Source of the DNA: Lactobacillus sp. UCMA15818
GTDB lineage: Bacteria > Bacillota > Bacilli > Lactobacillales > Lactobacillaceae
DNA length: 64,000 bases
Direction: 5' to 3'
Assembly: GCF_030400225.1 (NCBI RefSeq)
Contig: NZ_VJYB01000002.1
Span: 190,207 to 254,206, forward strand
In this document: in pieces, positions 1 through 64,000 of the stretch
Layout of the letters: every line of letters starts with the position of its first letter
Position numbering within the stretch: position 1 is the stretch's first letter
Position numbers and translations under genes: made by a program
The notes under the pieces: generated by a model
Told to the model about the DNA's origin: nothing
The model's input: the letters and a program-made list of their open reading frames with translations, nothing else
Database searches by the model: none

Positions 1-91
1 CGCGCAAATCAAGGCATATGAATACATAGACAGCCTTGATTTTACTGATTGTTATTATCGTAAAGATATTGGAAAAAAGGCATTAAAGTAA
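1..91 (+). CDS. purD: Phosphoribosylamine-glycine ligase (PurD), C-terminal end only
   Basis: Only the last 29 codons are inside the window; the frame is open from the left edge to a TAA at 89-91. The tail contains a DCYYRKDIG stretch, which matches the DC(F/Y)xRKDIGxxAL ending I know from PurD proteins, the ATP-dependent ligase joining glycine to phosphoribosylamine in purine synthesis. This gene would close a pur operon lying to the left. The identification rests on about 20 residues, so it is good but not certain. Confidence 0.7.
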   Translation, partial: AQIKAYEYIDSLDFTDCYYRKDIGKKALK

Positions 92-144
92 GATATCAGA
101 ATCTTAAAATATAATTATACAAAAAAAGTGTAACGAAATGGAGT

Positions 145-240
145 TGTGACATAAGTCGTGAAAATTTTGACTTATGGAACACGTTTATACGGAACAGGGG
201 GGTGGGTCAAAAGTTAACTTTTGACCCACCCCCCTGTTCC
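145..240 (+). repeat. Dispersed intergenic repeat, copy A (core-deleted) with perfect 50-bp palindrome
   Basis: This copy keeps the outer arms of the repeat's palindrome (CATAAGTC at 150-157, ACTTATG at 170-176), the linker with ACGTTTATACGGAA, and the hairpin module; the middle of the long palindrome is missing. The hairpin at 191-240 is a perfect palindrome of 25 bp per arm. It lies between the convergent purD and aminotransferase genes and could terminate both. Related copies lie at 2656, 8629, 41020, 42421, 61457 and 62344. Confidence 0.85.
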
Positions 241-291
241 ACACTTTTTAAAATAAGAAGTTGTATTAAGTTGAAATAAAGCCGCAAATAA

Positions 292-1476
292 TCAGATTGC
301 TAATGCCAAAAGAGCACTTTTAATTGTATTTCCGAGGTCGATGCAGCCTTCTTTAATCTGTTCCTCTGTAATTCCAGTAAAATTAAGTCTAAGGTGATTT
401 GCTTCTTTTGAGGTTGCAAATAAAGAGGAACCTTCCAAAAAGGCAACTTTTTTTGTTTTGTTTAATAAGTCACGTGCATCAAGTGATTCAGGTAAGTCCA
501 CCCAAATGAAAAACCCGCCCTTTGGCTTAGAAAAACTGCATTCTGAAGGAAGATTTTCTGAAAGTCCAGTCAGCATTGCATCCATTTTCTGTTGATAAGC
601 AGTCCTTAGTTCAGAGATATGTGCTGCAAGATCATTATGTTCCAGATACTCATCAATGCCTTCCAACAAAATGTTTGAAGATTGGCAGTCATAAGATAAT
701 CTTAGTGATGACAGCTGCTTAACAATTTCTTTGGCACCAACTAACCAACCACAACGAAGAGCAGGTGACAGAATTTTTGAAAAACTTCCTAAAGTAACAA
801 CATTCTCAGTTAAGTCAAAGGATTTAATTGAAGGAAGTGAATTACCAGCATAACGCAGTTCACGGTAAGGGTCATCTTCAATAACAATGACATTGTATTT
901 AGAAGCTAATTCAGCAAGTCGTCTTCTTTTCTCGACAGACATACAATAGCCTGTTGGGTTTTGGAAATTGGGGATGGTATAAATGAGTTTGATATCATTG
1001 TCCTCCAATGTTTCCTCTAAAACATCGATATTCATCCCGTCGTCTTCCATTGGTATTTCATAATAAGTTGGTTTGTGTTCATTAAATGCTTCAAGTCCAC
1101 CTGCATATGTAGGTGCTTCAACTACAACGCCGTCGAAATCATCGAGAAAGAGCCCTGCGAGAAGTTTAATTCCTTGTTGTGCACCTTGTGTCAGCATAAT
1201 GTTTTCGGGCATGCAACTTGTGCCAGTTGTCTTAGTATAATTAGCAATTTTTTGGCGTAATGGTTCATATCCTAACACTGAACGATATTGGAAAATTTCA
1301 GCGGATGCATTCTTTATTCTACTCTCGAATGCATTGTTAAGTTCTTTTTTCGGAAAAAGAGCAGGATCTGGATAGCCACCCGCAAATGAAATCAAGTCAG
1401 CTCGGCCACTCAACGCGAATAATGCGTCAAGGCTAGTAGGTTCTTGATTTATGCGGCTTGAAAAAGTTGGTATCAT
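292..1476 (-). CDS. PLP-dependent aminotransferase, 2-aminoadipate/aromatic (fold type I, MocR-like domain) family
   Basis: A 394-residue protein of the fold type I aminotransferase group that includes 2-aminoadipate aminotransferases (LysN, ARO8-like) and the C-terminal domain of MocR regulators. Visible marks are the SFAGGYPDP opening, TQGAQQGI, YTIPNFQNPTG, EDDPYRELRY and SFSKILSPALRCGW, whose lysine should bind PLP. No N-terminal GntR domain is present, so it is an enzyme, not a MocR regulator. GGAGG sits just upstream of the ATG. It is transcribed away from the lysR-type gene at 1610, which probably controls it. The substrate cannot be told from sequence. Confidence 0.85.
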   Translation of the reverse strand: MIPTFSSRINQEPTSLDALFALSGRADLISFAGGYPDPALFPKKELNNAFESRIKNASAEIFQYRSVLGYEPLRQKIANYTKTTGTSCMPENIMLTQGAQQGIKLLAGLFLDDFDGVVVEAPTYAGGLEAFNEHKPTYYEIPMEDDGMNIDVLEETLEDNDIKLIYTIPNFQNPTGYCMSVEKRRRLAELASKYNVIVIEDDPYRELRYAGNSLPSIKSFDLTENVVTLGSFSKILSPALRCGWLVGAKEIVKQLSSLRLSYDCQSSNILLEGIDEYLEHNDLAAHISELRTAYQQKMDAMLTGLSENLPSECSFSKPKGGFFIWVDLPESLDARDLLNKTKKVAFLEGSSLFATSKEANHLRLNFTGITEEQIKEGCIDLGNTIKSALLALAI

Positions 1477-1609
1477 AATAAATCCTCCTCAGATATTTTA
1501 CTTGTTTTGTTGATATTTAAAGTGTACCGTTAATTTTATATTAAGTAAAATTCATTTTTTTCAATTTAAGATGAAGAAAATTCACTATTAAAATATAGAG
1601 GTGTTAAAT
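1477..1609. promoter_or_regulatory. Divergent promoter region between aminotransferase and LysR regulator
   Basis: This 133-bp AT-rich region separates two divergent genes, the usual layout for a LysR-type regulator and its target. An imperfect dyad of the form AATTCAT...ATGAAGAAAATT lies at about 1549-1582 and is the best candidate operator. I could not assign firm -35/-10 boxes. Confidence 0.4.
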
Positions 1610-2500
1610 ATGTCCACATTTTCTTATGCAGTTTTCAGTGAGGTTGCAAAACGCAAAACCTTTTTTGCTGCAGCAACGCAATTAAATGTTACACCTTCAG
1701 CAATCAGCCATTCGATTGCAGGTCTAGAAAAGGAACTTGGATTTGCATTATTTATTCGCAACAGAACAGGAGTAAAGCTGACTCCAGATGGACAAAAGGT
1801 CTTACCCGTTATTCAGGATATCTTAAATTCCGAGGCAAAGTTGTCAGAAGAAGCAGCACGAATCAATGGATTAAACCAAGGACGAATTAGAATTGGAGCA
1901 TTTAGCAGTGTTTGTATCAACTGGTTACCAGATATTATTCAGAGTTTCAAGAAGAAGTATCCAGAGATTGAGTTATCAGTTACACAAGGAAATTTTAATG
2001 AGGTTGCGGAACAAGTACGGTTAGGAACGCTTGATATCGGTTTTAGTGCCCTGCCAATCAAGGAAAAATTAGAAGTTTTGCCGTTGCATCGTGATCCAAT
2101 TTATTGTGTCGCTCCAGAAAGTTTTAATCCACAAGCGGGAGTAGTTACGAAAGAAAACATTAAAAATGAAAATTTTATTTTGCAACAAATAGATTACGAT
2201 CGTGATACAAAAAGGGCCCTAGATACTTATGATGTTTCAGTTAATTCAATTCAATACAGTATTGATGATGCCTCCATTATTGCCATGGTAGAGAGTGGGT
2301 TAGGACTAGGCATTTTACCCGAGCTGGCTTTGCAAAAATTATCAGGAAACGTGAATCACTATCCTTTTAAAGAACATTTTTACCGTACAATCTGCTTGAT
2401 TTCTCATTTTGAAACGAAACAAACGCCTTCGACGAGAGCATTTGTTAATGAGATTCAAAAGTATGTAACAAAACGGTATCCACAAGAGAAAAACGACTAA
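1610..2500 (+). CDS. LysR family transcriptional regulator
   Basis: A 296-residue LysR-type regulator. The N-terminal winged helix-turn-helix is clear (TFFAAATQLNVTPSAISHSIAGLEKELG, LFIRNRTGVKLTPDG), followed by a substrate-binding co-inducer domain starting near residue 90 (GRIRIGAFSSV). I chose the ATG at 1610 because AGAGGTG at 1597-1603 is six bases away; a GTG at 1601 overlaps that ribosome site. By position it is expected to regulate the divergent aminotransferase. Its co-inducer is unknown. Confidence 0.9.
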   Translation: MSTFSYAVFSEVAKRKTFFAAATQLNVTPSAISHSIAGLEKELGFALFIRNRTGVKLTPDGQKVLPVIQDILNSEAKLSEEAARINGLNQGRIRIGAFSSVCINWLPDIIQSFKKKYPEIELSVTQGNFNEVAEQVRLGTLDIGFSALPIKEKLEVLPLHRDPIYCVAPESFNPQAGVVTKENIKNENFILQQIDYDRDTKRALDTYDVSVNSIQYSIDDASIIAMVESGLGLGILPELALQKLSGNVNHYPFKEHFYRTICLISHFETKQTPSTRAFVNEIQKYVTKRYPQEKND

Positions 2501-2655
2501 CTGGGTTACTAATGAACCAACTAGCTTTACAGAATTAACAATCTAAGGATATATTCTTTAGATTAAACGGGTGTAAGTCGGCCACCCGATGGTGTAACCA
2601 CACAAGTAGAAGTCGTAAGACATTTGTACTACTATCCCAAGTAGGATGTTAGTTA
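2501..2655. other. Structured intergenic segment of unknown function
   Basis: No gene is seen. The stretch holds consecutive inverted repeats: AATCTAA...TTTAGATT at about 2539-2564, CGGGTG...CACCCG at about 2569-2589, and AGTAG...CTACT at about 2606-2634. It is more GC-rich and more structured than nearby spacers and leads into repeat copy B. It could be a terminator relic, an RNA leader or a decayed mobile element end. Confidence 0.35.
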
Positions 2656-2827
2656 CAAGGGGGGGGTCAAAAGTTAATTTTGATTCAGTTCCTCTACTTA
2701 TTCCGTATAAACGTGTCTCATAAGTCAAAATTCTCCGTCTAACTTCGAATTACTCATAGCAAAGTGCTTACTATGTTCGTAATTTCGAGTTAGTACTCAA
2801 ATTTTCCCGACTTATGGCACACTCCCT
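2656..2827 (-). repeat. Dispersed intergenic repeat, copy B (full length, reverse orientation)
   Basis: Read on the minus strand, this copy has the long imperfect palindrome first (GACTTATG to CATAAGTC arms, 2725-2815), then the linker ending at ATTCCGTATAAACGTGT, then the hairpin module beginning at GGGTCAAAAGTT. It lies between the lysR-type gene and the MATE gene, both on the plus strand. Confidence 0.85.
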
Positions 2828-2901
2828 AGTCGATATGCTATCATGATAAAATATGATTTCATAAAGTGATATCTATTATAAATTTTGAAGGGGGTAAGTT
2901 A

Positions 2902-4260
2902 ATGAGGGAGCTAACCGAAGGAAGTCCAATTAAACTTATTTTAATGTTTACCATTCCATTGTTAGTAGGCAATCTTTTTCAGCAATTATATAGTATTTCG
3001 GATACTCTGATTGTTGGACAAACTCTTGGAGTTAATCAATTGGCGGCTGTTGGGGCAACAGGAAGTATCCAATTTTTAATAATTGGTTTTGCTCAAGGAT
3101 TGACAGCTGGCCTTTCTATCATTACAGCACAATATTTTGGTGCGGGTAATTATCGTAAAGTTCGGCAAAGCTTTGCCATCAGTATTATAATCAGCGCTAT
3201 TGCAACTGTTATTTTAACTTCTTTGAGTCTTTATTTTATTGGTGATATTTTAAATCTGATGCAGACACCAAAGGCAATTGAAGCTGATGCACAGCTGTTT
3301 ATCTCAATTATTTTTGGAGGAATCTTCTCTTCTATGGCATTTAATCTATTGGCAAATGTTATTCGTGCACTTGGGGATAGCCGGACACCACTTTATTTTC
3401 TGATCGTTGCAGCAGTTGTTAACATTATTCTTGAACTGATTTTTATTTTGGTATTTCATATGGGAGTTGACGGTGCAGGATATGCAACGGTGATTGCCCA
3501 AATTTTCTCAGTGATATTATGTATTATTTATATTATGAGAAAGATTCCTTTACTACAGGTCAAGAAAAAAGATTTTACAACTTTCTCAATGAAAGACTTT
3601 AGACAGCATCTCTATATTGGATTGCCAATGGCCTTTCAAGCATCAATCATTGCAATTGGCGGTATTATGATTCAATCTGCCTTAAATGGCTTAGGAACAA
3701 CTGCTGTAGCTGCTACAACGGCAGCAAGCAAGATTGATCAAGTGGCAATTCAACCAATGATGTCTTTTGGGGTCGCGATGGCCACTTTTACTGCCCAAAA
3801 TTATGGTGCTGGAAAGTATGGCAGAATTATAAAGGGTGTAAAGCAGTGTTTACTGGTTTCTGGTTTATTTAGCATTGTTGCAGGTGCCCTCGTTATCTTT
3901 TTTGGGAGGGACTTAGTTGTTTTATTTGTGGGCAATTCAGAAGAAAGAGTATTGCAGTTAGCGCAAGTTTATTTCAATGCTAACAGCAGTCTATATGTGC
4001 TTTTAGCAACATTATTTATTTTGCGATATACACTGCAAGGTCTTGGACGCAGTATTATTCCGACCATTGCTGGGATTATGGAGCTATTAATGAGGTGCTT
4101 AGCTGCAATTTTCTTAGCAACAACAGTTGGATACGTCGGTGCATGCTTTGCTAATCCGTTGGCGTGGTTAGGTTCTTGTTGTGTATTGATTGTGTCTTAT
4201 TTTAAAGCAATGCAGATGTTAAAAAAGAAACAATATGAAAAAGATCAGCAAGTATTGTAA
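2902..4260 (+). CDS. MATE family efflux transporter
   Basis: A 452-residue integral membrane protein with about 12 hydrophobic segments, the two-bundle MATE layout. The N-terminus (LTEGSPIKLILMFTIPLLVGNLFQQLY, DTLIVGQTLG, LAAVGATG) is typical of this family, which exports cationic drugs or metabolites by Na+ or H+ antiport. The ATG at 2902 follows AAGGGGGT at 2888-2895. It stands alone behind a repeat element. The substrate is unknown. Confidence 0.93.
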   Translation: MRELTEGSPIKLILMFTIPLLVGNLFQQLYSISDTLIVGQTLGVNQLAAVGATGSIQFLIIGFAQGLTAGLSIITAQYFGAGNYRKVRQSFAISIIISAIATVILTSLSLYFIGDILNLMQTPKAIEADAQLFISIIFGGIFSSMAFNLLANVIRALGDSRTPLYFLIVAAVVNIILELIFILVFHMGVDGAGYATVIAQIFSVILCIIYIMRKIPLLQVKKKDFTTFSMKDFRQHLYIGLPMAFQASIIAIGGIMIQSALNGLGTTAVAATTAASKIDQVAIQPMMSFGVAMATFTAQNYGAGKYGRIIKGVKQCLLVSGLFSIVAGALVIFFGRDLVVLFVGNSEERVLQLAQVYFNANSSLYVLLATLFILRYTLQGLGRSIIPTIAGIMELLMRCLAAIFLATTVGYVGACFANPLAWLGSCCVLIVSYFKAMQMLKKKQYEKDQQVL

Positions 4261-4360
4261 TTTTTTTAAAAGCATCATGAAAAATCAGTTTAAATTGTTG
4301 ATTTGCATATTCAAATTTGATATTATGCTAAAGATTATTGAATGAAGGTAGGTAGGTCAC

Positions 4361-4573
4361 ATGGAAACAGAATTTGAAATTGGCGAAAAGGTCAAATGCA
4401 AAAAATTTGGAACATTGAGTCATGATTTTATCGGTGCAATAGAAAAAATTTATGAGAATTCAGCAATGGTGGCGATTGTGGAACATGATGCTACTGATGA
4501 AGTAGCAGTTAATGATTTTCATAATCGAGTAATTGTAAGACTGAAAGACATGAAAAAAGTTGCTGTAAAATAA
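4361..4573 (+). CDS. DUF2187 family small protein
   Basis: A 70-residue acidic and basic mixed protein. It begins EIGEKVKCKKFGTLSHDFIGAIEKIYENSAMV and later has NRVIVRLKDMKKV. This pattern of a short basic beta-barrel-like domain fits the DUF2187 (YkvS-like) family of Firmicutes, whose function is unknown. GGTAGGT precedes the ATG. It is monocistronic; the tRNA-Gly promoter begins right after its stop. Confidence 0.65.
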   Translation: METEFEIGEKVKCKKFGTLSHDFIGAIEKIYENSAMVAIVEHDATDEVAVNDFHNRVIVRLKDMKKVAVK

Positions 4574-4575
4574 TA

Positions 4576-4604
4576 CTGACATAGAAAGTGTTTTATGCTA
4601 TACT
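4576..4604 (+). promoter_or_regulatory. Promoter for tRNA-Gly
   Basis: CTGACA at 4576-4581 and TATACT at 4599-4604 are 17 bases apart, with an extended -10 TGC directly before the hexamer. The tRNA starts 12 bases downstream. Confidence 0.7.
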
Positions 4605-4616
4605 ACTGTTTGTTGT

Positions 4617-4687
4617 GCGGGTGTAGTTTAGTGGTAAAATTCCAGCTTCCCAAGCTGATGTCGCGAGTTCGATTCTCGTCACCCGCT
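4617..4687 (+). tRNA. tRNA-Gly (anticodon CCC)
   Basis: The acceptor arms GCGGGTG and CACCCGC pair fully. The D arm is GTTT/AAAT and the T arm GCGAG-TTCGATT-CTCGT. The anticodon loop TTCCCAA reads CCC, for codon GGG. Pair 27-43 in the anticodon stem is a C-A mismatch. No CCA is encoded. Confidence 0.9.
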
Positions 4688-4715
4688 TTTATAGCAGTTG
4701 CCATACAATCCAATT

Positions 4716-4898
4716 ATGAAAACCAGTAGATTAGTGAATTTTTAAGCAACCTTGGGTTGATGTGAGCCAAGGATTGAAACTAATACGAAACGTATTTTCT
4801 AGGAAGACAATTAAATAATGAGTGGATTACTAATCAATTAGAGTGGTACCGCGGGTTTATCTCGTCTCTTACATTTTTTCAAATGTAGGAGTTTTTTT
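4716..4898 (+). promoter_or_regulatory. T-box leader of argS (arginine specifier)
   Basis: The T-box AGTGGTACCGCGG lies at 4842-4854. It is followed by a terminator hairpin (CTCTTACATTT/AAATGTAGGAG, 4865-4890) and a T-run. The candidate specifier is CGT at 4791-4793. It is followed by one base and then TTTTC, which pairs with GAAAA at 4718-4722 to close stem I. Uncharged tRNA-Arg should favour the antiterminator and switch on argS. Confidence 0.88.
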
Positions 4899-4920
4899 AT
4901 ACACAAAAAAGGAGAAGGTT

Positions 4921-6615
4921 ATGGATTACAAAAAATTAGTTACAGATGCATTAGTTAAAGTTTTAGATGGTCAAATTCAAGAAGACAAAGTTTATCAATT
5001 ACTTGAAAAACCCAAAAGTTTAGAATTGGGTGATTTTGCTTTTCCAGCTTTTCCATTGGCTAAAGTTATGCATAAAGCACCACAGACGATTGCAGCAGAG
5101 ATTGTAGCACAGATTGATCAAACTGATTTTCAAAAAATTGCAGCAGTTGGGCCATACGTTAATTTCTTCTTAGACAAGCGTAATTTTAGTGCAGATATTT
5201 TGCAGCAAGTCATTGGGGAAGGTACGAAATATGGGAATCAGAATATTGGAAATGCGGGAAATGTACCGATTGATATGTCTTCGCCTAATATCGCCAAGCC
5301 AATGTCAATGGGGCATCTGCGTTCTACAGTGATAGGCAACTCAATTGCGAAGATACTGCAAAAAACTAATTATAACCCAATCAAAATTAATCACTTGGGC
5401 GACTGGGGTACACAATTTGGTAAGTTGATTGAGGCATATAAGCTTTGGGGCAGTGAAGAAGAGGTTAAGGCAGATCCAATCAATAAGTTACTTGAATATT
5501 ATGTAAGATTCCATCAAGAAGATGTTGCTCATCCTGAATTAGATGAAGAAGCACGTGCGTGGTTTAAGAAATTAGAAGATGGCGATGAAGAAGCCGTTCA
5601 TTTGTGGAAATGGTTTCGAGAAGAGTCGCTGAAGTCATTCATGAAAATCTATGGCATATTAGGTGTTGAATTTGATTCATACAACGGAGAGGCTTTTTAC
5701 AATGACAAGATGAATGAAGTAGTTTCGTTGCTTGAAAAACGTCATTTGTTGAAGGAAAGTCAAGGAGCACAAATTGTTGATCTTGAGAAGTATGATCTTA
5801 ATCCTGCGTTAATCAAAAAGACAGATGGAGCAACGCTGTACATTACAAGAGACTTGGCGGCTGCAATCTATCGTAAGCGGACTTATGATTTTGCACAATC
5901 ACTCTACGTTGTTGGGAATGAACAGACAAATCATTTTAAGCAATTAAAAGCTGTCTTGAACGAGATGGGTGAGAGCTGGTCAGAGGATATCCATCATATT
6001 CCGTTTGGATTGATTACTCAAGGCGGGAAGAAGCTTTCTACTAGGGCAGGCAGAGTTATCTTGCTGGAAGAGGTTTTGGATGATGCAATCAAGTTAGCTG
6101 AAAAACAAATTGCAGCAAAAAATCCTAATTTGAATAATAAGGAAAAGGTTGCGGATCAAGTCGGAGTTGGTGCAGTAATATTCCATGACTTGAAGAACGA
6201 AAGAATGAATAATTTTGATTTTGATTTGGAAGAAGTTGTGCGCTTTGAAGGTGAAACAGGGCCATATGTTCAGTATTCACACGCGAGAGCAATGAGTATT
6301 TTACGAAAAGCGGATAATCCTGAATTAACTGCTGAGCTGACATATCAATTAGAAGATGAAGATTCATGGGAAGTTATTACTAAAATTGCAGCATTCCCAG
6401 CTGTAATTAAGCGTGCTGCTGAAGAATACGAACCATCAGTCGTTGCCAAATATTCTTTGCATCTTGCAAAAGCGTTCAACAAGTATTATGCACATACAAA
6501 AATTTTGGTCGAAGACAAACAAACGCTTTCAAGGCTTGCGCTAGTGCAGAGCGTTGCAACAGTGTTAAATGAGTCACTGCGTTTGTTAGGTGTGCAGGCA
6601 CCTGAAGAAATGTAA
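4921..6615 (+). CDS. argS: Arginine-tRNA ligase
   Basis: Class I synthetase that charges tRNA-Arg in the cytoplasm. The 564-residue length fits. Visible parts are the N-terminal Add1 domain, the HIGH-type motif [16 protein letters not shown] near residues 120-135, the KLSTRAG sequence in the place of KMSKS, and the C-terminal helical anticodon domain ([24 protein letters not shown]). AAAGGAGAAGG precedes the ATG. An upstream in-frame extension runs through the T-box terminator and was rejected as a start. Expression should depend on the T-box leader. Confidence 0.97.
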
Positions 6616-6708
6616 TTGTTGTATTCTAAATTATAAAATAACCAATTGCTTTCCATGTTGGATAGAAAAACATGGACTTATTCAGGTATTTAGACAGAAA
6701 CAATAATG

Positions 6709-6747
6709 GGGCTGAATCAAATTTTAATTTTTGACACAGCTCTGTTT
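6709..6747 (+). terminator. argS terminator, related to the repeat hairpin module
   Basis: GGGCTGaaTCAAA and its partner TTTTGAcaCAGCTC form an imperfect stem followed by TGTTTT. The core (TCAAA, TTTAA, TTTTGA) is the same as in the dispersed repeat's hairpin. The rest of the 6616-6931 spacer holds only the rny promoter. Confidence 0.6.
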
Positions 6748-6815
6748 TGGTGTATGAATCAGCTTTAATATGGTGGCTAGAATCATTTGTATTATACAAA
6801 GTAGCATGTTTTATG

Positions 6816-6845
6816 TTGACATAACATAGTTTTACAACGTAGAAT
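6816..6845 (+). promoter_or_regulatory. Promoter upstream of rny
   Basis: TTGACA at 6816-6821 and TAGAAT at 6840-6845 are 18 bases apart. A short dyad TTTGTATTATACAAA lies upstream at about 6786-6800. Confidence 0.55.
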
Positions 6846-6931
6846 ACAAACGTATGGATAAATTAAAATACATCTAAAAAGTAATGATTGTTTATTTTTT
6901 AATCATTTTTTGACGATGTGGAGGTGAAAGT

Positions 6932-8497
6932 TTGATTTTTGCAATTATTATCCTCGCCATCGCTATTATAACTTTTGGAATTGGATTTGCTGGGGGCATT
7001 GTAGCTCATAAGAAGAGTTACGAGAAAACACTCGATATTGCTTCGCAAACTGCGCAAGGGATCTTGAAGAATGCTGAAAAAGAGGCAGAGACACAAAAAA
7101 AAGAAGCTATTTTAGAAGCTAAGGATGAGAGTCATCGTTATCGTGGCGAGATAGAAAGTGAATTAAAGGAACGTAGATCAGAGGTTCAAAAACAAGAAAA
7201 TCGGTTACTACAAAGAGAGGAAAATCTTGATAGAAAAGACGGAATACTTGAAAAACGCGAGCAAAGCCTGATTCAAAAAGAAAATCACATGGAACAGCAA
7301 CAAAAAGAAATTGAAAAGAAACAAGCAAAAGCTGATTCATTGGTTAATGAACAAGCATTAGAATTAGAAAGAGTTGCAGAATTATCACATGAGGATGCTC
7401 ATAAGATAGTGATGTCTGAAACAAAAGAAGCATTAAGTCATGAGATGGCAGTTATGATTAAGGATAGCGAAGATGAAGCAAAGGCAAGTGCTGATCGGAC
7501 TGCCAAAATTTTAATTGCACAGGCTATTCAAAGAAGTGCTGCGGATACAGTTTCAGAAACAACTGTGTCAGTAGTTTCATTACCAAATGACGAGATGAAA
7601 GGCCGCATTATTGGGCGTGAAGGCCGTAACATTCGAACGTTAGAGACACTGACAGGGATTGATTTGATTATTGATGATACTCCAGAAGCTGTTGTTTTGA
7701 GTGGATTTGATCCGATTAGAAGAGAAATCGCTAAGCTGACGCTTGAAAAACTGATTCAAGATGGTCGGATTCATCCTGCCAGAATTGAAGAGATGGTGGA
7801 GAAGTCTACCAAAGAAATGGATGCAAAGGTTCGCGATGTTGGTGAAGAGGCCATTTTTGAATTAGGACTACATTCAATTCATCCTGACTTGATTAAAACA
7901 ATTGGACGTTTGAAGTTCCGGACCAGTTACGGTCAAAATGTACTTGACCATTCGATTGAGGTGGCTAAAATCACGGGTGTGTTGGCAGCTGAACTGGGTG
8001 AAGATGTTAATTTGGCAAAGCGTGCAGGTTTGCTGCATGATATTGGCAAAGCAATTGATCATGAGGTTGATGGTTCGCATGTTCAAATTGGTGTTGAGCT
8101 TACTAAGAAGTACCATGAAAGTGACACAGTTATTAATACAATTGCTTCACATCATGGAGATGTTGAGGCTAAATATACAATTGCTGTCTTGGTAGCAGCT
8201 GCAGATGCAATCTCTGCAGCTAGACCAGGTGCTCGAAGTGAGTCGCTTGAAAGTTATATCCACAGACTTGAAAAGCTTGAAGAAATTACTAATGCCTTTG
8301 CTGGTGTTAAGAAGAGTTATGCAATTCAAGCTGGACGTGAGGTACGTGTGATTGTTAAGCCTAATGAAGTTAGTGACTTGGAATCAACAGTGTTGGCACG
8401 GGATATTAAAAACCAAATCGAGGAAGAGATGGAATATCCTGGCCACATTAAAGTTACTGTTATCAGGGAAATTCGTGCGATTGAATACGCTAAGTAA
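6932..8497 (+). CDS. rny: Ribonuclease Y
   Basis: Membrane-anchored endoribonuclease that starts mRNA turnover. The 521-residue protein has an N-terminal transmembrane helix (residues 1-25). A long charged coiled coil follows to about residue 200, then a KH domain ([17 protein letters not shown]). The HD phosphohydrolase domain with [12 protein letters not shown] lies near residue 368. A TTG start is chosen because GGAGGTG at 6920-6926 is five bases upstream and the protein begins directly with the hydrophobic helix. ymdB follows, a common pairing. Confidence 0.96.
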
Positions 8498-8581
8498 GCA
8501 AATGGTTTCTTGTAGTTGTCCTATCTTGTAATAAGAAAATTTTTGAAAAGTTTAAGAATTTGTAAATGCGATTGAATATGG

Positions 8582-8619
8582 AAGCTGTGACACTGTAACA
8601 AGTCTGTCGCAGCTTTTTT
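8582..8619 (+). terminator. rny transcription terminator
   Basis: AAGCTGTGACA pairs with TGTCGCAGCTT around a 13-base loop and runs into TTTTTT. Confidence 0.85.
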
Positions 8620-8628
8620 GATTGGGAG

Positions 8629-8797
8629 TGTGCATAAGTCGGGAAAATTTGAGTACTAACTCGAAATTACGAACATGGCAAGTACTTTGCTATGAGTAAT
8701 TCGAAGTTAGACGGAGAATTTTGACTTATGAAACACGTTTATACGGAATAAGTAGAGGAACTGAATCAAAATTTAACTTTTGACCCAGTTCCTTTTT
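8629..8797 (+). repeat. Dispersed intergenic repeat, copy C (full length, type copy)
   Basis: This is the clearest plus-strand copy. It starts with GTGTGCATAAGTCGGG, and the palindrome closes at GACTTATG near 8730. The linker with ACACGTTTATACGGAATAAGTAGAG follows, and then the hairpin GAACTG(A/G)(A/G)TCAAA to TTTGACCCAGTTC with a T-run. Arms of the palindrome share CTAACT, CGAA(A)TTAC and CATAG blocks in the same order. It sits between rny and ymdB, behind rny's own terminator. Confidence 0.88.
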
Positions 8798-8900
8798 TGA
8801 TTGTTCAAATAAAATTAGTAAAAAAGCACATCAAGGTGCACAACAATTCAAGAAAAATGCTAGAATTAAGATTATGAGTTTTGTAGAAAAGAGGAAAAAA

Positions 8901-9698
8901 ATGCGAATTTTGTTCATTGGTGATGTTATGGGGAATTCTGGTCAGAATATGATTGAAGAATATCTTCCTAAATTAAAAAGAAAATTTCACCCACAAGCAA
9001 CGATCGTTAACGCAGAAAATGCAACAAGAGGAAGAGGAATTAATGAAAAAGTCTACAAAAAGATTCTAAGCTTAGGAGCAGATGTTATTACAATGGGTAA
9101 TCATGTCTGGGATAATCCAGAAATAAATGAATTTATAGGCAGTGCAAAAAAAATGGTTCGGCCTGCTAATCTACCTGCAGGCAAGGTGCCAGGTGTTGGC
9201 CATACGATAATGCAAATAAACCAACAAAAGCTCGCTGTAATTAATATGCAGGGAAGAGTTTTTATGACCCCGTCTGACGATCCTTTTGCTGTTGCAACAG
9301 CATTAATTACTGAAATAAAAAAAGAAACAGATTTTATTTTTGTTGATTTTCATGCTGAAACAACAAGTGAAAAGCAGGCCTTTGCCTGGTTTTTTGATGG
9401 TCAGATTTCTGCCGTTGTTGGGACACATACACATGTCCAAACAAATGATGCACGAGTTTTACCGCAAGGGACGGCATTTTTGGCTGATGTTGGAATGACA
9501 GGACCTTACGACGGTATTATTGGAATGCGACGTGAAAATGTAATTGAAAGATTCCTTAATCAAATGCCAACAAGATTTGAAGTTGATGAAGACGGAAGAC
9601 AAAGTCTATCAGGATGTATAATTGATTTAAAGGATGATGGGACTGCGAAGAAGATTCAAGCTATTCAAATTAATGCAGATCATCCTTTTGAGGATTAA
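8901..9698 (+). CDS. ymdB: YmdB family metallophosphoesterase
   Basis: A 265-residue calcineurin-like phosphoesterase of the TIGR00282/YmdB group; Bacillus YmdB is a 2',3'-cyclic-nucleotide phosphodiesterase affecting biofilm and motility decisions. Metal-binding motifs are visible: FIGDVMG, NAENATRGRG, ITMGNHVWDN, DFHAETTSEK and VVGTHTHVQTND. I chose ATG 8901 because AGAGGA precedes it; the upstream ATG 8874 has no ribosome site. mutS starts 23 bases after it, so it probably belongs to the repair transcript. Confidence 0.93.
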   Translation: MRILFIGDVMGNSGQNMIEEYLPKLKRKFHPQATIVNAENATRGRGINEKVYKKILSLGADVITMGNHVWDNPEINEFIGSAKKMVRPANLPAGKVPGVGHTIMQINQQKLAVINMQGRVFMTPSDDPFAVATALITEIKKETDFIFVDFHAETTSEKQAFAWFFDGQISAVVGTHTHVQTNDARVLPQGTAFLADVGMTGPYDGIIGMRRENVIERFLNQMPTRFEVDEDGRQSLSGCIIDLKDDGTAKKIQAIQINADHPFED

Positions 9699-9721
9699 AA
9701 AGGAGTAAAGGAGGCTAAGGG

Positions 9722-12346
9722 ATGCCACAGAAAACAAAGAATACCCCGATGATGGAGCAATATTTAAAGATTAAGGAACAATATTCTGATGCTTTTTTGT
9801 TTTACCGGTTGGGTGATTTTTATGAAATGTTTTATGATGATGCAATCAAGGGTTCACAATTATTAGAACTAACCTTGACCACCCGTAACAAAAATGCTGC
9901 TGATAAAATTCCAATGTGTGGTGTTCCTCATCATGCAGCACAGAACTATATTGATATTTTAGTTGAACAAGGTTATAAAGTTGCAATTTGTGAGCAGATG
10001 GAAGATCCTAAGCTTGCACAGGGAATGGTAAAACGTGAAGTAATTCAGCTGGTTACACCAGGAACAATGATTGATAATTCAGTGAATGAAGCAAAAAAAA
10101 ATAATTATTTGACTGCACTTCATCAAGAAGGAAAGCTATATGGTTTTGCATATACTGATTTATCCACGGGTGAACTAAAATCTGCAACTTTAAGCTCACT
10201 TGAACAGGTAACTAACGAATTAATTAGTTTGCAAACCAAGGAACTGGTTGTGAATCAGACAGTAACAACGGCGACTTTGGAAGATTTAGCGCCATTAAAA
10301 ATTTTGATTTCACGACAAAATGAGACTACTGAAAATGCTGAATTTAATTATGCGATTCAAGATTTGAAGGATACACTAGAAATTGATACGGTCCGATATT
10401 TAATCAGTTATTTGAGTACTACGCAAAAGCGCAGTTTAGGACACTTGCAACGCGCAATTCATTACGAACCAAGATATTTTCTTAAAATGGATCATTATTC
10501 AAAGCGAAATCTGGAGCTACTTGAGAACAGCCGTACTGGAAAAAAGGCAGGAACATTATTATGGCTGCTTGATGAGACTAGGACTGCGATGGGCGGTAGA
10601 TTATTAAAACAATGGATTGATCGACCATTATTGGAAAAAGATAAAATTACAAGACGTTACAAGATGGTCAAGTTACTGCTGGATCATTATTTTGAACGCA
10701 GTGCATTGCAAGAAGATTTGACTCAAGTATATGATTTAGAACGGCTTGCTGGCAGGGTAGCTTTTGGCAGTGTTAACGGGCGTGATTTGATTCAGTTAAA
10801 GCAGTCTTTGCAACAAGTACCTAAGATTAAATACGTCTTAGAGACGATCAATGATAATTCATTGACACCAATTATTGAAGAACTAGACCCAGTGGAAGAT
10901 GTAGTTGATTTGATTGAGCAAGCAGTTGTTGATGAGCCGCCGTTATCAGTTACAGATGGTGGCCTGATTAAAGAAGGATATAATTCCGAACTTGATGGCT
11001 ATACTGATGCTATGAAAAATGGCAAGCAATGGTTAGCACAAATGCAAAAAGAGGAGCGGAATGCAACTGGAATATCAACACTTAAGATTGGATTTAACAG
11101 GGTTTTCGGGTATTTTATTGAAGTCTCAAAAGCCAACCTAGCTAAGTTGCCAGAAGAGAGGTATCAGCGCAAACAAACACTGACAAATGCCGAAAGATTT
11201 ATTACACCAGAACTGAAAGAAAAAGAAGAATTGATTCTTGGTGCACAGGGGAAGGCCACTGACTTGGAGTATCGGCTATTTGTTGATATTCGCGAACGAA
11301 TTAAAGATCAGATTAAACGTCTGCAAAGACTTGCAAAGGCAATCGCTGCATTAGATGTTGTACAGGGCTTCGCTGTAGTTAGTGAGCGACAGCATTTTGT
11401 TATGCCAAAGTTAATTGAAAATGGTAATGATATTGAAGTTACGGATGGCTGGCATCCGGTTGTACAGGAAGTTATGGGTAAACAAAGTTATGTTCCTAAT
11501 GATGTAGTAATGCCTAAGGACTTGAGTGTTTTATTGATTACTGGGCCAAATATGTCGGGTAAAAGCACTTACATGAGACAGCTTGCGTTAACAGTAGTTA
11601 TGGCCCAAATTGGTTGTTTTGTACCAGCTAGTTCTGCAAAATTACCGCTTTTTGATCAGATTTTTACAAGAATTGGGGCAGCTGACGACTTGATTGCTGG
11701 TCAATCGACATTCATGGTAGAGATGAAAGAAGCCAATCAGGCACTTGCACATGCCACGAAAAATTCGCTTATCTTATTTGATGAGATTGGTAGAGGAACT
11801 GCAACCTATGACGGAATGGCACTCGCACAGGCAATTATTGAGTACGTGCACAATCATGTCCATGCTAAGACACTGTTTTCTACACATTATCATGAACTTA
11901 CAGGCTTGGCGGCAACACTGTCTGAATTGGAGAACATTCATGTTGGGGCAGTTGAAAAAAATGGTGATTTGATATTTCTGCATAAAATGCAGGCAGGTCC
12001 AGCCGATAAATCATATGGTATTCATGTTGCAAAGTTAGCAGGAATGCCAACTGAGCTGCTAGAGCGTGCCACTGAAATTCTTACTGCACTCGAGAGGGAT
12101 GGAAAAGATGCTCCCAAGGCAACGACCAGCTTAGATGTTATCCGAGCAGAACAGAAAGAAAAAGTTCAACCCGATTCGGAGATAGTTGAAGAGGAACAGC
12201 TTTCCTTATTTGGTCCCCCAGAAAAGAAGTTAGCAAATAAAAAAGAGAAAATTATGCATAAAATCAAAGATGCAGACTTAATGTCACTGACTCCACTTGA
12301 AGCATTTAATAAATTGTATGAATGGCAAAAGGAATTAAGGAAGTAA
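9722..12346 (+). CDS. mutS: DNA mismatch repair protein MutS
   Basis: Mismatch recognition ATPase, 874 residues. The mismatch-contact motif GDFYEMF lies near residue 35, the Walker [11 protein letters not shown] near 607-616, then [12 protein letters not shown] and [15 protein letters not shown] peptide near residue 830 is the usual beta-clamp binding motif. GGAGG precedes the ATG. mutL follows 28 bases after the stop, counted to its TTG start, so the two are co-transcribed. Confidence 0.98.
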
Positions 12347-12374
12347 CTAGAAGGTTAGATTGGAGGTGCCTATC

Positions 12375-14342
12375 TTGGGGAAAATCCATGAATTAACAGA
12401 TATATTGGCTGATCAGATTGCAGCGGGCGAGGTTGTTGAGCGCCCAGCTTCTGTTGTCAAAGAACTAGTTGAGAATGCAATTGATGCTCACAGTTCACAG
12501 ATTGATGTTTTAGTGGAAGAAGGAGGATTAACTAAGATTCAAGTTATTGATAATGGAGACGGGATTGTAGATAGCGATGTGGAACTCGCTTTTAAAAGGC
12601 ATTCGACTAGTAAAATCTTGACGAAAAAGGATTTATTCAAAATCAGAACACTTGGTTTTAGAGGAGAGGCCCTTCCAAGTATTGCATCAGTAGCAGAAGT
12701 TGAGTTGGAAACAACTACTAAAGATGCTGCTGGTACAGCTATTAAGATTAAGGGTGGTCAGATTCTTGAAAAGAAGATGGTATCACGCTCGCAAGGAACA
12801 ACGATCACTGTAGCTGACCTTTTTTTTAATACACCTGCCAGGTTGAAATATCTTAAAAGTATTCAAACTGAATTAGCTGCAATCAGTGACATCATGAATC
12901 GTTTGGTGGTAAGCAACACGAATATAGCTTTTTCATTTTCAAGCAATGGTAAAGTTTTGTTGCAGACTGCTGGTAATGGGAACTTACAACAGACAATTAG
13001 CGCAATCTATGGTGTTAATAATGCTAGGAAGATGCTGGCTTTTTCGAATGAAGATCTTGATTTTAAGATTAGTGGGTTTGTATCTTTGCCTGAATTAACG
13101 AGAGCATCTAAGAATTATATTAGTATCCTGATTAATGGTAGGTATATTAGAAATTATCAACTAACAAATGCGATTATTAAGGGATATGGATCTAAGCTGA
13201 TGGTTGGTCGCTATCCATTTGCTGTCCTCGCAATTTTCTTGGACCCACTTTTGATTGATGTCAATGTTCATCCTACAAAGCAAGAAGTCAGAATTAGCAA
13301 GGAAGAACAGCTTGGGGCACTTATACGAACAAGTATTGCACAAAGAATTGCGCCAGAGAACCTAATTCCCAATGCGTTAAAAAACCTTGAAAAAAAAGAG
13401 AAATCCACGGTTAATTTAAAACAATTAGAGATTGATTTGAATGAGTCCTCTAGATTCTACCAAACAAAAAATGGAAAAGCTGGATACTCGCAAAAAACAG
13501 AAGAATTCATTGATGGAGAGCCGGTTGTGGAAATAAGCAAGAACGTACAACCGGGTAAGAAAGAAAGTAAGGACATTGTCCCTGATGTTTTTGTAGTTGA
13601 AAAGAAAACTGACTTAGCAACTAATTTAGTTGAATGGGATAAAAAGTACGGGATTGAACGCAGTGCAAGTCAAAATAATGCTGAAACTCCGGTAAAAGAA
13701 ATTGAATTAACAGAGGCAAAAGACAAAAAGAGATTTCCAGACTTAGTATATATTGGACAGATGCACGGGACATATCTCTTTGCACAAAGTGATGACGGTT
13801 TATATATTGTTGATCAGCATGCGGCACAGGAACGCTGTAAATATGAATTTTACCGCAAAAAGATTGGTGAAGTTGGAACCAGCCAGCAAAGTTTGCTAGT
13901 TCCAATTGTGCTGGATTATTCTACAAGCGATATTTTGTTGATAAATCAAAGCCTTGACAAGCTCGCGGCGATTGGAATCAACCTTGAAGAATTTGGCAGA
14001 AATAGTTACATTGTTCATCAACATCCCACTTGGTTTAAAGCAGGACAGGAAGAATCAATTTTGCGTGAATTAATTGATTATATCTTGAAAGACGGTAGGA
14101 TTGATATTGCGACTTATCGCGAAAAAACGGCTATCATGATGAGTTGTAAAAGGTCAATAAAGGCAAATCATCATTTGGATAACTTGCAGGCGAAAGCATT
14201 GTTAGAAGAATTGAAGAGCTGCGAGAATCCATTTAATTGTCCCCACGGACGGCCAGTATTGGTACACTTCAGCAATTCAGATATGGAACATATGTTTAAG
14301 CGAATTCAAGATTCGCATCAGAGTCAGCGTGCGCTGGATTAA
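12375..14342 (+). CDS. mutL: DNA mismatch repair protein MutL
   Basis: GHKL ATPase with a C-terminal nicking endonuclease, 655 residues. Seen are [36 protein letters not shown], and the endonuclease motif [12 protein letters not shown] near residue 480. SCKRSIKA and CPHGRP follow, so the endonuclease is expected to be active, as in non-methyl-directed systems. A TTG start at 12375 is chosen: GGAGGTG at 12362-12368 is six bases away and the protein then opens MGKIHELTD, as in homologues. Confidence 0.97.
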
Positions 14343-14359
14343 AGAAGGGAATATTAAGC

Positions 14360-14974
14360 ATGTACGAATATTTTGCTGGATCAATTACAAACGTTACACC
14401 TTATTATATCGTTATTGAAATTCAAGGTATTGGCTTCCAAGTCTATGTTGCAAATCCATTCAGGTACCATGTTGATTTAAAAAAACAAAAAAGGGTATAT
14501 ATTTATCAAGCTGTGCGTGAAAACGCAATTACCTTGTATGGCTTTTGGGATCTTTCTGAGAAGAACCTCTTTTTGAAGTTATTAAATGTTTCTGGAATTG
14601 GTCCAAAAAGTGCATTAGCTATCTTGGCCAGCGACAATCATTTAGGGTTAGTTGAAGCAATTAATGGCGAAAATGTTGTCTACTTGACTAAATTTCCTGG
14701 TGTAGGTAAGAAGACCGCACAACAAATCGTATTAGATTTAAAGGGAAAATTGGATGATCTTAGTGAACAAAGCAACTTGGAGGGACAACAGAGTTTAGAC
14801 TTAGAGGTTGCAGGTATCCCTAACAATAATCTTGCTGAAGCACTCGCAGCCCTTGATGCATTAGGGTATACTAAGACAGAAACTAGAAAGATAACAAAAC
14901 AATTAAAGCAGGTGGATGCTGCTTCGACTGACGATTATTTGCGAGCAGCACTTAAATTGCTGATGCATAACTAA
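14360..14974 (+). CDS. ruvA: Holliday junction branch migration protein RuvA
   Basis: DNA-binding subunit of the RuvAB branch migration motor, 204 residues. Domain I begins [20 protein letters not shown]. The helix-hairpin-helix motifs are at [13 protein letters not shown] and [20 protein letters not shown]. The C-terminal domain III ([16 protein letters not shown]) contacts RuvB, which is encoded 24 bases downstream. Confidence 0.98.
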
Positions 14975-14998
14975 ATTTAGAAGAAAGGAGGACTTGTA

Positions 14999-16012
14999 AT
15001 GGTTGAGAAAGATCGTGTTGTTTCGGGGGATTCGCAATTTGAAGACGATGAGAATGAATTATCTTTGCGACCACGTTTCTTTGCACAATATATAGGGCAG
15101 CAGAACTTAAAAAATGAATTGGCTGTGTATATTGAAGCAGCTAAAGCTAGAGAGGAAGCACTTGATCACGTGCTTTTATATGGTCCTCCGGGACTTGGTA
15201 AAACTACACTCGCAATGGCGATTGCTAACGAGATGCAGGTACAGATTAAAACAACGAGCGGCCCAGCAATCGAACGTCCCGGTGATCTGGTCGCACTTTT
15301 GAATGAACTTGAAGCTGGTGATGTATTATTTATTGATGAGATTCATCGACTCCCAAGAGTGGTTGAAGAAGTTCTGTATTCAGCGATGGAAGACTATTTT
15401 GTAGATATTGTGATAGGGCAAGGACCGACCGCACATCCGGTTCACTTTACATTACCGCCTTTTACATTGATTGGAGCAACGACTCGTGCAGGGCTGCTCT
15501 CAGCACCATTGAGAGATCGTTTCGGGATAATTGCACGCATGAATTATTACTCTGAAGCGGAACTTGCACAGATTGTTGTTCGTTCTGCTGGAATATTTGA
15601 TTCAAAGATTACTCCTGAAGGTGCAAAGAAGATTGCATTACGTTCACGTGGAACACCACGAATTGCTAATCGATTGCTAAAACGTGTCCGGGATTTTGCA
15701 CAGGTAGCAAAAAAGAGAGTTATTGAAGAAGGAATTGTTAGTTCTTCATTGGACCAGTTGCGTGTAGATAATAAGGGGCTTGATGCCACGGACCGTAAGA
15801 TATTGAAGATGATGATTAGTTTTTATGGCGGTGGTCCAGTAGGGGTAAATACAATCGCAGCAAATGTTGGAGAGGATGTTGAGACAATTATCGATATGAT
15901 AGAACCTTATCTTCTTCAAATCGGTTTTATCAAGCGTACTCCGAGAGGACGGGTTGTCACAACAGCAGCATATGAACATCTTGGAATTGCAATAGGGAAA
16001 AATAATTATTGA
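14999..16012 (+). CDS. ruvB: Holliday junction DNA helicase RuvB
   Basis: AAA+ motor ATPase, 337 residues. The Walker [10 protein letters not shown] is near residues 62-70. Walker B DEIHR, the sensor GATTRAG and the arginine-finger region LRDRFG are all present. The C-terminal winged helix includes [12 protein letters not shown] and RTPRGRV. AAAGGAGG precedes the ATG. The stop is 14 bases before the queA start. Confidence 0.98.
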
Positions 16013-16026
16013 AAAGGGTGGCTATT

Positions 16027-17070
16027 TTGTCAGAGAAACATCTAACAACAGAGGATTTTGATTATGATTTACCACAAGAATTGATTGCACAAACTCCATT
16101 GAAAGAACGTGATCATTCTAGAATGCTGATTTTGGATAGTAAATCGGGTGAGTATAAGGATGATATCTTCTATAATGTGATTGATCAATTAAATTCTGGA
16201 GATGCACTTGTAATGAATGATTCACGAGTTATGCCTGCCCGTATTTATGGTACAAAGCCGGATACAGAAGGCCATCTGGAGGTACTATTACTTAATAATA
16301 CAGAAGGAGACAACTGGGAAACACTGGTTAAACCTGCAAAAAGAGCAAAAGTTGGTACTAGAATTAACTTTGGTGATGGGCAGCTCAGTGCAGTAGTCAC
16401 ACAAGAACTGGAACATGGTGGACGTATGATTCGCTTTGAGTATGCTGGTATTTTCATGGAGATTTTAGACAAATTGGGTGAAATGCCATTGCCGCCTTAC
16501 ATTAAGGAAAAATTGGATGATCCTGAAATGTATCAAACAGTTTATTCACGAGAAGTTGGTTCAGCTGCGGCTCCAACTGCTGGATTGCACTTTACAAAGG
16601 AATTGCTACAAAAAATTGAAGACAAGGGAATTCACTTAGTTTATTTGACATTACATGTAGGCCTAGGGACGTTTAGACCGGTTAGCGTTGATAATATTGA
16701 AGATCATAAAATGCACAGTGAATTCTATCGTTTGAATGCAGATGCTGCAAAAGTACTGAATGATGTTCGTAAAAATGGTGGTAAGATTGTTGCAACAGGG
16801 ACGACTTCTATCAGAACGCTTGAGACAATTGGTTCCAAATTTGGTGGAGAAATTAAGCCTGATAGTGGGTGGACAGATATTTTCATTAAACCCGGCTACG
16901 AATGGAAAGTGGTTCAAGCATTCATCACGAATTTCCATCTACCCAAATCAACACTTGTAATGCTTGTTTCTGCATTTACTGGGCGAGAGAACATCTTGAA
17001 TGCATATAAGCATGCTGTCGATGAAAAGTATCGTTTCTTTAGCTTTGGAGATGCAATGTTTATTAAATAA
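16027..17070 (+). CDS. queA: S-adenosylmethionine:tRNA ribosyltransferase-isomerase
   Basis: Makes epoxyqueuosine from preQ1-modified tRNA, the step after Tgt in queuosine synthesis. The 347-residue protein shows [62 protein letters not shown] and IATFLPKS-type C-terminal motifs ([10 protein letters not shown]). TTG at 16027 is preferred over the upstream in-frame TTG because AAGGGTGG lies five bases ahead of it. It is paired with tgt. Confidence 0.96.
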
Positions 17071-17084
17071 TTAATTGTTTTTAG

Positions 17085-18245
<1,161 letters not shown>

Positions 18246-18325
18246 TTTTTTTACAAAAATACTAGCAACTAACACAAATCTTTGCTAAAGTTAAGCTTAG
18301 TAATACTAATAGGAGTGAATATAAA

Positions 18326-18682
18326 ATGAACAGTACTTTATCAACAGTTATAATGTTTGTTGCAATCATGGCTTTGATGTATTTCATGATGATCCGTCCA
18401 CAAAAGAAGCAACAGCAAAAGCGTAAAGAAATGATGAACCAGTTAAAAAAAGGTGATCAGGTAACTACAATTGGGCGTTTACATGGTGTTGTTGACAGTA
18501 TTAATGATGCTGATCAGACAGTGACACTTGATTGTGAAGGCATTTTTCTGACATTTGACCGAACAGCTATTGGACGTGTCATTCCAGCTGGAGAAGCTGC
18601 GACTACCAAGGAAACAACAGTTGTTGAAAAGCCAAAGACGATAGAAAAAACAGAAAATAATTCTGAAGATGAAACAAAGTAA
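18326..18682 (+). CDS. yajC: Preprotein translocase subunit YajC
   Basis: A 118-residue membrane protein accessory to the Sec translocon. One N-terminal transmembrane helix (residues 6-22) is followed by IRPQKKQQQKRKEMMNQLKKGDQVTTIGRLHGVV, the family signature, and a charged, low-complexity C-terminal tail. AGGAGTG precedes the ATG. Confidence 0.95.
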   Translation: MNSTLSTVIMFVAIMALMYFMMIRPQKKQQQKRKEMMNQLKKGDQVTTIGRLHGVVDSINDADQTVTLDCEGIFLTFDRTAIGRVIPAGEAATTKETTVVEKPKTIEKTENNSEDETK

Positions 18683-18767
18683 TTAACTTTTGACCAGTCC
18701 TGACCAGGTCTAACTCGATTAGGTTACAGAATGTTAACGAAAGAAGTATGCTTATCTGTTATATGGG

Positions 18768-18808
18768 GGTTGCCGCAGAACAATTGTTTTGTGGTGGCCT
18801 CGTTTTTT
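18768..18808 (+). terminator. Terminator of the ruv-queA-tgt-yajC transcript
   Basis: A 16-bp stem (18768-18783 with 18784-18799) closes fully if G-U pairs are allowed and is followed by CG and six T. The rest of the 18683-19201 spacer is AT-rich; I see no gene in it, only the fab promoter at its right end. Confidence 0.75.
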
Positions 18809-19118
18809 CATTATGGGACTGAGAATATTTTTTCAGGATGTTTGATTATCTGAGAAAAGTTTATTTTTAATTATTAATTTTGGATTAGAATTGAAAGGGA
18901 GATAGCTTGAAAGAAGAGGACAAATAAAAAAATAGTTTGCATTTTTCTATTATAAAAATTATGATACCATAACATAAAAGTTAATTTATCATTCGAGATG
19001 ATTGCCTTAAATTTGAAGATTGAGGAAAATAATGGAAAAATAGTTTCAGGCTGAACCCATTATTAAAAATATATATTTAATCAAAATAAATATATATTTT
19101 GCATGAAAAGGCTGCTGT

Positions 19119-19147
19119 TTGACAATTTTCAGCGATTGTAATATTAT
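19119..19147 (+). promoter_or_regulatory. Promoter of fabZ1
   Basis: TTGACA at 19119-19124 and TATTAT at 19142-19147 have an exact 17-base spacer. The predicted start of transcription (about 19154) is immediately before the dyad at 19158-19180. Confidence 0.75.
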
Positions 19148-19157
19148 TCAATCATCG

Positions 19158-19180
19158 AATATTTTGATGTTCGAAATATT
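19158..19180 (+). promoter_or_regulatory. Candidate FabT operator upstream of fabZ1
   Basis: The dyad AATATTTTGATGTTCGAAA continues to 19180. Its centre reads TTTGA-TGT-TCGAA, one base off the streptococcal/lactococcal FabT pattern TTTGATTATCAAA. It covers the start of transcription, a repressing position. Confidence 0.65.
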
Positions 19181-19201
19181 ATTTTTAGTGAGGTGACGAA
19201 T

Positions 19202-19648
19202 GTGGCATTCATGGATACACAAGAAATAATGGATTTGATACCTAATCGTTTTCCGATAATTTATATTGATTATGTTGATGAATTGGTTGCAGGTGAAAGC
19301 ATCGTAGCGACAAAAAATGTTACGATTAACGAATCATTTTTTCGTGGACATTTTCCGGGTAATCCAGTTATGCCTGGGGTACTAATTATTGAAACTTTGG
19401 CCCAAGCAGCGTCAATTTTGATTTTGAAATCACCAGAATTTTTCGGAAAAACAGCATATCTTGGAGCAATTCATAAGGCTAAGTTTCGTCGTGTTGTTAG
19501 ACCGGGTGATGTTTTAAAATTACACGTTACTTTAACGAAGAAGAAAGAAAACATGGGAATTGTCGAAACAAAGGCAGTCGTGAATGGTGAAAATGCATGT
19601 GTAGCAGAGTTAATGTTTGTCGTAGCTGAGAGAAATGAAAAAATATAA
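19202..19648 (+). CDS. fabZ: 3-hydroxyacyl-ACP dehydratase, first paralogue (FabZ1; possible FabN-type isomerase)
   Basis: Hot-dog fold dehydratase of type II fatty acid synthesis, 148 residues. The catalytic His is in [14 protein letters not shown] and the Glu in IIETLAQAA. A second paralogue lies at 24836. In Enterococcus one of two FabZ-like proteins (FabN) also isomerises the double bond to make unsaturated fatty acids. This copy, outside the main run and next to the regulator, is a candidate for that role, but sequence alone does not decide. GTG at 19202 is chosen because GAGGTG at 19190-19195 is six bases away. Confidence 0.9.
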   Translation: MAFMDTQEIMDLIPNRFPIIYIDYVDELVAGESIVATKNVTINESFFRGHFPGNPVMPGVLIIETLAQAASILILKSPEFFGKTAYLGAIHKAKFRRVVRPGDVLKLHVTLTKKKENMGIVETKAVVNGENACVAELMFVVAERNEKI

Positions 19649-19675
19649 GCAAAAGGGTTGTTTTTTTACTCATTT

Positions 19676-19692
19676 ACTTTGATAATCAAAGT
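19676..19692 (+). promoter_or_regulatory. FabT operator upstream of fabT-fabH
   Basis: ACTTTGATAATCAAAGT is a perfect 17-bp palindrome with the FabT core TTTGAT-A-ATCAAA. It lies 17-32 bases before the regulator gene, so FabT probably represses itself and the whole downstream operon. Confidence 0.85.
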
Positions 19693-19723
19693 ATGAAATA
19701 TACAACGAATGGAAGCACAATGG

Positions 19724-20164
19724 ATGAAAAAACAAGTGAAAACGATCAATGATTCCCTAGTTAGGATATATGGAGACATATTGTGGATTGAAGAAAATGA
19801 GTTACGACAGAGCCGTTTTAAGAATTTAACAATCAAAGACATGCATGCAATAAATGTGATTACAATGTATGATCAAAAAACTGCATCGCAAGTTGCCAAG
19901 GAGCTGCATTTAACTCCAGGTACGTTAACTTCGACAATTGACAGATTAGAAAAAAAGGACTATGTCAAAAGAATTCGGAGTAATGATGATAGAAGAGTAA
20001 TTCGGTTAGGGTTAACGAAAAAGGGCCGCTTGATGTATCGCGCACATGATGCTTTTCATCGAATGATGATTGACAGCTTTCTAAAAGATGTTGAACCCGA
20101 TGAAATCAAAACAATTGAAAAAGCTCTACGAAATCTTGAAAGTTTTTTGCGAGAACATTCATAG
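19724..20164 (+). CDS. fabT: MarR family repressor of fatty acid synthesis (FabT)
   Basis: A 146-residue MarR protein with a winged helix (ASQVAKELHLTPGTLTSTIDRLEKKDYVKRIRSNDDRRVIRLGLTKKG). The place in the fab operon, the IRYGDILWIEENELRQSRF-type N-terminus and the matching operators identify it as FabT, which binds DNA when loaded with long-chain acyl-ACP. ATG 19724 follows GGAAG at 19711-19715; the ATG at 19709 has no ribosome site but cannot be ruled out. Confidence 0.9.
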   Translation: MKKQVKTINDSLVRIYGDILWIEENELRQSRFKNLTIKDMHAINVITMYDQKTASQVAKELHLTPGTLTSTIDRLEKKDYVKRIRSNDDRRVIRLGLTKKGRLMYRAHDAFHRMMIDSFLKDVEPDEIKTIEKALRNLESFLREHS

Positions 20165-20185
20165 AGTTAAGGAGTAAAGGTTACG

Positions 20186-21160
20186 TTGGAAAAAATAAGA
20201 ATCAATGAAGTTGCTAGTTATGTTCCTTCAAAAATAGTTACAAATGATGATTTAGGGAAGATTATGGATACATCTGATGAATGGATTAGCAGTCGGACAG
20301 GTATTCGGCAAAGACATATTAGTCTCAATGAAAATACAGCAGAAATATGTAGTAAAGTCGCAATAAAGCTGCTGCAAGGAAGTTCTTGGAGTCCTGAATC
20401 AATCGACCTAATCATTGTTGCAACAATGTCACCTGATAGCTACACACCTGCGACAGCAGCATTGGTTCAAGGAAAAGTTGGGGCTGTTAATGCGGTTGCC
20501 TTTGACGTTAGCGCGGCATGTTCGGGATTTGTATACGGATTGGCAGTTGCTGAGGGTTTCTTGTTGCAAGAAGACATCAAAAGGGTAATGCTGATTGGCG
20601 GAGAGGTTCTTTCGAAGGTAATTAATTGGTCGGATCGAACGAGTGCTGTCTTGTTTGGAGATGGAGCTGCAGGAATCTTACTTGAAAAAAGCGCAAGCGA
20701 CTCTGGAATCTTAGCAAAAGATTTAAAGACGTATGGTGAATTGGGTGACAAGTTAGAAGCAGGAAAGACAAATGCAATTGCAGAGTTTCCTAGAATGGGT
20801 AAGCATGAAATCTCAGCTTTTTCAATGTCTGGCAGGGATGTATATAAATTTGCAACGCATAAGGTACCATTATCAATCCAGAATGCTGCCGCAAAGGCTG
20901 GCATAGAGCTCGAACAAATCGATTGGTTTGTCATGCATCAAGCTAATTCACGAATAGTTACACAGATTGCTAAGAAGTTGCAACAACCGATTGAAAAATT
21001 TCCAATGAACATTGCTGAATATGGAAATACTTCGGCAGCAAGTGTGCCGCTGCTGCTGGATGAGTTAGTACAAAAAGGTAAAATCAAGCGCGGTCAAATC
21101 GTTGCTTTAAGTGGTTTTGGTGGCGGCTTGACGGTTGGTACACAAATTATAAAATACTAA
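20186..21160 (+). CDS. fabH: Beta-ketoacyl-ACP synthase III
   Basis: Starts chain elongation by condensing acetyl-CoA (or branched acyl-CoA) with malonyl-ACP. The 324-residue protein has the Cys-His-Asn triad: Cys about 112 in SAACSGF, His in MHQANSRI, and Asn in YGNTSAASVP. The TTG start is supported by AAGGAG at 20169-20174. acpP follows 22 bases later. Confidence 0.97.
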   Translation: MEKIRINEVASYVPSKIVTNDDLGKIMDTSDEWISSRTGIRQRHISLNENTAEICSKVAIKLLQGSSWSPESIDLIIVATMSPDSYTPATAALVQGKVGAVNAVAFDVSAACSGFVYGLAVAEGFLLQEDIKRVMLIGGEVLSKVINWSDRTSAVLFGDGAAGILLEKSASDSGILAKDLKTYGELGDKLEAGKTNAIAEFPRMGKHEISAFSMSGRDVYKFATHKVPLSIQNAAAKAGIELEQIDWFVMHQANSRIVTQIAKKLQQPIEKFPMNIAEYGNTSAASVPLLLDELVQKGKIKRGQIVALSGFGGGLTVGTQIIKY

Positions 21161-21182
21161 ATAAAACAGGAGTGTTATTAAA

Positions 21183-21425
21183 ATGACAGAACAAGAAATT
21201 TTTGAAAAAGTACAAGGTATCGTAGTTGAACAGTTGGATGTAGATGCAGCAGATGTAAAGATGAATGCTGACATTAAAGAAGATCTTGAAGCTGATAGCT
21301 TAGATGTTTTTGAAATCATGAACGAACTTGAAGATGAATTAGATATTAAGCTTGAAGCTGACGAGAATGTGAAAACAATTAAAGATGTTGTTGATTATGT
21401 CAAAAAAGAAGTTGCCGCAAAATAG
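21183..21425 (+). CDS. acpP: Acyl carrier protein
   Basis: An 80-residue acidic carrier protein. The 4'-phosphopantetheine site is Ser 39 in EADSLDVFEIMNELED. It shuttles growing acyl chains among the Fab enzymes of this operon. AGGAG precedes the ATG. Confidence 0.97.
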   Translation: MTEQEIFEKVQGIVVEQLDVDAADVKMNADIKEDLEADSLDVFEIMNELEDELDIKLEADENVKTIKDVVDYVKKEVAAK

Positions 21426-21440
21426 TTTGGAGATTCGATT

Positions 21441-22379
21441 ATGAGAATTGGCTTTTTATTTAGTGGTCAAGGAGCACAATATTCCGGGATGGGACTAGAC
21501 TTTTATCAAAGCGATGAACTTTTTCGTTCATTGATTGATGAGGTCAGTACAAGCGTCGGAATAGATTTGCCTACAGTTTTTAGGAATCAAGCTGACCAAC
21601 TTGCGCAAACCAAGTTTGTTCAACCTGCAATTGTGGCAATGAGCCTTGGAATATATCGCATGCTGCAAAGAGATTTGCCGAACTTGAATGCTCATGGAAT
21701 GCTTGGATTGAGCTTGGGAGAATACTCGGCATTGATCGCGTCTGGTGCATTTGATGTTGCAGATGGTTTTAATGTTTTACGAGATCGTGCGGCGTATATG
21801 CAGACTGATGCTGATGAAACAGAGGGTGCAATGCTGGCTGTAATGAAGACTGAACACGATGTTATTGCTGAAATATGTGAGCAGGCAAGTACGGTCGATG
21901 AGGTTGTTACGTTTGCAAATTACAATTCTCCAAGCCAAGTTGTGATTGGCGGACATAAAAAAGCGGTGGAGCGTGCGCTTGATTTATTTAGAGAGAAGAA
22001 TATAAGAAAAGTCATTCCATTGAATGTTAGCGGGGCGTTTCATACCCCGCTTTTTCAAAGGACAAGCTTTCAAATGGAAAGACGCTTAGCAAATGTTGAA
22101 CTTCATAAGTTGACAATCCCAGTGTACAGTAATACTACTGGGGAACTGTTTTCTGTGGATACTATTAAACAAGTACTTGCACAACAAGTTATCTTACCTA
22201 CACATTTTGGTGAATGTCTGCAGAAAATGATTGCAGTTGACGGCATTGATACAGTTGTAGAACTTGGACCAGGCAAAACTTTATGCAAATTCACTAAGCA
22301 AATTGATAAGCAAATTAATAGTTTTAATATAGAAAATATTGCGACCTATACTAAATTTATTACAGCAAATCATGATTAA
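21441..22379 (+). CDS. fabD: Malonyl-CoA:ACP transacylase
   Basis: Loads malonyl groups onto ACP. The 312-residue protein has FSGQGAQYSGMG at the N-terminus, the catalytic Ser about 91 in LGLSLGEYSAL, and the His in VSGAFHTPLF. It begins 15 bases after acpP. Confidence 0.97.
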   Translation: MRIGFLFSGQGAQYSGMGLDFYQSDELFRSLIDEVSTSVGIDLPTVFRNQADQLAQTKFVQPAIVAMSLGIYRMLQRDLPNLNAHGMLGLSLGEYSALIASGAFDVADGFNVLRDRAAYMQTDADETEGAMLAVMKTEHDVIAEICEQASTVDEVVTFANYNSPSQVVIGGHKKAVERALDLFREKNIRKVIPLNVSGAFHTPLFQRTSFQMERRLANVELHKLTIPVYSNTTGELFSVDTIKQVLAQQVILPTHFGECLQKMIAVDGIDTVVELGPGKTLCKFTKQIDKQINSFNIENIATYTKFITANHD

Positions 22380-22393
22380 GAGGTTAATATAGA

Positions 22394-23125
22394 ATGAATT
22401 TAAAAGGAAAAACAGTATTTATTACTGGAAGCTCTCGCGGAATTGGAGCTGCAACTGCAATGGCTTTTGCCAAAGAGGGCAGCAAAGTTATTTTGAATGC
22501 AAGAAAAGCTATTCCAGCAGAACTGCTTTCTAAGATAGCTGGTCTAGGCGTTGAATATCAGATTGTTTTGGGTGATGTTTCAAACCTAGAAGATGTTAAG
22601 CGAATGCAAGAGGAAGTTTTTCAGGAGAATGAACAGTTGGATGTCTTGATTAATAATGCTGGAATTACAAATGATAAATTACTGATTGGTATGAAACAAG
22701 AAGATTTTCGCAGTGTTATTGAAACTAATTTGATGGGAACATTTAACTTAACACAACCGCTTTTCAAAAAAATGTTGCGCAAGCGCAGAGGCGTAATCAT
22801 CAACATGGCTAGTGTTGTTGGTCTGCATGGAAATATGGGTCAAGCAAATTATGCAGCCAGCAAGGCAGCAATTATTGGTTTGACAAAGACAATTGCTCGT
22901 GAAGGTGCAATTAGACATATCAGATGTAATGCAATTGCACCTGGAATGATTATGAGTGACATGACAGATGTCTTAGATCAGAAGGTAAAAGATCAGGTTT
23001 TAACAGAAATTCCATTGGGACGTTTTGGCGAAACACAGGAAGTTGCACAAACGGCTGTGTTCCTTGCACAAAATGAATATATAACTGGCCAAGTAATTAC
23101 AGTTGACGGTGGGATGACTATTTAG
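22394..23125 (+). CDS. fabG: 3-oxoacyl-ACP reductase
   Basis: NADPH-dependent short-chain dehydrogenase, 243 residues. Seen are the cofactor motif TGSSRGIGAATA, the NNAG motif (INNAGIT), the catalytic Ser in NMASVVG and the YxxxK motif YAASKAA. The ending GQVITVDGGMTI is typical of FabG. Confidence 0.97.
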   Translation: MNLKGKTVFITGSSRGIGAATAMAFAKEGSKVILNARKAIPAELLSKIAGLGVEYQIVLGDVSNLEDVKRMQEEVFQENEQLDVLINNAGITNDKLLIGMKQEDFRSVIETNLMGTFNLTQPLFKKMLRKRRGVIINMASVVGLHGNMGQANYAASKAAIIGLTKTIAREGAIRHIRCNAIAPGMIMSDMTDVLDQKVKDQVLTEIPLGRFGETQEVAQTAVFLAQNEYITGQVITVDGGMTI

Positions 23126-23136
23126 GAGGTTGTTTG

Positions 23137-24372
23137 ATGAGTAGAGTTGTAATCACGGGAATGGGTGCAGTAACACCTGTTGGAAATGATGTTGAAACAT
23201 TTATTGCAAATATTTTCTCTGGTAAAATTGGATTTGACAAAATTACTAAGTTTGATGCATCAGAGACAGGAATAACAATTGCTGCTGAGGTAAAAGATTT
23301 TGATCCTACGCTGAGAGTCGGCAAAAAGCCTTCTAAACGAATGGATTTGTTTTCTCAATATGCTGTTGATAGTGCTGTCGCTGCAGTTGAACAAGCAGGC
23401 ATTGATGAGACGAACACTGATTCGTTTGATATGGGCGTTATCTATGGCTCTGGTATCGGTGGCTTGACCACTATCCAAGAACAGGTAACTAAAATGAATG
23501 AAAAAGGTCCGCAAAGAGTATCACCACTTTTTGTTCCAACATCAATTGTCAATATGGCGGCAGGTAATATTGCTTTACGCTTTAAGGCTAAGAATATTTG
23601 TACAGCTGTCGTGACTGCTTGTTCTTCTGGAACGAATGCAATTGGTGAAGCATTCCGCCAGATTCGTGAGGGACGTGCGCAAGTAATGTTAGCAGGTGGT
23701 TCTGAGGCTTCGGTTAATGAAATTGGGATTGCTGGTTTTGCTGCTTTGACAGCATTATCAAAGGAGACCGATCCAACACGTGCTTCAATTCCTTTTGATG
23801 TGGATCGCTCAGGTTTTGTAATGGGTGAAGGTGCAGCAACATTAGTTTTAGAGAGTCTAGAACATGCTCAAAAACGTGGAGCTAAAGTTTATGGCGAAGT
23901 TGTTGGTTATGGGAGCACATGCGATGCCTTTCACATGACTTCCCCTGATCCAACTGGCGAAGGAGCAGCTCGAGCAATGCAGCAAGCAATTACTGAAGCG
24001 GGCATCACACCGGATGCTGTTGGCTATATTAATGCCCATGGAACTGCAACACATGCAAATGATGTAGGAGAATCTGTTGCAATCAATCGAGTTTTTGGTG
24101 AAGACAGCCAAGTCAAGGTAAGTAGTACTAAAAGTATGACAGGTCATCTTTTAGGGGCTGCGGGAGCACTTGAGGCAGTTATAACTTTAGCTGCACTTGA
24201 AAAAGGTGAGTTACCAATGAATGTTGGACTGAAGACACAAGATCCCGAATGCCACGTTAATGTCGTTACAAAAAATCAACAAGAGGCTCCAGAACTTAAA
24301 TATGCAATCAGCAATTCACTAGGTTTTGGTGGTCATAATGCTGTTTTGGCATTTAGAAAATGGAGTGAGTAA
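23137..24372 (+). CDS. fabF: Beta-ketoacyl-ACP synthase II
   Basis: Elongating condensing enzyme, 411 residues. The catalytic Cys is about residue 162 in TACSSGTNAIGEA. The two histidines are in NAHGTATHANDVGE and STKSMTGHLLGAAG. ATG 23137 follows AGGAGGT at 23124-23130; the preceding in-frame TTG is not needed. Confidence 0.97.
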   Translation: MSRVVITGMGAVTPVGNDVETFIANIFSGKIGFDKITKFDASETGITIAAEVKDFDPTLRVGKKPSKRMDLFSQYAVDSAVAAVEQAGIDETNTDSFDMGVIYGSGIGGLTTIQEQVTKMNEKGPQRVSPLFVPTSIVNMAAGNIALRFKAKNICTAVVTACSSGTNAIGEAFRQIREGRAQVMLAGGSEASVNEIGIAGFAALTALSKETDPTRASIPFDVDRSGFVMGEGAATLVLESLEHAQKRGAKVYGEVVGYGSTCDAFHMTSPDPTGEGAARAMQQAITEAGITPDAVGYINAHGTATHANDVGESVAINRVFGEDSQVKVSSTKSMTGHLLGAAGALEAVITLAALEKGELPMNVGLKTQDPECHVNVVTKNQQEAPELKYAISNSLGFGGHNAVLAFRKWSE

Positions 24373-24374
24373 GT

Positions 24375-24833
24375 TTGGAATTTATTGAAATACAAAAGTT
24401 AATATCAGATTTTAATGATTCACCAATGCGTGAACTTGAGATTGAAACAGAAGGCTTAAAACTCAAATTAAGTAAGAATGAATTATCTAGACAGATGATT
24501 CAGCAGTTGCAAACCAATGTAAATCCTCAACGAGAGTCTAAGAAAACGCAGGAGGATTCCAAACCATCTTCAAATCCAACGATTCCAACTCCTGGACTAA
24601 CCATTGATGCACCAATGGTTGGAAGTGTTTATTTGCAGCCGGAACCTTCAAAACCAACGTTTGTCAAAGTCGGTTCAGCAGTCAAAAAAGGTGATGTTGT
24701 TTGTGTTATTGAGGCAATGAAGATGATGACAGAGATAAAGAGTGACGTCACCGGAATTGTTAAGGAAGTTCTTGTTAAGAATGAGGAACTTGTTGAGTTT
24801 GGACAACCACTTTTTAGAATCGAGGAGAATTAG
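24375..24833 (+). CDS. accB: Biotin carboxyl carrier protein of acetyl-CoA carboxylase
   Basis: A 152-residue carrier with a flexible Pro/Ser-rich linker (about residues 55-75) and a C-terminal biotinyl domain. The biotin site is Lys 116 in [14 protein letters not shown]. It carries CO2 from AccC to the AccAD transferase. The TTG start is two bases after the fabF stop, behind GGAGTGAG. Confidence 0.96.
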
Positions 24834-24835
24834 AG

Positions 24836-25261
24836 ATGGCATTAGACATTACTGAGATTCAAAAAATTATTCCACATCGTTATCCGATGCTTTTAATTGA
24901 TCGTGTTGATGAACTGGTCCCTGGTGAATCTGCAATTGCACGGCGCAATGTTACTGCACATGAAGAGATTTTCAATGGACATTTCCCAGGAAATCCCGTG
25001 ATGCCAGGAGTATTAATCGTTGAAGCTCTTGCACAAACTGGGGCAGTTGCATTATTGTCTTTGCCTGAATTTAAAGGTAAAACAGCCTATTTTGGGGGAA
25101 TCAAGAATGCTAAATTCAGAAGAGTGGTTCGCCCTGGGGATACAATGATTCTTGAAGTGAAATTAGATAAAATTCGAAATAATGTCGGTCTTGGGAAAGC
25201 ATTGGCAACAGTTGACGGTCAAAAGGTCTGCTCAGCTGAACTGACTTTTATGATTGGTTAA
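24836..25261 (+). CDS. fabZ: 3-hydroxyacyl-ACP dehydratase, second paralogue (FabZ2)
   Basis: A 141-residue hot-dog dehydratase with [21 protein letters not shown], the catalytic His in [14 protein letters not shown] and the Glu in [11 protein letters not shown]. It lies inside the acc genes, the usual position of the housekeeping FabZ in Lactobacillales. It is clearly related to the copy at 19202 but differs throughout. Confidence 0.96.
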
Positions 25262-25275
25262 GGTAAGGTGATTTG

Positions 25276-26640
25276 ATGTTTAAAAAAGTCTTGGTTGCTA
25301 ACCGTGGCGAAATAGCAGTGCGAATAATCCGTTCATTGAAAGAAATGGGAATAAAGTCTGTGGCGATTTATTCAGATGTTGATCGGGAAAGTTTGCATGT
25401 TCAACTGGCAGATGAAGCAGTTTGTGTTGGAACTGCAAAGGCTCAAAATTCATATTTGAATATGAAAAATATTTTGAGTGCTGCTGTAGGGACTGGAGCC
25501 GAGGCAATTCATCCGGGCTTTGGTTTCTTATCTGAAAATAGCCGTTTCGTTGAAATGTGTGAAGCTTGCGGGATTGTGTTTATTGGCCCTAAATCTGAAA
25601 CAATTGATTTGATGGGTAATAAGGCAAATGCACGTGAACAAATGAGGTTGAGCGGTGTTCCAGTTATTCCAGGCAGTGAAGGTTTCATATCTGATGTGGA
25701 GGAAGCACAAGCGGTTGCCTTAAAAGTTGGATATCCTGTGATGCTGAAGGCAGCAGCAGGTGGCGGCGGTAAAGGTATCAGGCGAGTTGCAAGTTCTCGT
25801 GGACTTGGGAAAGCCTTCGTTGAAGCACAACAGGAGGCGCTTGGATCATTTGGTGATAATCGAATGTATTTGGAGAAAATTATGGAAAATGTTAAACATA
25901 TTGAAGTTCAGATTTTCCGTGATCAGCAAGGAAATGCAGTATTCTTTCCTGAGAGGGATTGTTCATTGCAAAGAAATAAACAAAAGGTGATTGAAGAGAG
26001 TCCTTGTGATTTGATTTCTGCAGAACAAAGAGAGTTTTTGGGAGAGATTTCGATTAAAGCCGCTAATGCGATTGATTATATCAATACTGGAACGCTGGAA
26101 TACTTAATGGATGAAGAGCATCACTTTTACTTCATGGAGATGAACACGCGTATTCAAGTTGAACACACTGTGACCGAGATGGTAACAGGTATAGATTTGG
26201 TCAAAGTTCAATTACAGGTAGCATCTGGAGAGACACTGCCATTTGGACAAAGTGATATTAATTGTCTCGGTCATGCAATTGAATGCCGTATTAATGCTGA
26301 AGATCCCGCAAATGATTTTGCACCTTCAGTTGGTAAAGTTACGTATCTGTATTTTCCAGTTGGAAATCTTGGAATGAGAATTGATTCTGCTCTGTATGCT
26401 GGAGCAATGATTTCTCCTTTTTATGATTCAATGATTGCCAAAGTTGTTGCACATGGTAAAGATCGAAATGAAGCAATTGCTAAGATGAAACGTTTGTTAA
26501 ACGAATTGGTTCTTGATGGAATTAAGACAAATCAGCAATTTCATTTAGCAGTATTGTCGGATAAAAGCTTTGTGCAAAATCAATTTACAACGGAATATTT
26601 GGAGAAGGAATTTATGACTGTCTGGAAGGGGGACAGGTAA
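25276..26640 (+). CDS. accC: Acetyl-CoA carboxylase, biotin carboxylase subunit
   Basis: ATP-grasp enzyme that carboxylates the biotin on AccB; 454 residues. Visible are VLVANRGEIAVRIIRS, the glycine-rich ATP loop KAAAGGGGKGIRRV, and the catalytic region EMNTRIQVEHTVTEMVTGIDLV. ATG 25276 is preferred over the in-frame TTG three bases upstream. Confidence 0.97.
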   Translation: MFKKVLVANRGEIAVRIIRSLKEMGIKSVAIYSDVDRESLHVQLADEAVCVGTAKAQNSYLNMKNILSAAVGTGAEAIHPGFGFLSENSRFVEMCEACGIVFIGPKSETIDLMGNKANAREQMRLSGVPVIPGSEGFISDVEEAQAVALKVGYPVMLKAAAGGGGKGIRRVASSRGLGKAFVEAQQEALGSFGDNRMYLEKIMENVKHIEVQIFRDQQGNAVFFPERDCSLQRNKQKVIEESPCDLISAEQREFLGEISIKAANAIDYINTGTLEYLMDEEHHFYFMEMNTRIQVEHTVTEMVTGIDLVKVQLQVASGETLPFGQSDINCLGHAIECRINAEDPANDFAPSVGKVTYLYFPVGNLGMRIDSALYAGAMISPFYDSMIAKVVAHGKDRNEAIAKMKRLLNELVLDGIKTNQQFHLAVLSDKSFVQNQFTTEYLEKEFMTVWKGDR

Positions 26641-26643
26641 ACT

Positions 26644-27501
26644 ATGCAACTATTCAATGAATTAAAGACACTGGGTCAGCAGCATATCAAGGCTGATAAA
26701 AAAGCCGGTGAACGTGTTCCTTCGGGGTTGTGGATAGCTTGTCCTAAGTGTCATCAGTCCTTATATCATAAAGATCTTGGAACGTATCAAGTATGTCCAA
26801 ATTGTGAATATGGTTTTAGAATTACAGCAAGAGAGAGACTTGCTTGGTTAGTTGATGATTTTAAAGAACTTGATGCAGATATGAAAACCACTGATCCACT
26901 GAATTTTCCAGATTATAATAAAAAATTAGAAAAAAGCCGTAGAAATACGGGATTAAATGATTCTATTTTGACAGGCATTGCAAAAATTCAAACAGAAGAA
27001 TTTGCACTAGGGATTATGGATCCTAACTTTATAATGGGTTCTATGGGGACAGTTACCGGTGAGAAAATTACTCATCTATTTGAAGATGCATTGAAAAAAA
27101 GATTGCCTGTTATCTTATTTACTGCTTCGGGTGGCGCAAGAATGCAAGAAGGGATTTTTTCATTGATGCAGATGGCAAAGATTTCTGCTGCGGTTAGGCG
27201 CCACTCTAATGAAGGACTCCTTTACATCACTGTGCTGACTGATCCGACGACTGGTGGTGTAACCGCTAGTTTTGCGATGCAAGGTGATATTATTTTGGCT
27301 GAACCTAGAGTCTTAATAGGCTTTGCTGGAAAAAGAGTAATTGAACAGACCATTCATCAGAAAGTTCCAAATAATTTGCAAGATGCAGAAACAGTTTTGG
27401 AACGCGGCTTTATTGATGCAATTGTGCAAAGAAGAGATTTAAAGCAGAAGTTAGAATGGTTGCTGGAATCCCACAGTAAGGGGGGATTGGTCAATGGTTA
27501 A
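26644..27501 (+). CDS. accD: Acetyl-CoA carboxylase, carboxyltransferase subunit beta
   Basis: A 285-residue subunit with the N-terminal C4 zinc ribbon (CPKCHQ...CPNCEYGFR). The crotonase-fold carboxyltransferase domain follows (GSMGTVTGEKI, SGGARMQEGIFSLMQMAK, PTTGGVTASFA). It starts four bases after accC and its end overlaps accA by eight bases, so the two subunits are translationally coupled. Confidence 0.97.
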   Translation: MQLFNELKTLGQQHIKADKKAGERVPSGLWIACPKCHQSLYHKDLGTYQVCPNCEYGFRITARERLAWLVDDFKELDADMKTTDPLNFPDYNKKLEKSRRNTGLNDSILTGIAKIQTEEFALGIMDPNFIMGSMGTVTGEKITHLFEDALKKRLPVILFTASGGARMQEGIFSLMQMAKISAAVRRHSNEGLLYITVLTDPTTGGVTASFAMQGDIILAEPRVLIGFAGKRVIEQTIHQKVPNNLQDAETVLERGFIDAIVQRRDLKQKLEWLLESHSKGGLVNG

Positions 27502-28282
27502 TATTTTAGATAGGAAAAAGACTGCTGCGCAAATAGTTGCCGGTGCACGTAACCAAGAAAAAATGTCTGCGTATGAGTTAATCAATGGTATTTTTGAGAA
27601 CTTCTTTGAGTTACATGGCGATCGGCTTTCAGGTGATGATGCTGCAATCGTTGGTGGAATTGCAACCTTGGCTGATAAATCTGTAACAGTGATTGCGACC
27701 AATAAAGGTGAGAGTGCACAAGAGCGAATGTTGACACATTTTGGGTGTCCCCAGCCATCTGGTTATCGAAAAGCATTGCGTTTAATAAGGCAAGCTGAAA
27801 AATTTGGGCGGCCTGTTTTTATTTTCGTAAACACGGCTGGTGCATATCCTGGAAAATCAGCTGAAGAAAGTGGTCAAGGAGAGGCACTCGCACGTAATTT
27901 GTTGGAAATTAGTGAGGTAAAGGTACCGATTATTTCGGTAATTTATGGTGAAGGTGGCAGTGGTGGGGCGCTTGCATTGGCTTGTGGTGATTCAGTCTGG
28001 ATGGTCGAAAACAGCATGTATTCAGTGTTATCTCCAGAAGGATTTGCTGCAATTTTATGGAAAGACAGCAAACGTGCTGATGAGGCTGCAGAAGTGATGC
28101 AGCTCACCCCCGAAAAGTTATTGGCACAAAAAGTTATTGAGGGAATCATTCCTGAATCACACTCGCACAAAAGGGTGTGTCGGGCTATTAAGAAAACAAT
28201 TGAACAAGAAATGAAAGAATTAATGAGTTTGTCTCCAAATGAATTACTTGTAAAAAGGTACGAGAGATTTAGAAAGTTTTAG
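27494..28282 (+). CDS. accA: Acetyl-CoA carboxylase, carboxyltransferase subunit alpha
   Basis: A 262-residue crotonase-fold partner of AccD. Seen are NGIFENFFELHGDRLSGDD, NTAGAYPGKSAEESGQGEA and YGEGGSGGALALACGD. It lacks the long N-terminal helix region of enterobacterial AccA, as is normal in Lactobacillales. GGGGG precedes the ATG inside accD. Confidence 0.96.
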   Translation: MVNILDRKKTAAQIVAGARNQEKMSAYELINGIFENFFELHGDRLSGDDAAIVGGIATLADKSVTVIATNKGESAQERMLTHFGCPQPSGYRKALRLIRQAEKFGRPVFIFVNTAGAYPGKSAEESGQGEALARNLLEISEVKVPIISVIYGEGGSGGALALACGDSVWMVENSMYSVLSPEGFAAILWKDSKRADEAAEVMQLTPEKLLAQKVIEGIIPESHSHKRVCRAIKKTIEQEMKELMSLSPNELLVKRYERFRKF

Positions 28283-28304
28283 ATGGTAAGTGGAGGTATA
28301 AAAA

Positions 28305-29063
28305 TTGGAAAAGCTACTTAGTGGTAAGAAAATATTAATAATGGGGGTTGCAAATAAACGCAGCATTGCATGGGGATGTGCCCAAGCAATGCTTGATAAT
28401 GGAGCAGAGTTGATATTTACTTATCAAAATGCACGTATCAAGAAGAGCTTATTGCGCCTTATTTCGGATGAAGAACGTTTAGTTGAATGTGATGTTTCAA
28501 GTGATGACAGCATCAAGAATGCTTTTGCAGCAATTAAAGAAAAATTTGGTAAGATTGATGGAATTGTTCATGCAATTGCTTATGCAAATAGGGATGAACT
28601 TGCTGGTGATATCATGAACTCTAGTCGAGAAGGCTATGCACTTGCTCAAGATATTTCGGCATTTTCATTGATTGCGGTAGCAAAATATGGAATTGAAATC
28701 CTTAATAATCCTGCAAGCATTGTTACGTTAACGTACTTTGGTTCAGAACGTGCTATTCCTAACTATAATGTGATGGGTGTTGCCAAAGCAGCTCTTGAAG
28801 CTAATGTACGTTATCTTGCACGTGATATGGCTAAATATGGTGTTCGCGTTAATGCAATTTCAGCGGGTGCAATTAAGACGCTTGCTGTCACGGGGGTAAA
28901 GGATCATGGTGATTTATTACGGATTTCCGAAGAAAGAACAGTTGACGGAAAATCTGTAACGACTAATGAAGTTGGAGGAGCAGCGGCATTTTTAGTTAGC
29001 GAGCTTTCAACGGGTGTTGTTGGTGATATTATTTATGTCGATAAGGGAGTACATCTTATTTAA
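28305..29063 (+). CDS. fabI: Enoyl-ACP reductase (FabI type)
   Basis: Last reductive step of each elongation cycle; 252 residues. It is a short-chain dehydrogenase with ILIMGVANKRSIAWGCAQA at the cofactor site, and the catalytic Tyr and Lys in YNVMGVAKA with TLTYFGSERAIPNYN before it. It is FabI, not the flavoprotein FabK, so triclosan sensitivity would be expected from family knowledge. TTG start behind GGAGG. It ends the fab operon. Confidence 0.96.
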   Translation: MEKLLSGKKILIMGVANKRSIAWGCAQAMLDNGAELIFTYQNARIKKSLLRLISDEERLVECDVSSDDSIKNAFAAIKEKFGKIDGIVHAIAYANRDELAGDIMNSSREGYALAQDISAFSLIAVAKYGIEILNNPASIVTLTYFGSERAIPNYNVMGVAKAALEANVRYLARDMAKYGVRVNAISAGAIKTLAVTGVKDHGDLLRISEERTVDGKSVTTNEVGGAAAFLVSELSTGVVGDIIYVDKGVHLI

Positions 29064-29174
29064 TTTTTTAAGTTGCTAATCTAAAAAATTGCTGAACACT
29101 TGTTTTATCAAAAAATTGCAAGTACACTATACAAAAGAATGTAACAAGTATAGATGAAAGTGGTGCTAGCTATT

Positions 29175-30629
29175 ATGGAAATTGAACAAAAGGCGCTCTT
29201 TATTATTTTTGGTGGAACAGGGGACCTTGCAAAGCGCAAACTCTATCCTTCTCTTTTTCAATTATATAAAAAAGGTATTTTAAAGGATAATTTTGCAGTA
29301 ATTGGTACTGCTAGACGTCCATGGACCGATGAGCATTTACAAGGTGTTGTAAAAGATTCAATTATAGATGATGATGCAGCGCAGAACCAAAAAGACGAAT
29401 TTGCAGAGCATTTTTATTATCAGTCACATAATGTTAATGATACAGAACATTATGTAACACTGCGCAAGCTGGCAGAAAAATTGGATTCAAAGTATCAAAT
29501 TGAAGGTAACCGCTTATTTTATTTGGCAATGTCGCCACGTTTTTTTGGTACAATTGCACAGCACTTGAAGTCACAAAGTATCGTAACAGATAAGGGATAT
29601 AATCGTGTAATAGTTGAAAAACCGTTCGGTCGTGATTTTGAATCTGCGAAAGAATTAAACGATTCGATTAGCAAATACTTTCCTGAAGAATCTTTTTTTA
29701 GAATTGATCATTATTTAGGCAAAGAAATGATTCAAAACATAATGGCACTTCGTTTTAGCAATAATTTATTCAGAGCTGTTTGGAACAACCGTTATATTGA
29801 TAATATTCAAATTACGTTGAGTGAGGCATTGGGTGTTGAAGAACGCGCTGGATATTACGAAACTGCTGGTGCATTAAGAGACATGGTACAGAATCATATT
29901 CTCCAAATCGTTTCTTTACTTACGATGAATATGCCTGCTTCCTATTCAGAGTCCGATATTAGGCGTGAAAAAATATATGCTCTTAAGTCACTAAAGAAAT
30001 ATTCTCCAGCAAAGGTTGCTGAAAATTTTGTCAGAGCGCAATACACTGCTAGTGCTGGGCAAGTTGGATATTTACAAGAGAATGAGATTGCTGATGATTC
30101 GACCACAGAAACTTTTGTTGCTGGCAAATTATTTGTCAACAACGAGAATTTCTCGGGTGTTCCGATTTATATTAGAACAGGAAAGCGACTTACTCAGAAA
30201 ACAACGCGAATTGATGTTTCTTTTAAAGAAATGGAAACAAGTTTCTTTGATTCTAAAAAGCTTGGGCGTAATATTTTGACAATCAATGTTGAACCCGAGG
30301 GACAAGTTTTCTTACAAACTAATATTAAAAGAATTGGTCAAGGATTTGATTTAGAGCCTAGTCGGATGGACCTGCAGCTTAATAATGAGCATGAGGTTGT
30401 CCCAGAAGCTTATGAGAAGCTGTTATTGGATGCATTACTTGGTGATGCAACTAACTTTGCTCATTGGGAGGAAGTTGCGTATGCGTGGAAGTTTGTTGAT
30501 TCCATTCGTGAAGCTTGGGATGCTGGTAACGGAGCTTTAGCTGAATATGAGTGTGGTTCAATGGGGCCAAAAGAATCAAAGGATTTATTAGCACATGATG
30601 GAAATTACTGGGTATTTACCGGTAAGTAA
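29175..30629 (+). CDS. zwf: Glucose-6-phosphate 1-dehydrogenase
   Basis: First enzyme of the oxidative pentose phosphate pathway, 484 residues. The NADP motif is FGGTGDLAKRKLYPSL. The active site is RIDHYLGKE near residue 177, and substrate contacts include VEKPFGRDFESA. The ATG at 29175 is preferred because a GTGGTG ribosome site lies before it; the ATG at 29154 has none. It is transcribed apart from the fab genes. Confidence 0.96.
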   Translation: MEIEQKALFIIFGGTGDLAKRKLYPSLFQLYKKGILKDNFAVIGTARRPWTDEHLQGVVKDSIIDDDAAQNQKDEFAEHFYYQSHNVNDTEHYVTLRKLAEKLDSKYQIEGNRLFYLAMSPRFFGTIAQHLKSQSIVTDKGYNRVIVEKPFGRDFESAKELNDSISKYFPEESFFRIDHYLGKEMIQNIMALRFSNNLFRAVWNNRYIDNIQITLSEALGVEERAGYYETAGALRDMVQNHILQIVSLLTMNMPASYSESDIRREKIYALKSLKKYSPAKVAENFVRAQYTASAGQVGYLQENEIADDSTTETFVAGKLFVNNENFSGVPIYIRTGKRLTQKTTRIDVSFKEMETSFFDSKKLGRNILTINVEPEGQVFLQTNIKRIGQGFDLEPSRMDLQLNNEHEVVPEAYEKLLLDALLGDATNFAHWEEVAYAWKFVDSIREAWDAGNGALAEYECGSMGPKESKDLLAHDGNYWVFTGK

Positions 30630-30637
30630 AAAAGCAA

Positions 30638-30677
30638 GGAACTAGATCAAAATTTAACTTTTGATCTAGTTTTTTTA
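30638..30677 (+). terminator. zwf terminator, same core as the repeat hairpin module
   Basis: AACTAGATCAAAA pairs with TTTTGATCTAGTT around TTTAAC, followed by a T-run. The core is the one found in the dispersed repeat. Confidence 0.85.
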
Positions 30678-30703
30678 TTGACTCCTAGTTTTTTATTTGT
30701 AAT

Positions 30704-30717
30704 CGAACATTTGTTCC
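30704..30717 (+). promoter_or_regulatory. LexA (SOS) box upstream of dinB
   Basis: CGAACATTTGTTCC fits the Gram-positive LexA/DinR consensus CGAACRNRYGTTYC with one mismatch. A TATAAT -10 element lies 10 bases downstream at 30728-30733. LexA bound here would block the dinB promoter until DNA damage. Confidence 0.85.
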
Positions 30718-30750
30718 TGTATCATCTTATAATGAGATGATACAGGAAAG

Positions 30751-31848
30751 ATGGCTTGTTGTATGACCGAGAAACGAAAAATAATTCATGTTGACATGGA
30801 TGCCTTTTATGCCTCAATTGAGATGAGGGATAATCCAAAAATCAAAGAGAAAGCCGTTGTTATTGCAAAAAATCCTAGACATACGGGTGGAAAAGGGGTT
30901 GTTGCAACTGCTAATTATGTTGCACGCGGAAAAGGAATCCATTCGGCAATGAGTGCGCAAAAAGCAATGGAGTTATGTCCAGATGCTGTTTTTGTAGCAC
31001 CTGATTTTAAAAAATATCGCGAGGTTTCGGCTCAAATTCATGAAATTTTTCATGAATATACAGATATAATTGAACCAATCGCGTTCGATGAAGCATATCT
31101 TGATGTGACACAAAATAAAAAAAGAATTCATAATCCCTTGATTATTGCGAGAATGTTGCAACAAGAGATATTCTCAAAGACGCAATTGACATCATCGACA
31201 GGAATTTCATATAACAAATTTCTTGCTAAAACGGCTTCGGACTATCACAAACCAGTTGGAACAACTTTAATTAGAGAAGAAGATGTCTTGTCTTTTTTAG
31301 CGCCTCTACCAATTGAGAAGTTTCGGGGCGTTGGGGTTAAAACGGCTGAAAAAATGCATGCACTAAATATTAATACTGGTTTGGATTTATTGAAGAAGAG
31401 TGAACTTGAATTAATTGCGAGTTTTGGGAAAATGGGTGAAGCATTCTATCAACATGTACGCGGAATTGATGAACGTCAGGTTGAATGGAAAAGAGAGCGA
31501 AAGTCAATGGGCAATGAACGAACTTTTGCTCAAGCATTAAAGAGTACTGCTGAGGTTGAAGAAATGTTTAATCATTTGGCAAGTTTATTAATTGGCCAGT
31601 TGATTAAGCGGCAGTTGCATGGCAAAACGATTGTAATAAAAGTTAGAAATAGTAATTTTGAAACGGTTACTAAAAGGCGAACGCTCGATAATTTTTATCA
31701 AAATAGTCAAGAGACTTTTGTATTTCATGCGTTACAATTATTTGATGAGGTTCAAAGCGAAATTGATGTTCGCCTCCTGGGGCTGACGATGACAAATTTA
31801 GCATCACTGCAATTTGAAAATATTGAATTGCCTTTATGGCAAACGTGA
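30751..31848 (+). CDS. dinB: DNA polymerase IV (Y-family)
   Basis: Error-prone translesion polymerase, up to 365 residues. Catalytic motifs are VDMDAFYASIE (metal ligands and Tyr steric gate) and AFDEAYLD near residue 112. The HhH region GVGVKTAEKM and the little-finger domain follow. The ribosome site AGGA at 30744-30747 serves ATG 30751 or ATG 30763; the latter gives the more usual MTEKRKIIHVDMD start. Preceded by an SOS box. Confidence 0.95.
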   Translation: MACCMTEKRKIIHVDMDAFYASIEMRDNPKIKEKAVVIAKNPRHTGGKGVVATANYVARGKGIHSAMSAQKAMELCPDAVFVAPDFKKYREVSAQIHEIFHEYTDIIEPIAFDEAYLDVTQNKKRIHNPLIIARMLQQEIFSKTQLTSSTGISYNKFLAKTASDYHKPVGTTLIREEDVLSFLAPLPIEKFRGVGVKTAEKMHALNINTGLDLLKKSELELIASFGKMGEAFYQHVRGIDERQVEWKRERKSMGNERTFAQALKSTAEVEEMFNHLASLLIGQLIKRQLHGKTIVIKVRNSNFETVTKRRTLDNFYQNSQETFVFHALQLFDEVQSEIDVRLLGLTMTNLASLQFENIELPLWQT

Positions 31849-31923
31849 CCCGCTTTGTATTTATCCTCTTTTATCGGTATACTAGAGATATTAAAATCTT
31901 TTTTGATTAAGGAGAAGTAATGT

Positions 31924-32607
31924 ATGCAGATTGTATGGCATGGGCATTCTATTATTGAAATAATTACAGCAAATGAAACAAACATTTTAATTGATCCTTT
32001 TATTACTGGAAATAACTTGACAGACTTGAAAATTGCTGATTGTCACCCTGACTATATTCTTGTGACACATGCACATTATGATCATGTTGGCGATACCATT
32101 GAGATTGCTAAAAAAACTGGTGCTCAGGTAATTGCAATCACAGATTTAGCAGCTTATTTGAATGAGCAAGGAGTTACAGCAGAAGGATTGAACTTTGGCG
32201 GATCATATTTGACTAATTTCGGCAAGATCAAGTTAGTGCCTGCTTGGCATACTGCAGCACTTCCAATTGAGGGCTCGATTCCGCGGACATTAGGTGTTGC
32301 TGCAGGTTTTGAGATGCACATAGATGATAAAGTTCTATATAATTCTGGTGATACTGCGTTATTTTCGGATATGAAGTTGATTAATCGCGGTAGAGGAGTT
32401 GACTTAGCTTTTTTCCCAATTGGTGATCATTTTACAATGGGCATTGAGGATGCTGTGATTGCTGCAGATTTTGTGCAGGCAAAGCATGTTTTACCAATTC
32501 ATTTCAACACTTTTCCTGCTATTAAGCAAGATCCAACAGCATACCTTGCACAATTAAAGGATGGTGTTGGGGTATCAGTTGCAATTGGCGAAAGTTTTGA
32601 AATTTAA
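31924..32607 (+). CDS. UPF0173 metal-dependent hydrolase (metallo-beta-lactamase fold)
   Basis: A 227-residue hydrolase with the metal-binding motif THAHYDHVGD and later His/Asp residues (PAWHTA, NSGDTALFSDM, PIHFNTFPAI). It is close to YtkL-type proteins, which have no settled substrate. AAGGAG precedes the start. Together with the next two genes it forms a compact run with 11-base and overlapping junctions. Confidence 0.92.
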   Translation: MQIVWHGHSIIEIITANETNILIDPFITGNNLTDLKIADCHPDYILVTHAHYDHVGDTIEIAKKTGAQVIAITDLAAYLNEQGVTAEGLNFGGSYLTNFGKIKLVPAWHTAALPIEGSIPRTLGVAAGFEMHIDDKVLYNSGDTALFSDMKLINRGRGVDLAFFPIGDHFTMGIEDAVIAADFVQAKHVLPIHFNTFPAIKQDPTAYLAQLKDGVGVSVAIGESFEI

Positions 32608-32618
32608 GGAGAATTAGA

Positions 32619-33569
32619 ATGGCAGTAGAGCAAGAAATATTAGCAAAAATTAAGGAATTTGAAACGATCATTATTCATCGGCATCAAAGACCTGATCCGG
32701 ATGCTTATGGGTCACAATGTGGGTTGGCAGCCATTTTAAGAGCTAACTTCCCACAAAAGAGGATTTATCAAGTTGGGGAAAAGGTTAATGGATTAGCATG
32801 GATTGCTGAACCAGAAGAAGTAACTGATGAACTATACCGTGATGCATTGGTAATTGTAACGGATACTGCGAATCAGCCGAGAGTAGATGACCAACGCTAT
32901 TTAAATGGGAAAGCCCTAATCAAGATTGATCATCATCCTAACGAGGATCCTTACGGAGATCCTTGTTGGGTTAAAACCAATGCATCGAGCTGTTCAGAGA
33001 TCATTGTTGATTTTGCAAATGCGAATGACTTGGTGATTCCAGATGATGCAGCGAGAATGCTTTATGCTGGGATAATTGGTGATACTGGCAGATTTATGTA
33101 TGATGCAACTACTGCGCACACATTGATTGTCGCTGCACAGTTAATTGAGCATGATTTTGATGCTGCACAGATTAATCGCAGGCTTGATAGTATTGCGTTG
33201 CCTGTTGCCAGATTAGCAGCCTATGTTTATGAACACATGGAGTTTACTGAAAATGGTGCTGCTTATATTATTTTGACCAGTGAAGTTATGAAACAGTTTG
33301 ATTTAAAAGATGCAAGTACTGCACCAATTGTTCCGTTAATTGGTAAAGTTGTTGGTGTGAAGTGTTGGACGGTCCTTGTACAGCAAAAGGATGGCTCATT
33401 CAGACTGCGGATTCGTTCCAAAGCACCTGTCATCAATGAGTTGGCGAAGGAATATGGTGGTGGCGGTCATCCGTTAGCGAGTGGCGCTTTCATGCATGAT
33501 GACCAGCAGATTCCTGATTATCTAAAGAAACTTGATGCAATTGCAGCAAGTTATACAGGAGAAGATTAA
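32619..33569 (+). CDS. nrnA: DHH family phosphoesterase, NrnA-type nanoRNase/pAp phosphatase
   Basis: A 316-residue DHH/DHHA1 protein. The catalytic motifs are IIHRHQRPDPDAYGS, IVTDTAN, KIDHHPNEDPYG and DTGRFMYDAT. The substrate-binding GGGGHPLASGA is at the C-terminus. The family degrades oligoribonucleotides of 2-5 nt and 3'-phosphoadenosine 5'-phosphate. Its stop overlaps the start of the helicase gene. Confidence 0.92.
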   Translation: MAVEQEILAKIKEFETIIIHRHQRPDPDAYGSQCGLAAILRANFPQKRIYQVGEKVNGLAWIAEPEEVTDELYRDALVIVTDTANQPRVDDQRYLNGKALIKIDHHPNEDPYGDPCWVKTNASSCSEIIVDFANANDLVIPDDAARMLYAGIIGDTGRFMYDATTAHTLIVAAQLIEHDFDAAQINRRLDSIALPVARLAAYVYEHMEFTENGAAYIILTSEVMKQFDLKDASTAPIVPLIGKVVGVKCWTVLVQQKDGSFRLRIRSKAPVINELAKEYGGGGHPLASGAFMHDDQQIPDYLKKLDAIAASYTGED

Positions 33570-34909
33570 TGAAAGAAACATTTGCGCAATTCGGCTTTAA
33601 CGATTACATCAATAAGGCTTTGAAGAAAATAAACTTTACTATTCCAACCGAGGTTCAGCAGCGGTTAATTCCATTGATTAAGGACGGTCGAAGTGTAGTA
33701 GGACAATCACAAACAGGTAGTGGGAAGACCCATACTTTTCTATTGCCAATTATTAATGCACTTAATCCTTCCGTTGCAGAAGTTCAGGCCGTAATTACGA
33801 CACCCAGTCGTGAATTGGCTTATCAGATATATGAAGCAACAAAGCAAATTGTAGAAGAATATCCAGCGCAAGAGCTGACGGCAGGTAATTATGTCGGTGG
33901 AACTGATAAACAACGTCAGATTGAGAAATTAAAACGTCGGCAACCGCAAATCGTAATTGGTACACCAGGGCGTGTACTTGATTTGGTAAAAAATGGTGCA
34001 CTTGATATTCATAAGGCACACTTTCTTGTAGTAGATGAAGCTGATATGACCCTTGATTTGGGTTTCTTGAAGGAAGTTGATGCAATTGCTTCAACATTAC
34101 CTACGGATTTACAGATGCTGGTCTTTTCAGCAACCATTCCAGAAAAACTGAAACCTTTCTTGAAGAAATATATGCAGTCACCTGTTGTAGAAGTTGTCGA
34201 AAATAAAGATGTAATCAGTCCAACAATCGATAATTGGTTATTATCAACAAAAGGTCGAGATCGTAATGGGCTGATCTACAACTTATTGACGATGGGACAG
34301 CCTTATCTGGCTTTAATCTTCACTAATACTAAAGTAAGAGCTGATGAATTAACTGATTATTTACGAGCACAGGGTCTAAAAGTAGCTAAGATTCACGGCG
34401 GAATTGAACCGCGTGAAAGAAAACGTGTGATGCGGGAAGTTCAAAATCTTGATTATCAGTATGTTGTTGCAACTGATCTTGCATCTCGTGGAATTGATAT
34501 TGAAGGAATATCACATATCATTAATGATGATATTCCAAATGATTTGGAATTCTTCATCCATCGTGTCGGAAGAACTGGGCGAAACGGGATGACTGGAATT
34601 GCGATTACCCTATACGCTCCAAGCGATGATGAAAAGATTGATGAACTTGAAGAGATGGGTGTGAAGTTCAAGCCTAAGGCAATTAAGAATGGCGAAGTTG
34701 TTGACTCATACGATCGAGACCGGCGTGAAAAGCGGCATGTCAAGAAGGAACGACTTGATGGTAAACTTGTTGGAATGGTTAAAAAGGAAAAGAAAAAGAG
34801 AAAGCCAGGATATAAAAACAAAATCAAGCGTGCAATTAAACGTCAAGAGCAGCAAGATCGTAAAATTACTAAGAGGCAAAAAACACGTGCTGAGCGGAAG
34901 GAACACTAA
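33569..34909 (+). CDS. cshB: DEAD-box RNA helicase, CshB-like
   Basis: A 446-residue RNA helicase. Seen are the Q-motif region (PTEVQQRLIPLI), SQTGSGKTHTF, TPSRELAYQ, GTPGRVLD, VVDEADMTLDLGF, SAT, and HRVGRTGR. A very basic Lys/Arg-rich tail follows residue 385. The family is linked to cold adaptation and mRNA decay. Translational coupling to nrnA (TAATG overlap) suggests a shared RNA-turnover role, which is inference. Confidence 0.9.
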   Translation: MKETFAQFGFNDYINKALKKINFTIPTEVQQRLIPLIKDGRSVVGQSQTGSGKTHTFLLPIINALNPSVAEVQAVITTPSRELAYQIYEATKQIVEEYPAQELTAGNYVGGTDKQRQIEKLKRRQPQIVIGTPGRVLDLVKNGALDIHKAHFLVVDEADMTLDLGFLKEVDAIASTLPTDLQMLVFSATIPEKLKPFLKKYMQSPVVEVVENKDVISPTIDNWLLSTKGRDRNGLIYNLLTMGQPYLALIFTNTKVRADELTDYLRAQGLKVAKIHGGIEPRERKRVMREVQNLDYQYVVATDLASRGIDIEGISHIINDDIPNDLEFFIHRVGRTGRNGMTGIAITLYAPSDDEKIDELEEMGVKFKPKAIKNGEVVDSYDRDRREKRHVKKERLDGKLVGMVKKEKKKRKPGYKNKIKRAIKRQEQQDRKITKRQKTRAERKEH

Positions 34910-34938
34910 TTGACTTTTTTTGGCAGATTGGCTATACT
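34910..34938 (+). promoter_or_regulatory. Promoter of the alaS T-box leader
   Basis: TTGACT at 34910-34915 and TATACT at 34933-34938 have a 17-base spacer. The -35 begins right after the cshB stop codon. Confidence 0.75.
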
Positions 34939-34944
34939 TTGAAT

Positions 34945-35160
34945 GTCTCAGGATATATTTATAGTTATTTTAGTTTTTAGAGAGAGTTTGTTTAAGATGA
35001 AAGAACTCAACTAGTAATTTGAATGCTCCCTGATTATATGATTTATAGATAATTACGTTAGCTCAACGTTATCGAGTCTAAAGAGGTAAACGACAAACAT
35101 CGTTGCAAGTAAGGTGGTACCGCGCCAAGAAGGCGTCCTTACTAGCAACGGTGTTTTTAT
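34945..35160 (+). promoter_or_regulatory. T-box leader of alaS (alanine specifier)
   Basis: The T-box AAGGTGGTACCGCG lies at about 35110-35123. It is nested in a terminator formed by CGTTGCAAGTAAGG and CCTTACTAGCAACG plus a T-run. Stem I is closed by TCAGG (34948-34952) with CCTGA (35029-35033). GCT at 35025-35027 is the specifier, one base before that helix. An AG box (AGAGAG) follows the first arm. Confidence 0.9.
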
Positions 35161-35186
35161 TGTTTTTTTGAAAGGAAAGGGAAGAA

Positions 35187-37829
35187 ATGAAGCAATTATC
35201 AAGTGCACAAATTCGACAAATGTATTTAGATTTTTTTAAGAGCAAGGGACATAAGGTAATGCAAAGTGCACCACTTGTTCCACATGATGATCCAACCTTA
35301 CTGTGGATTAACTCTGGTGTTGCTACAATGAAGAAGTTCTTTGATGGGTCAGTAGTTCCAGATAATCCAAGAATTACTAGTTCACAAAAAAGTATCCGGA
35401 CAAATGATATTGAAAATGTTGGGCATACCGCCAGACATCATACTTTATTTGAAATGCTGGGAAATTTTTCAGTAGGAGATTATTTTAAGGAAGAAGCAAT
35501 CACGTGGGCATGGGAGTTATTGACTAGTCCAAAATGGTTTGGAATGAATCCAGATAAGTTGTATATCACTGTTTATCCAAAAGATACCGAAGCAAAACGT
35601 ATTTGGTTGGAAGAAGTTAAGCTTCCGAAAGACCATGTTTATGAGGTTGAAGACAACTTTTGGGATATTGGTGAAGGACCCAGTGGACCAGATTCAGAAA
35701 TTTTCTATGATCGCGGGCAAGAATTCAATAACCTTTCAGAAGACGACCCAGAAAATTATCCTGGTGGTGAAAACGAGCGCTATCTTGAAATCTGGAACAT
35801 TGTTTTCTCTGAGTTCAATCACAAACCAGATGGAACATATGAACCACTACCGCATAAGAATATTGATACGGGAATGGGACTGGAACGTGTTGTTTCTGTT
35901 TTCCAGAATGCACGCACTAACTTTGAAACAGATTTATTCTTACCATTGATTGAGAAATCTGCAGAATTAGGGAATGGCACAAAATATGGTGATTCTCCAG
36001 TAACAGATGTCTCATTTAAGGTTATTGCAGATCATATTCGTGCCGTAACTTTTGCAATTGGTGATGGCGCTTTGCCTTCAAATGAAGGTCGGGGATATGT
36101 TATCAGAAGATTGATCAGAAGGGCAGTAATGCATGGGCAAAAGCTTGGAATTGATGAAGCGTTCCTTTACCGCTTGGTACCAATTGTGGGGCAGATAATG
36201 AAGTCATATTATCCGGAAGTCTTGGAACAGTCTGATTATATTGCCAAGGTAGTGAGAATGGAAGAAGATCGGTTTAATGAAACACTGAAAGACGGTCTGC
36301 AATTACTGAATGAAATGATTGCTGATGCAAAAGAAAAGGGTTCAAATAAACTTTCTGGTAAGCTGGCCTTCAAACTTTATGATACTTATGGCTTTCCATT
36401 TGAATTAACAACTGAATATGTCCAAGAGCAGAATTTTACAGTTGATGAGACTGAATTCAATGAACAGATGAAGCAGCAAAAAGAACGTGCCCGTGCTGCT
36501 CGCAGTAATGCTAAGTCGATGGGTGTGCAAAATGGACTTTTGACGGATATTAAAACAAAGAGCAAGTACGTTGGTTATGAGAAGTTGATTACCATGGGAA
36601 CGCTAAAGGATATTATTGTTAATAATCAATTAGTTGATACCGTTGCTACAGGGTTTGCTGATTTAATTTTCAGTGAGACACCTTTCTATGCGGAAATGGG
36701 TGGACAGGTTGCAGATCAAGGTGTAATTATGAATCAAACTGGTGCCGTAGTTGCAGAGGTCACAAATGTTCAGCATGCGCCAAACGGACAAAATATGCAT
36801 ACAGTGAAGATCCTTAGTCCATTAGCTATCAATGAAGATTACAAGTTAATTGTTGACAAGACGTTCCACAATAAAGTACGTAAGAATCATACTGCAACGC
36901 ATTTGTTAGATCAGGCACTGCGCGATGTTTTAGGAGAACATACACACCAGGCAGGTTCACTGGTTGAACCAACCTATCTGCGCTTTGATTTTACAAATCT
37001 TGGTTCAGTGACTCCTGAAGATTTACACAGAGTTGAGCAGATCGTTAATGAAAAAATATGGGCTAATCTTGAAGTTAACACGGTTGAAACAGATTTAGCA
37101 ACGGCTAAAAAAATGGGTGCAATCGCATTATTCGCTGATAAATATGGTGATTTAGTTCGTGTTGTAAAAATTGGTGACTACTCAATGGAATTCTGTGGAG
37201 GTAATCATGCTGTTAATACTGGTGAGCTTGGATTATTCAAGATTGTTGCTGAATCTGGTGTTGGTGCAGGTGTTCGCCGCATTGAAGCTGTTACATCACG
37301 GGAAGCCTTTGAATTTTTAGAACAAAAGGGTAACTTGTTACAAGATGTTGCTAATCAATTGAAAATAACTCAAGTTAAGGAAGTCCCTCGAAAAGTTGAA
37401 GCACTGCAAGCCCAAATCAAAGACTTGGAGCAGCAAAAAAGTTCATTAGAAGCTAAATTTGCAAAGCAACAGGCAGTTGATATCTTCAATAAAAGTGAGA
37501 GAATTGGCAGCTTGACGTTAATTGCTGCGCAGGTTAAAGTCTCAGGAATGGATCAGTTGCGACAGTTAGCAGACCAATGGAAAGAAAAACGTATTTCGGA
37601 TGTACTCGTTTTGGCAACTTCTACTGCTGAAAATAAAGTCAATTTGATTGTTGCGGCTTCCCCAGCTGCCATTGAAGTAGGCGTAAAAGCAGGTAATTTA
37701 ATCAAGACAATTTCACCTCTTGTAGGTGGCGGTGGCGGTGGACGGCCTGATATGGCCCAAGCTGGAGGAAAGAAACCGGAGGGAATTATTGCTGCCCTGG
37801 AAGCTGCAAAGGAATATTTATTAAAATAG
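35187..37829 (+). CDS. alaS: Alanine-tRNA ligase
   Basis: Class II synthetase, 880 residues. The N-terminus has SAQIRQMYLDFFKSKGH and LLWINSGVATMK. The editing domain has HTATHLL and the zinc-binding CGGNH near residue 670, and the C-terminal C-Ala domain ends in LVGGGGGGRPDMAQAGGK. It is controlled by its own T-box. I see no clear terminator after it before the next leader. Confidence 0.98.
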   Translation: MKQLSSAQIRQMYLDFFKSKGHKVMQSAPLVPHDDPTLLWINSGVATMKKFFDGSVVPDNPRITSSQKSIRTNDIENVGHTARHHTLFEMLGNFSVGDYFKEEAITWAWELLTSPKWFGMNPDKLYITVYPKDTEAKRIWLEEVKLPKDHVYEVEDNFWDIGEGPSGPDSEIFYDRGQEFNNLSEDDPENYPGGENERYLEIWNIVFSEFNHKPDGTYEPLPHKNIDTGMGLERVVSVFQNARTNFETDLFLPLIEKSAELGNGTKYGDSPVTDVSFKVIADHIRAVTFAIGDGALPSNEGRGYVIRRLIRRAVMHGQKLGIDEAFLYRLVPIVGQIMKSYYPEVLEQSDYIAKVVRMEEDRFNETLKDGLQLLNEMIADAKEKGSNKLSGKLAFKLYDTYGFPFELTTEYVQEQNFTVDETEFNEQMKQQKERARAARSNAKSMGVQNGLLTDIKTKSKYVGYEKLITMGTLKDIIVNNQLVDTVATGFADLIFSETPFYAEMGGQVADQGVIMNQTGAVVAEVTNVQHAPNGQNMHTVKILSPLAINEDYKLIVDKTFHNKVRKNHTATHLLDQALRDVLGEHTHQAGSLVEPTYLRFDFTNLGSVTPEDLHRVEQIVNEKIWANLEVNTVETDLATAKKMGAIALFADKYGDLVRVVKIGDYSMEFCGGNHAVNTGELGLFKIVAESGVGAGVRRIEAVTSREAFEFLEQKGNLLQDVANQLKITQVKEVPRKVEALQAQIKDLEQQKSSLEAKFAKQQAVDIFNKSERIGSLTLIAAQVKVSGMDQLRQLADQWKEKRISDVLVLATSTAENKVNLIVAASPAAIEVGVKAGNLIKTISPLVGGGGGGRPDMAQAGGKKPEGIIAALEAAKEYLLK

Positions 37830-37924
37830 AAAAAACATAACTGCTGATTGGCATCCAGTATAATAATCTTTAGTACAATAAAATGTTTTCTGATAGAGAA
37901 AAAAAGTCTTACGTTATTTTTTTC

Positions 37925-37952
37925 TTGACAAAATTAAAGATTCGATTAGAAT
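37925..37952 (+). promoter_or_regulatory. Promoter of the methionine T-box leader
   Basis: TTGACA at 37925-37930 and TAGAAT at 37947-37952 have a 16-base spacer. Confidence 0.65.
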
Positions 37953-37979
37953 GTATCTTATAGTATTAATAATCGAATG

Positions 37980-38247
37980 AAAACATCTTGAAGGGTAGAG
38001 TACAGAATTGAGTTTCTAAGAGAGCTTCTGGTTGGTGTGAAGAAGTGAAACAAGATATTTTGGAAGATGGACTTGGAATGGTGATGGTGAGTGTTAAGCC
38101 GTTGACGTGGTTGCAGACGTTATAATTGCAAGGTTGTTATATAGTTTTCTAGAGGCTATATTGCGATTTACTGAGGTGATGATTTATTGTCACAAACTAA
38201 GGTGGTACCACGACTAGCTCGTCCTTTTCATAGGACGGGTTTTTTAT
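37980..38247 (+). promoter_or_regulatory. T-box leader of metQNI (methionine specifier)
   Basis: The T-box AAGGTGGTACCACG lies at about 38199-38212, followed by the terminator CGTCCT/AGGACG and a T-run (38220-38246). CATC at 37984-37987 pairs with GATG at 38083-38086. ATG at 38078-38080, one base before that helix region, is the candidate specifier, which agrees with a methionine transporter downstream. An AG box (AAGAGAG) is present. Confidence 0.88.
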
Positions 38248-38331
38248 TTCGATTAAAAAATACTGTGGGGATAGAAAGTGAAAAATAAAAAATTGTAACA
38301 AAAAGTGTAAAAATGAGGAGTGCATTCAATT

Positions 38332-39174
38332 ATGAAAAAGAAAAATATTATTATTTGGGCGATTGTAGCAATTGTAATTATTATTGTAGGATATTTTAGT
38401 TTTGGTGGGGGACAAAAGAAAGCTGCTAGCAAAACAGTTACTATTGGAATCATGTCAGGTGTTAAACAAGACGATGCAATTTGGAAAGTAGTTTCTAAAA
38501 CAGCAAAGTCAAAGTACAATATTACTTTGAAATTTAAGAAATTTACTGATTATTCACAACCTAACAAGGCTTTAGCAAATGGTGATGTTGATCTCAATGC
38601 TTTCCAACATTACGCATTCTTAGATGCATGGAACAAAGCTAACAAAACCAGCATTGTAGCAATTGGTAAAACAGTTATTACTCCAATTCGTTTGTATTCT
38701 GATAAGGTTAAGAAAATTAAAGATATTCCCGAGGGTGCAACAATTGCGGTTCCTAATGATGCAACAAATGAATCAAGAGCATTGTATCTCTTGAAGAATG
38801 CAGGCCTGATTACACTGAAAAAAAATACAGCCTTAGCAACAATTAAAACGATTGCTAAGAATCCAAAAAATTTGCAAATCAAAGAATTAGATGCTAGCCA
38901 GACTGCACGTTCGTTATCAGATGTAACTGCAGCAGTTATCAATACAAATTATGCGCAAGCTGCAAAAATTGATTACAAATCTGCAATCTATGTAGAACCA
39001 GTCAATAAGGATTCAGAACAATGGATTAATATTATTGCTGCAAATAAGAAAGATAGGAACAAAAAAGTGTACAAAGAAGTTGTTAAAGCATACGAAACAG
39101 CAAAGACAAAACAGGAAATTAAGAAACAATATGGTACAGCAGAAATTAGTGCGTGGGATATTAAATTAAAATAA
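38332..39174 (+). CDS. metQ: Methionine ABC transporter substrate-binding protein (NlpA/MetQ family)
   Basis: A 280-residue extracytoplasmic binding protein for methionine. The mature part begins KTVTIGIMSGVKQDD, and MetQ features such as NGDVDLNAFQHYAFLDAWNK and TPIRLYS are visible. The N-terminus has a strong hydrophobic helix (residues 5-24) but no cysteine and so no lipobox; the protein appears membrane-anchored, not lipidated. GAGGAG at 38315-38320 supports ATG 38332. It is the first gene of metQ-metN-metI under the T-box. Confidence 0.93.
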   Translation: MKKKNIIIWAIVAIVIIIVGYFSFGGGQKKAASKTVTIGIMSGVKQDDAIWKVVSKTAKSKYNITLKFKKFTDYSQPNKALANGDVDLNAFQHYAFLDAWNKANKTSIVAIGKTVITPIRLYSDKVKKIKDIPEGATIAVPNDATNESRALYLLKNAGLITLKKNTALATIKTIAKNPKNLQIKELDASQTARSLSDVTAAVINTNYAQAAKIDYKSAIYVEPVNKDSEQWINIIAANKKDRNKKVYKEVVKAYETAKTKQEIKKQYGTAEISAWDIKLK

Positions 39175-39208
39175 TTACACTTGTTCATAAGTAGGAGGCT
39201 AAGAGTGT

Positions 39209-40288
39209 ATGGCTGGCGAAGCGATTAGATTAGAAAAAGTAAGTGTGACATTTACGCAAAAAGATAAGAAAGTTGATGCCGTAAAGGATGTGACTCTGCA
39301 TGTTGAAAAAGGTGATATATATGGAATTGTGGGCTATTCAGGTGCAGGTAAGTCAACTTTGGTTCGTGTAATCAACTTGTTACAGCATCCTACCTCTGGA
39401 AAGGTTGAGGTTAATGGCGAGATCTTATATGAGAAGGATGCTTCTGGTGAGAAGATTATCAGTGATAAGAAGTTGCGTGAAAGAAGACGAAAGATAGGAA
39501 TGATTTTCCAACACTTCAATCTGCTTAATGAACAAACTGTAATACAAAATGTTGCCTTTGCGTTAAAACACAGTAATTTGAAAGAAAAGAATATTTTAGA
39601 AAAATCAAGAAATTTATTGGATCTTGTTGGTTTAAGTGAAAAAGCAGATGTATATCCTGCACAGCTTTCGGGTGGACAGCAGCAGCGAGTAGCTATTGCG
39701 AGAGCATTGGCAAATGATCCAGAGATTTTGATTTCAGATGAAGGAACTTCGGCACTTGACCCTAAAAATACGAGTCAAATTCTTGATTTGTTGAAAGAAA
39801 TTAATGAAAAATTAGGGTTAACCGTTGTTTTAATTACACATGAGATGGATGCGGTTAAACGGATTGCAAATAAAGTTGCTGTCATGGAAGATGGTCAGAT
39901 TATTGAACGCGGTGATTTGATTTCGATTTTCACTAATGCTAAGGAACAACTGACACGGGAATTCTTAGGTAGCGGTTCTGCGAAAGCAATTGCGGTATTG
40001 CAAGAATCTGAACTTAACAAGTTAACCGAAGATGAGCGCTTAGTGCAGCTCATTTATAAGGGTTCAAAAGTTAGTGAACCAATTCTGGTCAAGCTATACC
40101 GTGATTTTAACGTTGAGACCAACATCATCTACAGTAATATCGAAATTCTGCGCGACACACCAATTGGAACAATTTTTGTTGTTCTGAAAGGAACAGAGGA
40201 TAGTCGTAGTAAAGCAATTAACTATTTGAAGGAACAAGAAGTTATCATTAAGGATGTTAAAGAACGGGATGTGAAGAAGAATGGCTGA
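39209..40288 (+). CDS. metN: Methionine ABC transporter ATP-binding protein
   Basis: A 359-residue ABC ATPase. Walker A is GYSGAGKSTL, the signature LSGGQQQRVAIARAL, and Walker B ILISDEGTSALD, where the usual DEAT is DEGT. The C-terminal NIL domain (about residues 270-355) senses methionine in this family. AGGAGG precedes the ATG. It overlaps metI by eight bases. Confidence 0.96.
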   Translation: MAGEAIRLEKVSVTFTQKDKKVDAVKDVTLHVEKGDIYGIVGYSGAGKSTLVRVINLLQHPTSGKVEVNGEILYEKDASGEKIISDKKLRERRRKIGMIFQHFNLLNEQTVIQNVAFALKHSNLKEKNILEKSRNLLDLVGLSEKADVYPAQLSGGQQQRVAIARALANDPEILISDEGTSALDPKNTSQILDLLKEINEKLGLTVVLITHEMDAVKRIANKVAVMEDGQIIERGDLISIFTNAKEQLTREFLGSGSAKAIAVLQESELNKLTEDERLVQLIYKGSKVSEPILVKLYRDFNVETNIIYSNIEILRDTPIGTIFVVLKGTEDSRSKAINYLKEQEVIIKDVKERDVKKNG

Positions 40289-40982
40289 CCTATTTGCAAA
40301 ATATTTTCCTAATGTTGTAGCCCAAGGTTGGAGTGGCGATGGCGGTTGGCTAACAGCTATTGGTGAAACCTTCTATATGATTTTTTGGCCAGCAATTTTC
40401 GGCGGATTACTGGGACTGTTTTTTGGGGTCGGATTAGTTTTGACTGATACAGATGGAATTTTGCCGAATAAAGCATTTTTTGGAATATTCGACAAGATTG
40501 TATCTTTCTTCAGAGCGATTCCTTTTATTATTCTGTTGGCTTTTATAGCTCCCGTTACTAACCTGCTCGTTGGAACGCAGATTGGAACGCTGGGTGCTTT
40601 AGTACCACTATCGTTAGGACTTTTTCCTTTCTATGCACGTCAGGTTCAAGTTGCCCTGAAGAGTGTTGATCATGGAATTATTGAGGCGGCACAATCAATA
40701 GGAGCGACTTTTTGGGATTTGGTCTTTGATGTCTACCTTAGGGAAGCACGTTCCGAATTAATTCGAGTTACCACTGTGACAATGATTAGTTTAGTTGGCT
40801 TAACTGCAATGGCTGGGGCAGTTGGTGCTGGTGGACTAGGAAACATGGCAATTGCTTATGGTTATGGGCGCTTCGCTAATGATATTACACTTGTAGCCAC
40901 ATTTTTAGTATTGGTTATTGTATTAATTATTCAGTTACTTGGTGATTTCTTGGCCAGAGTTTTCAATCATAAGACTGCCTAA
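40281..40982 (+). CDS. metI: Methionine ABC transporter permease
   Basis: A 233-residue permease with about five membrane helices. The coupling-loop EAA motif region IEAAQSIGATFWDL is visible. It pairs with MetN and MetQ. The hairpin of repeat copy F directly downstream is the only visible terminator. Confidence 0.96.
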   Translation: MADLFAKYFPNVVAQGWSGDGGWLTAIGETFYMIFWPAIFGGLLGLFFGVGLVLTDTDGILPNKAFFGIFDKIVSFFRAIPFIILLAFIAPVTNLLVGTQIGTLGALVPLSLGLFPFYARQVQVALKSVDHGIIEAAQSIGATFWDLVFDVYLREARSELIRVTTVTMISLVGLTAMAGAVGAGGLGNMAIAYGYGRFANDITLVATFLVLVIVLIIQLLGDFLARVFNHKTA

Positions 40983-41019
40983 TTGGTTTAAGCTATAATT
41001 AACTTGTTTTCAGTAGTGT

Positions 41020-41193
41020 TCCGGGACTGGGTCAAAAGTTAAATTTTGATCCAGTTCTTCTATGTTATTACGAATAAACGTGTTTCATAAGTTAAAATTC
41101 TCCGTCTAACTTCGAATTACTCATAGCGAAGTTCTTACTATGTTCGCAATTTATAGTTGGTACTCAAATTTTCCCAACTTATGGCACACCACC
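41020..41193 (-). repeat. Dispersed intergenic repeat, copy F (full length, reverse orientation)
   Basis: The hairpin GGACTGGGTCAAAA to TTTTGATCCAGTTC comes first at 41033-41064, followed by the linker TTACGAATAAACGTGT and the long imperfect palindrome between CATAAGTT and AACTTATG. The hairpin comes directly after metI and probably terminates the operon. Confidence 0.87.
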
Positions 41194-41216
41194 CATAAAG
41201 TGTACTGAAGGTCGGA

Positions 41217-41256
41217 GGAGTTGAACCAAATCAATAATTGGTTCAACTCCTTTTTA
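41217..41256 (+). terminator. Intrinsic terminator hairpin behind repeat copy F
   Basis: GGAGTTGAACCAA (41217-41229) pairs perfectly with TTGGTTCAACTCC (41238-41250), followed by five T. It differs in sequence from the repeat hairpin. Confidence 0.85.
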
Positions 41257-41406
41257 TACTTGAAGGAAATGGTAATAACTTATAGGATAAGTAGTAATAA
41301 AAATTAACAATTGTGTTACGGTATGATTACAAGCACGTGTTTTGATTGTGACAATCTTTTTTCTTTAGTAAAATAGTATTAGGTTATGCATGCGGAGGTG
41401 CTTGCG

Positions 41407-41670
41407 ATGAGTTCGTTAGATAAAACGATGTATTTTGATTTTGGTGATAATCACCAAAAGGATGTACATGAAACTTTAGTAACTGTATACCAAGCTTTAG
41501 AAGAAAAGGGTTATAATCCGATTAATCAAATAGTAGGATATCTTCTTTCGGGGGATCCGGCATACATTCCAAGACTTAATGATGCACGTAATCTGATTAG
41601 AAAGCATGAGCGCGATGAGATTGTTGAGGAATTGGTCCGCTCTTACCTGCATAAGGAGGATAAGAAGTGA
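41407..41670 (+). CDS. ireB: IreB family regulatory phosphoprotein (UPF0297)
   Basis: An 87-residue protein beginning [24 protein letters not shown] and containing [37 protein letters not shown], the UPF0297 signature. In Enterococcus IreB is phosphorylated by the PASTA kinase IreK and affects cephalosporin resistance. ATG 41407 follows GGAGGTG; an upstream in-frame ATG has no ribosome site. The order ireB-ruvX-yrzB is conserved in Firmicutes. Confidence 0.95.
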
Positions 41671-42104
41671 CGAGATTAATGGGACTAGATGTTGGATCTA
41701 AGACTGTTGGAGTTGCAATTAGCGACTTGCTTGGGTGGACAGCACAAGGAATTGAAATTATTCCTATTGATGAGGATAATGAAGAATTTGGAATTGAACG
41801 TGTGAAGGAACTTGTACAGCAGTATGAAGTCAGTGGCTTTGTGGTGGGATTACCCAAGAATATGAACAATACTTCTGGGCCTAGAGTTGAAGCGTCGAAA
41901 AAATATGGCGAATTACTCAAAACAACTTTTGAATTGCCAATTGATTTTCAAGATGAGCGGCTTACGACGGTTGCGGCAGAAAGAATGCTGGTTGAACAAG
42001 CTGATACGTCACGCAAGAAGAGGAAAAAAGTAATTGATAAGGTAGCAGCAGGTCTGATTTTACAAAACTATCTGGATAAGAAAGGGCCTCTTTTGCAGAA
42101 CTAA
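41667..42104 (+). CDS. ruvX: Holliday junction resolvase-like protein RuvX/YqgF
   Basis: A 145-residue RNase H-fold protein with [31 protein letters not shown] and [13 protein letters not shown]. The family is implicated in 16S rRNA processing and has resolvase-like structure. The GTG start overlaps the ireB stop and is preceded by AAGGAGG. Confidence 0.94.
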
Positions 42105-42130
42105 TAAAAAATAAGAATATGAGGTATTAC

Positions 42131-42421
42131 ATGATGAATGATAATGACAACCTAATGACCTTAGTTGATGAAGATGGAAATGAGACATTATATGAGGTGC
42201 TCTTTACTTTTGAGTCGGATGACTATGGTAAGTCGTACATTTTGTTAATTCCTTCTGGAGCACAGCCTGAAGAACAAGTTGATGTTTTAGCGTTCTCATT
42301 TGATCCGGACGAAGATGGAGAAGCTGTCGATGCACAGTTACATGATATCGAGAGTGATGATGAATGGGATATGGTTGAGGGTGTACTCGATACATTTTTG
42401 AACGATGAGAATATGCAGTAG
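42131..42421 (+). CDS. yrzB: DUF1292 family protein YrzB
   Basis: A 96-residue strongly acidic protein containing LVDEDGNETLYEVLFTFESDDYGKSYILL and DEWDMVEGVLDTFL, the DUF1292 pattern. Function unknown. GAGGT at about 42121-42125 can serve either of two adjacent ATGs (42131, 42134). Repeat copy G begins at its stop codon. Confidence 0.9.
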   Translation: MMNDNDNLMTLVDEDGNETLYEVLFTFESDDYGKSYILLIPSGAQPEEQVDVLAFSFDPDEDGEAVDAQLHDIESDDEWDMVEGVLDTFLNDENMQ

Positions 42422-42540
42422 GGAGTGTGCCATAAGTCGAGAAAATTTGAAGTTAGACAGAGAATTTTGACTTATGAAACACGTTTATACGAAATAAATA
42501 GAGAAACTGAATCAAAATTTGACTTTTGACCCAGCTTCTG
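42421..42540 (+). repeat. Dispersed intergenic repeat, copy G (internally deleted)
   Basis: The order matches copy C: GTGTGCCATAAGTCGAG, a shortened palindrome closing at GACTTATG, the linker ACACGTTTATACGAAATAA, then a hairpin with AAACTGAATCAAA and GACCCAGCTTC. About 50 bases of the palindrome core are missing. The element abuts the yrzB stop codon. Confidence 0.85.
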
Positions 42541-42555
42541 TCTGATTATTAGTAA

Positions 42556-42604
42556 AATTTTTTGGGGGCTGGGTCAAAAGTTATACTTTGACTTGGCCCT
42601 TATA
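42556..42604 (+). terminator. Second hairpin module behind copy G
   Basis: GGGGCTGGGTCAAAAGT pairs imperfectly with ACTTTGACTTGGCCC and is followed by TTATATTTT. The spacer 42605-42840 also holds a faint half-palindrome (AAAATTTGAGTATTAATTTG near 42656), an eroded piece of the same repeat. Confidence 0.65.
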
Positions 42605-42840
42605 TTTTGGCGTTGTGGTACGCAAGTTAATGAAGATTCAGCTTGAGAAGGCAAAAATTTGAGTATTAATTTGAAATTACAGAGTTGGAATCTATGAAGA
42701 AATTATGACCAGTGTCAGTTTTTAGGTATTAGATATAATAAAGATTTTGTTTTTTGATAAATATTGGATAATTACACAGATTTATTATGATAGTATGCTA
42801 GAATTAACGTCATATAATTCAATCTGGGAGGGATATAAGA

Positions 42841-43098
42841 ATGTCTGACGAAAAACGCCGGTTCAGGGCAGAAATTGCCGGTGATGATTATACTATTATC
42901 GGAAATAGTACAGACGAACATATGGGTACAGTAGTAAAACTTGTTGAAGAACAGTTTGAAGAAATTCAAAGGCTAATGCCAGGTCTAAGTAAGGAACGTG
43001 CGGCTGTTTTGTTGGCAATTAATGCCATTTCAGATCAGTTGTATAAAGAAGAAGAGGTTGAAAAGCTACAAGCGTTGTTGGATGCAAGAGAAAAGTAG
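42841..43098 (+). CDS. zapA: Cell division protein ZapA
   Basis: An 85-residue FtsZ-ring regulator. It has EIAGDDYTIIGNSTDEHMGTVVKLVEEQFEEI at the N-terminus and a C-terminal coiled coil (LYKEEEVEKLQALLDA). GGGAGGG precedes the ATG. The order zapA-cvpA-mutS2-trxA is the usual one in Lactobacillales. Confidence 0.9.
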   Translation: MSDEKRRFRAEIAGDDYTIIGNSTDEHMGTVVKLVEEQFEEIQRLMPGLSKERAAVLLAINAISDQLYKEEEVEKLQALLDAREK

Positions 43099-43106
43099 GT
43101 GATTAG

Positions 43107-43652
43107 ATGATATTATCTGTGATCATTATTGTAGTATTGTTTTTGGCTTTTATACATGGAATGCATCGAGGATTACTATTGATGTTGCTGAATTTGGTTG
43201 GATTAGTGGTGCTGTTCTTTATTGCACATAGTTTTGCAGGAACGGTTGGTGGCTGGTTACAGCAATTGGTAGAATCCTTCAATCAGAGCTCTGCAACATG
43301 GAGTGCGGATCAAGGAAGTTTAAGCGGGAGTTCAACTTTTTACTATGGATTGGCATACTGGTTGATTATGCTCGTAGGTGGATTTGTAGTTTATCGGATA
43401 ATCAGAACGTTTAATCTAGTAAAGAAGATTCCGGTGATTGGCCAACTAAACGCTTTAGCGGGTGGGGCGGTTTCAATTATATTAACTTATTTAATTATGT
43501 TTGCAGCTTTAATTATTATGCAGTCTTGGCCAACTACGAGTGTCAGAGAGACAGTTTCTGAATCGGGAGTGGCTCAATTTATTTTGGAAAAGACGCCTGT
43601 GATGTCACAGAATATAAAAGATTGGCTGCAAGAAAATGATAGTAGTGTATAG
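43107..43652 (+). CDS. cvpA: CvpA family membrane protein
   Basis: A 181-residue protein with four predicted membrane helices, beginning MILSVIIIVVLFLAFIHGMHRGLLLMLLNLVG, a CvpA pattern. The family is linked to colicin V production in E. coli and envelope integrity. It starts eight bases after zapA and ends 11 bases before mutS2. Confidence 0.88.
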   Translation: MILSVIIIVVLFLAFIHGMHRGLLLMLLNLVGLVVLFFIAHSFAGTVGGWLQQLVESFNQSSATWSADQGSLSGSSTFYYGLAYWLIMLVGGFVVYRIIRTFNLVKKIPVIGQLNALAGGAVSIILTYLIMFAALIIMQSWPTTSVRETVSESGVAQFILEKTPVMSQNIKDWLQENDSSV

Positions 43653-43663
43653 GGGGAAGTTTT

Positions 43664-46024
43664 GTGAATAGTAAAACTTTGAAGACTCTAGAGTTTGCCA
43701 AAGTAAAAAAAAATCTATTGCCTTTTGTAAGCACTCCAATGGGGGAGAAACAAGCAGCAACACTTGAACCAAGTAGTGATATAGCAGAAATTAAACAGCG
43801 AATTGCGCAAACCAGAGATGGTGCAGATATTTTGCGAATGAAAGGCGCAATCCCAGTTCCTAAATTATTGGATGTTTCGCAATCATTAAAGCGCTTAGAT
43901 ATTGCAGCCAGCTTGAATGGCAAAGAATTAGCAGCTATCAGCAAAGTTTTGCGTGCGACAAATGAGGTTAGAAGATTTTTTGTAAAACTCGATGATGATG
44001 CAATTGAGTTGATTTCACTAGATGAATTAGCTGATGAATTGCAAGTTTTACCTGAAGTTAACAAACGCTTATTAACTTCAATTGAGGGTGATGGTCATGT
44101 AATGGATGAGGCTTCAGCTGCTTTAGCTGGAATCAGACGTTCGATTGCAGCGATTGAGGGTCAATTGAGAGCTCAATTAAATGGATTAGTGCATGGTAGC
44201 TCATCCAAGTATCTAAGTGATGCAGTTATTACGATTAGGAATGACAGATATGTGATTCCTGTTAAGCAGGAATATCGTAGCCATTTTGGAGGTGTTGTCC
44301 ATGATCAAAGTGCTTCAGGGCAAACAGTATTTGTTGAACCAAGGCAGATTGTGGAATTGAATAATCGCTTGAAGCAACAGCAAGCAAACGAAAAAGAAGA
44401 AATTGTGCGAATCTTGCGGGAGCTTTCAGAACTGATTGCGCCTTATACGACAGAAATTCGCCAGAATGTACATCTACTGGGTGTTTTTGATTTTGTAAAT
44501 GCAAAAGCTAAATATGCTGCCCAGATTAAAGCAACGGAACCTTTGCTTTCGGCTGAAAATAGGGTTTATTTGCGACAAGCTTGGCATCCGCTGCTTGATA
44601 TGAAAGCAGCAGTCAGAAATGATATTATGTTAGGTGATGATTACAAAGCGATTGTTGTCACCGGACCAAACACAGGTGGAAAAACAATTACTTTGAAAAC
44701 ACTTGGTTTAGTTCAGTTAATGGGACAGGCTGGTCTTTTTATTCCAGCTTTCGAAGAGAGCCGAATTGGTATTTTTGACAACATTTTTGCTGATATCGGA
44801 GATGAGCAGTCAATTGAGCAAAGTTTGAGTACTTTTTCATCGCATATGACTAATATCGTTTCGATTTTATCTGAGATTGATGATAATTCATTGCTTTTAT
44901 TCGATGAGTTAGGGGCTGGGACAGATCCACAAGAAGGCGCAGCACTTGCAATTGCAATCCTTGACTATGTTGGTTCTAAGAGCAGTTATGTAATGGCAAC
45001 GACCCATTATCCAGAGCTTAAGGCATATGGCTATGAGCGTGCGCAAACAATCAATGCAAGTATGGAATTTGATATAGAAAGCTTAAAGCCAACGTATCAT
45101 TTGTTGTTAGGAATTCCTGGGCGTAGCAATGCTTTAGACATTTCGCAGAAACTAGGCCTTAATGAGGTCATCATAATGCAGGCAAAACAACTAACTGCAG
45201 GACAAAATCAAGATTTGAATGATATGATTCAAGACCTGGTTTCAAAGAGACACCAGGTTGAAGAGGAATCAATAGAATTACACAAAAATCTAGAAGAGTC
45301 TCGTAAACTCCATAATGATTTAGATAAGAAATATGATGAGTTTGTTAATCAACGAGAAAATTTGCTCGATAAGGCAAAAAGAAAAGGCAACGAAATTGTT
45401 GAACAAGCGTCTCAAAAATCTGAAAAAATTATTACTGAGTTACGACAAATGCGACTGAATGCAGGAACAGTTATTAAAGAAGATGAATTAATTTCTGCAA
45501 AGACGCGGTTGAATAATCTTGAACAGCCTACGAATTTGAAGAAGAATAGTGTCTTGCGTCGTGCAAGAGAGAAGCAGATTCTGAAGCCAGATGATGATGT
45601 CCTTGTGAAATCATATGGACAACGCGGGGTATTGCTGCGCAAAGCCGGAAATCATGAATGGGAAGTTCAGCTGGGAATTCTCAAGATGAAGGTTGCAGAA
45701 GATGATTTGGAGAAAATCAAAGTCGAAGATAATAAGAAGACAGCAATTAGAACAAGTGTTAAATCTGCTAATATAGCACATGTATCACCAACCTTGGATT
45801 TACGTGGCGAACGTTATGAGGAAGCACTTGTAAAGGTGGATCGATATCTAGATGCTGCGGTTTTGGCGGGATATTCAACTGTGACAATTGTCCATGGAAA
45901 AGGGACCGGGGCTTTAAGGCAAGGAATCACTGATTTTTTGTCACAAAACCGAGCTGTGAAAAGTTTTAAATTTGCGGCACCTAATGCGGGTGGAAATGGT
46001 GCAACTGTAGTATATTTTAAGTAG
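43664..46024 (+). CDS. mutS2: Endonuclease MutS2 / ribosome collision factor
   Basis: A 786-residue MutS-like ATPase without the mismatch-recognition domain. Walker A is TGPNTGGKTITLKTLGL, then LFDELGAGTDPQEGAAL. A coiled coil follows (about residues 520-610), then a KOW-like region, then the C-terminal Smr domain with LDLRGERYEEAL and VHGKGTGALRQG. In Bacillus the protein splits or rescues collided ribosomes; older work calls it an anti-recombination nuclease. GTG start behind AGGGGGAAG. Confidence 0.95.
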   Translation: MNSKTLKTLEFAKVKKNLLPFVSTPMGEKQAATLEPSSDIAEIKQRIAQTRDGADILRMKGAIPVPKLLDVSQSLKRLDIAASLNGKELAAISKVLRATNEVRRFFVKLDDDAIELISLDELADELQVLPEVNKRLLTSIEGDGHVMDEASAALAGIRRSIAAIEGQLRAQLNGLVHGSSSKYLSDAVITIRNDRYVIPVKQEYRSHFGGVVHDQSASGQTVFVEPRQIVELNNRLKQQQANEKEEIVRILRELSELIAPYTTEIRQNVHLLGVFDFVNAKAKYAAQIKATEPLLSAENRVYLRQAWHPLLDMKAAVRNDIMLGDDYKAIVVTGPNTGGKTITLKTLGLVQLMGQAGLFIPAFEESRIGIFDNIFADIGDEQSIEQSLSTFSSHMTNIVSILSEIDDNSLLLFDELGAGTDPQEGAALAIAILDYVGSKSSYVMATTHYPELKAYGYERAQTINASMEFDIESLKPTYHLLLGIPGRSNALDISQKLGLNEVIIMQAKQLTAGQNQDLNDMIQDLVSKRHQVEEESIELHKNLEESRKLHNDLDKKYDEFVNQRENLLDKAKRKGNEIVEQASQKSEKIITELRQMRLNAGTVIKEDELISAKTRLNNLEQPTNLKKNSVLRRAREKQILKPDDDVLVKSYGQRGVLLRKAGNHEWEVQLGILKMKVAEDDLEKIKVEDNKKTAIRTSVKSANIAHVSPTLDLRGERYEEALVKVDRYLDAAVLAGYSTVTIVHGKGTGALRQGITDFLSQNRAVKSFKFAAPNAGGNGATVVYFK

Positions 46025-46098
46025 TAAGGCAGAAAGCTTGATTTTATCACATAATTTGTTATGATTTACTTACTAAAGAATAGCAGGAGGCGTATTAA

Positions 46099-46410
46099 AT
46101 GATTAAAGAATTGACAGACTCAACATTTGAAAAAGAGACAAGTACGGGTGTCACATTGACTGATTTTTGGGCAACATGGTGTGGACCTTGTCGCATGCAG
46201 TCACCAGTTGTAGAACAATTATCCGAAGAAATTGGTGATAAGGTAACTTTTGCTAAGGTTGATGTTGATCAAAATCAGGCAACAGCAAGTGAATTTGGAA
46301 TTATGAGTATTCCTACACTTTTGATTAAGAAAGATGGCCAAGTTGTCGATACTTTGGTTGGTTATCATCCAAAGGAACAGTTACAGGCTAAGTTGGAACA
46401 ATATATTTAA
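46099..46410 (+). CDS. trxA: Thioredoxin
   Basis: A 103-residue thioredoxin with the active site WCGPC near residues 28-32, TLTDFWATWCGPCRMQ, and the cis-proline region GIMSIPTLLIKKDG. A promoter with TTGATT (46038) and TATGAT (46060) lies upstream, so it can be transcribed apart from mutS2. AGGAGG precedes the ATG. Confidence 0.97.
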   Translation: MIKELTDSTFEKETSTGVTLTDFWATWCGPCRMQSPVVEQLSEEIGDKVTFAKVDVDQNQATASEFGIMSIPTLLIKKDGQVVDTLVGYHPKEQLQAKLEQYI

Positions 46411-46434
46411 TTTGTTTCTGATTGAAACTCATTA

Positions 46435-46471
46435 AAAGCAAAAAAGTCATTTGACTTTTTTGCTTTTTTTT
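46435..46471 (+). terminator. trxA terminator
   Basis: AAAGCAAAAAAGTCA pairs with TGACTTTTTTGCTTT around a two-base loop and continues into a T-run. Confidence 0.9.
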
Positions 46472-46488
46472 ATATAATAATTATATAA

Positions 46489-46515
46489 ACAATATTATAC
46501 GGCATATAATATTGT
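46489..46515 (+). promoter_or_regulatory. Candidate PadR operator
   Basis: ACAATATTAT and ATAATATTGT are perfect 10-bp arms around a seven-base spacer, 29 bases before padR. This is a probable autoregulatory site. A TATAAT box lies just upstream at 46473-46478. Confidence 0.6.
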
Positions 46516-46543
46516 TGGTTACAAAGTTAGCGGAGGTTAAGCT

Positions 46544-46873
46544 ATGAAAATAAAAATATCAGCTGATTTGCTGGATGGAATGGTTCTGGCATTACTAGCG
46601 CAAAAGGATTATTACGGTTATGCGCTAACTCAGGATATACAGGCTGCAATTGCTATCTCAGAATCAACAATGTATCCAGTTTTACGCCGCCTTCAAAAAG
46701 ATGGTTTTTTAACAACATATGATCAATCTTACCAGGGACGAAATCGACGTTATTATCAGATTACAGTTGAGGGGATTGATCATCTTCATGCAGTAGAGAA
46801 GATGTGGGAAAGCTATAAGCTAAGCTTGGATCAGATCTTTTTTGGGGGAAAGGGGGAAAATGGGAATGGATAG
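46544..46873 (+). CDS. PadR family transcriptional regulator
   Basis: A 109-residue PadR protein with LLDGMVLALLAQKDYYGYALTQDI and STMYPVLRRLQKDGFLTTYDQSYQGRNRRYYQIT, the winged-helix signature. It leads a four-gene operon (DUF1700, DUF4097, PspC), a frequent combination in Lactobacillales thought to respond to envelope stress. GGAGG precedes the ATG. Confidence 0.93.
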   Translation: MKIKISADLLDGMVLALLAQKDYYGYALTQDIQAAIAISESTMYPVLRRLQKDGFLTTYDQSYQGRNRRYYQITVEGIDHLHAVEKMWESYKLSLDQIFFGGKGENGNG

Positions 46874-47471
46874 CCAAAGATATTTAGCAGAACTGGGGGG
46901 ACTGTTAAGCGGTTTGTCAACAAGCGAGGTCGAAGCAGCAGTCGGTTTTTATTCTGAATTTATTTCTGACGCAGGAATTACAACAAGAAAAGAAATTGAA
47001 ACACGACTTGGAACACCAAAGCAATTGGCACGTAAAATAATGGCAGATCACTCAGTTAAAATGGATGATGAAAAAGAAGAAAAAATTAGGCCAGCAAATA
47101 AAAGTTCTAAAATGATTTGGCTGATAATTTTAGTAGTATTATCATCACCAGTGACACTTGGAGTTGGTGGAGGTTTGTTGATTGCATTGGTAGCGATTAT
47201 TCTTTCAATGATAATTATAGTTGTTGTCTTATTCGCTGGTCTAATTGTTGGAATGGCGCTTGCATTGTATCTAGGTGTTTCATTATTGTTTCAGAGTTTA
47301 AATACAGGTCTTTTTTATATCGGTGTATTTCTAATAATTTTAGGGCTCTTACTGGTGTTGTTACCAATTGCTTATTGGATTTGTCGCGTTATTTTACAGT
47401 GTATTGCGAATTTTGCACGGTATTTGTACAAGAAATTCAGAAGTAGACAAGCGGGTGGTGAGAGAAAATGA
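46866..47471 (+). CDS. DUF1700 family membrane protein
   Basis: A 201-residue protein. The N-terminal part (YLAELGGLLSGLSTSEVEAAVGFYSEFISDAG...RLGTPKQLARKI) is the DUF1700 helical domain. At least three membrane helices follow from about residue 85. It overlaps padR by eight bases; ATG 46866 has AGGGGG nine bases upstream, and ATG 46860 is an alternative. Function unknown; these proteins commonly pair with PadR regulators. Confidence 0.85.
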   Translation: MDSQRYLAELGGLLSGLSTSEVEAAVGFYSEFISDAGITTRKEIETRLGTPKQLARKIMADHSVKMDDEKEEKIRPANKSSKMIWLIILVVLSSPVTLGVGGGLLIALVAIILSMIIIVVVLFAGLIVGMALALYLGVSLLFQSLNTGLFYIGVFLIILGLLLVLLPIAYWICRVILQCIANFARYLYKKFRSRQAGGERK

Positions 47472-48409
47472 AGAAAACGATAGTTATTGGTCTTTGTATT
47501 ATGCTAATTGGAGTATTTCTTACTGGTTATGGATACATTAAAAACGGTGCTAAATTATTATATCTGGATGGTTGGAAGCCGCAAATACTAATGCAAATTG
47601 AAAAAAAACAGGTATTATCGAAGAATACTAGTTTTAAAAAAATAAATATCAAAGATAACACAAATGATATTGTAATTACTAGAGGTGCACATTATCAAGT
47701 CAGTTATCAAGGTATTAGAGGATATCAGCCCAGTGTTTCAATTTCTGATGGGAGCTTGAATATTCAGCAAAAAAAGAGTTTGAATAATTATGTTAGTATT
47801 TCAAACATAGTTGAAAATGGTGAGAAAATCGTAATTACAGTACCAAAAAAAGTTATTCTACAAGATATTAGTGCAAACCTTGCTGAAGGAGATCTAAATA
47901 TTCAAAATATTAAGGCTCAAAAGATTGGAGTTAAAAATACTGATGGTGATACGAATATCGCAAATCTTACTGCTGATAGGCTTAAGATAGCTAGTGAAAA
48001 TGGGGATGTTGATATAACAGCGCAAAGTCAGCTTACTGCTGGAATATTTTCATTAGAAAATGGAGACTTGACTGACCACGAAAGTACGTTTAATAATGTT
48101 ACAATGACAAACTCTAACGGAGATATTGATCTTCTTGGTTCGACTATTAGTGGCGGACAACTCAAGCTTACCGATGGAGACTTTGAGGGCACAAAGATTG
48201 GTGTAACTGGAAACCTCAGTATTAATAATAGTGATGGTGATAATACAATATCACTATTAGATAGCAGTAATACGGGATATTCGATGGTGAATGGAGATGG
48301 TGATAATACTTTATTCGGAAAAGATGTTGGAAGCCAAGTTATAAAGGGGAAAAAGAAGCTAACTCAAATTAAACTATCGAATATATCTGGCGATAACGAA
48401 ATAAAATAA
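47468..48409 (+). CDS. DUF4097 beta-strand repeat protein (LiaG-like)
   Basis: A 313-residue protein with one N-terminal membrane helix (residues 4-22). A long repetitive beta-rich exterior part follows, with recurring units of the form NTDGDTNI, ENGDVDI, SNGDIDL and NSDGDNTI spaced about 20 residues apart. This matches DUF4097 putative adhesin domains found in LiaG. It overlaps the DUF1700 gene by four bases. Its role is probably at the cell envelope. Confidence 0.82.
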   Translation: MKKTIVIGLCIMLIGVFLTGYGYIKNGAKLLYLDGWKPQILMQIEKKQVLSKNTSFKKINIKDNTNDIVITRGAHYQVSYQGIRGYQPSVSISDGSLNIQQKKSLNNYVSISNIVENGEKIVITVPKKVILQDISANLAEGDLNIQNIKAQKIGVKNTDGDTNIANLTADRLKIASENGDVDITAQSQLTAGIFSLENGDLTDHESTFNNVTMTNSNGDIDLLGSTISGGQLKLTDGDFEGTKIGVTGNLSINNSDGDNTISLLDSSNTGYSMVNGDGDNTLFGKDVGSQVIKGKKKLTQIKLSNISGDNEIK

Positions 48410-48422
48410 GGTGGGATAAATA

Positions 48423-48674
48423 ATGAAAAATAAAAAATTGATGAAGTCAAAAGATAAAATATTATCAGGAGTTTTAGGCGGACTTGCAGAATATTTAGAA
48501 TTAGACAAGGCAGTCGTACGCATTATTGGTGCAATTTTGATAATTTTTCCAGGTCAAGTGGTTATTGGTGCAATTATTTATATTATTGCAGCATCTGTTA
48601 TGCCAGAAGATGATGGTAGCAATCATGGGGATGATCATGTTGTTGAAGGAGAGTTCAGAGACAAAAATAATTAA
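48423..48674 (+). CDS. PspC domain protein
   Basis: An 83-residue protein with KSKDKILSGVLGGLAEYLELDKAVVRIIGAIL, the PspC signature, one to two membrane segments and an acidic C-terminus. In LiaFSR-type systems PspC-like proteins are envelope-stress outputs. It closes the padR operon. Confidence 0.88.
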   Translation: MKNKKLMKSKDKILSGVLGGLAEYLELDKAVVRIIGAILIIFPGQVVIGAIIYIIAASVMPEDDGSNHGDDHVVEGEFRDKNN

Positions 48675-48729
48675 CTAGTAGAGTTAAATGGACATCTGTC
48701 TGATGTAGACTATTTGCAAAATAAAAATT

Positions 48730-48771
48730 GAGGTTGTAGCAAAGTTAGTAATTTGTGCAGCTTCTTTTTTA
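48730..48771 (+). terminator. Terminator of the padR operon
   Basis: GAGGTTGTAGCAAA pairs with TTTGTGCAGCTTC around GTTAGTAA and is followed by six T. Confidence 0.7.
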
Positions 48772-48822
48772 TGCGATTAGTGAGGAAAACTATATGATTT
48801 GTCAATATGCTACTTTACTTTT

Positions 48823-48905
48823 TTACAAAAGTATTACAAAGTTAAGTAGACTTTACAAATTCTTTAAGAAATCTTATAGGAAAATTACTTGTAACAACTT
48901 ACAAG
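48823..48905 (+). promoter_or_regulatory. Upstream regulatory region of the dlt operon
   Basis: TTACAA occurs four times at 48823, 48834, 48853 and 48899; the first two are one helical turn apart. CTTGTA and TACAAG at 48888-48905 form a dyad. The spacing suggests a response-regulator binding region controlling dlt, but no known consensus is matched exactly. Confidence 0.4.
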
Positions 48906-49011
48906 AGATGTAATCATTATAGTTGTATAAATTGTGAATTCCTTGTGAATTTATTACGAATTTTATATGAACTTGAATTTAGTAACAATCAAGGAATTGG
49001 GGGGACTTTGT

Positions 49012-49161
49012 TTGAAAGAGTTTAGTAATAGGTTGATTAAAAACGAAGTTACAAAATTTCTTTTAAAAACTGTTTTTTATACAGTTATTATATTGGGCTT
49101 AGTGTACTTGTTTAGCTATAGTGGCATGAATGGTCCGCACTTTATCTATAATGAGTTTTAA
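49012..49161 (+). CDS. dltX: DltX, small membrane protein of teichoic acid D-alanylation
   Basis: A 49-residue single-span protein ending FSYSGMNGPHFIYNEF, which carries the conserved DltX C-terminal motif with FIYNEF. DltX works with DltB, C and D in handing D-Ala to teichoic acid. TTG at 49012 is chosen because GGGGGG at about 48999-49004 is well placed and the length then fits the family; an upstream ATG (48967) would add 15 unusual residues and has no ribosome site. Confidence 0.9.
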   Translation: MKEFSNRLIKNEVTKFLLKTVFYTVIILGLVYLFSYSGMNGPHFIYNEF

Positions 49162-49175
49162 AAAGGGAGATGTTT

Positions 49176-50702
49176 TTGCTCGTGAACATTATTCAACAAA
49201 TTGATAAATGGTCCGAAATGATGCCAGATGCAATTGTGTATGATTATCTGGGTGACAAGCGCACATATTTAGAGTTGAGGAAGATGTCGGATTCTTTGGC
49301 TCAGAAATTAATAAGTTTGGACTTACCCAAAAAAGCACCTATTTTGGTATTTGGTGGACAAACCTTTGAAATGCTTGTTTCTTTTTTAGCAGTTGTAAAG
49401 TCAGGGCATTCATATATACCATTAGATGGGGAATCACCAAACGAAAGAATTATTCAAATTAATGAAATTGCAAAACCAGCAGCATGCATTGCTGTTGAAA
49501 AGTTAACGGTAAAATTAGAAGGCCTCACTATCTTAGATAGAGAAGCGCTAGAGCAGACTTTTGATAATGAGACAAAAGATTTTACTGCTGCGAAATATCA
49601 AGTTAGCGATGATGATATCTTCTATACAATCTTTACTTCGGGAACTACGGGAGTGCCCAAGGGGGTACAGATAAGTGCTAATAATTTGCAAAGCTTCTTG
49701 GATTGGATGAGAAGTGATTTTGGAATTACAGCTGGAAAAACATTTCTAGCGCAACCGGCATATTCATTTGATTTATCTGTAATGTCGCTCTATCCTGCAC
49801 TAACACAGGGTGGAAAATTGACTGTATTACCGAAGAAAGTAACTGATAATTTTAAAAAGTTATTTGAACTACTGCCAAAATTAGAATTAAATATCTGGGT
49901 TTCAACACCCTCATTCATGGATATCTGTTTACTCGATAAGAATTTCAATGAAGATAATTATCCCACAATTACACATTTTCTATTTTGTGGTGAGGAGTTC
50001 ACGCATAAGGCAGCACAGAAGCTGCAGGAGCGTTTTCCAAAAGCAAGTATTTATAACACATATGGGCCAACTGAAGCTACAGTTGCGGTTAGTCAGGTGC
50101 TGATTAATGAAAATGTTCTTGAGCGTTATCCTAGATTACCAATTGGAGTTGCCAAGGATGATACCGAATTGTTGATTGTGGATGAAGATCTGCATGAATT
50201 ACCAGCTGGAATGTCAGGAGAGCTACTAATAATTGGTCCAAGTGTTTCTAAAGGATATTTGAATAATTCTGAAAAAACGCAGCAAGCATTTGTTGATTTT
50301 AAGGGCAAGCATGCCTACCGCACTGGTGACTTAGCTGAAATTGATGATGAGGGACAGCTGTTATATCATGGAAGAATTGATTTTCAAGTCAAGCTTCATG
50401 GCTTCAGAATTGAGCTTGAAGAAGTCGATCACCATCTAAACCAGGTCTCATTGATTAAGCAGGCTGCATGTGCGGTTAAGTACGATGTTAATCATAAAGC
50501 AACACAAATTGTGGCCTATGTAGTTCCAAAGGAAAACGAGTTTAAATCGGAATTTGCACTAACAAAGGCAATCAAAACAGAACTAACGACTTTGATGATG
50601 CCCTATATGATTCCACAGAAATATGTTTATGTAGAGTCATTACCACTTACTAATAATGGCAAGGTGGATCGTAAGAAGATTCTGAACGAGGTCAATAGCT
50701 AA
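49176..50702 (+). CDS. dltA: D-alanine-poly(phosphoribitol) ligase (D-Ala:DltC ligase)
   Basis: Adenylating enzyme, 508 residues, that activates D-Ala and loads it onto DltC. Seen are FTSGTTGVPKGVQIS, YNTYGPTEATVAV, YRTGDLAEID and the C-terminal Lys region LTNNGKVDRKKI. Of several nearby in-frame starts, TTG 49176 has AAGGGAG six bases upstream; ATG 49170 overlaps that site. Confidence 0.95.
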   Translation: MLVNIIQQIDKWSEMMPDAIVYDYLGDKRTYLELRKMSDSLAQKLISLDLPKKAPILVFGGQTFEMLVSFLAVVKSGHSYIPLDGESPNERIIQINEIAKPAACIAVEKLTVKLEGLTILDREALEQTFDNETKDFTAAKYQVSDDDIFYTIFTSGTTGVPKGVQISANNLQSFLDWMRSDFGITAGKTFLAQPAYSFDLSVMSLYPALTQGGKLTVLPKKVTDNFKKLFELLPKLELNIWVSTPSFMDICLLDKNFNEDNYPTITHFLFCGEEFTHKAAQKLQERFPKASIYNTYGPTEATVAVSQVLINENVLERYPRLPIGVAKDDTELLIVDEDLHELPAGMSGELLIIGPSVSKGYLNNSEKTQQAFVDFKGKHAYRTGDLAEIDDEGQLLYHGRIDFQVKLHGFRIELEEVDHHLNQVSLIKQAACAVKYDVNHKATQIVAYVVPKENEFKSEFALTKAIKTELTTLMMPYMIPQKYVYVESLPLTNNGKVDRKKILNEVNS

Positions 50703-51910
50703 TGATTAATATGCAACCGTATCAAAATCCAACATATTTTTTGTTGATAGCTTTGACGCTGTTACCAGTAGTTATTGCGAATCTGTGTGAAAAGAAAATT
50801 TATTGGTATCAAACACTTATTTCTTTTGGCTTTTTACTATTGTCCTTTGGGGGGATAAAGTGGCACCAAGGAATCGCTTTAATTGTTTATGTGGTTTTAG
50901 AAATTATTTTGATTAAGCTATATTTTAATTATAGGTTAAGGTCAAATAACTCATGGATATTCTATCTGACTGTGTTTATAGCTATTATTCCTTTGATAAT
51001 TGTCAAGATTACACCCGCGATTTATGGTGGACAAGTTTCAATTATCGGTTTTTTGGGAATTAGTTATATTACTTTCAAAATCGTTGGAATGATTATGGAA
51101 ATTCGTGATGGAGCAATTAAAGAATTTAAGTTGTGGCAAACAATCCAGTTTTTACTATTCTTTCCAACTATTTCTTCAGGTCCGATTGATCGATATCGTC
51201 GATTTATCGGAGATTATAATAAGCAGCTTTCGCGGGAAAAGTATTTGGATTTACTTGAAAAGGGAGTTTGGTATATTTTTCTGGGATTTCTTTATAAGTT
51301 CTTTATCGCGTACTTTTTTGGAACACTTCTAATGCCACAAGTTGCTCAAAATGCATTAGCACATGGCGGATTATCCTGGTGGCTTGTTGCCTATATGTAT
51401 ATTTGGTCAATGGATTTGTTTTTTGATTTTGCGGGCTATAGCTTGTTCGCAGTTGGAACGAGCTATATTATGGGAATTGCAACGCCAATGAATTTCAACA
51501 AACCGTTTGCTGCTCCAAATATTAAGGAATTCTGGAATAGGTGGCATATGACATTGTCATTTTGGTTTAGAGATTACATTTATATGCGACTGGTATTTTT
51601 TATAATGAAGAAGAAACTGATTAAAAGTCGCATAACGATTGCTAACTTAGGGTACTTAACATTATTCTTAATAATGGGATTCTGGCATGGAGTAACATGG
51701 TATTACATTGTTTATGGTTTATTTCATGCGTGTGCAATCATTATTTGTGATGCATGGTTGCGTTTTAAAAAGAAGCACCGCCAGCAAATTCCAAGTAATC
51801 GTTTTACGAAATTATTTGCTATTTTTCTAACATTTAATACCGTTTGTTTTAGTTTCTTGATTTTTTCAGGTTTCTTAAACACAATGATGTTTCACCATAT
51901 TATGAAATAA
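50702..51910 (+). CDS. dltB: D-alanyl transfer protein DltB (MBOAT family)
   Basis: A 402-residue membrane-bound O-acyltransferase with about 11 membrane helices. Conserved parts are [33 protein letters not shown] and the catalytic histidine in [14 protein letters not shown]. It moves D-Ala from DltC across the membrane. Its ATG overlaps the dltA stop. Confidence 0.96.
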
Positions 51911-51926
51911 AAAGGGAGTTTTTAAA

Positions 51927-52160
51927 ATGAAAGAACAAATTATTGAAATTTTACAAGATTTAACCGGAAGCGATGAGGTTGCAACTAACCTTGATATTAA
52001 TCTCTTTGGTGCAGGCCTGATTGATTCAATGGCAACTGTGCAATTACTACTTGAATTGCAAACACAATGCGGAGTCGATGTACCAGTTTCAGAATTTGAA
52101 CGTAGTGAATGGGAAACACCTAACAAGATTATTGCGAAAGTTGAATCATTAAAAGCATGA
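51927..52160 (+). CDS. dltC: D-alanine carrier protein DltC
   Basis: A 77-residue carrier protein; the phosphopantetheine Ser is near residue 34 in [23 protein letters not shown] precedes the ATG. It overlaps dltD by four bases (ATGA). Confidence 0.96.
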
Positions 52161-53404
52161 TTATTTTCAAAAGACTATTCTTGATTTTCGGCCCGGTTGT
52201 GTGTGCAGCCATAATTGTTCTTGGTTTCTTGTTTTCCCCATTCAGGCCAGATAAAATTTCACAAAGCACGATTCAAAAGGCAGCGCTCTCCCAATCCCCA
52301 CAGGTTTTTAAGGGAATGGCGGTTAAACGTGCAGCTTTTAAGGAAAATTATGTTCCTTTTTTTGGATCATCAGAACTTTCAAGAATAGACGCACTTCATC
52401 CATCAGTATTGGCGCAAAAATATCATCGTAGCTATCGTCCGTTTTTACTAGGAACTGCAGGAACGCAGTCGATAACTCAGTTCTGGCAGATGCAGGGATT
52501 TGGCAATGAATTGAATAATAAAAAAGCTGTGTTTATTATTTCACCACAATGGTTTGTTAAAGGTGGAATTGATCCTGCAGCTTTCAATTATTTTTACCCA
52601 CGACCGGAAATTGTGAATTGGTTACTGAAGGCAAAGCCAACAACTGAAAATAGATACGCGGCTGAAAGATTACTCGCGCTAAATCCTAAAGACTCTACGG
52701 ATGAAATTGATGATAGTGTTTTGCGGATTGCTGCAGGACAACGATTAACTAGCTTTCAGAAGACCTATTTGCATTCGGTAAAAAACGAACTTGATCATGA
52801 AGATCAATTATTTTCAACGATTTCGCTAAATAATCGAGAAGCATTGATTAAAAAAAGAGAAAAGGAACTACCTGCAGTTTATAATGAAGCTAAACTTGAC
52901 AAGATAGGGTATGAATTAGGCAAGGCCAATACAACAAATAATTCTTTGCGTATTGATAATAATTTTTGGAATCACAAATTAAAACCTGTTTACAAAAAAT
53001 TAGCAGGGGAACAAAGAAACTTTAGTTATGTCAAGTCTGTCGAGTATTCAGATTTTCAGCTTGTATTAAATGAGTTTGCAAAGCATCATATAAATGTTTT
53101 GTTTATCATTCCACCAGTCAATGAAAAATGGGCAAAATATACTGGATTATCAATGTCGATGATTCAAACTTTTAACAATAAGATTACGTATCAATTAAAT
53201 TCACAAGGATTCACCCACATTGCGAATTTGTCTAAAGAAGGTAAAAAGCCATACTTTATGCAAGATACAATTCATCTTGGTTGGCGTGGCTGGCTGGCCG
53301 TTGATCAGTATGTTAATCCGTTTTTGACAAAAAAACAGGCAAAACCGCAATATAAGATGGATAATTATTTTTATACGAAGAAGTGGCAGAATTTAGATTA
53401 TTAA
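52157..53404 (+). CDS. dltD: D-alanyl-lipoteichoic acid biosynthesis protein DltD
   Basis: A 415-residue protein with an N-terminal membrane anchor (residues 5-24) and an exterior SGNH-like esterase domain. The nucleophile is in [11 protein letters not shown] and the Asp/His pair in [10 protein letters not shown]. It completes D-alanylation of lipoteichoic acid, which lowers negative surface charge and sensitivity to cationic peptides. Last gene of dltXABCD. Confidence 0.96.
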
Positions 53405-53440
53405 TTATTAAAATAGCTAAGATTTATATAAAATAAAAAT

Positions 53441-53485
53441 GGTCCTGAGTCAAAAGTTAAATTTTGACTCAGGATCTATTTTTTA
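53441..53485. terminator. Bidirectional terminator after dltD, same core as the repeat hairpin
   Basis: TCCTGAGTCAAAA pairs with TTTTGACTCAGGA around GTTAAA. T-rich tracts lie on the plus side and A-rich on the other, so it can serve both dltD and the convergent gene at 53510. Confidence 0.85.
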
Positions 53486-53509
53486 GTATTTAGATGCAGG
53501 CATTGCTTG

Positions 53510-53941
53510 TTAGCGTGGCAAATGACTGATAAATTTCACAATTTTAAAGTGCGGATTTCCTCTAAGTGTTGGTTCTTTTATGCGAATGCTCATCACAGTA
53601 CTGAAGCGTTGAACCAAAAAATCTGTTCCACAAACGTAATTGATGTAATAGACATGTGGCTGCTTTGTTTTCCAGATTTCTATATTATAACCATGCAGAT
53701 CTTCGAAATTATATCCATCTAGTTGTCGTTTGATTGCGCGATGAGTCAAGCGGATAAATCCATGATACTGCTGTGACGTCAAGCGCTGGACTTGCTGATC
53801 ATCAGATACAAGTTCAATATCTTGTGTGCTGCTATAGTAGGGTGTTTTCCAAATCAGTTTTTCATACCAGTGATAGACTCCAAATACGATTAAGAGGTCT
53901 AAAATCACAATTATTATGCTTATTTTTATCCAAGAACGCAT
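53510..53941 (-). CDS. Hypothetical membrane-anchored protein
   Basis: A 143-residue protein with one N-terminal membrane helix (residues 5-24) and a soluble exterior part of about 115 residues containing SQQYHGFIRLTHRAIKRQLDGYNFEDL. I do not recognise the family. An AAAGGGG ribosome site precedes the ATG on the minus strand. It is convergent with dltD and codirectional with yslB. Confidence 0.65.
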   Translation of the reverse strand: MRSWIKISIIIVILDLLIVFGVYHWYEKLIWKTPYYSSTQDIELVSDDQQVQRLTSQQYHGFIRLTHRAIKRQLDGYNFEDLHGYNIEIWKTKQPHVYYINYVCGTDFLVQRFSTVMSIRIKEPTLRGNPHFKIVKFISHLPR

Positions 53942-54021
53942 TTTCCCAAACCCCTTTAACCCATGCTATAGTAATATTTAAAGCAACAGGATTTTCACAT
54001 TTCTAAGAGTCTAATTACAAA

Positions 54022-54510
54022 TTATTCAGAGAAATGAAGTGGTTCTTTTTCGGGAATCAATATGCTGTCAATTGGATCGTCCGGATCTAATTGGACTAAG
54101 AAAGATACGGTGCCATTCTTTTTTTTGATTTCCTTAATGATAGCTTCACAAACAAAACCGGTTTGTAATTGAATTGTCTCTGCAAGAAAGCCGGCCTCTA
54201 ATAGAAAATCAGCTTGTTCAATAATGTCGTTGCGCAACTGGATAACGTCACCTGATAATTCGAAAAGTTGCTGTTTTTGATGTCCTTTAATTCGTTTTAA
54301 ATCTCCCCAGCCGGCTTTAGAAAAGAAGACTGGCAAATCATCATCTTTAGCAAGGTATACATTGCGTGCCAATCGCTTTCCCGCCCAATAGAGAATATTG
54401 GAGTTATCCCCGATTAGTTCTGGGACCAAGATGTCACGTATAATTTCATAGCCAAGAGTATTTTCCAACCCCTTATTTTGTGACAATTCTAGATATTTAT
54501 TTACGTCCAT
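54022..54510 (-). CDS. yslB: YslB family protein (DUF2507)
   Basis: A 162-residue protein with LGYEIIRDILVPELIGDNSNILYWAGKRLAR and GWGDLKRIKGHQKQQLFELSG, matching the YslB/DUF2507 heme-NO-binding-like fold family. Function unknown; in Bacillus it neighbours racE and rdgB, and rdgB is divergent here. AAAGGAG precedes the ATG. Confidence 0.85.
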   Translation of the reverse strand: MDVNKYLELSQNKGLENTLGYEIIRDILVPELIGDNSNILYWAGKRLARNVYLAKDDDLPVFFSKAGWGDLKRIKGHQKQQLFELSGDVIQLRNDIIEQADFLLEAGFLAETIQLQTGFVCEAIIKEIKKKNGTVSFLVQLDPDDPIDSILIPEKEPLHFSE

Positions 54511-54673
54511 GACGACTCTCCTTTAATTCGATCTACTAATGATTATACATTGAAATGTCAAAAAAAGTTGTAACTAATTTAAAATTTAAATAATAGTGAA
54601 GATTTTTGCTACTATCAAGGTTTATCTGTATAATTAGTGAAGAGAACTACATTATTTAACAGTGAGGTTTATT

Positions 54674-55273
54674 ATGAAAAGAATATTAATAGCAACAAAA
54701 AATAAGGGGAAAGCTCGCGAATTCAGGGCTTTTTTTGAACCAAAAGGTTTCAGGGTTGAAACCCTAAATGAATTAGACGAGATTCCAGAAATTATTGAAA
54801 ATGGGGAAACCTTTACGGAAAATGCATTGATCAAGGCAAGGGCATTAACTAACCTGTTGCAGACAGCTGTTGTAGCTGATGATTCTGGGTTAATGGTGGA
54901 TGCGCTCGGAGGAGAACCCGGGATTTACTCTGCGCGTTACGCAGGTGATCATGATGATGCTGCTAATAATAAGAAGTTACTTAGTAAGTTGGAAGATATT
55001 CCTGATGAGGAAAGAACTGCAGTATTTCATACTTCGTTAGTTGTTACTCGTATTGGGAGAGAACCACTGATAGTTAGTGGGAATGTTAAGGGGCGGATAT
55101 TGAAGCAATTACGGGGTGCTGCTGGTTTTGGATATGATCCATTATTTTATTTGTCTAAGCTTGACAAAACTTTTGCAGAATTAACACCCATTGAGAAAAA
55201 TAAGGTTAGTCATCGCGGACAGGCAATTAAGGAATTGAGTGAAAAATTTGACGATTGGTGGGTTAAAGAATAA
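54674..55273 (+). CDS. rdgB: XTP/dITP diphosphatase (non-canonical purine NTP pyrophosphatase)
   Basis: House-cleaning nucleotide pyrophosphatase, 199 residues. Conserved parts are IATKNKGKAREF, ADDSGLMVDALGGEPGIYSARYAG and GAAGFGYDPLFY. ATG 54674 follows GTGAGG; the in-frame start at 54662 overlaps that site. Its stop overlaps the next start, so the two are coupled. Confidence 0.96.
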   Translation: MKRILIATKNKGKAREFRAFFEPKGFRVETLNELDEIPEIIENGETFTENALIKARALTNLLQTAVVADDSGLMVDALGGEPGIYSARYAGDHDDAANNKKLLSKLEDIPDEERTAVFHTSLVVTRIGREPLIVSGNVKGRILKQLRGAAGFGYDPLFYLSKLDKTFAELTPIEKNKVSHRGQAIKELSEKFDDWWVKE

Positions 55274-55803
55274 TGGGTGAAAAAATATTGGTAGTGAGTG
55301 ATAGCCATGGAGACCGTGACATCTTGGTAAGACTTCTGAAAAAGTATAAGGGAAAGGTTAATGCGATGTTCCACTGTGGGGACTCAGAACTTGAAGCGGA
55401 TGATGAATTATTCAATGATTTTCATGTGGTAAAGGGAAATTGTGATTATGATTCTAGATTTGCAAAAAAAATAGTTACTACTGTGGGCTCTGAAACTGTT
55501 TTATTGACACATGGGCACTTATATGGTGTAAATAGCGGGTTGAATAGTCTGGACCTCTTAGCGCAGGAAAATGAAGCAACAATTGCGTTGTACGGTCACA
55601 CACATCTTTTAGGTGCAGAAATGAATAGTGGGTGTTTATTTCTTAATCCAGGTAGTATTAGCTTTCCAAGAGGGAAATACAGCAGTATAGGCGGGACCTA
55701 CGCGTTGATTGAGATTGGTGCGCAGAATAATCTGCATGTGCAATTTTATAATCGCAATTTTGAAGCTGTTCCTGACTTGGTAATTGATTATAAAAGAGGA
55801 TAG
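55273..55803 (+). CDS. YfcE/MJ0936 family metallophosphoesterase
   Basis: A 176-residue phosphodiesterase of the YfcE type. Metal ligands are in VVSDSHGDRDIL, FHCGDSE, KGNCDYDS, THGHLYGV and YGHTHLLG. The pairing rdgB-yfcE is common in Firmicutes. The substrate in the cell is unknown. Confidence 0.92.
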   Translation: MGEKILVVSDSHGDRDILVRLLKKYKGKVNAMFHCGDSELEADDELFNDFHVVKGNCDYDSRFAKKIVTTVGSETVLLTHGHLYGVNSGLNSLDLLAQENEATIALYGHTHLLGAEMNSGCLFLNPGSISFPRGKYSSIGGTYALIEIGAQNNLHVQFYNRNFEAVPDLVIDYKRG

Positions 55804-55804
55804 A

Positions 55805-55990
55805 ATGAATACAGATTTGAGAGAATTATATATTAGATTATTGAAGTGGAGTGTAACTACAATTTTTTTCATGTTTTCACGTCAATTCATTAATAGTCAG
55901 GTATTCGATATTGTTATAATTTTCTGTGTTTGTTATTGTATAATTATCTTCATATGCTGCTTTTACGTGCAATTTTTTGTTAAAAAATAA
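55805..55990 (+). CDS. Putative small membrane protein
   Basis: A 61-residue open frame right behind the phosphoesterase gene, with AGAGGA six bases ahead of the ATG and two strongly hydrophobic segments (about residues 15-31 and 38-58). I do not recognise it. The good ribosome site and tight spacing support it as real; the low-complexity composition argues for caution. Confidence 0.45.
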   Translation: MNTDLRELYIRLLKWSVTTIFFMFSRQFINSQVFDIVIIFCVCYCIIIFICCFYVQFFVKK

Positions 55991-55992
55991 GG

Positions 55993-56020
55993 TTGACATT
56001 GTTCAGAATGAATGTATAAT
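55993..56020 (+). promoter_or_regulatory. Promoter of tRNA-Glu
   Basis: TTGACA at 55993-55998 and TATAAT at 56015-56020 are both perfect and have a 16-base spacer. Confidence 0.85.
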
Positions 56021-56033
56021 AATAAGAGTATTT

Positions 56034-56106
56034 TGCCCGTTGGTCAAATTGGTTAAGACGTCGCCCTCTCAAGGCGGAGTTACGGGTTCGATCCCCGTAC
56101 GGGCGA
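56034..56106 (+). tRNA. tRNA-Glu (anticodon CTC)
   Basis: T arm ACGGG-TTCGATC-CCCGT, anticodon stem TCGCC/GGCGG with loop CTCTCAA, so the anticodon is CTC for codon GAG. The acceptor pairs GCCCGT with ACGGGC. The first pair (1-72) would be T with G, a wobble in place of the usual G-C. No CCA is encoded. Confidence 0.85.
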
Positions 56107-56126
56107 TATGTTGAGACAAAATATGT

Positions 56127-56159
56127 GTCCATCATTTAATTAGGATGGACTTTTATTTT
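56127..56159 (+). terminator. tRNA-Glu terminator
   Basis: GTCCATC (56127-56133) pairs with GATGGAC (56144-56150), followed by TTTTATTTT. Confidence 0.8.
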
Positions 56160-56257
56160 GTGGAAGCAGAACTATTCCCTTGTTTCCTGATGTTATTGTG
56201 CGTATATTGACAAGTAAATGCACAAGTACTACCATTAAATAGTGGTTTTTAATTCAT

Positions 56258-56330
56258 TGGGCATTCGCCAAATTGGTAAGGCAGCGGACTCTGAATCCGC
56301 AATGTACTGGTTCGAGTCCAGTATGCCCAA
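56258..56330 (+). tRNA. tRNA-Gln (anticodon CTG)
   Basis: Acceptor TGGGCAT/ATGCCCA pairs fully, with the U1-A72 typical of tRNA-Gln. The anticodon stem GCGGA/TCCGC has loop CTCTGAA, so the anticodon is CTG for CAG. The T arm is ACTGG-TTCGAGT-CCAGT. Its 3' side borders an integrase remnant, so it is the likely integration site of the island. Confidence 0.92.
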
Positions 56331-56344
56331 TTTTTAGATTTAAT

Positions 56345-56390
56345 CCGTTAGATAAAATGTTTTAAAACATTAATCTAGCGGTATTTTTTT
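56345..56390 (+). terminator. tRNA-Gln terminator
   Basis: CCGTTAGAT and AATCTAGCGG pair around an inner AATGTTTTAAAACATT dyad and run into seven T. Confidence 0.8.
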
Positions 56391-56462
56391 ACTCTTTTTA
56401 GAATTATTCTAAATTTATTTTTTTAACACAAAATGAATGTTTTAGTGAATACTTTCTTCGTA

Positions 56463-57246
56463 CTAAAAATTTAAGAATGAAGAGTATCTATCAGCTATAT
56501 CAGACTTTTGACTGTTAGTAATTGCTGTATAGATATCCAAGGTAGTTTGAATATTTCTATGCCCAAGCTGATGTTGCAACTGCTTTACGTCCAAGCCAGC
56601 TTCATAGGCTATTGTGGCATATGTGTGCCTGAAACCATGAATGGTTATCCTTTTAAGATTATATTCATCAGTTACTCGTAACATCCACAGACGTGGCTTA
56701 ACTGGTTGATACATATTATTAAAAGTACTTTGGAATACTAGTTGAGTAGGTGGTTGAGTATAACCTCTTTGAAGTAGCCAACTCTTTTGTTCTTTTTTCC
56801 AGTCTTCTAATATGCTAATAGTTTTTCTATCAAGCCACACAGTTCTCATAGACTCGCTAGTTTTAGCTGTTTGTACATTTATACCATCTTTACCTCTAGA
56901 TTGTGTCTTAGTTATAGAAACAGTCATCTCTTTGAAATGTATATCACTCCATGTTAGAGCTAAGAGCTCACCTTTTCTCATTCCACTGAAAGCTACTAAC
57001 CTGAAGAATGTATATACCTTAAAATCAGAACTCTCATATACACACTGGAGAAATTTTTGTAATTTCTCTTTGGTATAGTTCAAGTGCAAATGTGACTCCA
57101 TACGTGAAAGAATGACATTCTCACACGGATTATCAGTAATGCAGTGCCCGCGACCCCCGCATAGCATATTGAAAGATTAAGCTAGTGGCATTAAGAAACC
57201 TCTTATAGTTCTTTTTGAATATAATCATACTAACATCATTTAAGCG
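56463..57246 (-). pseudogene. Tyrosine recombinase (phage-type integrase), disrupted
   Basis: The catalytic domain is open (56463-57138). Its residues are all visible: Arg in SGMRKGELLAL, HGFRHTYAT, the His of LGHRNIQTT and the Tyr in LDIYTAI. The N-terminal half is broken. Upstream of ITDNPCENV the integrase-like sequence (KNYKRFLNATSLIFQYAMR) is in another frame, implying a frameshift near 57140-57165, and a stop codon interrupts it further upstream (near 57262). The longest open frame starts with MLCGGRGHC, which does not look like integrase. The position beside tRNA-Gln fits an element that integrated there. Confidence 0.8.
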
Positions 57247-57360
57247 CACAATATGGTACATTTAATTATATACTTGCACGATAATTAAATTTATAAATGT
57301 GTAATATTTAAAAACTGAAGAGTATAATTAAGTATACAAAATCAATGTGAGGTGAACTTT

Positions 57361-57648
57361 ATGGACAACGATGAATTATCATTAACAGTTAAAAGTATCG
57401 ACGAAAATAAATTATCTACTGAACACCAAAATGCTTTAGCTGAACAATTAACAGAGATGTTTGATCCAAACGAACTAGAGACCAAGAGTATAGAACTACT
57501 AGAAAAAAATAAAAACAAGAAATTTGCTCCTGATGAACTAGCGTTAAAAATGATGGAACAGGATTTAAAAAAAACAGATAATAAATTAAAAAAACAGATT
57601 CTAAAACAATCTATAAAGATTCTAAAAAAAGAAATACACACAAAATAA
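57361..57648 (+). CDS. Hypothetical protein, accessory region
   Basis: A 95-residue charged protein: acidic first half, then a lysine-rich C-terminus (about residues 70-95) that is probably helical. I do not recognise a family. GTGAGGTG lies eight bases before the ATG. A dyad GTATA...TATAC at 57322-57337 sits where its promoter should be. It appears co-transcribed with the small frame at 57674. Confidence 0.6.
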   Translation: MDNDELSLTVKSIDENKLSTEHQNALAEQLTEMFDPNELETKSIELLEKNKNKKFAPDELALKMMEQDLKKTDNKLKKQILKQSIKILKKEIHTK

Positions 57649-57673
57649 CTTTACTTATCTGGGGGAGATAACT

Positions 57674-57841
57674 TTGAATCCAAAAACCTTACTAAAACTT
57701 GGAATAACACTATACACGTTCATAAAAGCTGCTATAGAGTTTTTCGATAAAAACAAAGATGAACTACAAAAAGTAGCTCAAGTTGTAGCTAAAATGTATC
57801 AATTTGCAGCTAAAAAAGTCATAAAGAAGCGATTAATATAA
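57674..57841 (+). CDS. Hypothetical small basic protein
   Basis: A 55-residue frame with a TTG start behind GGGGGAGA (57661-57668). It opens MNPKTLLKLGITLYTFIKAAIEF and ends KKVIKKRLI, giving an amphipathic, basic, helix-rich protein. It is 25 bases downstream of the previous gene, so probably the same operon. No family recognised. Confidence 0.5.
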   Translation: MNPKTLLKLGITLYTFIKAAIEFFDKNKDELQKVAQVVAKMYQFAAKKVIKKRLI

Positions 57842-57850
57842 CCTAATTGC

Positions 57851-57958
57851 AAACAAATAGACCCTCAGAGAGTTAAGTCTGAGAGTCCATGAGTGATGTG
57901 GATTGATTAAGTCCACTTTTTAGGTGAAAAACCTTGACAAGTTTTAAACCTTAAGTCT
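57851..57958 (-). ncRNA. Predicted antisense antitoxin RNA
   Basis: A minus-strand promoter is read as TAGACA (57993-57988) and TAATAT (57970-57965) with a 17-base spacer, so the RNA would start near 57958. The first 37 bases are complementary to repeat copy 1 and, by the shared blocks, to the toxin mRNA around its ribosome site and start codon. A hairpin GTGGA/TCCAC (57898-57916) follows, then a terminator-like hairpin at 57860-57887 with a TATTTGTTTG tail on this strand. Predicted length about 105-110 nt. Confidence 0.55.
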
Positions 57959-57962
57959 AGCT
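57922..57962 (+). repeat. Direct repeat copy 1 (antitoxin side)
   Basis: Shares the ordered blocks AGGTGAAA, CCTTGA, AGTTTT and CTTAAGTCTA with the second copy at 58061-58095. This copy has no open frame behind it: its CCTTGA is followed by a stop after six codons. Confidence 0.85.
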
Positions 57963-57980
57963 ATATATTATCATTCTCTA

Positions 57981-58007
57981 TTAACATTGTCTAGTGTCTG
58001 CTATACT
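57981..58007 (+). promoter_or_regulatory. Predicted promoter of the small toxin mRNA
   Basis: An extended -10, TGCTATACT, ends at 58007. A weak -35 (TTAACA at 57981, or TATTAA at 57979) lies upstream. It is back-to-back with the minus-strand promoter at 57965-57993. The leader holds a small hairpin AAGGT/ACCTT at about 58026-58040. Confidence 0.5.
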
Positions 58008-58060
58008 AACTATTGGCTACAACACAAGGTTGATTACCTTTAGTAAAGTTGTATGCTGAG

Positions 58061-58095
58061 AGGTGAAAGCCTTGATAGTTTTCTTAAGTCTAACT
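58061..58095 (+). repeat. Direct repeat copy 2 (toxin translation start)
   Basis: Contains AGGTG of the ribosome site, the TTG start and codons 2-8 of the small peptide gene. Matches copy 1 at 57922-57962 in four blocks. Confidence 0.85.
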
Positions 58096-58155
58096 ACTGA
58101 ATTAGTAATCAAACTAGTTATTATTTATCTGGTTTTGAGTGCTAATAAGAGGTAG
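58072..58155 (+). CDS. Predicted type I toxin peptide (27 aa, single hydrophobic span)
   Basis: A TTG start lies six bases after GAGAGGTG (58058-58065). The peptide has a hydrophobic stretch of about 20 residues (IVFLSLTTEL then VIKLVIIYLVL), with one Glu and one Lys four residues apart, and a polar basic end SANKR. Size and shape are those of type I toxins that insert in the membrane. It does not match Fst/Ldr or TxpA peptides that I can recall. A strong terminator follows four bases after the stop. Its initiation region is complementary to the predicted antisense RNA. Confidence 0.55.
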   Translation: MIVFLSLTTELVIKLVIIYLVLSANKR

Positions 58156-58158
58156 TTC

Positions 58159-58195
58159 ATTAAGCGCTAGGGTATTTTATCCTAGTGCTTTTTTA
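58159..58195 (+). terminator. Terminator of the toxin mRNA
   Basis: AAGCGCTAGG (58162-58171) pairs with CCTAGTGCTT (58181-58190) with one G-T pair, followed by TTTT. Confidence 0.85.
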
Positions 58196-58303
58196 ATCTA
58201 TTTTCAATTCATAATACTTCTTTACATTTTCTTCTCATTTTTACTCCTATTTAGCATTCTTTTTTGCTGCCTTTTTAAAAATTCAGGATTTTGTCCTCCC
58301 GTA

Positions 58304-58435
58304 TCAATTCATAACTGGATTAAAGATGCAAAATCTGTTGAATTTGATGATAGAACTGAAGTTACGTCTAAAGAATTTAAACAATTACAAAAAGAAAACC
58401 AATGTTTCAAGGAAGAGTTGGAGATTTTAAAAGCA
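58304..58435 (+). mobile_element. Fragment of an IS3-type transposase OrfA
   Basis: The translated fragment reads SIHNWIKDAKS, EVTSKEFKQLQKEN and FKEELEILKA. This is the end of the helix-turn-helix and the leucine-zipper region of IS3-family OrfA proteins. The start of the gene and the rest of the IS are missing; upstream in the same frame is low-complexity sequence spanning a terminator. It is a relic. Confidence 0.65.
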
Positions 58436-58522
58436 CGAAAAAACGAGCGTGTAGTTAGAGAGAGCTTGGAAAAGTTCGATACGATAACGAAGGATATAAT
58501 GTATGAATTGTATACGCGATAA

Positions 58523-58875
58523 AGTTGTGTGTGTGTATGCTTGGATGACTACATCTATCATTGGAAAAAAGCGGAGGTTAAGGTTTTTCGAGAAAGTCGC
58601 TGAAAAATTAGGCTTATGAAAGGGAGTTTTTAAGCAAAAAAATTATGAATTATGATATTGCATAAATAATTATTAAGATTGGATTATGTGATAAACTACT
58701 AGATTCGGTGTTGAAAAAAACGTAAATTAGAAAAAAGCAGAAATTTTACGAAAACGAACTTTTCCGCAAATTTCCGCTTGAAAAAGTTTTATTATGTATT
58801 TGTAGCCTAAGTAGCTACAAAAAGAACTAATAAGATTGGTAGAAAATGAAAAATAAGATAGATAGTCCATATAGA
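58523..58875. other. Non-coding stretch in the island
   Basis: No convincing gene. It holds AT-rich sequence, two TTTCCGC units near 58766-58785, a short hairpin TGTAGC/GCTACA at about 58800-58818, and a hairpin with ATAGTC/GACTA at about 58860-58878, which can terminate the minus-strand gene that follows. Confidence 0.4.
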
Positions 58876-59160
58876 CTAGCTATTTTTTTTGGAATCTTTA
58901 TCTTGAGGTTGTAGACTTTTTAAAATTTTGTCATTTTGAGCTAGCAATACCCAATTTTGTTCAACTATAGCCCTTAAATATGCTGCAGTTGCTTTTTCGT
59001 TACCGTAGTCACTAGACATTATTCTTTTGCTATTTCTTAGGAGTTGTTCATCATCAAGTTCATTTAAAATATTTTTTACTTGCCATAGTGCATCATCATT
59101 CAATTCAGATAATCCTCTGTCTTCTAAAATACCTGTGATGTGCTTGTTGTTAAATAGCAT
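58876..59160 (-). CDS. Hypothetical protein, accessory region
   Basis: A 94-residue soluble, helix-rich, acidic protein beginning MLFNNKHITGILEDRGLSELNDDALWQV and ending in a charged tail. The start is firm: CAGGAGGTG lies six bases upstream. I do not recognise a family. Confidence 0.65.
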   Translation of the reverse strand: MLFNNKHITGILEDRGLSELNDDALWQVKNILNELDDEQLLRNSKRIMSSDYGNEKATAAYLRAIVEQNWVLLAQNDKILKSLQPQDKDSKKNS

Positions 59161-59280
59161 ATTTTTCACCTCCTGTATTATAGACTTACAAGTATATATT
59201 ATCATGTAAGTGTAAATATTTTAAGTAATATGGTTAGATTGTTTATAAGCCGAAAATTTGACATAGAGATAGAGAATAAT

Positions 59281-59329
59281 ACTTTTTCGAGACATACTGT
59301 TGCACACTCAAAGTATGTCTCGAAAAAGT
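59281..59329. repeat. Perfect 17-bp inverted repeat
   Basis: ACTTTTTCGAGACATAC (59281-59297) and GTATGTCTCGAAAAAGT (59313-59329) are exact complements around 15 bases. It could be a bidirectional terminator or paired ends left by a mobile element. No gene ends close to it on the plus strand. Confidence 0.8.
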
Positions 59330-59465
59330 TTTCTATAGAGGATACGCTAAAATTAATCTCTTTGATCGCAGGAACATGTTTTCAGGATTAGGTAAACTAG
59401 ATATATTATCGCTCTTTTAAGCATCCATTGTACTGCTTTTTATAACTATTTTTATCTAAAATCCA

Positions 59466-59493
59466 TTGGTTTCCATACGTATGGTATTATAGT
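59466..59493 (+). promoter_or_regulatory. hicA promoter with operator palindrome
   Basis: CCATACGTATGG at 59473-59484 is a perfect 12-bp palindrome between TTGGTT (59466) and TATAGT (59488). It is the natural place for a HicB operator. Confidence 0.55.
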
Positions 59494-59515
59494 GGCTGTA
59501 AGGAGAAACAATGCT

Positions 59516-59695
59516 GTGACGATGAAAACGAGGGATTTTGTGAAACTGATTAAGACAAATGATTTTAAAAAGGTTTCGCAAACTGGTTTTCAGGCTAAGT
59601 TCGTTAAAGACGATAAAACGGCAATTTTCCCAATGTACGCAAGAGAGTTACCAAAAGGCATTGAATATTCCGTGAGAAAACAAGCAGGGCTTTGA
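59516..59695 (+). CDS. hicA: HicA-like toxin, probably inactive
   Basis: A 59-residue HicA-fold protein: MKTRDFVKLIKTNDFKK at the start and ELPKGIEYSVRKQAGL at the end match HicA. The catalytic histidine of the G-S-H motif is missing; the equivalent stretch reads TGFQAKF. AGGAGA at 59501-59506 suits GTG 59516; ATG 59522 is an alternative. Its stop overlaps the ATG of the hicB remnant (TGATG), the normal hicAB coupling. Confidence 0.7.
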   Translation: MTMKTRDFVKLIKTNDFKKVSQTGFQAKFVKDDKTAIFPMYARELPKGIEYSVRKQAGL

Positions 59696-60102
59696 TGAGT
59701 CTTGTTTTGTATCCTTGATTTTAGAAAGGAGCTCATAATAAGGAAGATAATGCATGGGAAGTTTCATTCGCTAATTTTCCTGAAGCAATAACATTCGGTG
59801 AGACACCAGCTGATGCTTATAAGTATGGGAAAGTAGCTTTAATTTTGGCTTTAGATGGTAAAACTAACTTTCCTGGACCAGCGAAACTAAGGAATAATGT
59901 CGAGATTGATTCACAGAAATATGATGACTCTTTTCAACTTCCTTTTGAAGTTTCTAAATCTGAAATAAAGGGTTCTGTTAAATACGAAACGGTTAAGAAA
60001 AACACAACCATTCCAAAGTATTTGGCTGATGAAGCAGCTAAACGAAACATTAACTTTAGTCAAATATTAACAGAAGCTTTGAAAGAAAAGCTAGAAGTTT
60101 AG
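59695..60102 (+). pseudogene. hicB: HicB-like antitoxin with in-frame stop codons
   Basis: From ATG 59695 the frame reads MSLVLYP, then TGA (59716) and TAG (59722). It continues in the same frame as a recognisable HicB: KEDNAWEVSFANFPEAITFGETPADAYKYGK, and a C-terminal ribbon-helix-helix (TTIPKYLADEAAKRNINFSQILTEAL). Two nonsense codons near the N-terminus break the antitoxin. A shorter frame from TTG 59845 lacks a ribosome site but would keep the DNA-binding part. Confidence 0.75.
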
Positions 60103-60125
60103 AAGGCAAGCTACTATAAATGTAA

Positions 60126-60156
60126 GGCAATCATGATAATTATGATTGTCTATTTT
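60126..60156 (+). terminator. Terminator after hicB
   Basis: GGCAATCAT pairs with ATGATTGTC and is followed by TATTTTAT. Confidence 0.6.
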
Positions 60157-60239
60157 ATACAAAAATTTAAAGGAATGACATTAGTGGATGAACTATAGCA
60201 CACACAAGTTCAAGCACAAGCATAATAGATGGGAGAGTG

Positions 60240-60341
60240 ATGAACGATGAGATAAAGATGAGTGATGTTTGCTATCGGATTAGTAATGATAATGCTGTAC
60301 TTGAGATATACATCAAGAGAGAACAAGCAGTATGTTACTAA
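60240..60341 (+). CDS. Possible small protein or gene fragment
   Basis: A 33-codon frame with GGGAG four bases ahead of the ATG. It contains YRISNDNAVLEIYIKREQ. It may be a leftover of a larger phage- or plasmid-type gene. No family recognised; low confidence. Confidence 0.25.
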   Translation: MNDEIKMSDVCYRISNDNAVLEIYIKREQAVCY

Positions 60342-60354
60342 GAGTGCTCCTATC

Positions 60355-60564
60355 CTAGTATTTGGTACATAAATACTCAGACATTTGTGACATAATTAAA
60401 TAGCTAGGATGGAAGCATTCTTCTGTTGAAAATATTTCTAGTAATTCCATTGCAAATCTATCAGCTTCTGACTCCATTTTATGCTTAGTTGTTCTATTAA
60501 GATAATAATTCTGTATTCCATCGTGTAAAACTAACTGTTCAAATTCATAAGCACAAATCGCTAG
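60355..60564 (-). pseudogene. ImmA/IrrE family metallopeptidase, C-terminal remnant
   Basis: The minus-strand frame reads AICAYEFEQLVLHDG, then NYYLNRTTKHKMESEADRFAMELL and an end at a TAG (60357-60355). This is the C-terminal half of an ImmA/IrrE peptidase. The zinc motif normally reads AHExxHLILH; here both histidines are changed (AYEFEQLVLH). A stop codon lies just before it, so the N-terminal half is gone. Such peptidases cleave phage or ICE repressors, so this is likely a trace of the lost element. Confidence 0.65.
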
Positions 60565-60729
60565 TTATGTATAAAAAGTAGAACAATGGTATATTGAACA
60601 TAAGACATTAAGTGTTATTCAGATAATACTTTTTTTGTAAAGCTGCCTAATGTAGCGATAAAGTATAAATAAAAAATGTGAGGAGAAAAAATTATCAGAG
60701 ATAAAAATACAGATTTACAATATCAACAT

Positions 60730-61353
60730 ATGATTGAGGGAAAACTTTATCATCAAGATAAAGTTCTGTTTGAACTCAACATGCAGGCACGCGATAAACT
60801 TTTTGATTATAATCATTTAAGATATCGTGATTTAGACAAACGTAAAGCAATACTGAATGATTTATTAGGTGAGGCTGGGGAAAATATTTTCATAGAATTA
60901 CCATTACAGGTTGATTATGGATTTAATATTCACATAGGCAAAAATTTTTTTGGAAATAATAATCTTACAATGGCGGATGCTGCAAAAATAGTCATTGGTG
61001 ACAATGTATTAATTGGCCCTTATACAGGTATTTATACTGGAGGTCATAGCATTGATCCAGAATTGAGAACTAAAGAAGGAGCAGAGTATGCTTTTCCAGT
61101 GACTATTGGTAATAATGTCTGGCTGGGGGCAAATGTTACTATTACGCCTGGCGTCACAATCGGTGATAATACAGTAATTGGTGCAGGGAGTGTTGTTACA
61201 AAAGATATTCCAGATAACGTTGTGGCATATGGAAATCCTGCCAAAGTGGCAAGAAAGGTCAACAATCAAGATAGTGAATATTATTTTAAAGGTCATAAAA
61301 CTCCACAATATTTCATAGATAGATTAAAACGGGGCGAAACTTTCCATCGATAG
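60730..61353 (+). CDS. Sugar O-acetyltransferase (maltose/galactoside acetyltransferase type)
   Basis: A 207-residue left-handed beta-helix acetyltransferase. An N-terminal Mac domain (EGKLYHQDKVLFELNMQARDKLFDYN) is followed by hexapeptide repeats (IGDNVLIGPYTGIYTGGH, VTIGNNVWLGANVTITPGVTIGDNTVIGAGSVV) with the catalytic His in GGHSID. It moves acetyl from CoA to a sugar hydroxyl. The only good ribosome site (GAGGAG, 60680-60685) is 44 bases before ATG 60730 but five bases before an in-frame ATT at 60691, so translation may start there or the original start codon may be mutated. Confidence 0.9.
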   Translation: MIEGKLYHQDKVLFELNMQARDKLFDYNHLRYRDLDKRKAILNDLLGEAGENIFIELPLQVDYGFNIHIGKNFFGNNNLTMADAAKIVIGDNVLIGPYTGIYTGGHSIDPELRTKEGAEYAFPVTIGNNVWLGANVTITPGVTIGDNTVIGAGSVVTKDIPDNVVAYGNPAKVARKVNNQDSEYYFKGHKTPQYFIDRLKRGETFHR

Positions 61354-61456
61354 GCACATATAAATTATGTCATTTATTTTTATAGTACTGTAAGTAAGTG
61401 TAAAAAATTTGGTTTTTAGAATACTTCTATTTTAGTCGTTTAGAAGGACAATCGAA

Positions 61457-61628
61457 GGTGTGATATAAGTCGGAGAAATCTGAGTATTAGCTTGAAACTA
61501 CGAACATAGTGAGCACTTTGTTATGAGTAATTCTAAGTTAGATGGATGGAAGATTTTGATTTATCAAACATATTTATCCGTAATAATATAGAAGGGCTGA
61601 GGCAAAAGTTAAATTTTGACCCAGCCCG
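61457..61628 (+). repeat. Dispersed intergenic repeat, copy I (full length, diverged)
   Basis: Same order as copy C: GTGTGATATAAGTCGGAG, the palindrome with CTTGAAACTACGAACATAG, the linker with ACATATTTATCCGTAATAATATAG, and the hairpin GGGCTGAGGCAAAA to TTTTGACCCAGCCC. It has more substitutions than copies B, C and F. Confidence 0.82.
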
Positions 61629-61712
61629 TGCTGCAGAAATTGGAAGTGTGTCTATTTTTATTTGGTACTATTGTATAATTGCTGGAACTATAATAAAAAA
61701 GGAATAACGAAG

Positions 61713-62243
61713 ATGAATTTGAGAATAATCGATAAAGATGATGAACAAAGCTTACTTCTTCAAAATGAAGCTTTTGCTATTTTGGGGGAAATAAATATAA
61801 AGAGAAATAGTGGAAAATGGGATTACGAAATAGAAAAATATGATCAAAAGGATGTACGAAAACAAATTTTTCCAGATGAAAACTATAAATTAGAAGATAT
61901 TAATAAAAACGGATTTGCTATTGGAGCTTTTGACAAGGGGAAAATTATTGGATTAGCAATTTTTAACGATCAGTGGAATAAATATTTGTACTTAGAAGAC
62001 TTGAAAGTTAGTGAAAAATATAGACGAAAGAGAGTTGCCCACTTACTTCTAAAATTAGCAGAAAAAATAGCAAAAGAGAAAAAGTACAAGGGATTTTGGA
62101 CCATAGGACAAAATAATAATGTTGCAGCCTGTATGTTTTATTTGAAATATGGTTTTGAAATTGGTGGATTGGATACTAAAGTCTATGATCATACTTCTCA
62201 AAATGGGAAACAAAACATACATTTTTATTATGATTTTCTCTAA
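61713..62243 (+). CDS. GNAT family N-acetyltransferase (streptothricin-acetyltransferase-like)
   Basis: A 176-residue GNAT protein. The acetyl-CoA loop region is LEDLKVSEKYRRKRVAHLLLKLAEKIA, though the usual RxxGxG loop is altered to RRKRVA. The C-terminal GFEIGGLDTKVYDH resembles streptothricin acetyltransferases of the Sat type. ATG 61713 follows AAGGAATAACGAAG. Drug resistance is possible but not shown; the substrate is unknown. Confidence 0.75.
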   Translation: MNLRIIDKDDEQSLLLQNEAFAILGEINIKRNSGKWDYEIEKYDQKDVRKQIFPDENYKLEDINKNGFAIGAFDKGKIIGLAIFNDQWNKYLYLEDLKVSEKYRRKRVAHLLLKLAEKIAKEKKYKGFWTIGQNNNVAACMFYLKYGFEIGGLDTKVYDHTSQNGKQNIHFYYDFL

Positions 62244-62343
62244 CAGGATTTGATAAGTATAATTAGCAATAACTATTAGGATAGCAACTAATTGTATAAA
62301 ACAGTAATAAATGCTAGTTTAAAGGTAAAATAATTATTAACTC

Positions 62344-62520
62344 ACGGAACGGGGCTGGGTCAAAAGTTAAATTTTGGTTCAGCTCTTCTATTTATTCCGA
62401 ATAAACGTGTTTTATAAGTCAAAACCCTCCGTCTCACCTCGAATTACTCATAGCAAAGTACTCGCTATGTTCGCAATTTCGAGTTAATACTCAAATTTTC
62501 CCGATTTATGGCACACTCCT
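62344..62520 (-). repeat. Dispersed intergenic repeat, copy J (full length, reverse orientation)
   Basis: The hairpin GGGGCTGGGTCAAAA to TTTTGGTTCAGCTC comes first, then the linker TTATTCCGAATAAACGTGT, then the palindrome ending GATTTATGGCACACTCC. It separates the GNAT gene from the deoxyribosyltransferase gene; the hairpin can terminate the former. Confidence 0.85.
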
Positions 62521-62697
62521 GAATCAAAATTCGATTTTTGAAATAATCCACTTCTCATTCTCTGGGATTCTAATTCTTAGGCGACCTAATATTTACTTTG
62601 AAAGTATTTAATTTATGGGCTTTGCAATTACAATTTAATTTGTTAATATTGGAAATAGTCTTGAAAAGAGTACAACTTTCATAGAGGAGAATAAGTA

Positions 62698-63168
62698 ATG
62701 GCAAAAACAGTATATTTTGGAGCGGGTTGGTTTACTTCTACACAAAAAAGGTCTTATGAAATTGCAATGGAATCATTGAGAATTAATCCAAGTGTTGATT
62801 TGGAGCATTCATATGTTCCGCTGGATCACCAATATAAAAATATCCGTGTGGATGAACATCCCGAGTATCTTCATGACAAAGAATGGGCTATAGCGACGTT
62901 TAATGGTGACATTGTGGGAATAAAAAGTTCCGACATAGTATTGTTTACATATCTTCCGCTTCAAGAAGATATTGGTTGTGGAGTTGAATTAGGATATGCA
63001 AAAGCTATTAATAAATTCATAGTAGTTGCAATTCCAGATGAAGAATGGGGTAAACCTATTAACCTTATGTCATTTGGTACGGCCGACATATTTATTAAGT
63101 TGAGCGAATTAAAAAACTATGATTTTACAAAACCTGCATTTAATTATTATGAAGGTGCAGTTTATTAA
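62698..63168 (+). CDS. ndt: Nucleoside 2-deoxyribosyltransferase
   Basis: A 156-residue enzyme that swaps bases between 2'-deoxynucleosides in salvage, well known in lactobacilli. Seen are VYFGAGWFTSTQKRSYEIAMESL at the substrate pocket and the nucleophile Glu near residue 101 in DIGCGVELGYAKA. The C-terminus ends FNYYEGAVY. GAGGAG precedes the ATG. It is monocistronic. Confidence 0.93.
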   Translation: MAKTVYFGAGWFTSTQKRSYEIAMESLRINPSVDLEHSYVPLDHQYKNIRVDEHPEYLHDKEWAIATFNGDIVGIKSSDIVLFTYLPLQEDIGCGVELGYAKAINKFIVVAIPDEEWGKPINLMSFGTADIFIKLSELKNYDFTKPAFNYYEGAVY

Positions 63169-63218
63169 AGAATGCTAAGTAAGGATAAAAAAGTATCTAC
63201 TATTTTTACTTATAAAAT

Positions 63219-63626
63219 TCAAGTGCAACTTTGATTTCGCAATAGATTGATAAAAGAAGTATTATTCAATCTATTAATCGAATAGAGAACCTTACCAGCC
63301 AAAGCAGAATTTTCAATTTCTGTTTTTTTTAATACGAATGACTTTTTATTTAAAAAGTCAGATAGGGGATGAAATTGAAGTTCTAATTTATTGAGATTTT
63401 CAACACGATAGAGATGGAAAAAGAACCCTTTGTCATTAGAAATGAATGCAACAATATCTTTTTCGTCAATGTAACTCAACTTATTATTTACAAATTTAGC
63501 TAGGCAAATAATATCATTACTTTTTAAGTATGGATTAGTACTTGTAGTTGTTACTGTGCTGTATTCTAGTTCAATATTAGTATATTTTTCATCAATAATA
63601 CTGATAATTATATCTGAATTAGCCAT
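63219..63626 (-). CDS. Hypothetical protein, accessory region
   Basis: A 135-residue soluble protein beginning MANSDIIISIIDEKYTNIELEYSTV and containing ISNDKGFFFHLYRVENLNKLELQFHPLSDFL. The start is set by AAAAGGAG eight bases upstream; the longer frame to 63716 has no ribosome site. No family recognised. It lies between ndt and an IS fragment. Confidence 0.55.
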   Translation of the reverse strand: MANSDIIISIIDEKYTNIELEYSTVTTTSTNPYLKSNDIICLAKFVNNKLSYIDEKDIVAFISNDKGFFFHLYRVENLNKLELQFHPLSDFLNKKSFVLKKTEIENSALAGKVLYSINRLNNTSFINLLRNQSCT

Positions 63627-63712
63627 TGTAAAACTCCTTTTTATGAAATAGCTGTATTTTTGGATGCAACACAATAAAATACGCAAAAAAATTGATGTTG
63701 ACGGTAAAATCA

Positions 63713-63934
63713 TCATAGCAAATGTTGTTTTCTCCAGTTTAGTACATCTATTTTGAACTGGCTAGAATATTCTAGATCCATAGACTTTGGCTTTAATCCA
63801 TCTATGCCAAATTTTTTGAAACGATTGATCCAAATAAGAACAGTGTCTTCGTTAGCAATGGCATACTTTCGCGCTAATGTGGTAGAACTGATACCACTTA
63901 AATATTCGGTTACAACTTTTATTTTGAAGTTCAA
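63713..63934 (-). mobile_element. IS3/IS150-type transposase OrfA, truncated N-terminal fragment
   Basis: Seventy-three codons encode NFKIKVVTEYLSGISSTTLARKYAI and TVLIWINRFKKFGIDGLKPKS, the first helix-turn-helix of an IS150-like OrfA. The frame ends early after DVLNWRKQHLL, where a full OrfA would go on for a second helix-turn-helix, so the IS is cut. The first in-frame start is TTG; upstream in frame there is ATA ATA AAA with a GGGGG six bases ahead, suggesting a lost ATG. Confidence 0.7.
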
Positions 63935-63950
63935 ATTAAATTTTATTATA

Positions 63951-63994
63951 GTAAACCCCCAAGATTGGATTTATGTCCAATCTTGGGGGTTCAC
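63951..63994. repeat. Strong inverted repeat at the IS end
   Basis: AACCCCCAAGATTGGA (63954-63969) pairs exactly with TCCAATCTTGGGGGTT (63976-63991) around six bases, and the arms extend three more bases with one mismatch. It lies just before the transposase fragment and is probably the IS terminal structure, which can block incoming transcription or hide the ribosome site. Confidence 0.8.
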
Positions 63995-64000
63995 TTTACT

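What the first reader, a model, noticed from the sequence alone, without database searches (positions are those of the whole stretch)
57851..58195. Unannotated divergent type I toxin-antitoxin locus
Seen: a 27-codon hydrophobic peptide frame (TTG 58072) with a well-placed GAGAGGTG and a terminator four bases after its stop. About 100 bp upstream there is a second, non-coding copy of the peptide's translation-initiation region (57922-57962 against 58061-58095: AGGTGAAA, CCTTGA, AGTTTT, CTTAAGTCTA). Between the copies are back-to-back promoter-like elements. The minus-strand one would start an RNA exactly at the edge of copy 1, so its 5' end is antisense to the toxin start region, and a hairpin terminator lies about 100 bases on. 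Known parallel: TisB/IstR-1, ShoB/OhsC and ZorO/OrzO are divergent type I pairs in enterobacteria. The Gram-positive Fst (par) and TxpA/BsrG systems are convergent instead. Inference: a divergent type I pair in a lactobacillus island, with a peptide outside the families I can recall.
Basis: partly seen in the sequence, partly recalled or inferred. Interest (0 to 1): 0.87.

Follow-up and report, generated by a model that had tools for sequence, protein, structure and literature searches.

The report
Divergent type I toxin-antitoxin family, lactobacilli
A tiny unannotated membrane-peptide gene sits back-to-back with a small RNA gene that looks like its dedicated off-switch, a probable self-poisoning and protection module that occurs in several copies in lactobacilli and on some of their plasmids, in a layout best known from Gram-negative bacteria.

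Summary
Window 57851-58195 is one member of a family of about 340-bp loci in Liquorilactobacillus (12 of 14 genomes keep a whole or decayed copy) and Ligilactobacillus, plasmids included. Intact loci have back-to-back extended -10 promoters; a toxin mRNA with a conserved 5' stem-loop and a 24-29-aa hydrophobic peptide under purifying selection; and a divergent antisense RNA of about 100 nt ending in a hairpin. Copy 1 is the 5' end of that antisense RNA and changes from locus to locus together with its own copy 2 (ribosome-binding site to about codon 10). Predicted cognate duplexes average -35.8 kcal/mol against -19.4 for non-cognate (18 loci); 0 of 100,000 permutations reach the cognate sum. 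All 15 intact toxins have their antisense; antisense-only and toxin-dead copies are common. Pfam, NCBIfam, PHROGs and the Fst model give no match. The reviews I could read describe Gram-positive type I pairs as overlapping at the 3' ends, all (2014) or most (2021), so this looks like a new toxin family in a layout new or rare there. Transcription and toxicity are untested; spread looks narrow.

The parts
57851..57958 (-). predicted antisense (antitoxin) RNA, about 100 nt
   Evidence: MFE -34.2 kcal/mol, z -5.48 against 200 shuffles; conserved in 17 aligned loci; consensus fold of 12 pairs, 4 with changes on both sides. Ends inferred from promoter and terminator, not measured.
57857..57890 (-). 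intrinsic-terminator-like hairpin of the antisense RNA
   Evidence: 13 pairs, T-rich tail; aligned
57898..57916 (-). second conserved hairpin of the antisense RNA (GTGGA/TCCAC stem)
57922..57963 (-). copy 1 of the repeat, the 5' pairing region of the antisense RNA
   Evidence: 36 aligned positions, 33 identical to copy 2; cognate duplex -39.7 kcal/mol
57965..57973 (-). extended -10 element of the antisense promoter (TGATAATAT)
   Evidence: pattern in 17 of 20 loci; -35-like TAGACA at 57988-57993
57999..58007 (+). extended -10 element of the toxin promoter (TGCTATACT)
   Evidence: pattern in 20 of 20 loci
58014..58058 (+). 5' stem-loop of the toxin mRNA leader
   Evidence: outer stem predicted in 19 of 19 leaders folded alone; 94.8% of cells paired, 5 pairs with changes on both sides, covariation score reached by 0 of 500 shuffles on 16 loci
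58058..58065 (+). Shine-Dalgarno region GAGAGGTG
   Evidence: sequence; conserved in alignment
58061..58096 (+). copy 2 of the repeat, target of the antisense RNA (ribosome-binding site to codon 8)
58072..58155 (+). 27-aa hydrophobic peptide, putative toxin (TTG start)
   Evidence: family of 15 intact frames; pN < pS in 66 of 66 pairs of 12 Liquorilactobacillus loci; best 17-residue hydropathy 2.29, net charge +2
58162..58190 (+). intrinsic-terminator-like hairpin of the toxin mRNA
   Evidence: 13 pairs then T run

Best explanation
[quoted passage not shown] The + strand mRNA carries a short membrane peptide. The - strand gives a short antisense RNA whose first 40 or so bases are a second copy, read backwards, of the peptide's ribosome-binding site and first codons; pairing there (about 36 positions, no shared template with the mRNA) blocks ribosome loading and probably triggers duplex cleavage. 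The mRNA leader forms a 5' stem-loop that protects the end, and part of it can pair with the Shine-Dalgarno region, so fresh mRNA is slow to be read. When the locus is lost the labile antisense RNA would decay first and the peptide would damage the membrane, stabilising plasmids or islands. Shown by sequence: architecture, frame selection, locus-by-locus matching of the two copies, leader stem. Inferred: transcription, ribosome blocking, RNase III action, RNA lability, membrane toxicity, the addiction role.
For: Matching of the copies: 18 loci of two genera, cognate duplex mean -35.8 against -19.4 kcal/mol, 0 of 100,000 permutations (16 Liquorilactobacillus loci alone -35.7 against -19.3). In the window's own genome the three pairs are separable: cognate -39.7, -41.7, -28.6, non-cognate -16.3 to -24.4. 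Copy 1 resembles its own copy 2 (score 17.5) more than copy 1 of other loci (9.4). Within-locus transitions that keep a G-U pair outnumber those that break it 23 to 5 in 18 loci, 16 to 4 in 13 intact loci, against 145 to 116 in non-cognate pairs. Frame: pN < pS in 66 of 66 pairs. Leader stem: covariation reached by 0 of 500 shuffles. Asymmetry: 12 of 12 intact Liquorilactobacillus toxins and 3 of 3 in Ligilactobacillus have the antisense beside them, while 9 antisense halves stand alone and 3 toxin pieces without antisense are 3' fragments lacking leader and ribosome-binding site. Antisense -10 lost only in L002, L026, L029, all with dead toxins. Neighbours: MazE/PemK pair 0.7 kb from the tandem pair, HicA near the window copy, prgP/prgO partition genes near the L. 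mali plasmid copy.
Against: No RNA or toxicity data. The four near-identical plasmid-type copies L007, L008, L014, L015 and plasmid L026 have lost the ribosome-binding site, so on the L. mali plasmid the module cannot act as an addiction system now; L026 antisense prefers other targets (cognate rank 8 of 16). The cognate was first for 12 of 16 antisense RNAs and 12 of 16 targets, not all. Leader-to-Shine-Dalgarno pairing is conserved (90.8% of cells) but shows no covariation, and with that region included 5 of 19 leaders switch fold. Concerted evolution by gene conversion between the copies could produce part of the matching. No LexA-like GAAC half-site in the locus, so no SOS switch as for TisB.
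Confidence: 0.82

Rival explanations
1. The peptide is a non-toxic regulatory or housekeeping membrane microprotein whose amount is set by the antisense RNA; the pair is an antisense-regulated small gene, not a toxin-antitoxin system.
For: Toxicity untested; peptide sequence alone (one hydrophobic stretch, basic end) fits many membrane microproteins.
Against: Frequent inactivation of the frame with the antisense half kept (9 of 21 pairs, 9 antisense-only), no intact toxin without antisense (15 of 15), several copies per genome, association with plasmids, integrase and type II toxin-antitoxin genes.
Confidence: 0.12
2. The two repeats are kept alike by gene conversion or are a duplication relic; the minus strand makes no functional RNA.
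For: Copies within a locus are more alike than between loci, which gene conversion would also give; recombination between the copies does occur (fused loci L018/L030, L035 twice, L143, L168, L170).
Against: G-U-keeping bias of differences (16 to 4 intact; small numbers, loci related), conserved minus-strand promoter in 17 of 20 and two-hairpin RNA, and antisense-only loci.
Confidence: 0.05
3. A member of the Fst/par family with rearranged genes.
For: Same logic of direct repeats at the ribosome-binding site and a 5' stem-loop (passages of PMC7472228); Lactobacillus has Fst-type systems.
Against: PF13955 gives no match over its cut-off in 14 genomes and none of its weak matches lies at these loci (the model is 21 positions long and its 14 control genomes also gave none over the cut-off, so the test is weak); no PXXXG motif in the 15 peptides; no convergent promoters or shared terminator.
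Confidence: 0.04

Closest known systems
TisB/IstR-1 (E. coli) and TimP/TimR (Salmonella)
   Same: Divergently encoded short hydrophobic peptide and antisense RNA; antitoxin not transcribed from the toxin's own opposite strand (passages of PMC4147584, and PMC8167048).
   Different: [quoted passage not shown] here about 36 positions cover the ribosome-binding site and first codons. No LexA-like half-site. No sequence relation was found to any family in three libraries.
par/Fst of Enterococcus pAD1 and Lpt of Lactobacillus rhamnosus
   Same: Gram-positive, plasmids and islands, direct repeats that block translation start, 5' stem-loop sequestering the Shine-Dalgarno, repeat sequences poorly conserved between sister loci (passages of PMC7472228).
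   Different: par is convergent with a shared bidirectional terminator and Fst has PXXXG; here genes are divergent with separate terminators and no such motif.
TxpA/RatA and BsrG/SR4 (Bacillus)
   Same: Small hydrophobic peptide with antisense RNA.
   Different: Those overlap at their 3' ends (passages of PMC4147584); this pair has no overlap at all.
ShoB/OhsC and Zor/Orz (E. coli)
   Same: Divergent type I pairs (layout recalled; only their names were seen).
   Different: Enterobacterial; short complementarity (recalled).

Membership tests
Type I toxin-antitoxin (general) | short hydrophobic peptide encoded by the toxin mRNA | tested here: met
Type I toxin-antitoxin (general) | adjacent RNA gene complementary to the toxin mRNA | tested here: met
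   RNA itself not observed
Type I toxin-antitoxin (general) | peptide is toxic and the RNA prevents it | not testable with these tools
   indirect only: 15 of 15 intact toxins have the antisense
Fst/par family | Fst toxin domain PF13955 or PXXXG motif | tested here: not met
   the profile search is weak for so short a model
Fst/par family | convergent promoters and shared bidirectional terminator | tested here: not met
   two separate terminators, back-to-back promoters
TisB/IstR-1 | divergent pair | tested here: met
TisB/IstR-1 | LexA control of the toxin promoter | tested here: not met
   no GAAC half-site in 57850-58200, one GTTC; only this crude check
TisB/IstR-1 | antitoxin pairs at a standby site away from the ribosome-binding site | tested here: not met
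Known annotated families | profile in Pfam, NCBIfam or PHROGs, or an Rfam model | tested here: not met
   no match over a cut-off for 9, 9 and 5 peptides (best PHROG E 0.029); Rfam none at the locus

The most novel reading that the evidence does not exclude
A family of divergent, non-overlapping type I toxin-antitoxin modules in Gram-positive bacteria with its own toxin peptide family, in which a carried second copy of the toxin start region is the specificity part and diversifies with its target, so that sister modules in one genome are mutually insulated and decayed copies leave behind stand-alone antisense RNAs that may protect against related incoming modules.
Probability: 0.65. Interest if true: 0.75.

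Novelty: new variant of a known kind. Interest (0 to 1): 0.66.

Why it matters
Type I pairs are hard to find because peptide and RNA are short and unannotated; here the locus-by-locus matching of two repeats gives a search rule that needs no known toxin. If confirmed, the divergent layout is not confined to enterobacteria, and the family offers natural sets of matched and mismatched antisense-target pairs to test how RNA specificity evolves and whether orphan antisense RNAs act as immunity to addiction.

Tried and rejected
Fst/par membership was tested and rejected. Phage collection: 146 records, best E 4, short matches only. Viral contigs: 0 stretches with the leader pattern. Plasmids: apart from L. 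mali NZ_CP045036, the other 14 of 15 records match 6-10% of the query at E 0.3-4 and are taken as chance. Outside the genus, DNA search with L013 hit mainly the toxin terminator. Profile R2 in 397 family genomes: 22 with a match at E <= 0.1, of which 10 are Liquorilactobacillus and 2 Ligilactobacillus; the other 10 have E 0.02-0.08, of which I looked at 4 (L093, L094, L096, L098), which did not show the two repeats or the layout. Profile R1: 19 of 397, 12 in the genus; of the 7 others (E 0.007-0.09) I looked at 6, which are terminators or unrelated sequence; R1 did not find the Ligilactobacillus loci. Profile R3 in 325 genomes of the order: only the window's genome. These scans used stricter filters and scored few candidates per genome, so distant relatives may be missed. 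In Ligilactobacillus 6 of 26 genomes matched; two weak ones (G413, G323) were not inspected. An att-site repeat of the tRNA-Gln end (exact 14-mers) was not found in the window. Leader-to-Shine-Dalgarno pairing was not supported by covariation.

Rows dropped before counts: near-identical L006, L007, L008, L014, L015 left out of alignments A2-A4; L016 (broken toxin) left out of A4 and of the duplex matrix; L092 (near copy of L091) left out of the 18-locus matrix. The frame test includes L026 although its ribosome-binding site is gone.

Papers Fozo 2010 (PMC2887945) and T1TAdb (PMC8594479) are not held, so a listing of this family there cannot be excluded.

Full report
Setting. The window is G000:C12:190207-254206. 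The locus lies about 0.7 kb from a phage-integrase-domain frame (56463-57167, minus strand) and 1.3 kb from a HicA-domain frame (59492-59695), with tRNA-Glu and tRNA-Gln genes before it.

The observation. All described elements exist. The repeat exceeds 2,000 of 2,000 dinucleotide shuffles. Taken alone, the promoter scan is not above chance; the support for promoters is comparative: the extended -10 pattern is at a steady place upstream of the leader in 20 of 20 loci on the toxin strand and in 17 of 20 on the antisense strand. The three without it (L002, L026, L029) all carry an inactivated toxin.

The family. A DNA search of 100 genomes matched 10, all of the same genus. With profiles of each half, 12 of the 14 genomes of the genus have a match; G002 and G011 have none. 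I count 34 antisense matches and 28 toxin matches: 21 separate pairs, 4 fused loci in which the stretch between the repeats is deleted, 9 antisense-only places, and 3 toxin pieces without antisense, which are 3' fragments lacking leader and ribosome-binding site (sorting by reading the sequences). Of the 21 pairs, 12 have an intact frame and ribosome-binding site; 9 are dead (frameshifts L002, L010, L029; ribosome-binding site lost L007, L008, L014, L015; L016 broken; L034 altered at the end). The window's genome has three intact pairs: the window copy and a tandem pair at C12:335945-337109, 0.7 kb from a MazE/PemK-type pair.

A second genus. Profile R2 found the same layout in two Ligilactobacillus genomes (L091, L092; E 5.8e-6 and 3.8e-5), and DNA search then found it on plasmid pLAC2 of L. 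acidipiscis ACA-DC 1533 (L169). The genus name follows from those plasmid records. Peptides are MNLSITISFPIGFFILLCLAVYNLTKRK (L091) and MDISITISFPLSCFILLCIAVYNLTKRK (L169), against MDISITLSASLVIQLFIICLIFSNNKK in L. oeni L004. L170 (a second L. acidipiscis plasmid) and L168 are fused loci; L161 and L166 are antisense-only. No gene is annotated under the L. mali and L. acidipiscis matches in PLSDB's table, which is incomplete.

The peptide is a real gene. In 12 Liquorilactobacillus loci pN is below pS in 66 of 66 pairs (pS 0.62, pN 0.30), and in 3 of 3 Ligilactobacillus pairs; pairs are not independent. Lengths are 24-29 residues, with a 17-residue stretch of mean hydropathy 2.3-2.5 in the 9 peptides tested and a polar or basic end. 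No Pfam, NCBIfam or PHROGs family matched over a cut-off or at a convincing E-value. Fst profile PF13955: no match over the cut-off in 14 genomes, weak matches elsewhere only.

The two copies evolve together. If copy 1 were a dead duplicate it should resemble copy 1 of sister loci; instead it resembles its own copy 2 (mean local score 17.5 against 9.4; copy 2 to copy 2 of other loci 14.5). Predicted duplexes of antisense 5' region with toxin start region: cognate mean -35.8, non-cognate -19.4 kcal/mol over 18 loci, 0 of 100,000 permutations. For 16 loci the cognate target ranks first for 12 antisense RNAs and the cognate antisense first for 12 targets; L026, whose ribosome-binding site is deleted, ranks its cognate eighth. 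Differences within a locus favour those that keep a G-U pair in the antisense duplex: 23 to 5 in 18 loci (binomial p 0.0009), 16 to 4 in 13 intact loci (p 0.012); non-cognate comparisons give 145 to 116. This bias is expected from selection for pairing and not from gene conversion alone, but numbers are small and loci are related.

RNA structure. The antisense RNA of the window folds at -34.2 kcal/mol (z -5.48), with two conserved hairpins. The toxin leader forms a stem in 19 of 19 leaders folded alone, with 5 pairs changed on both sides and a covariation score reached by 0 of 500 shuffles. In 14 of 19 it stays when the ribosome-binding region is added; in 5 (L001, L013, L020, L029, L092) the fold changes. 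A leader stretch (ATTACC...) can pair with the Shine-Dalgarno in 90.8% of cells but without covariation; I treat this step as plausible only.

Mechanism. Best reading: antisense RNA from the minus strand covers the ribosome-binding site and first codons of the toxin mRNA. The two RNAs share no template, so the complementarity exists only because the repeat is carried twice. Recombination between the repeats deletes both promoters, and such fused loci are seen.

Literature. Passages of PMC4147584 (2014): all Gram-positive type I pairs described to date overlap at their 3' ends. Passages of PMC8167048 (2021): most Gram-positive ones do; TimP/TimR is divergent. Passages of PMC7472228: par is convergent, its 5' stem-loop sequesters the Shine-Dalgarno, its repeats are poorly conserved. 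Passages of PMC6563280, PMC8309996, PMC10832526 and PMC12390103 gave no divergent Gram-positive case. Searches for lactobacillus, Liquorilactobacillus, Ligilactobacillus and divergent Gram-positive type I systems listed only Fst-type Lpt for lactobacilli; only open-licence papers are held, and two key sources are not.

Limits. No expression or toxicity evidence; narrow spread; transcript ends inferred.

Noticed in passing
L144 717-809 (-) (G008:C40): 30-codon frame MYMFNSLFAPLAVALITAWFTDWLKRKHRT followed by a terminator-like hairpin; looks like an Fst/Ldr-type toxin by eye, not checked with a profile.
   Followed up: no
window 57674-57841 (+): 55-codon frame directly before the antisense terminator, with a lysine-rich end and a GGGGGAGA upstream; no Pfam match over a cut-off.
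   Followed up: partly
window 59492-60102 (+): HicA-domain frame followed by a frame with a sub-threshold CcdA-like match: the island carries a type II system too.
   Followed up: partly
L173 264-4234 (G000:C12): Next to the tandem pair: SecB-domain frame, three HTH frames and a MazE/PemK pair, a cluster that may include a toxin-antitoxin-chaperone system.
   Followed up: partly
L028, L031, L032, L042, L045, L070, L145, L146, L147: Stand-alone antisense halves. Of four tested, L045 and L145 are predicted to pair well with toxins of other species (-37.0 with L004, -32.4 with L001).
   Followed up: partly
L018/L030, L035, L143, L168, L170: Loci in which the stretch between the two repeats, with both promoters, is deleted.
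   Followed up: partly
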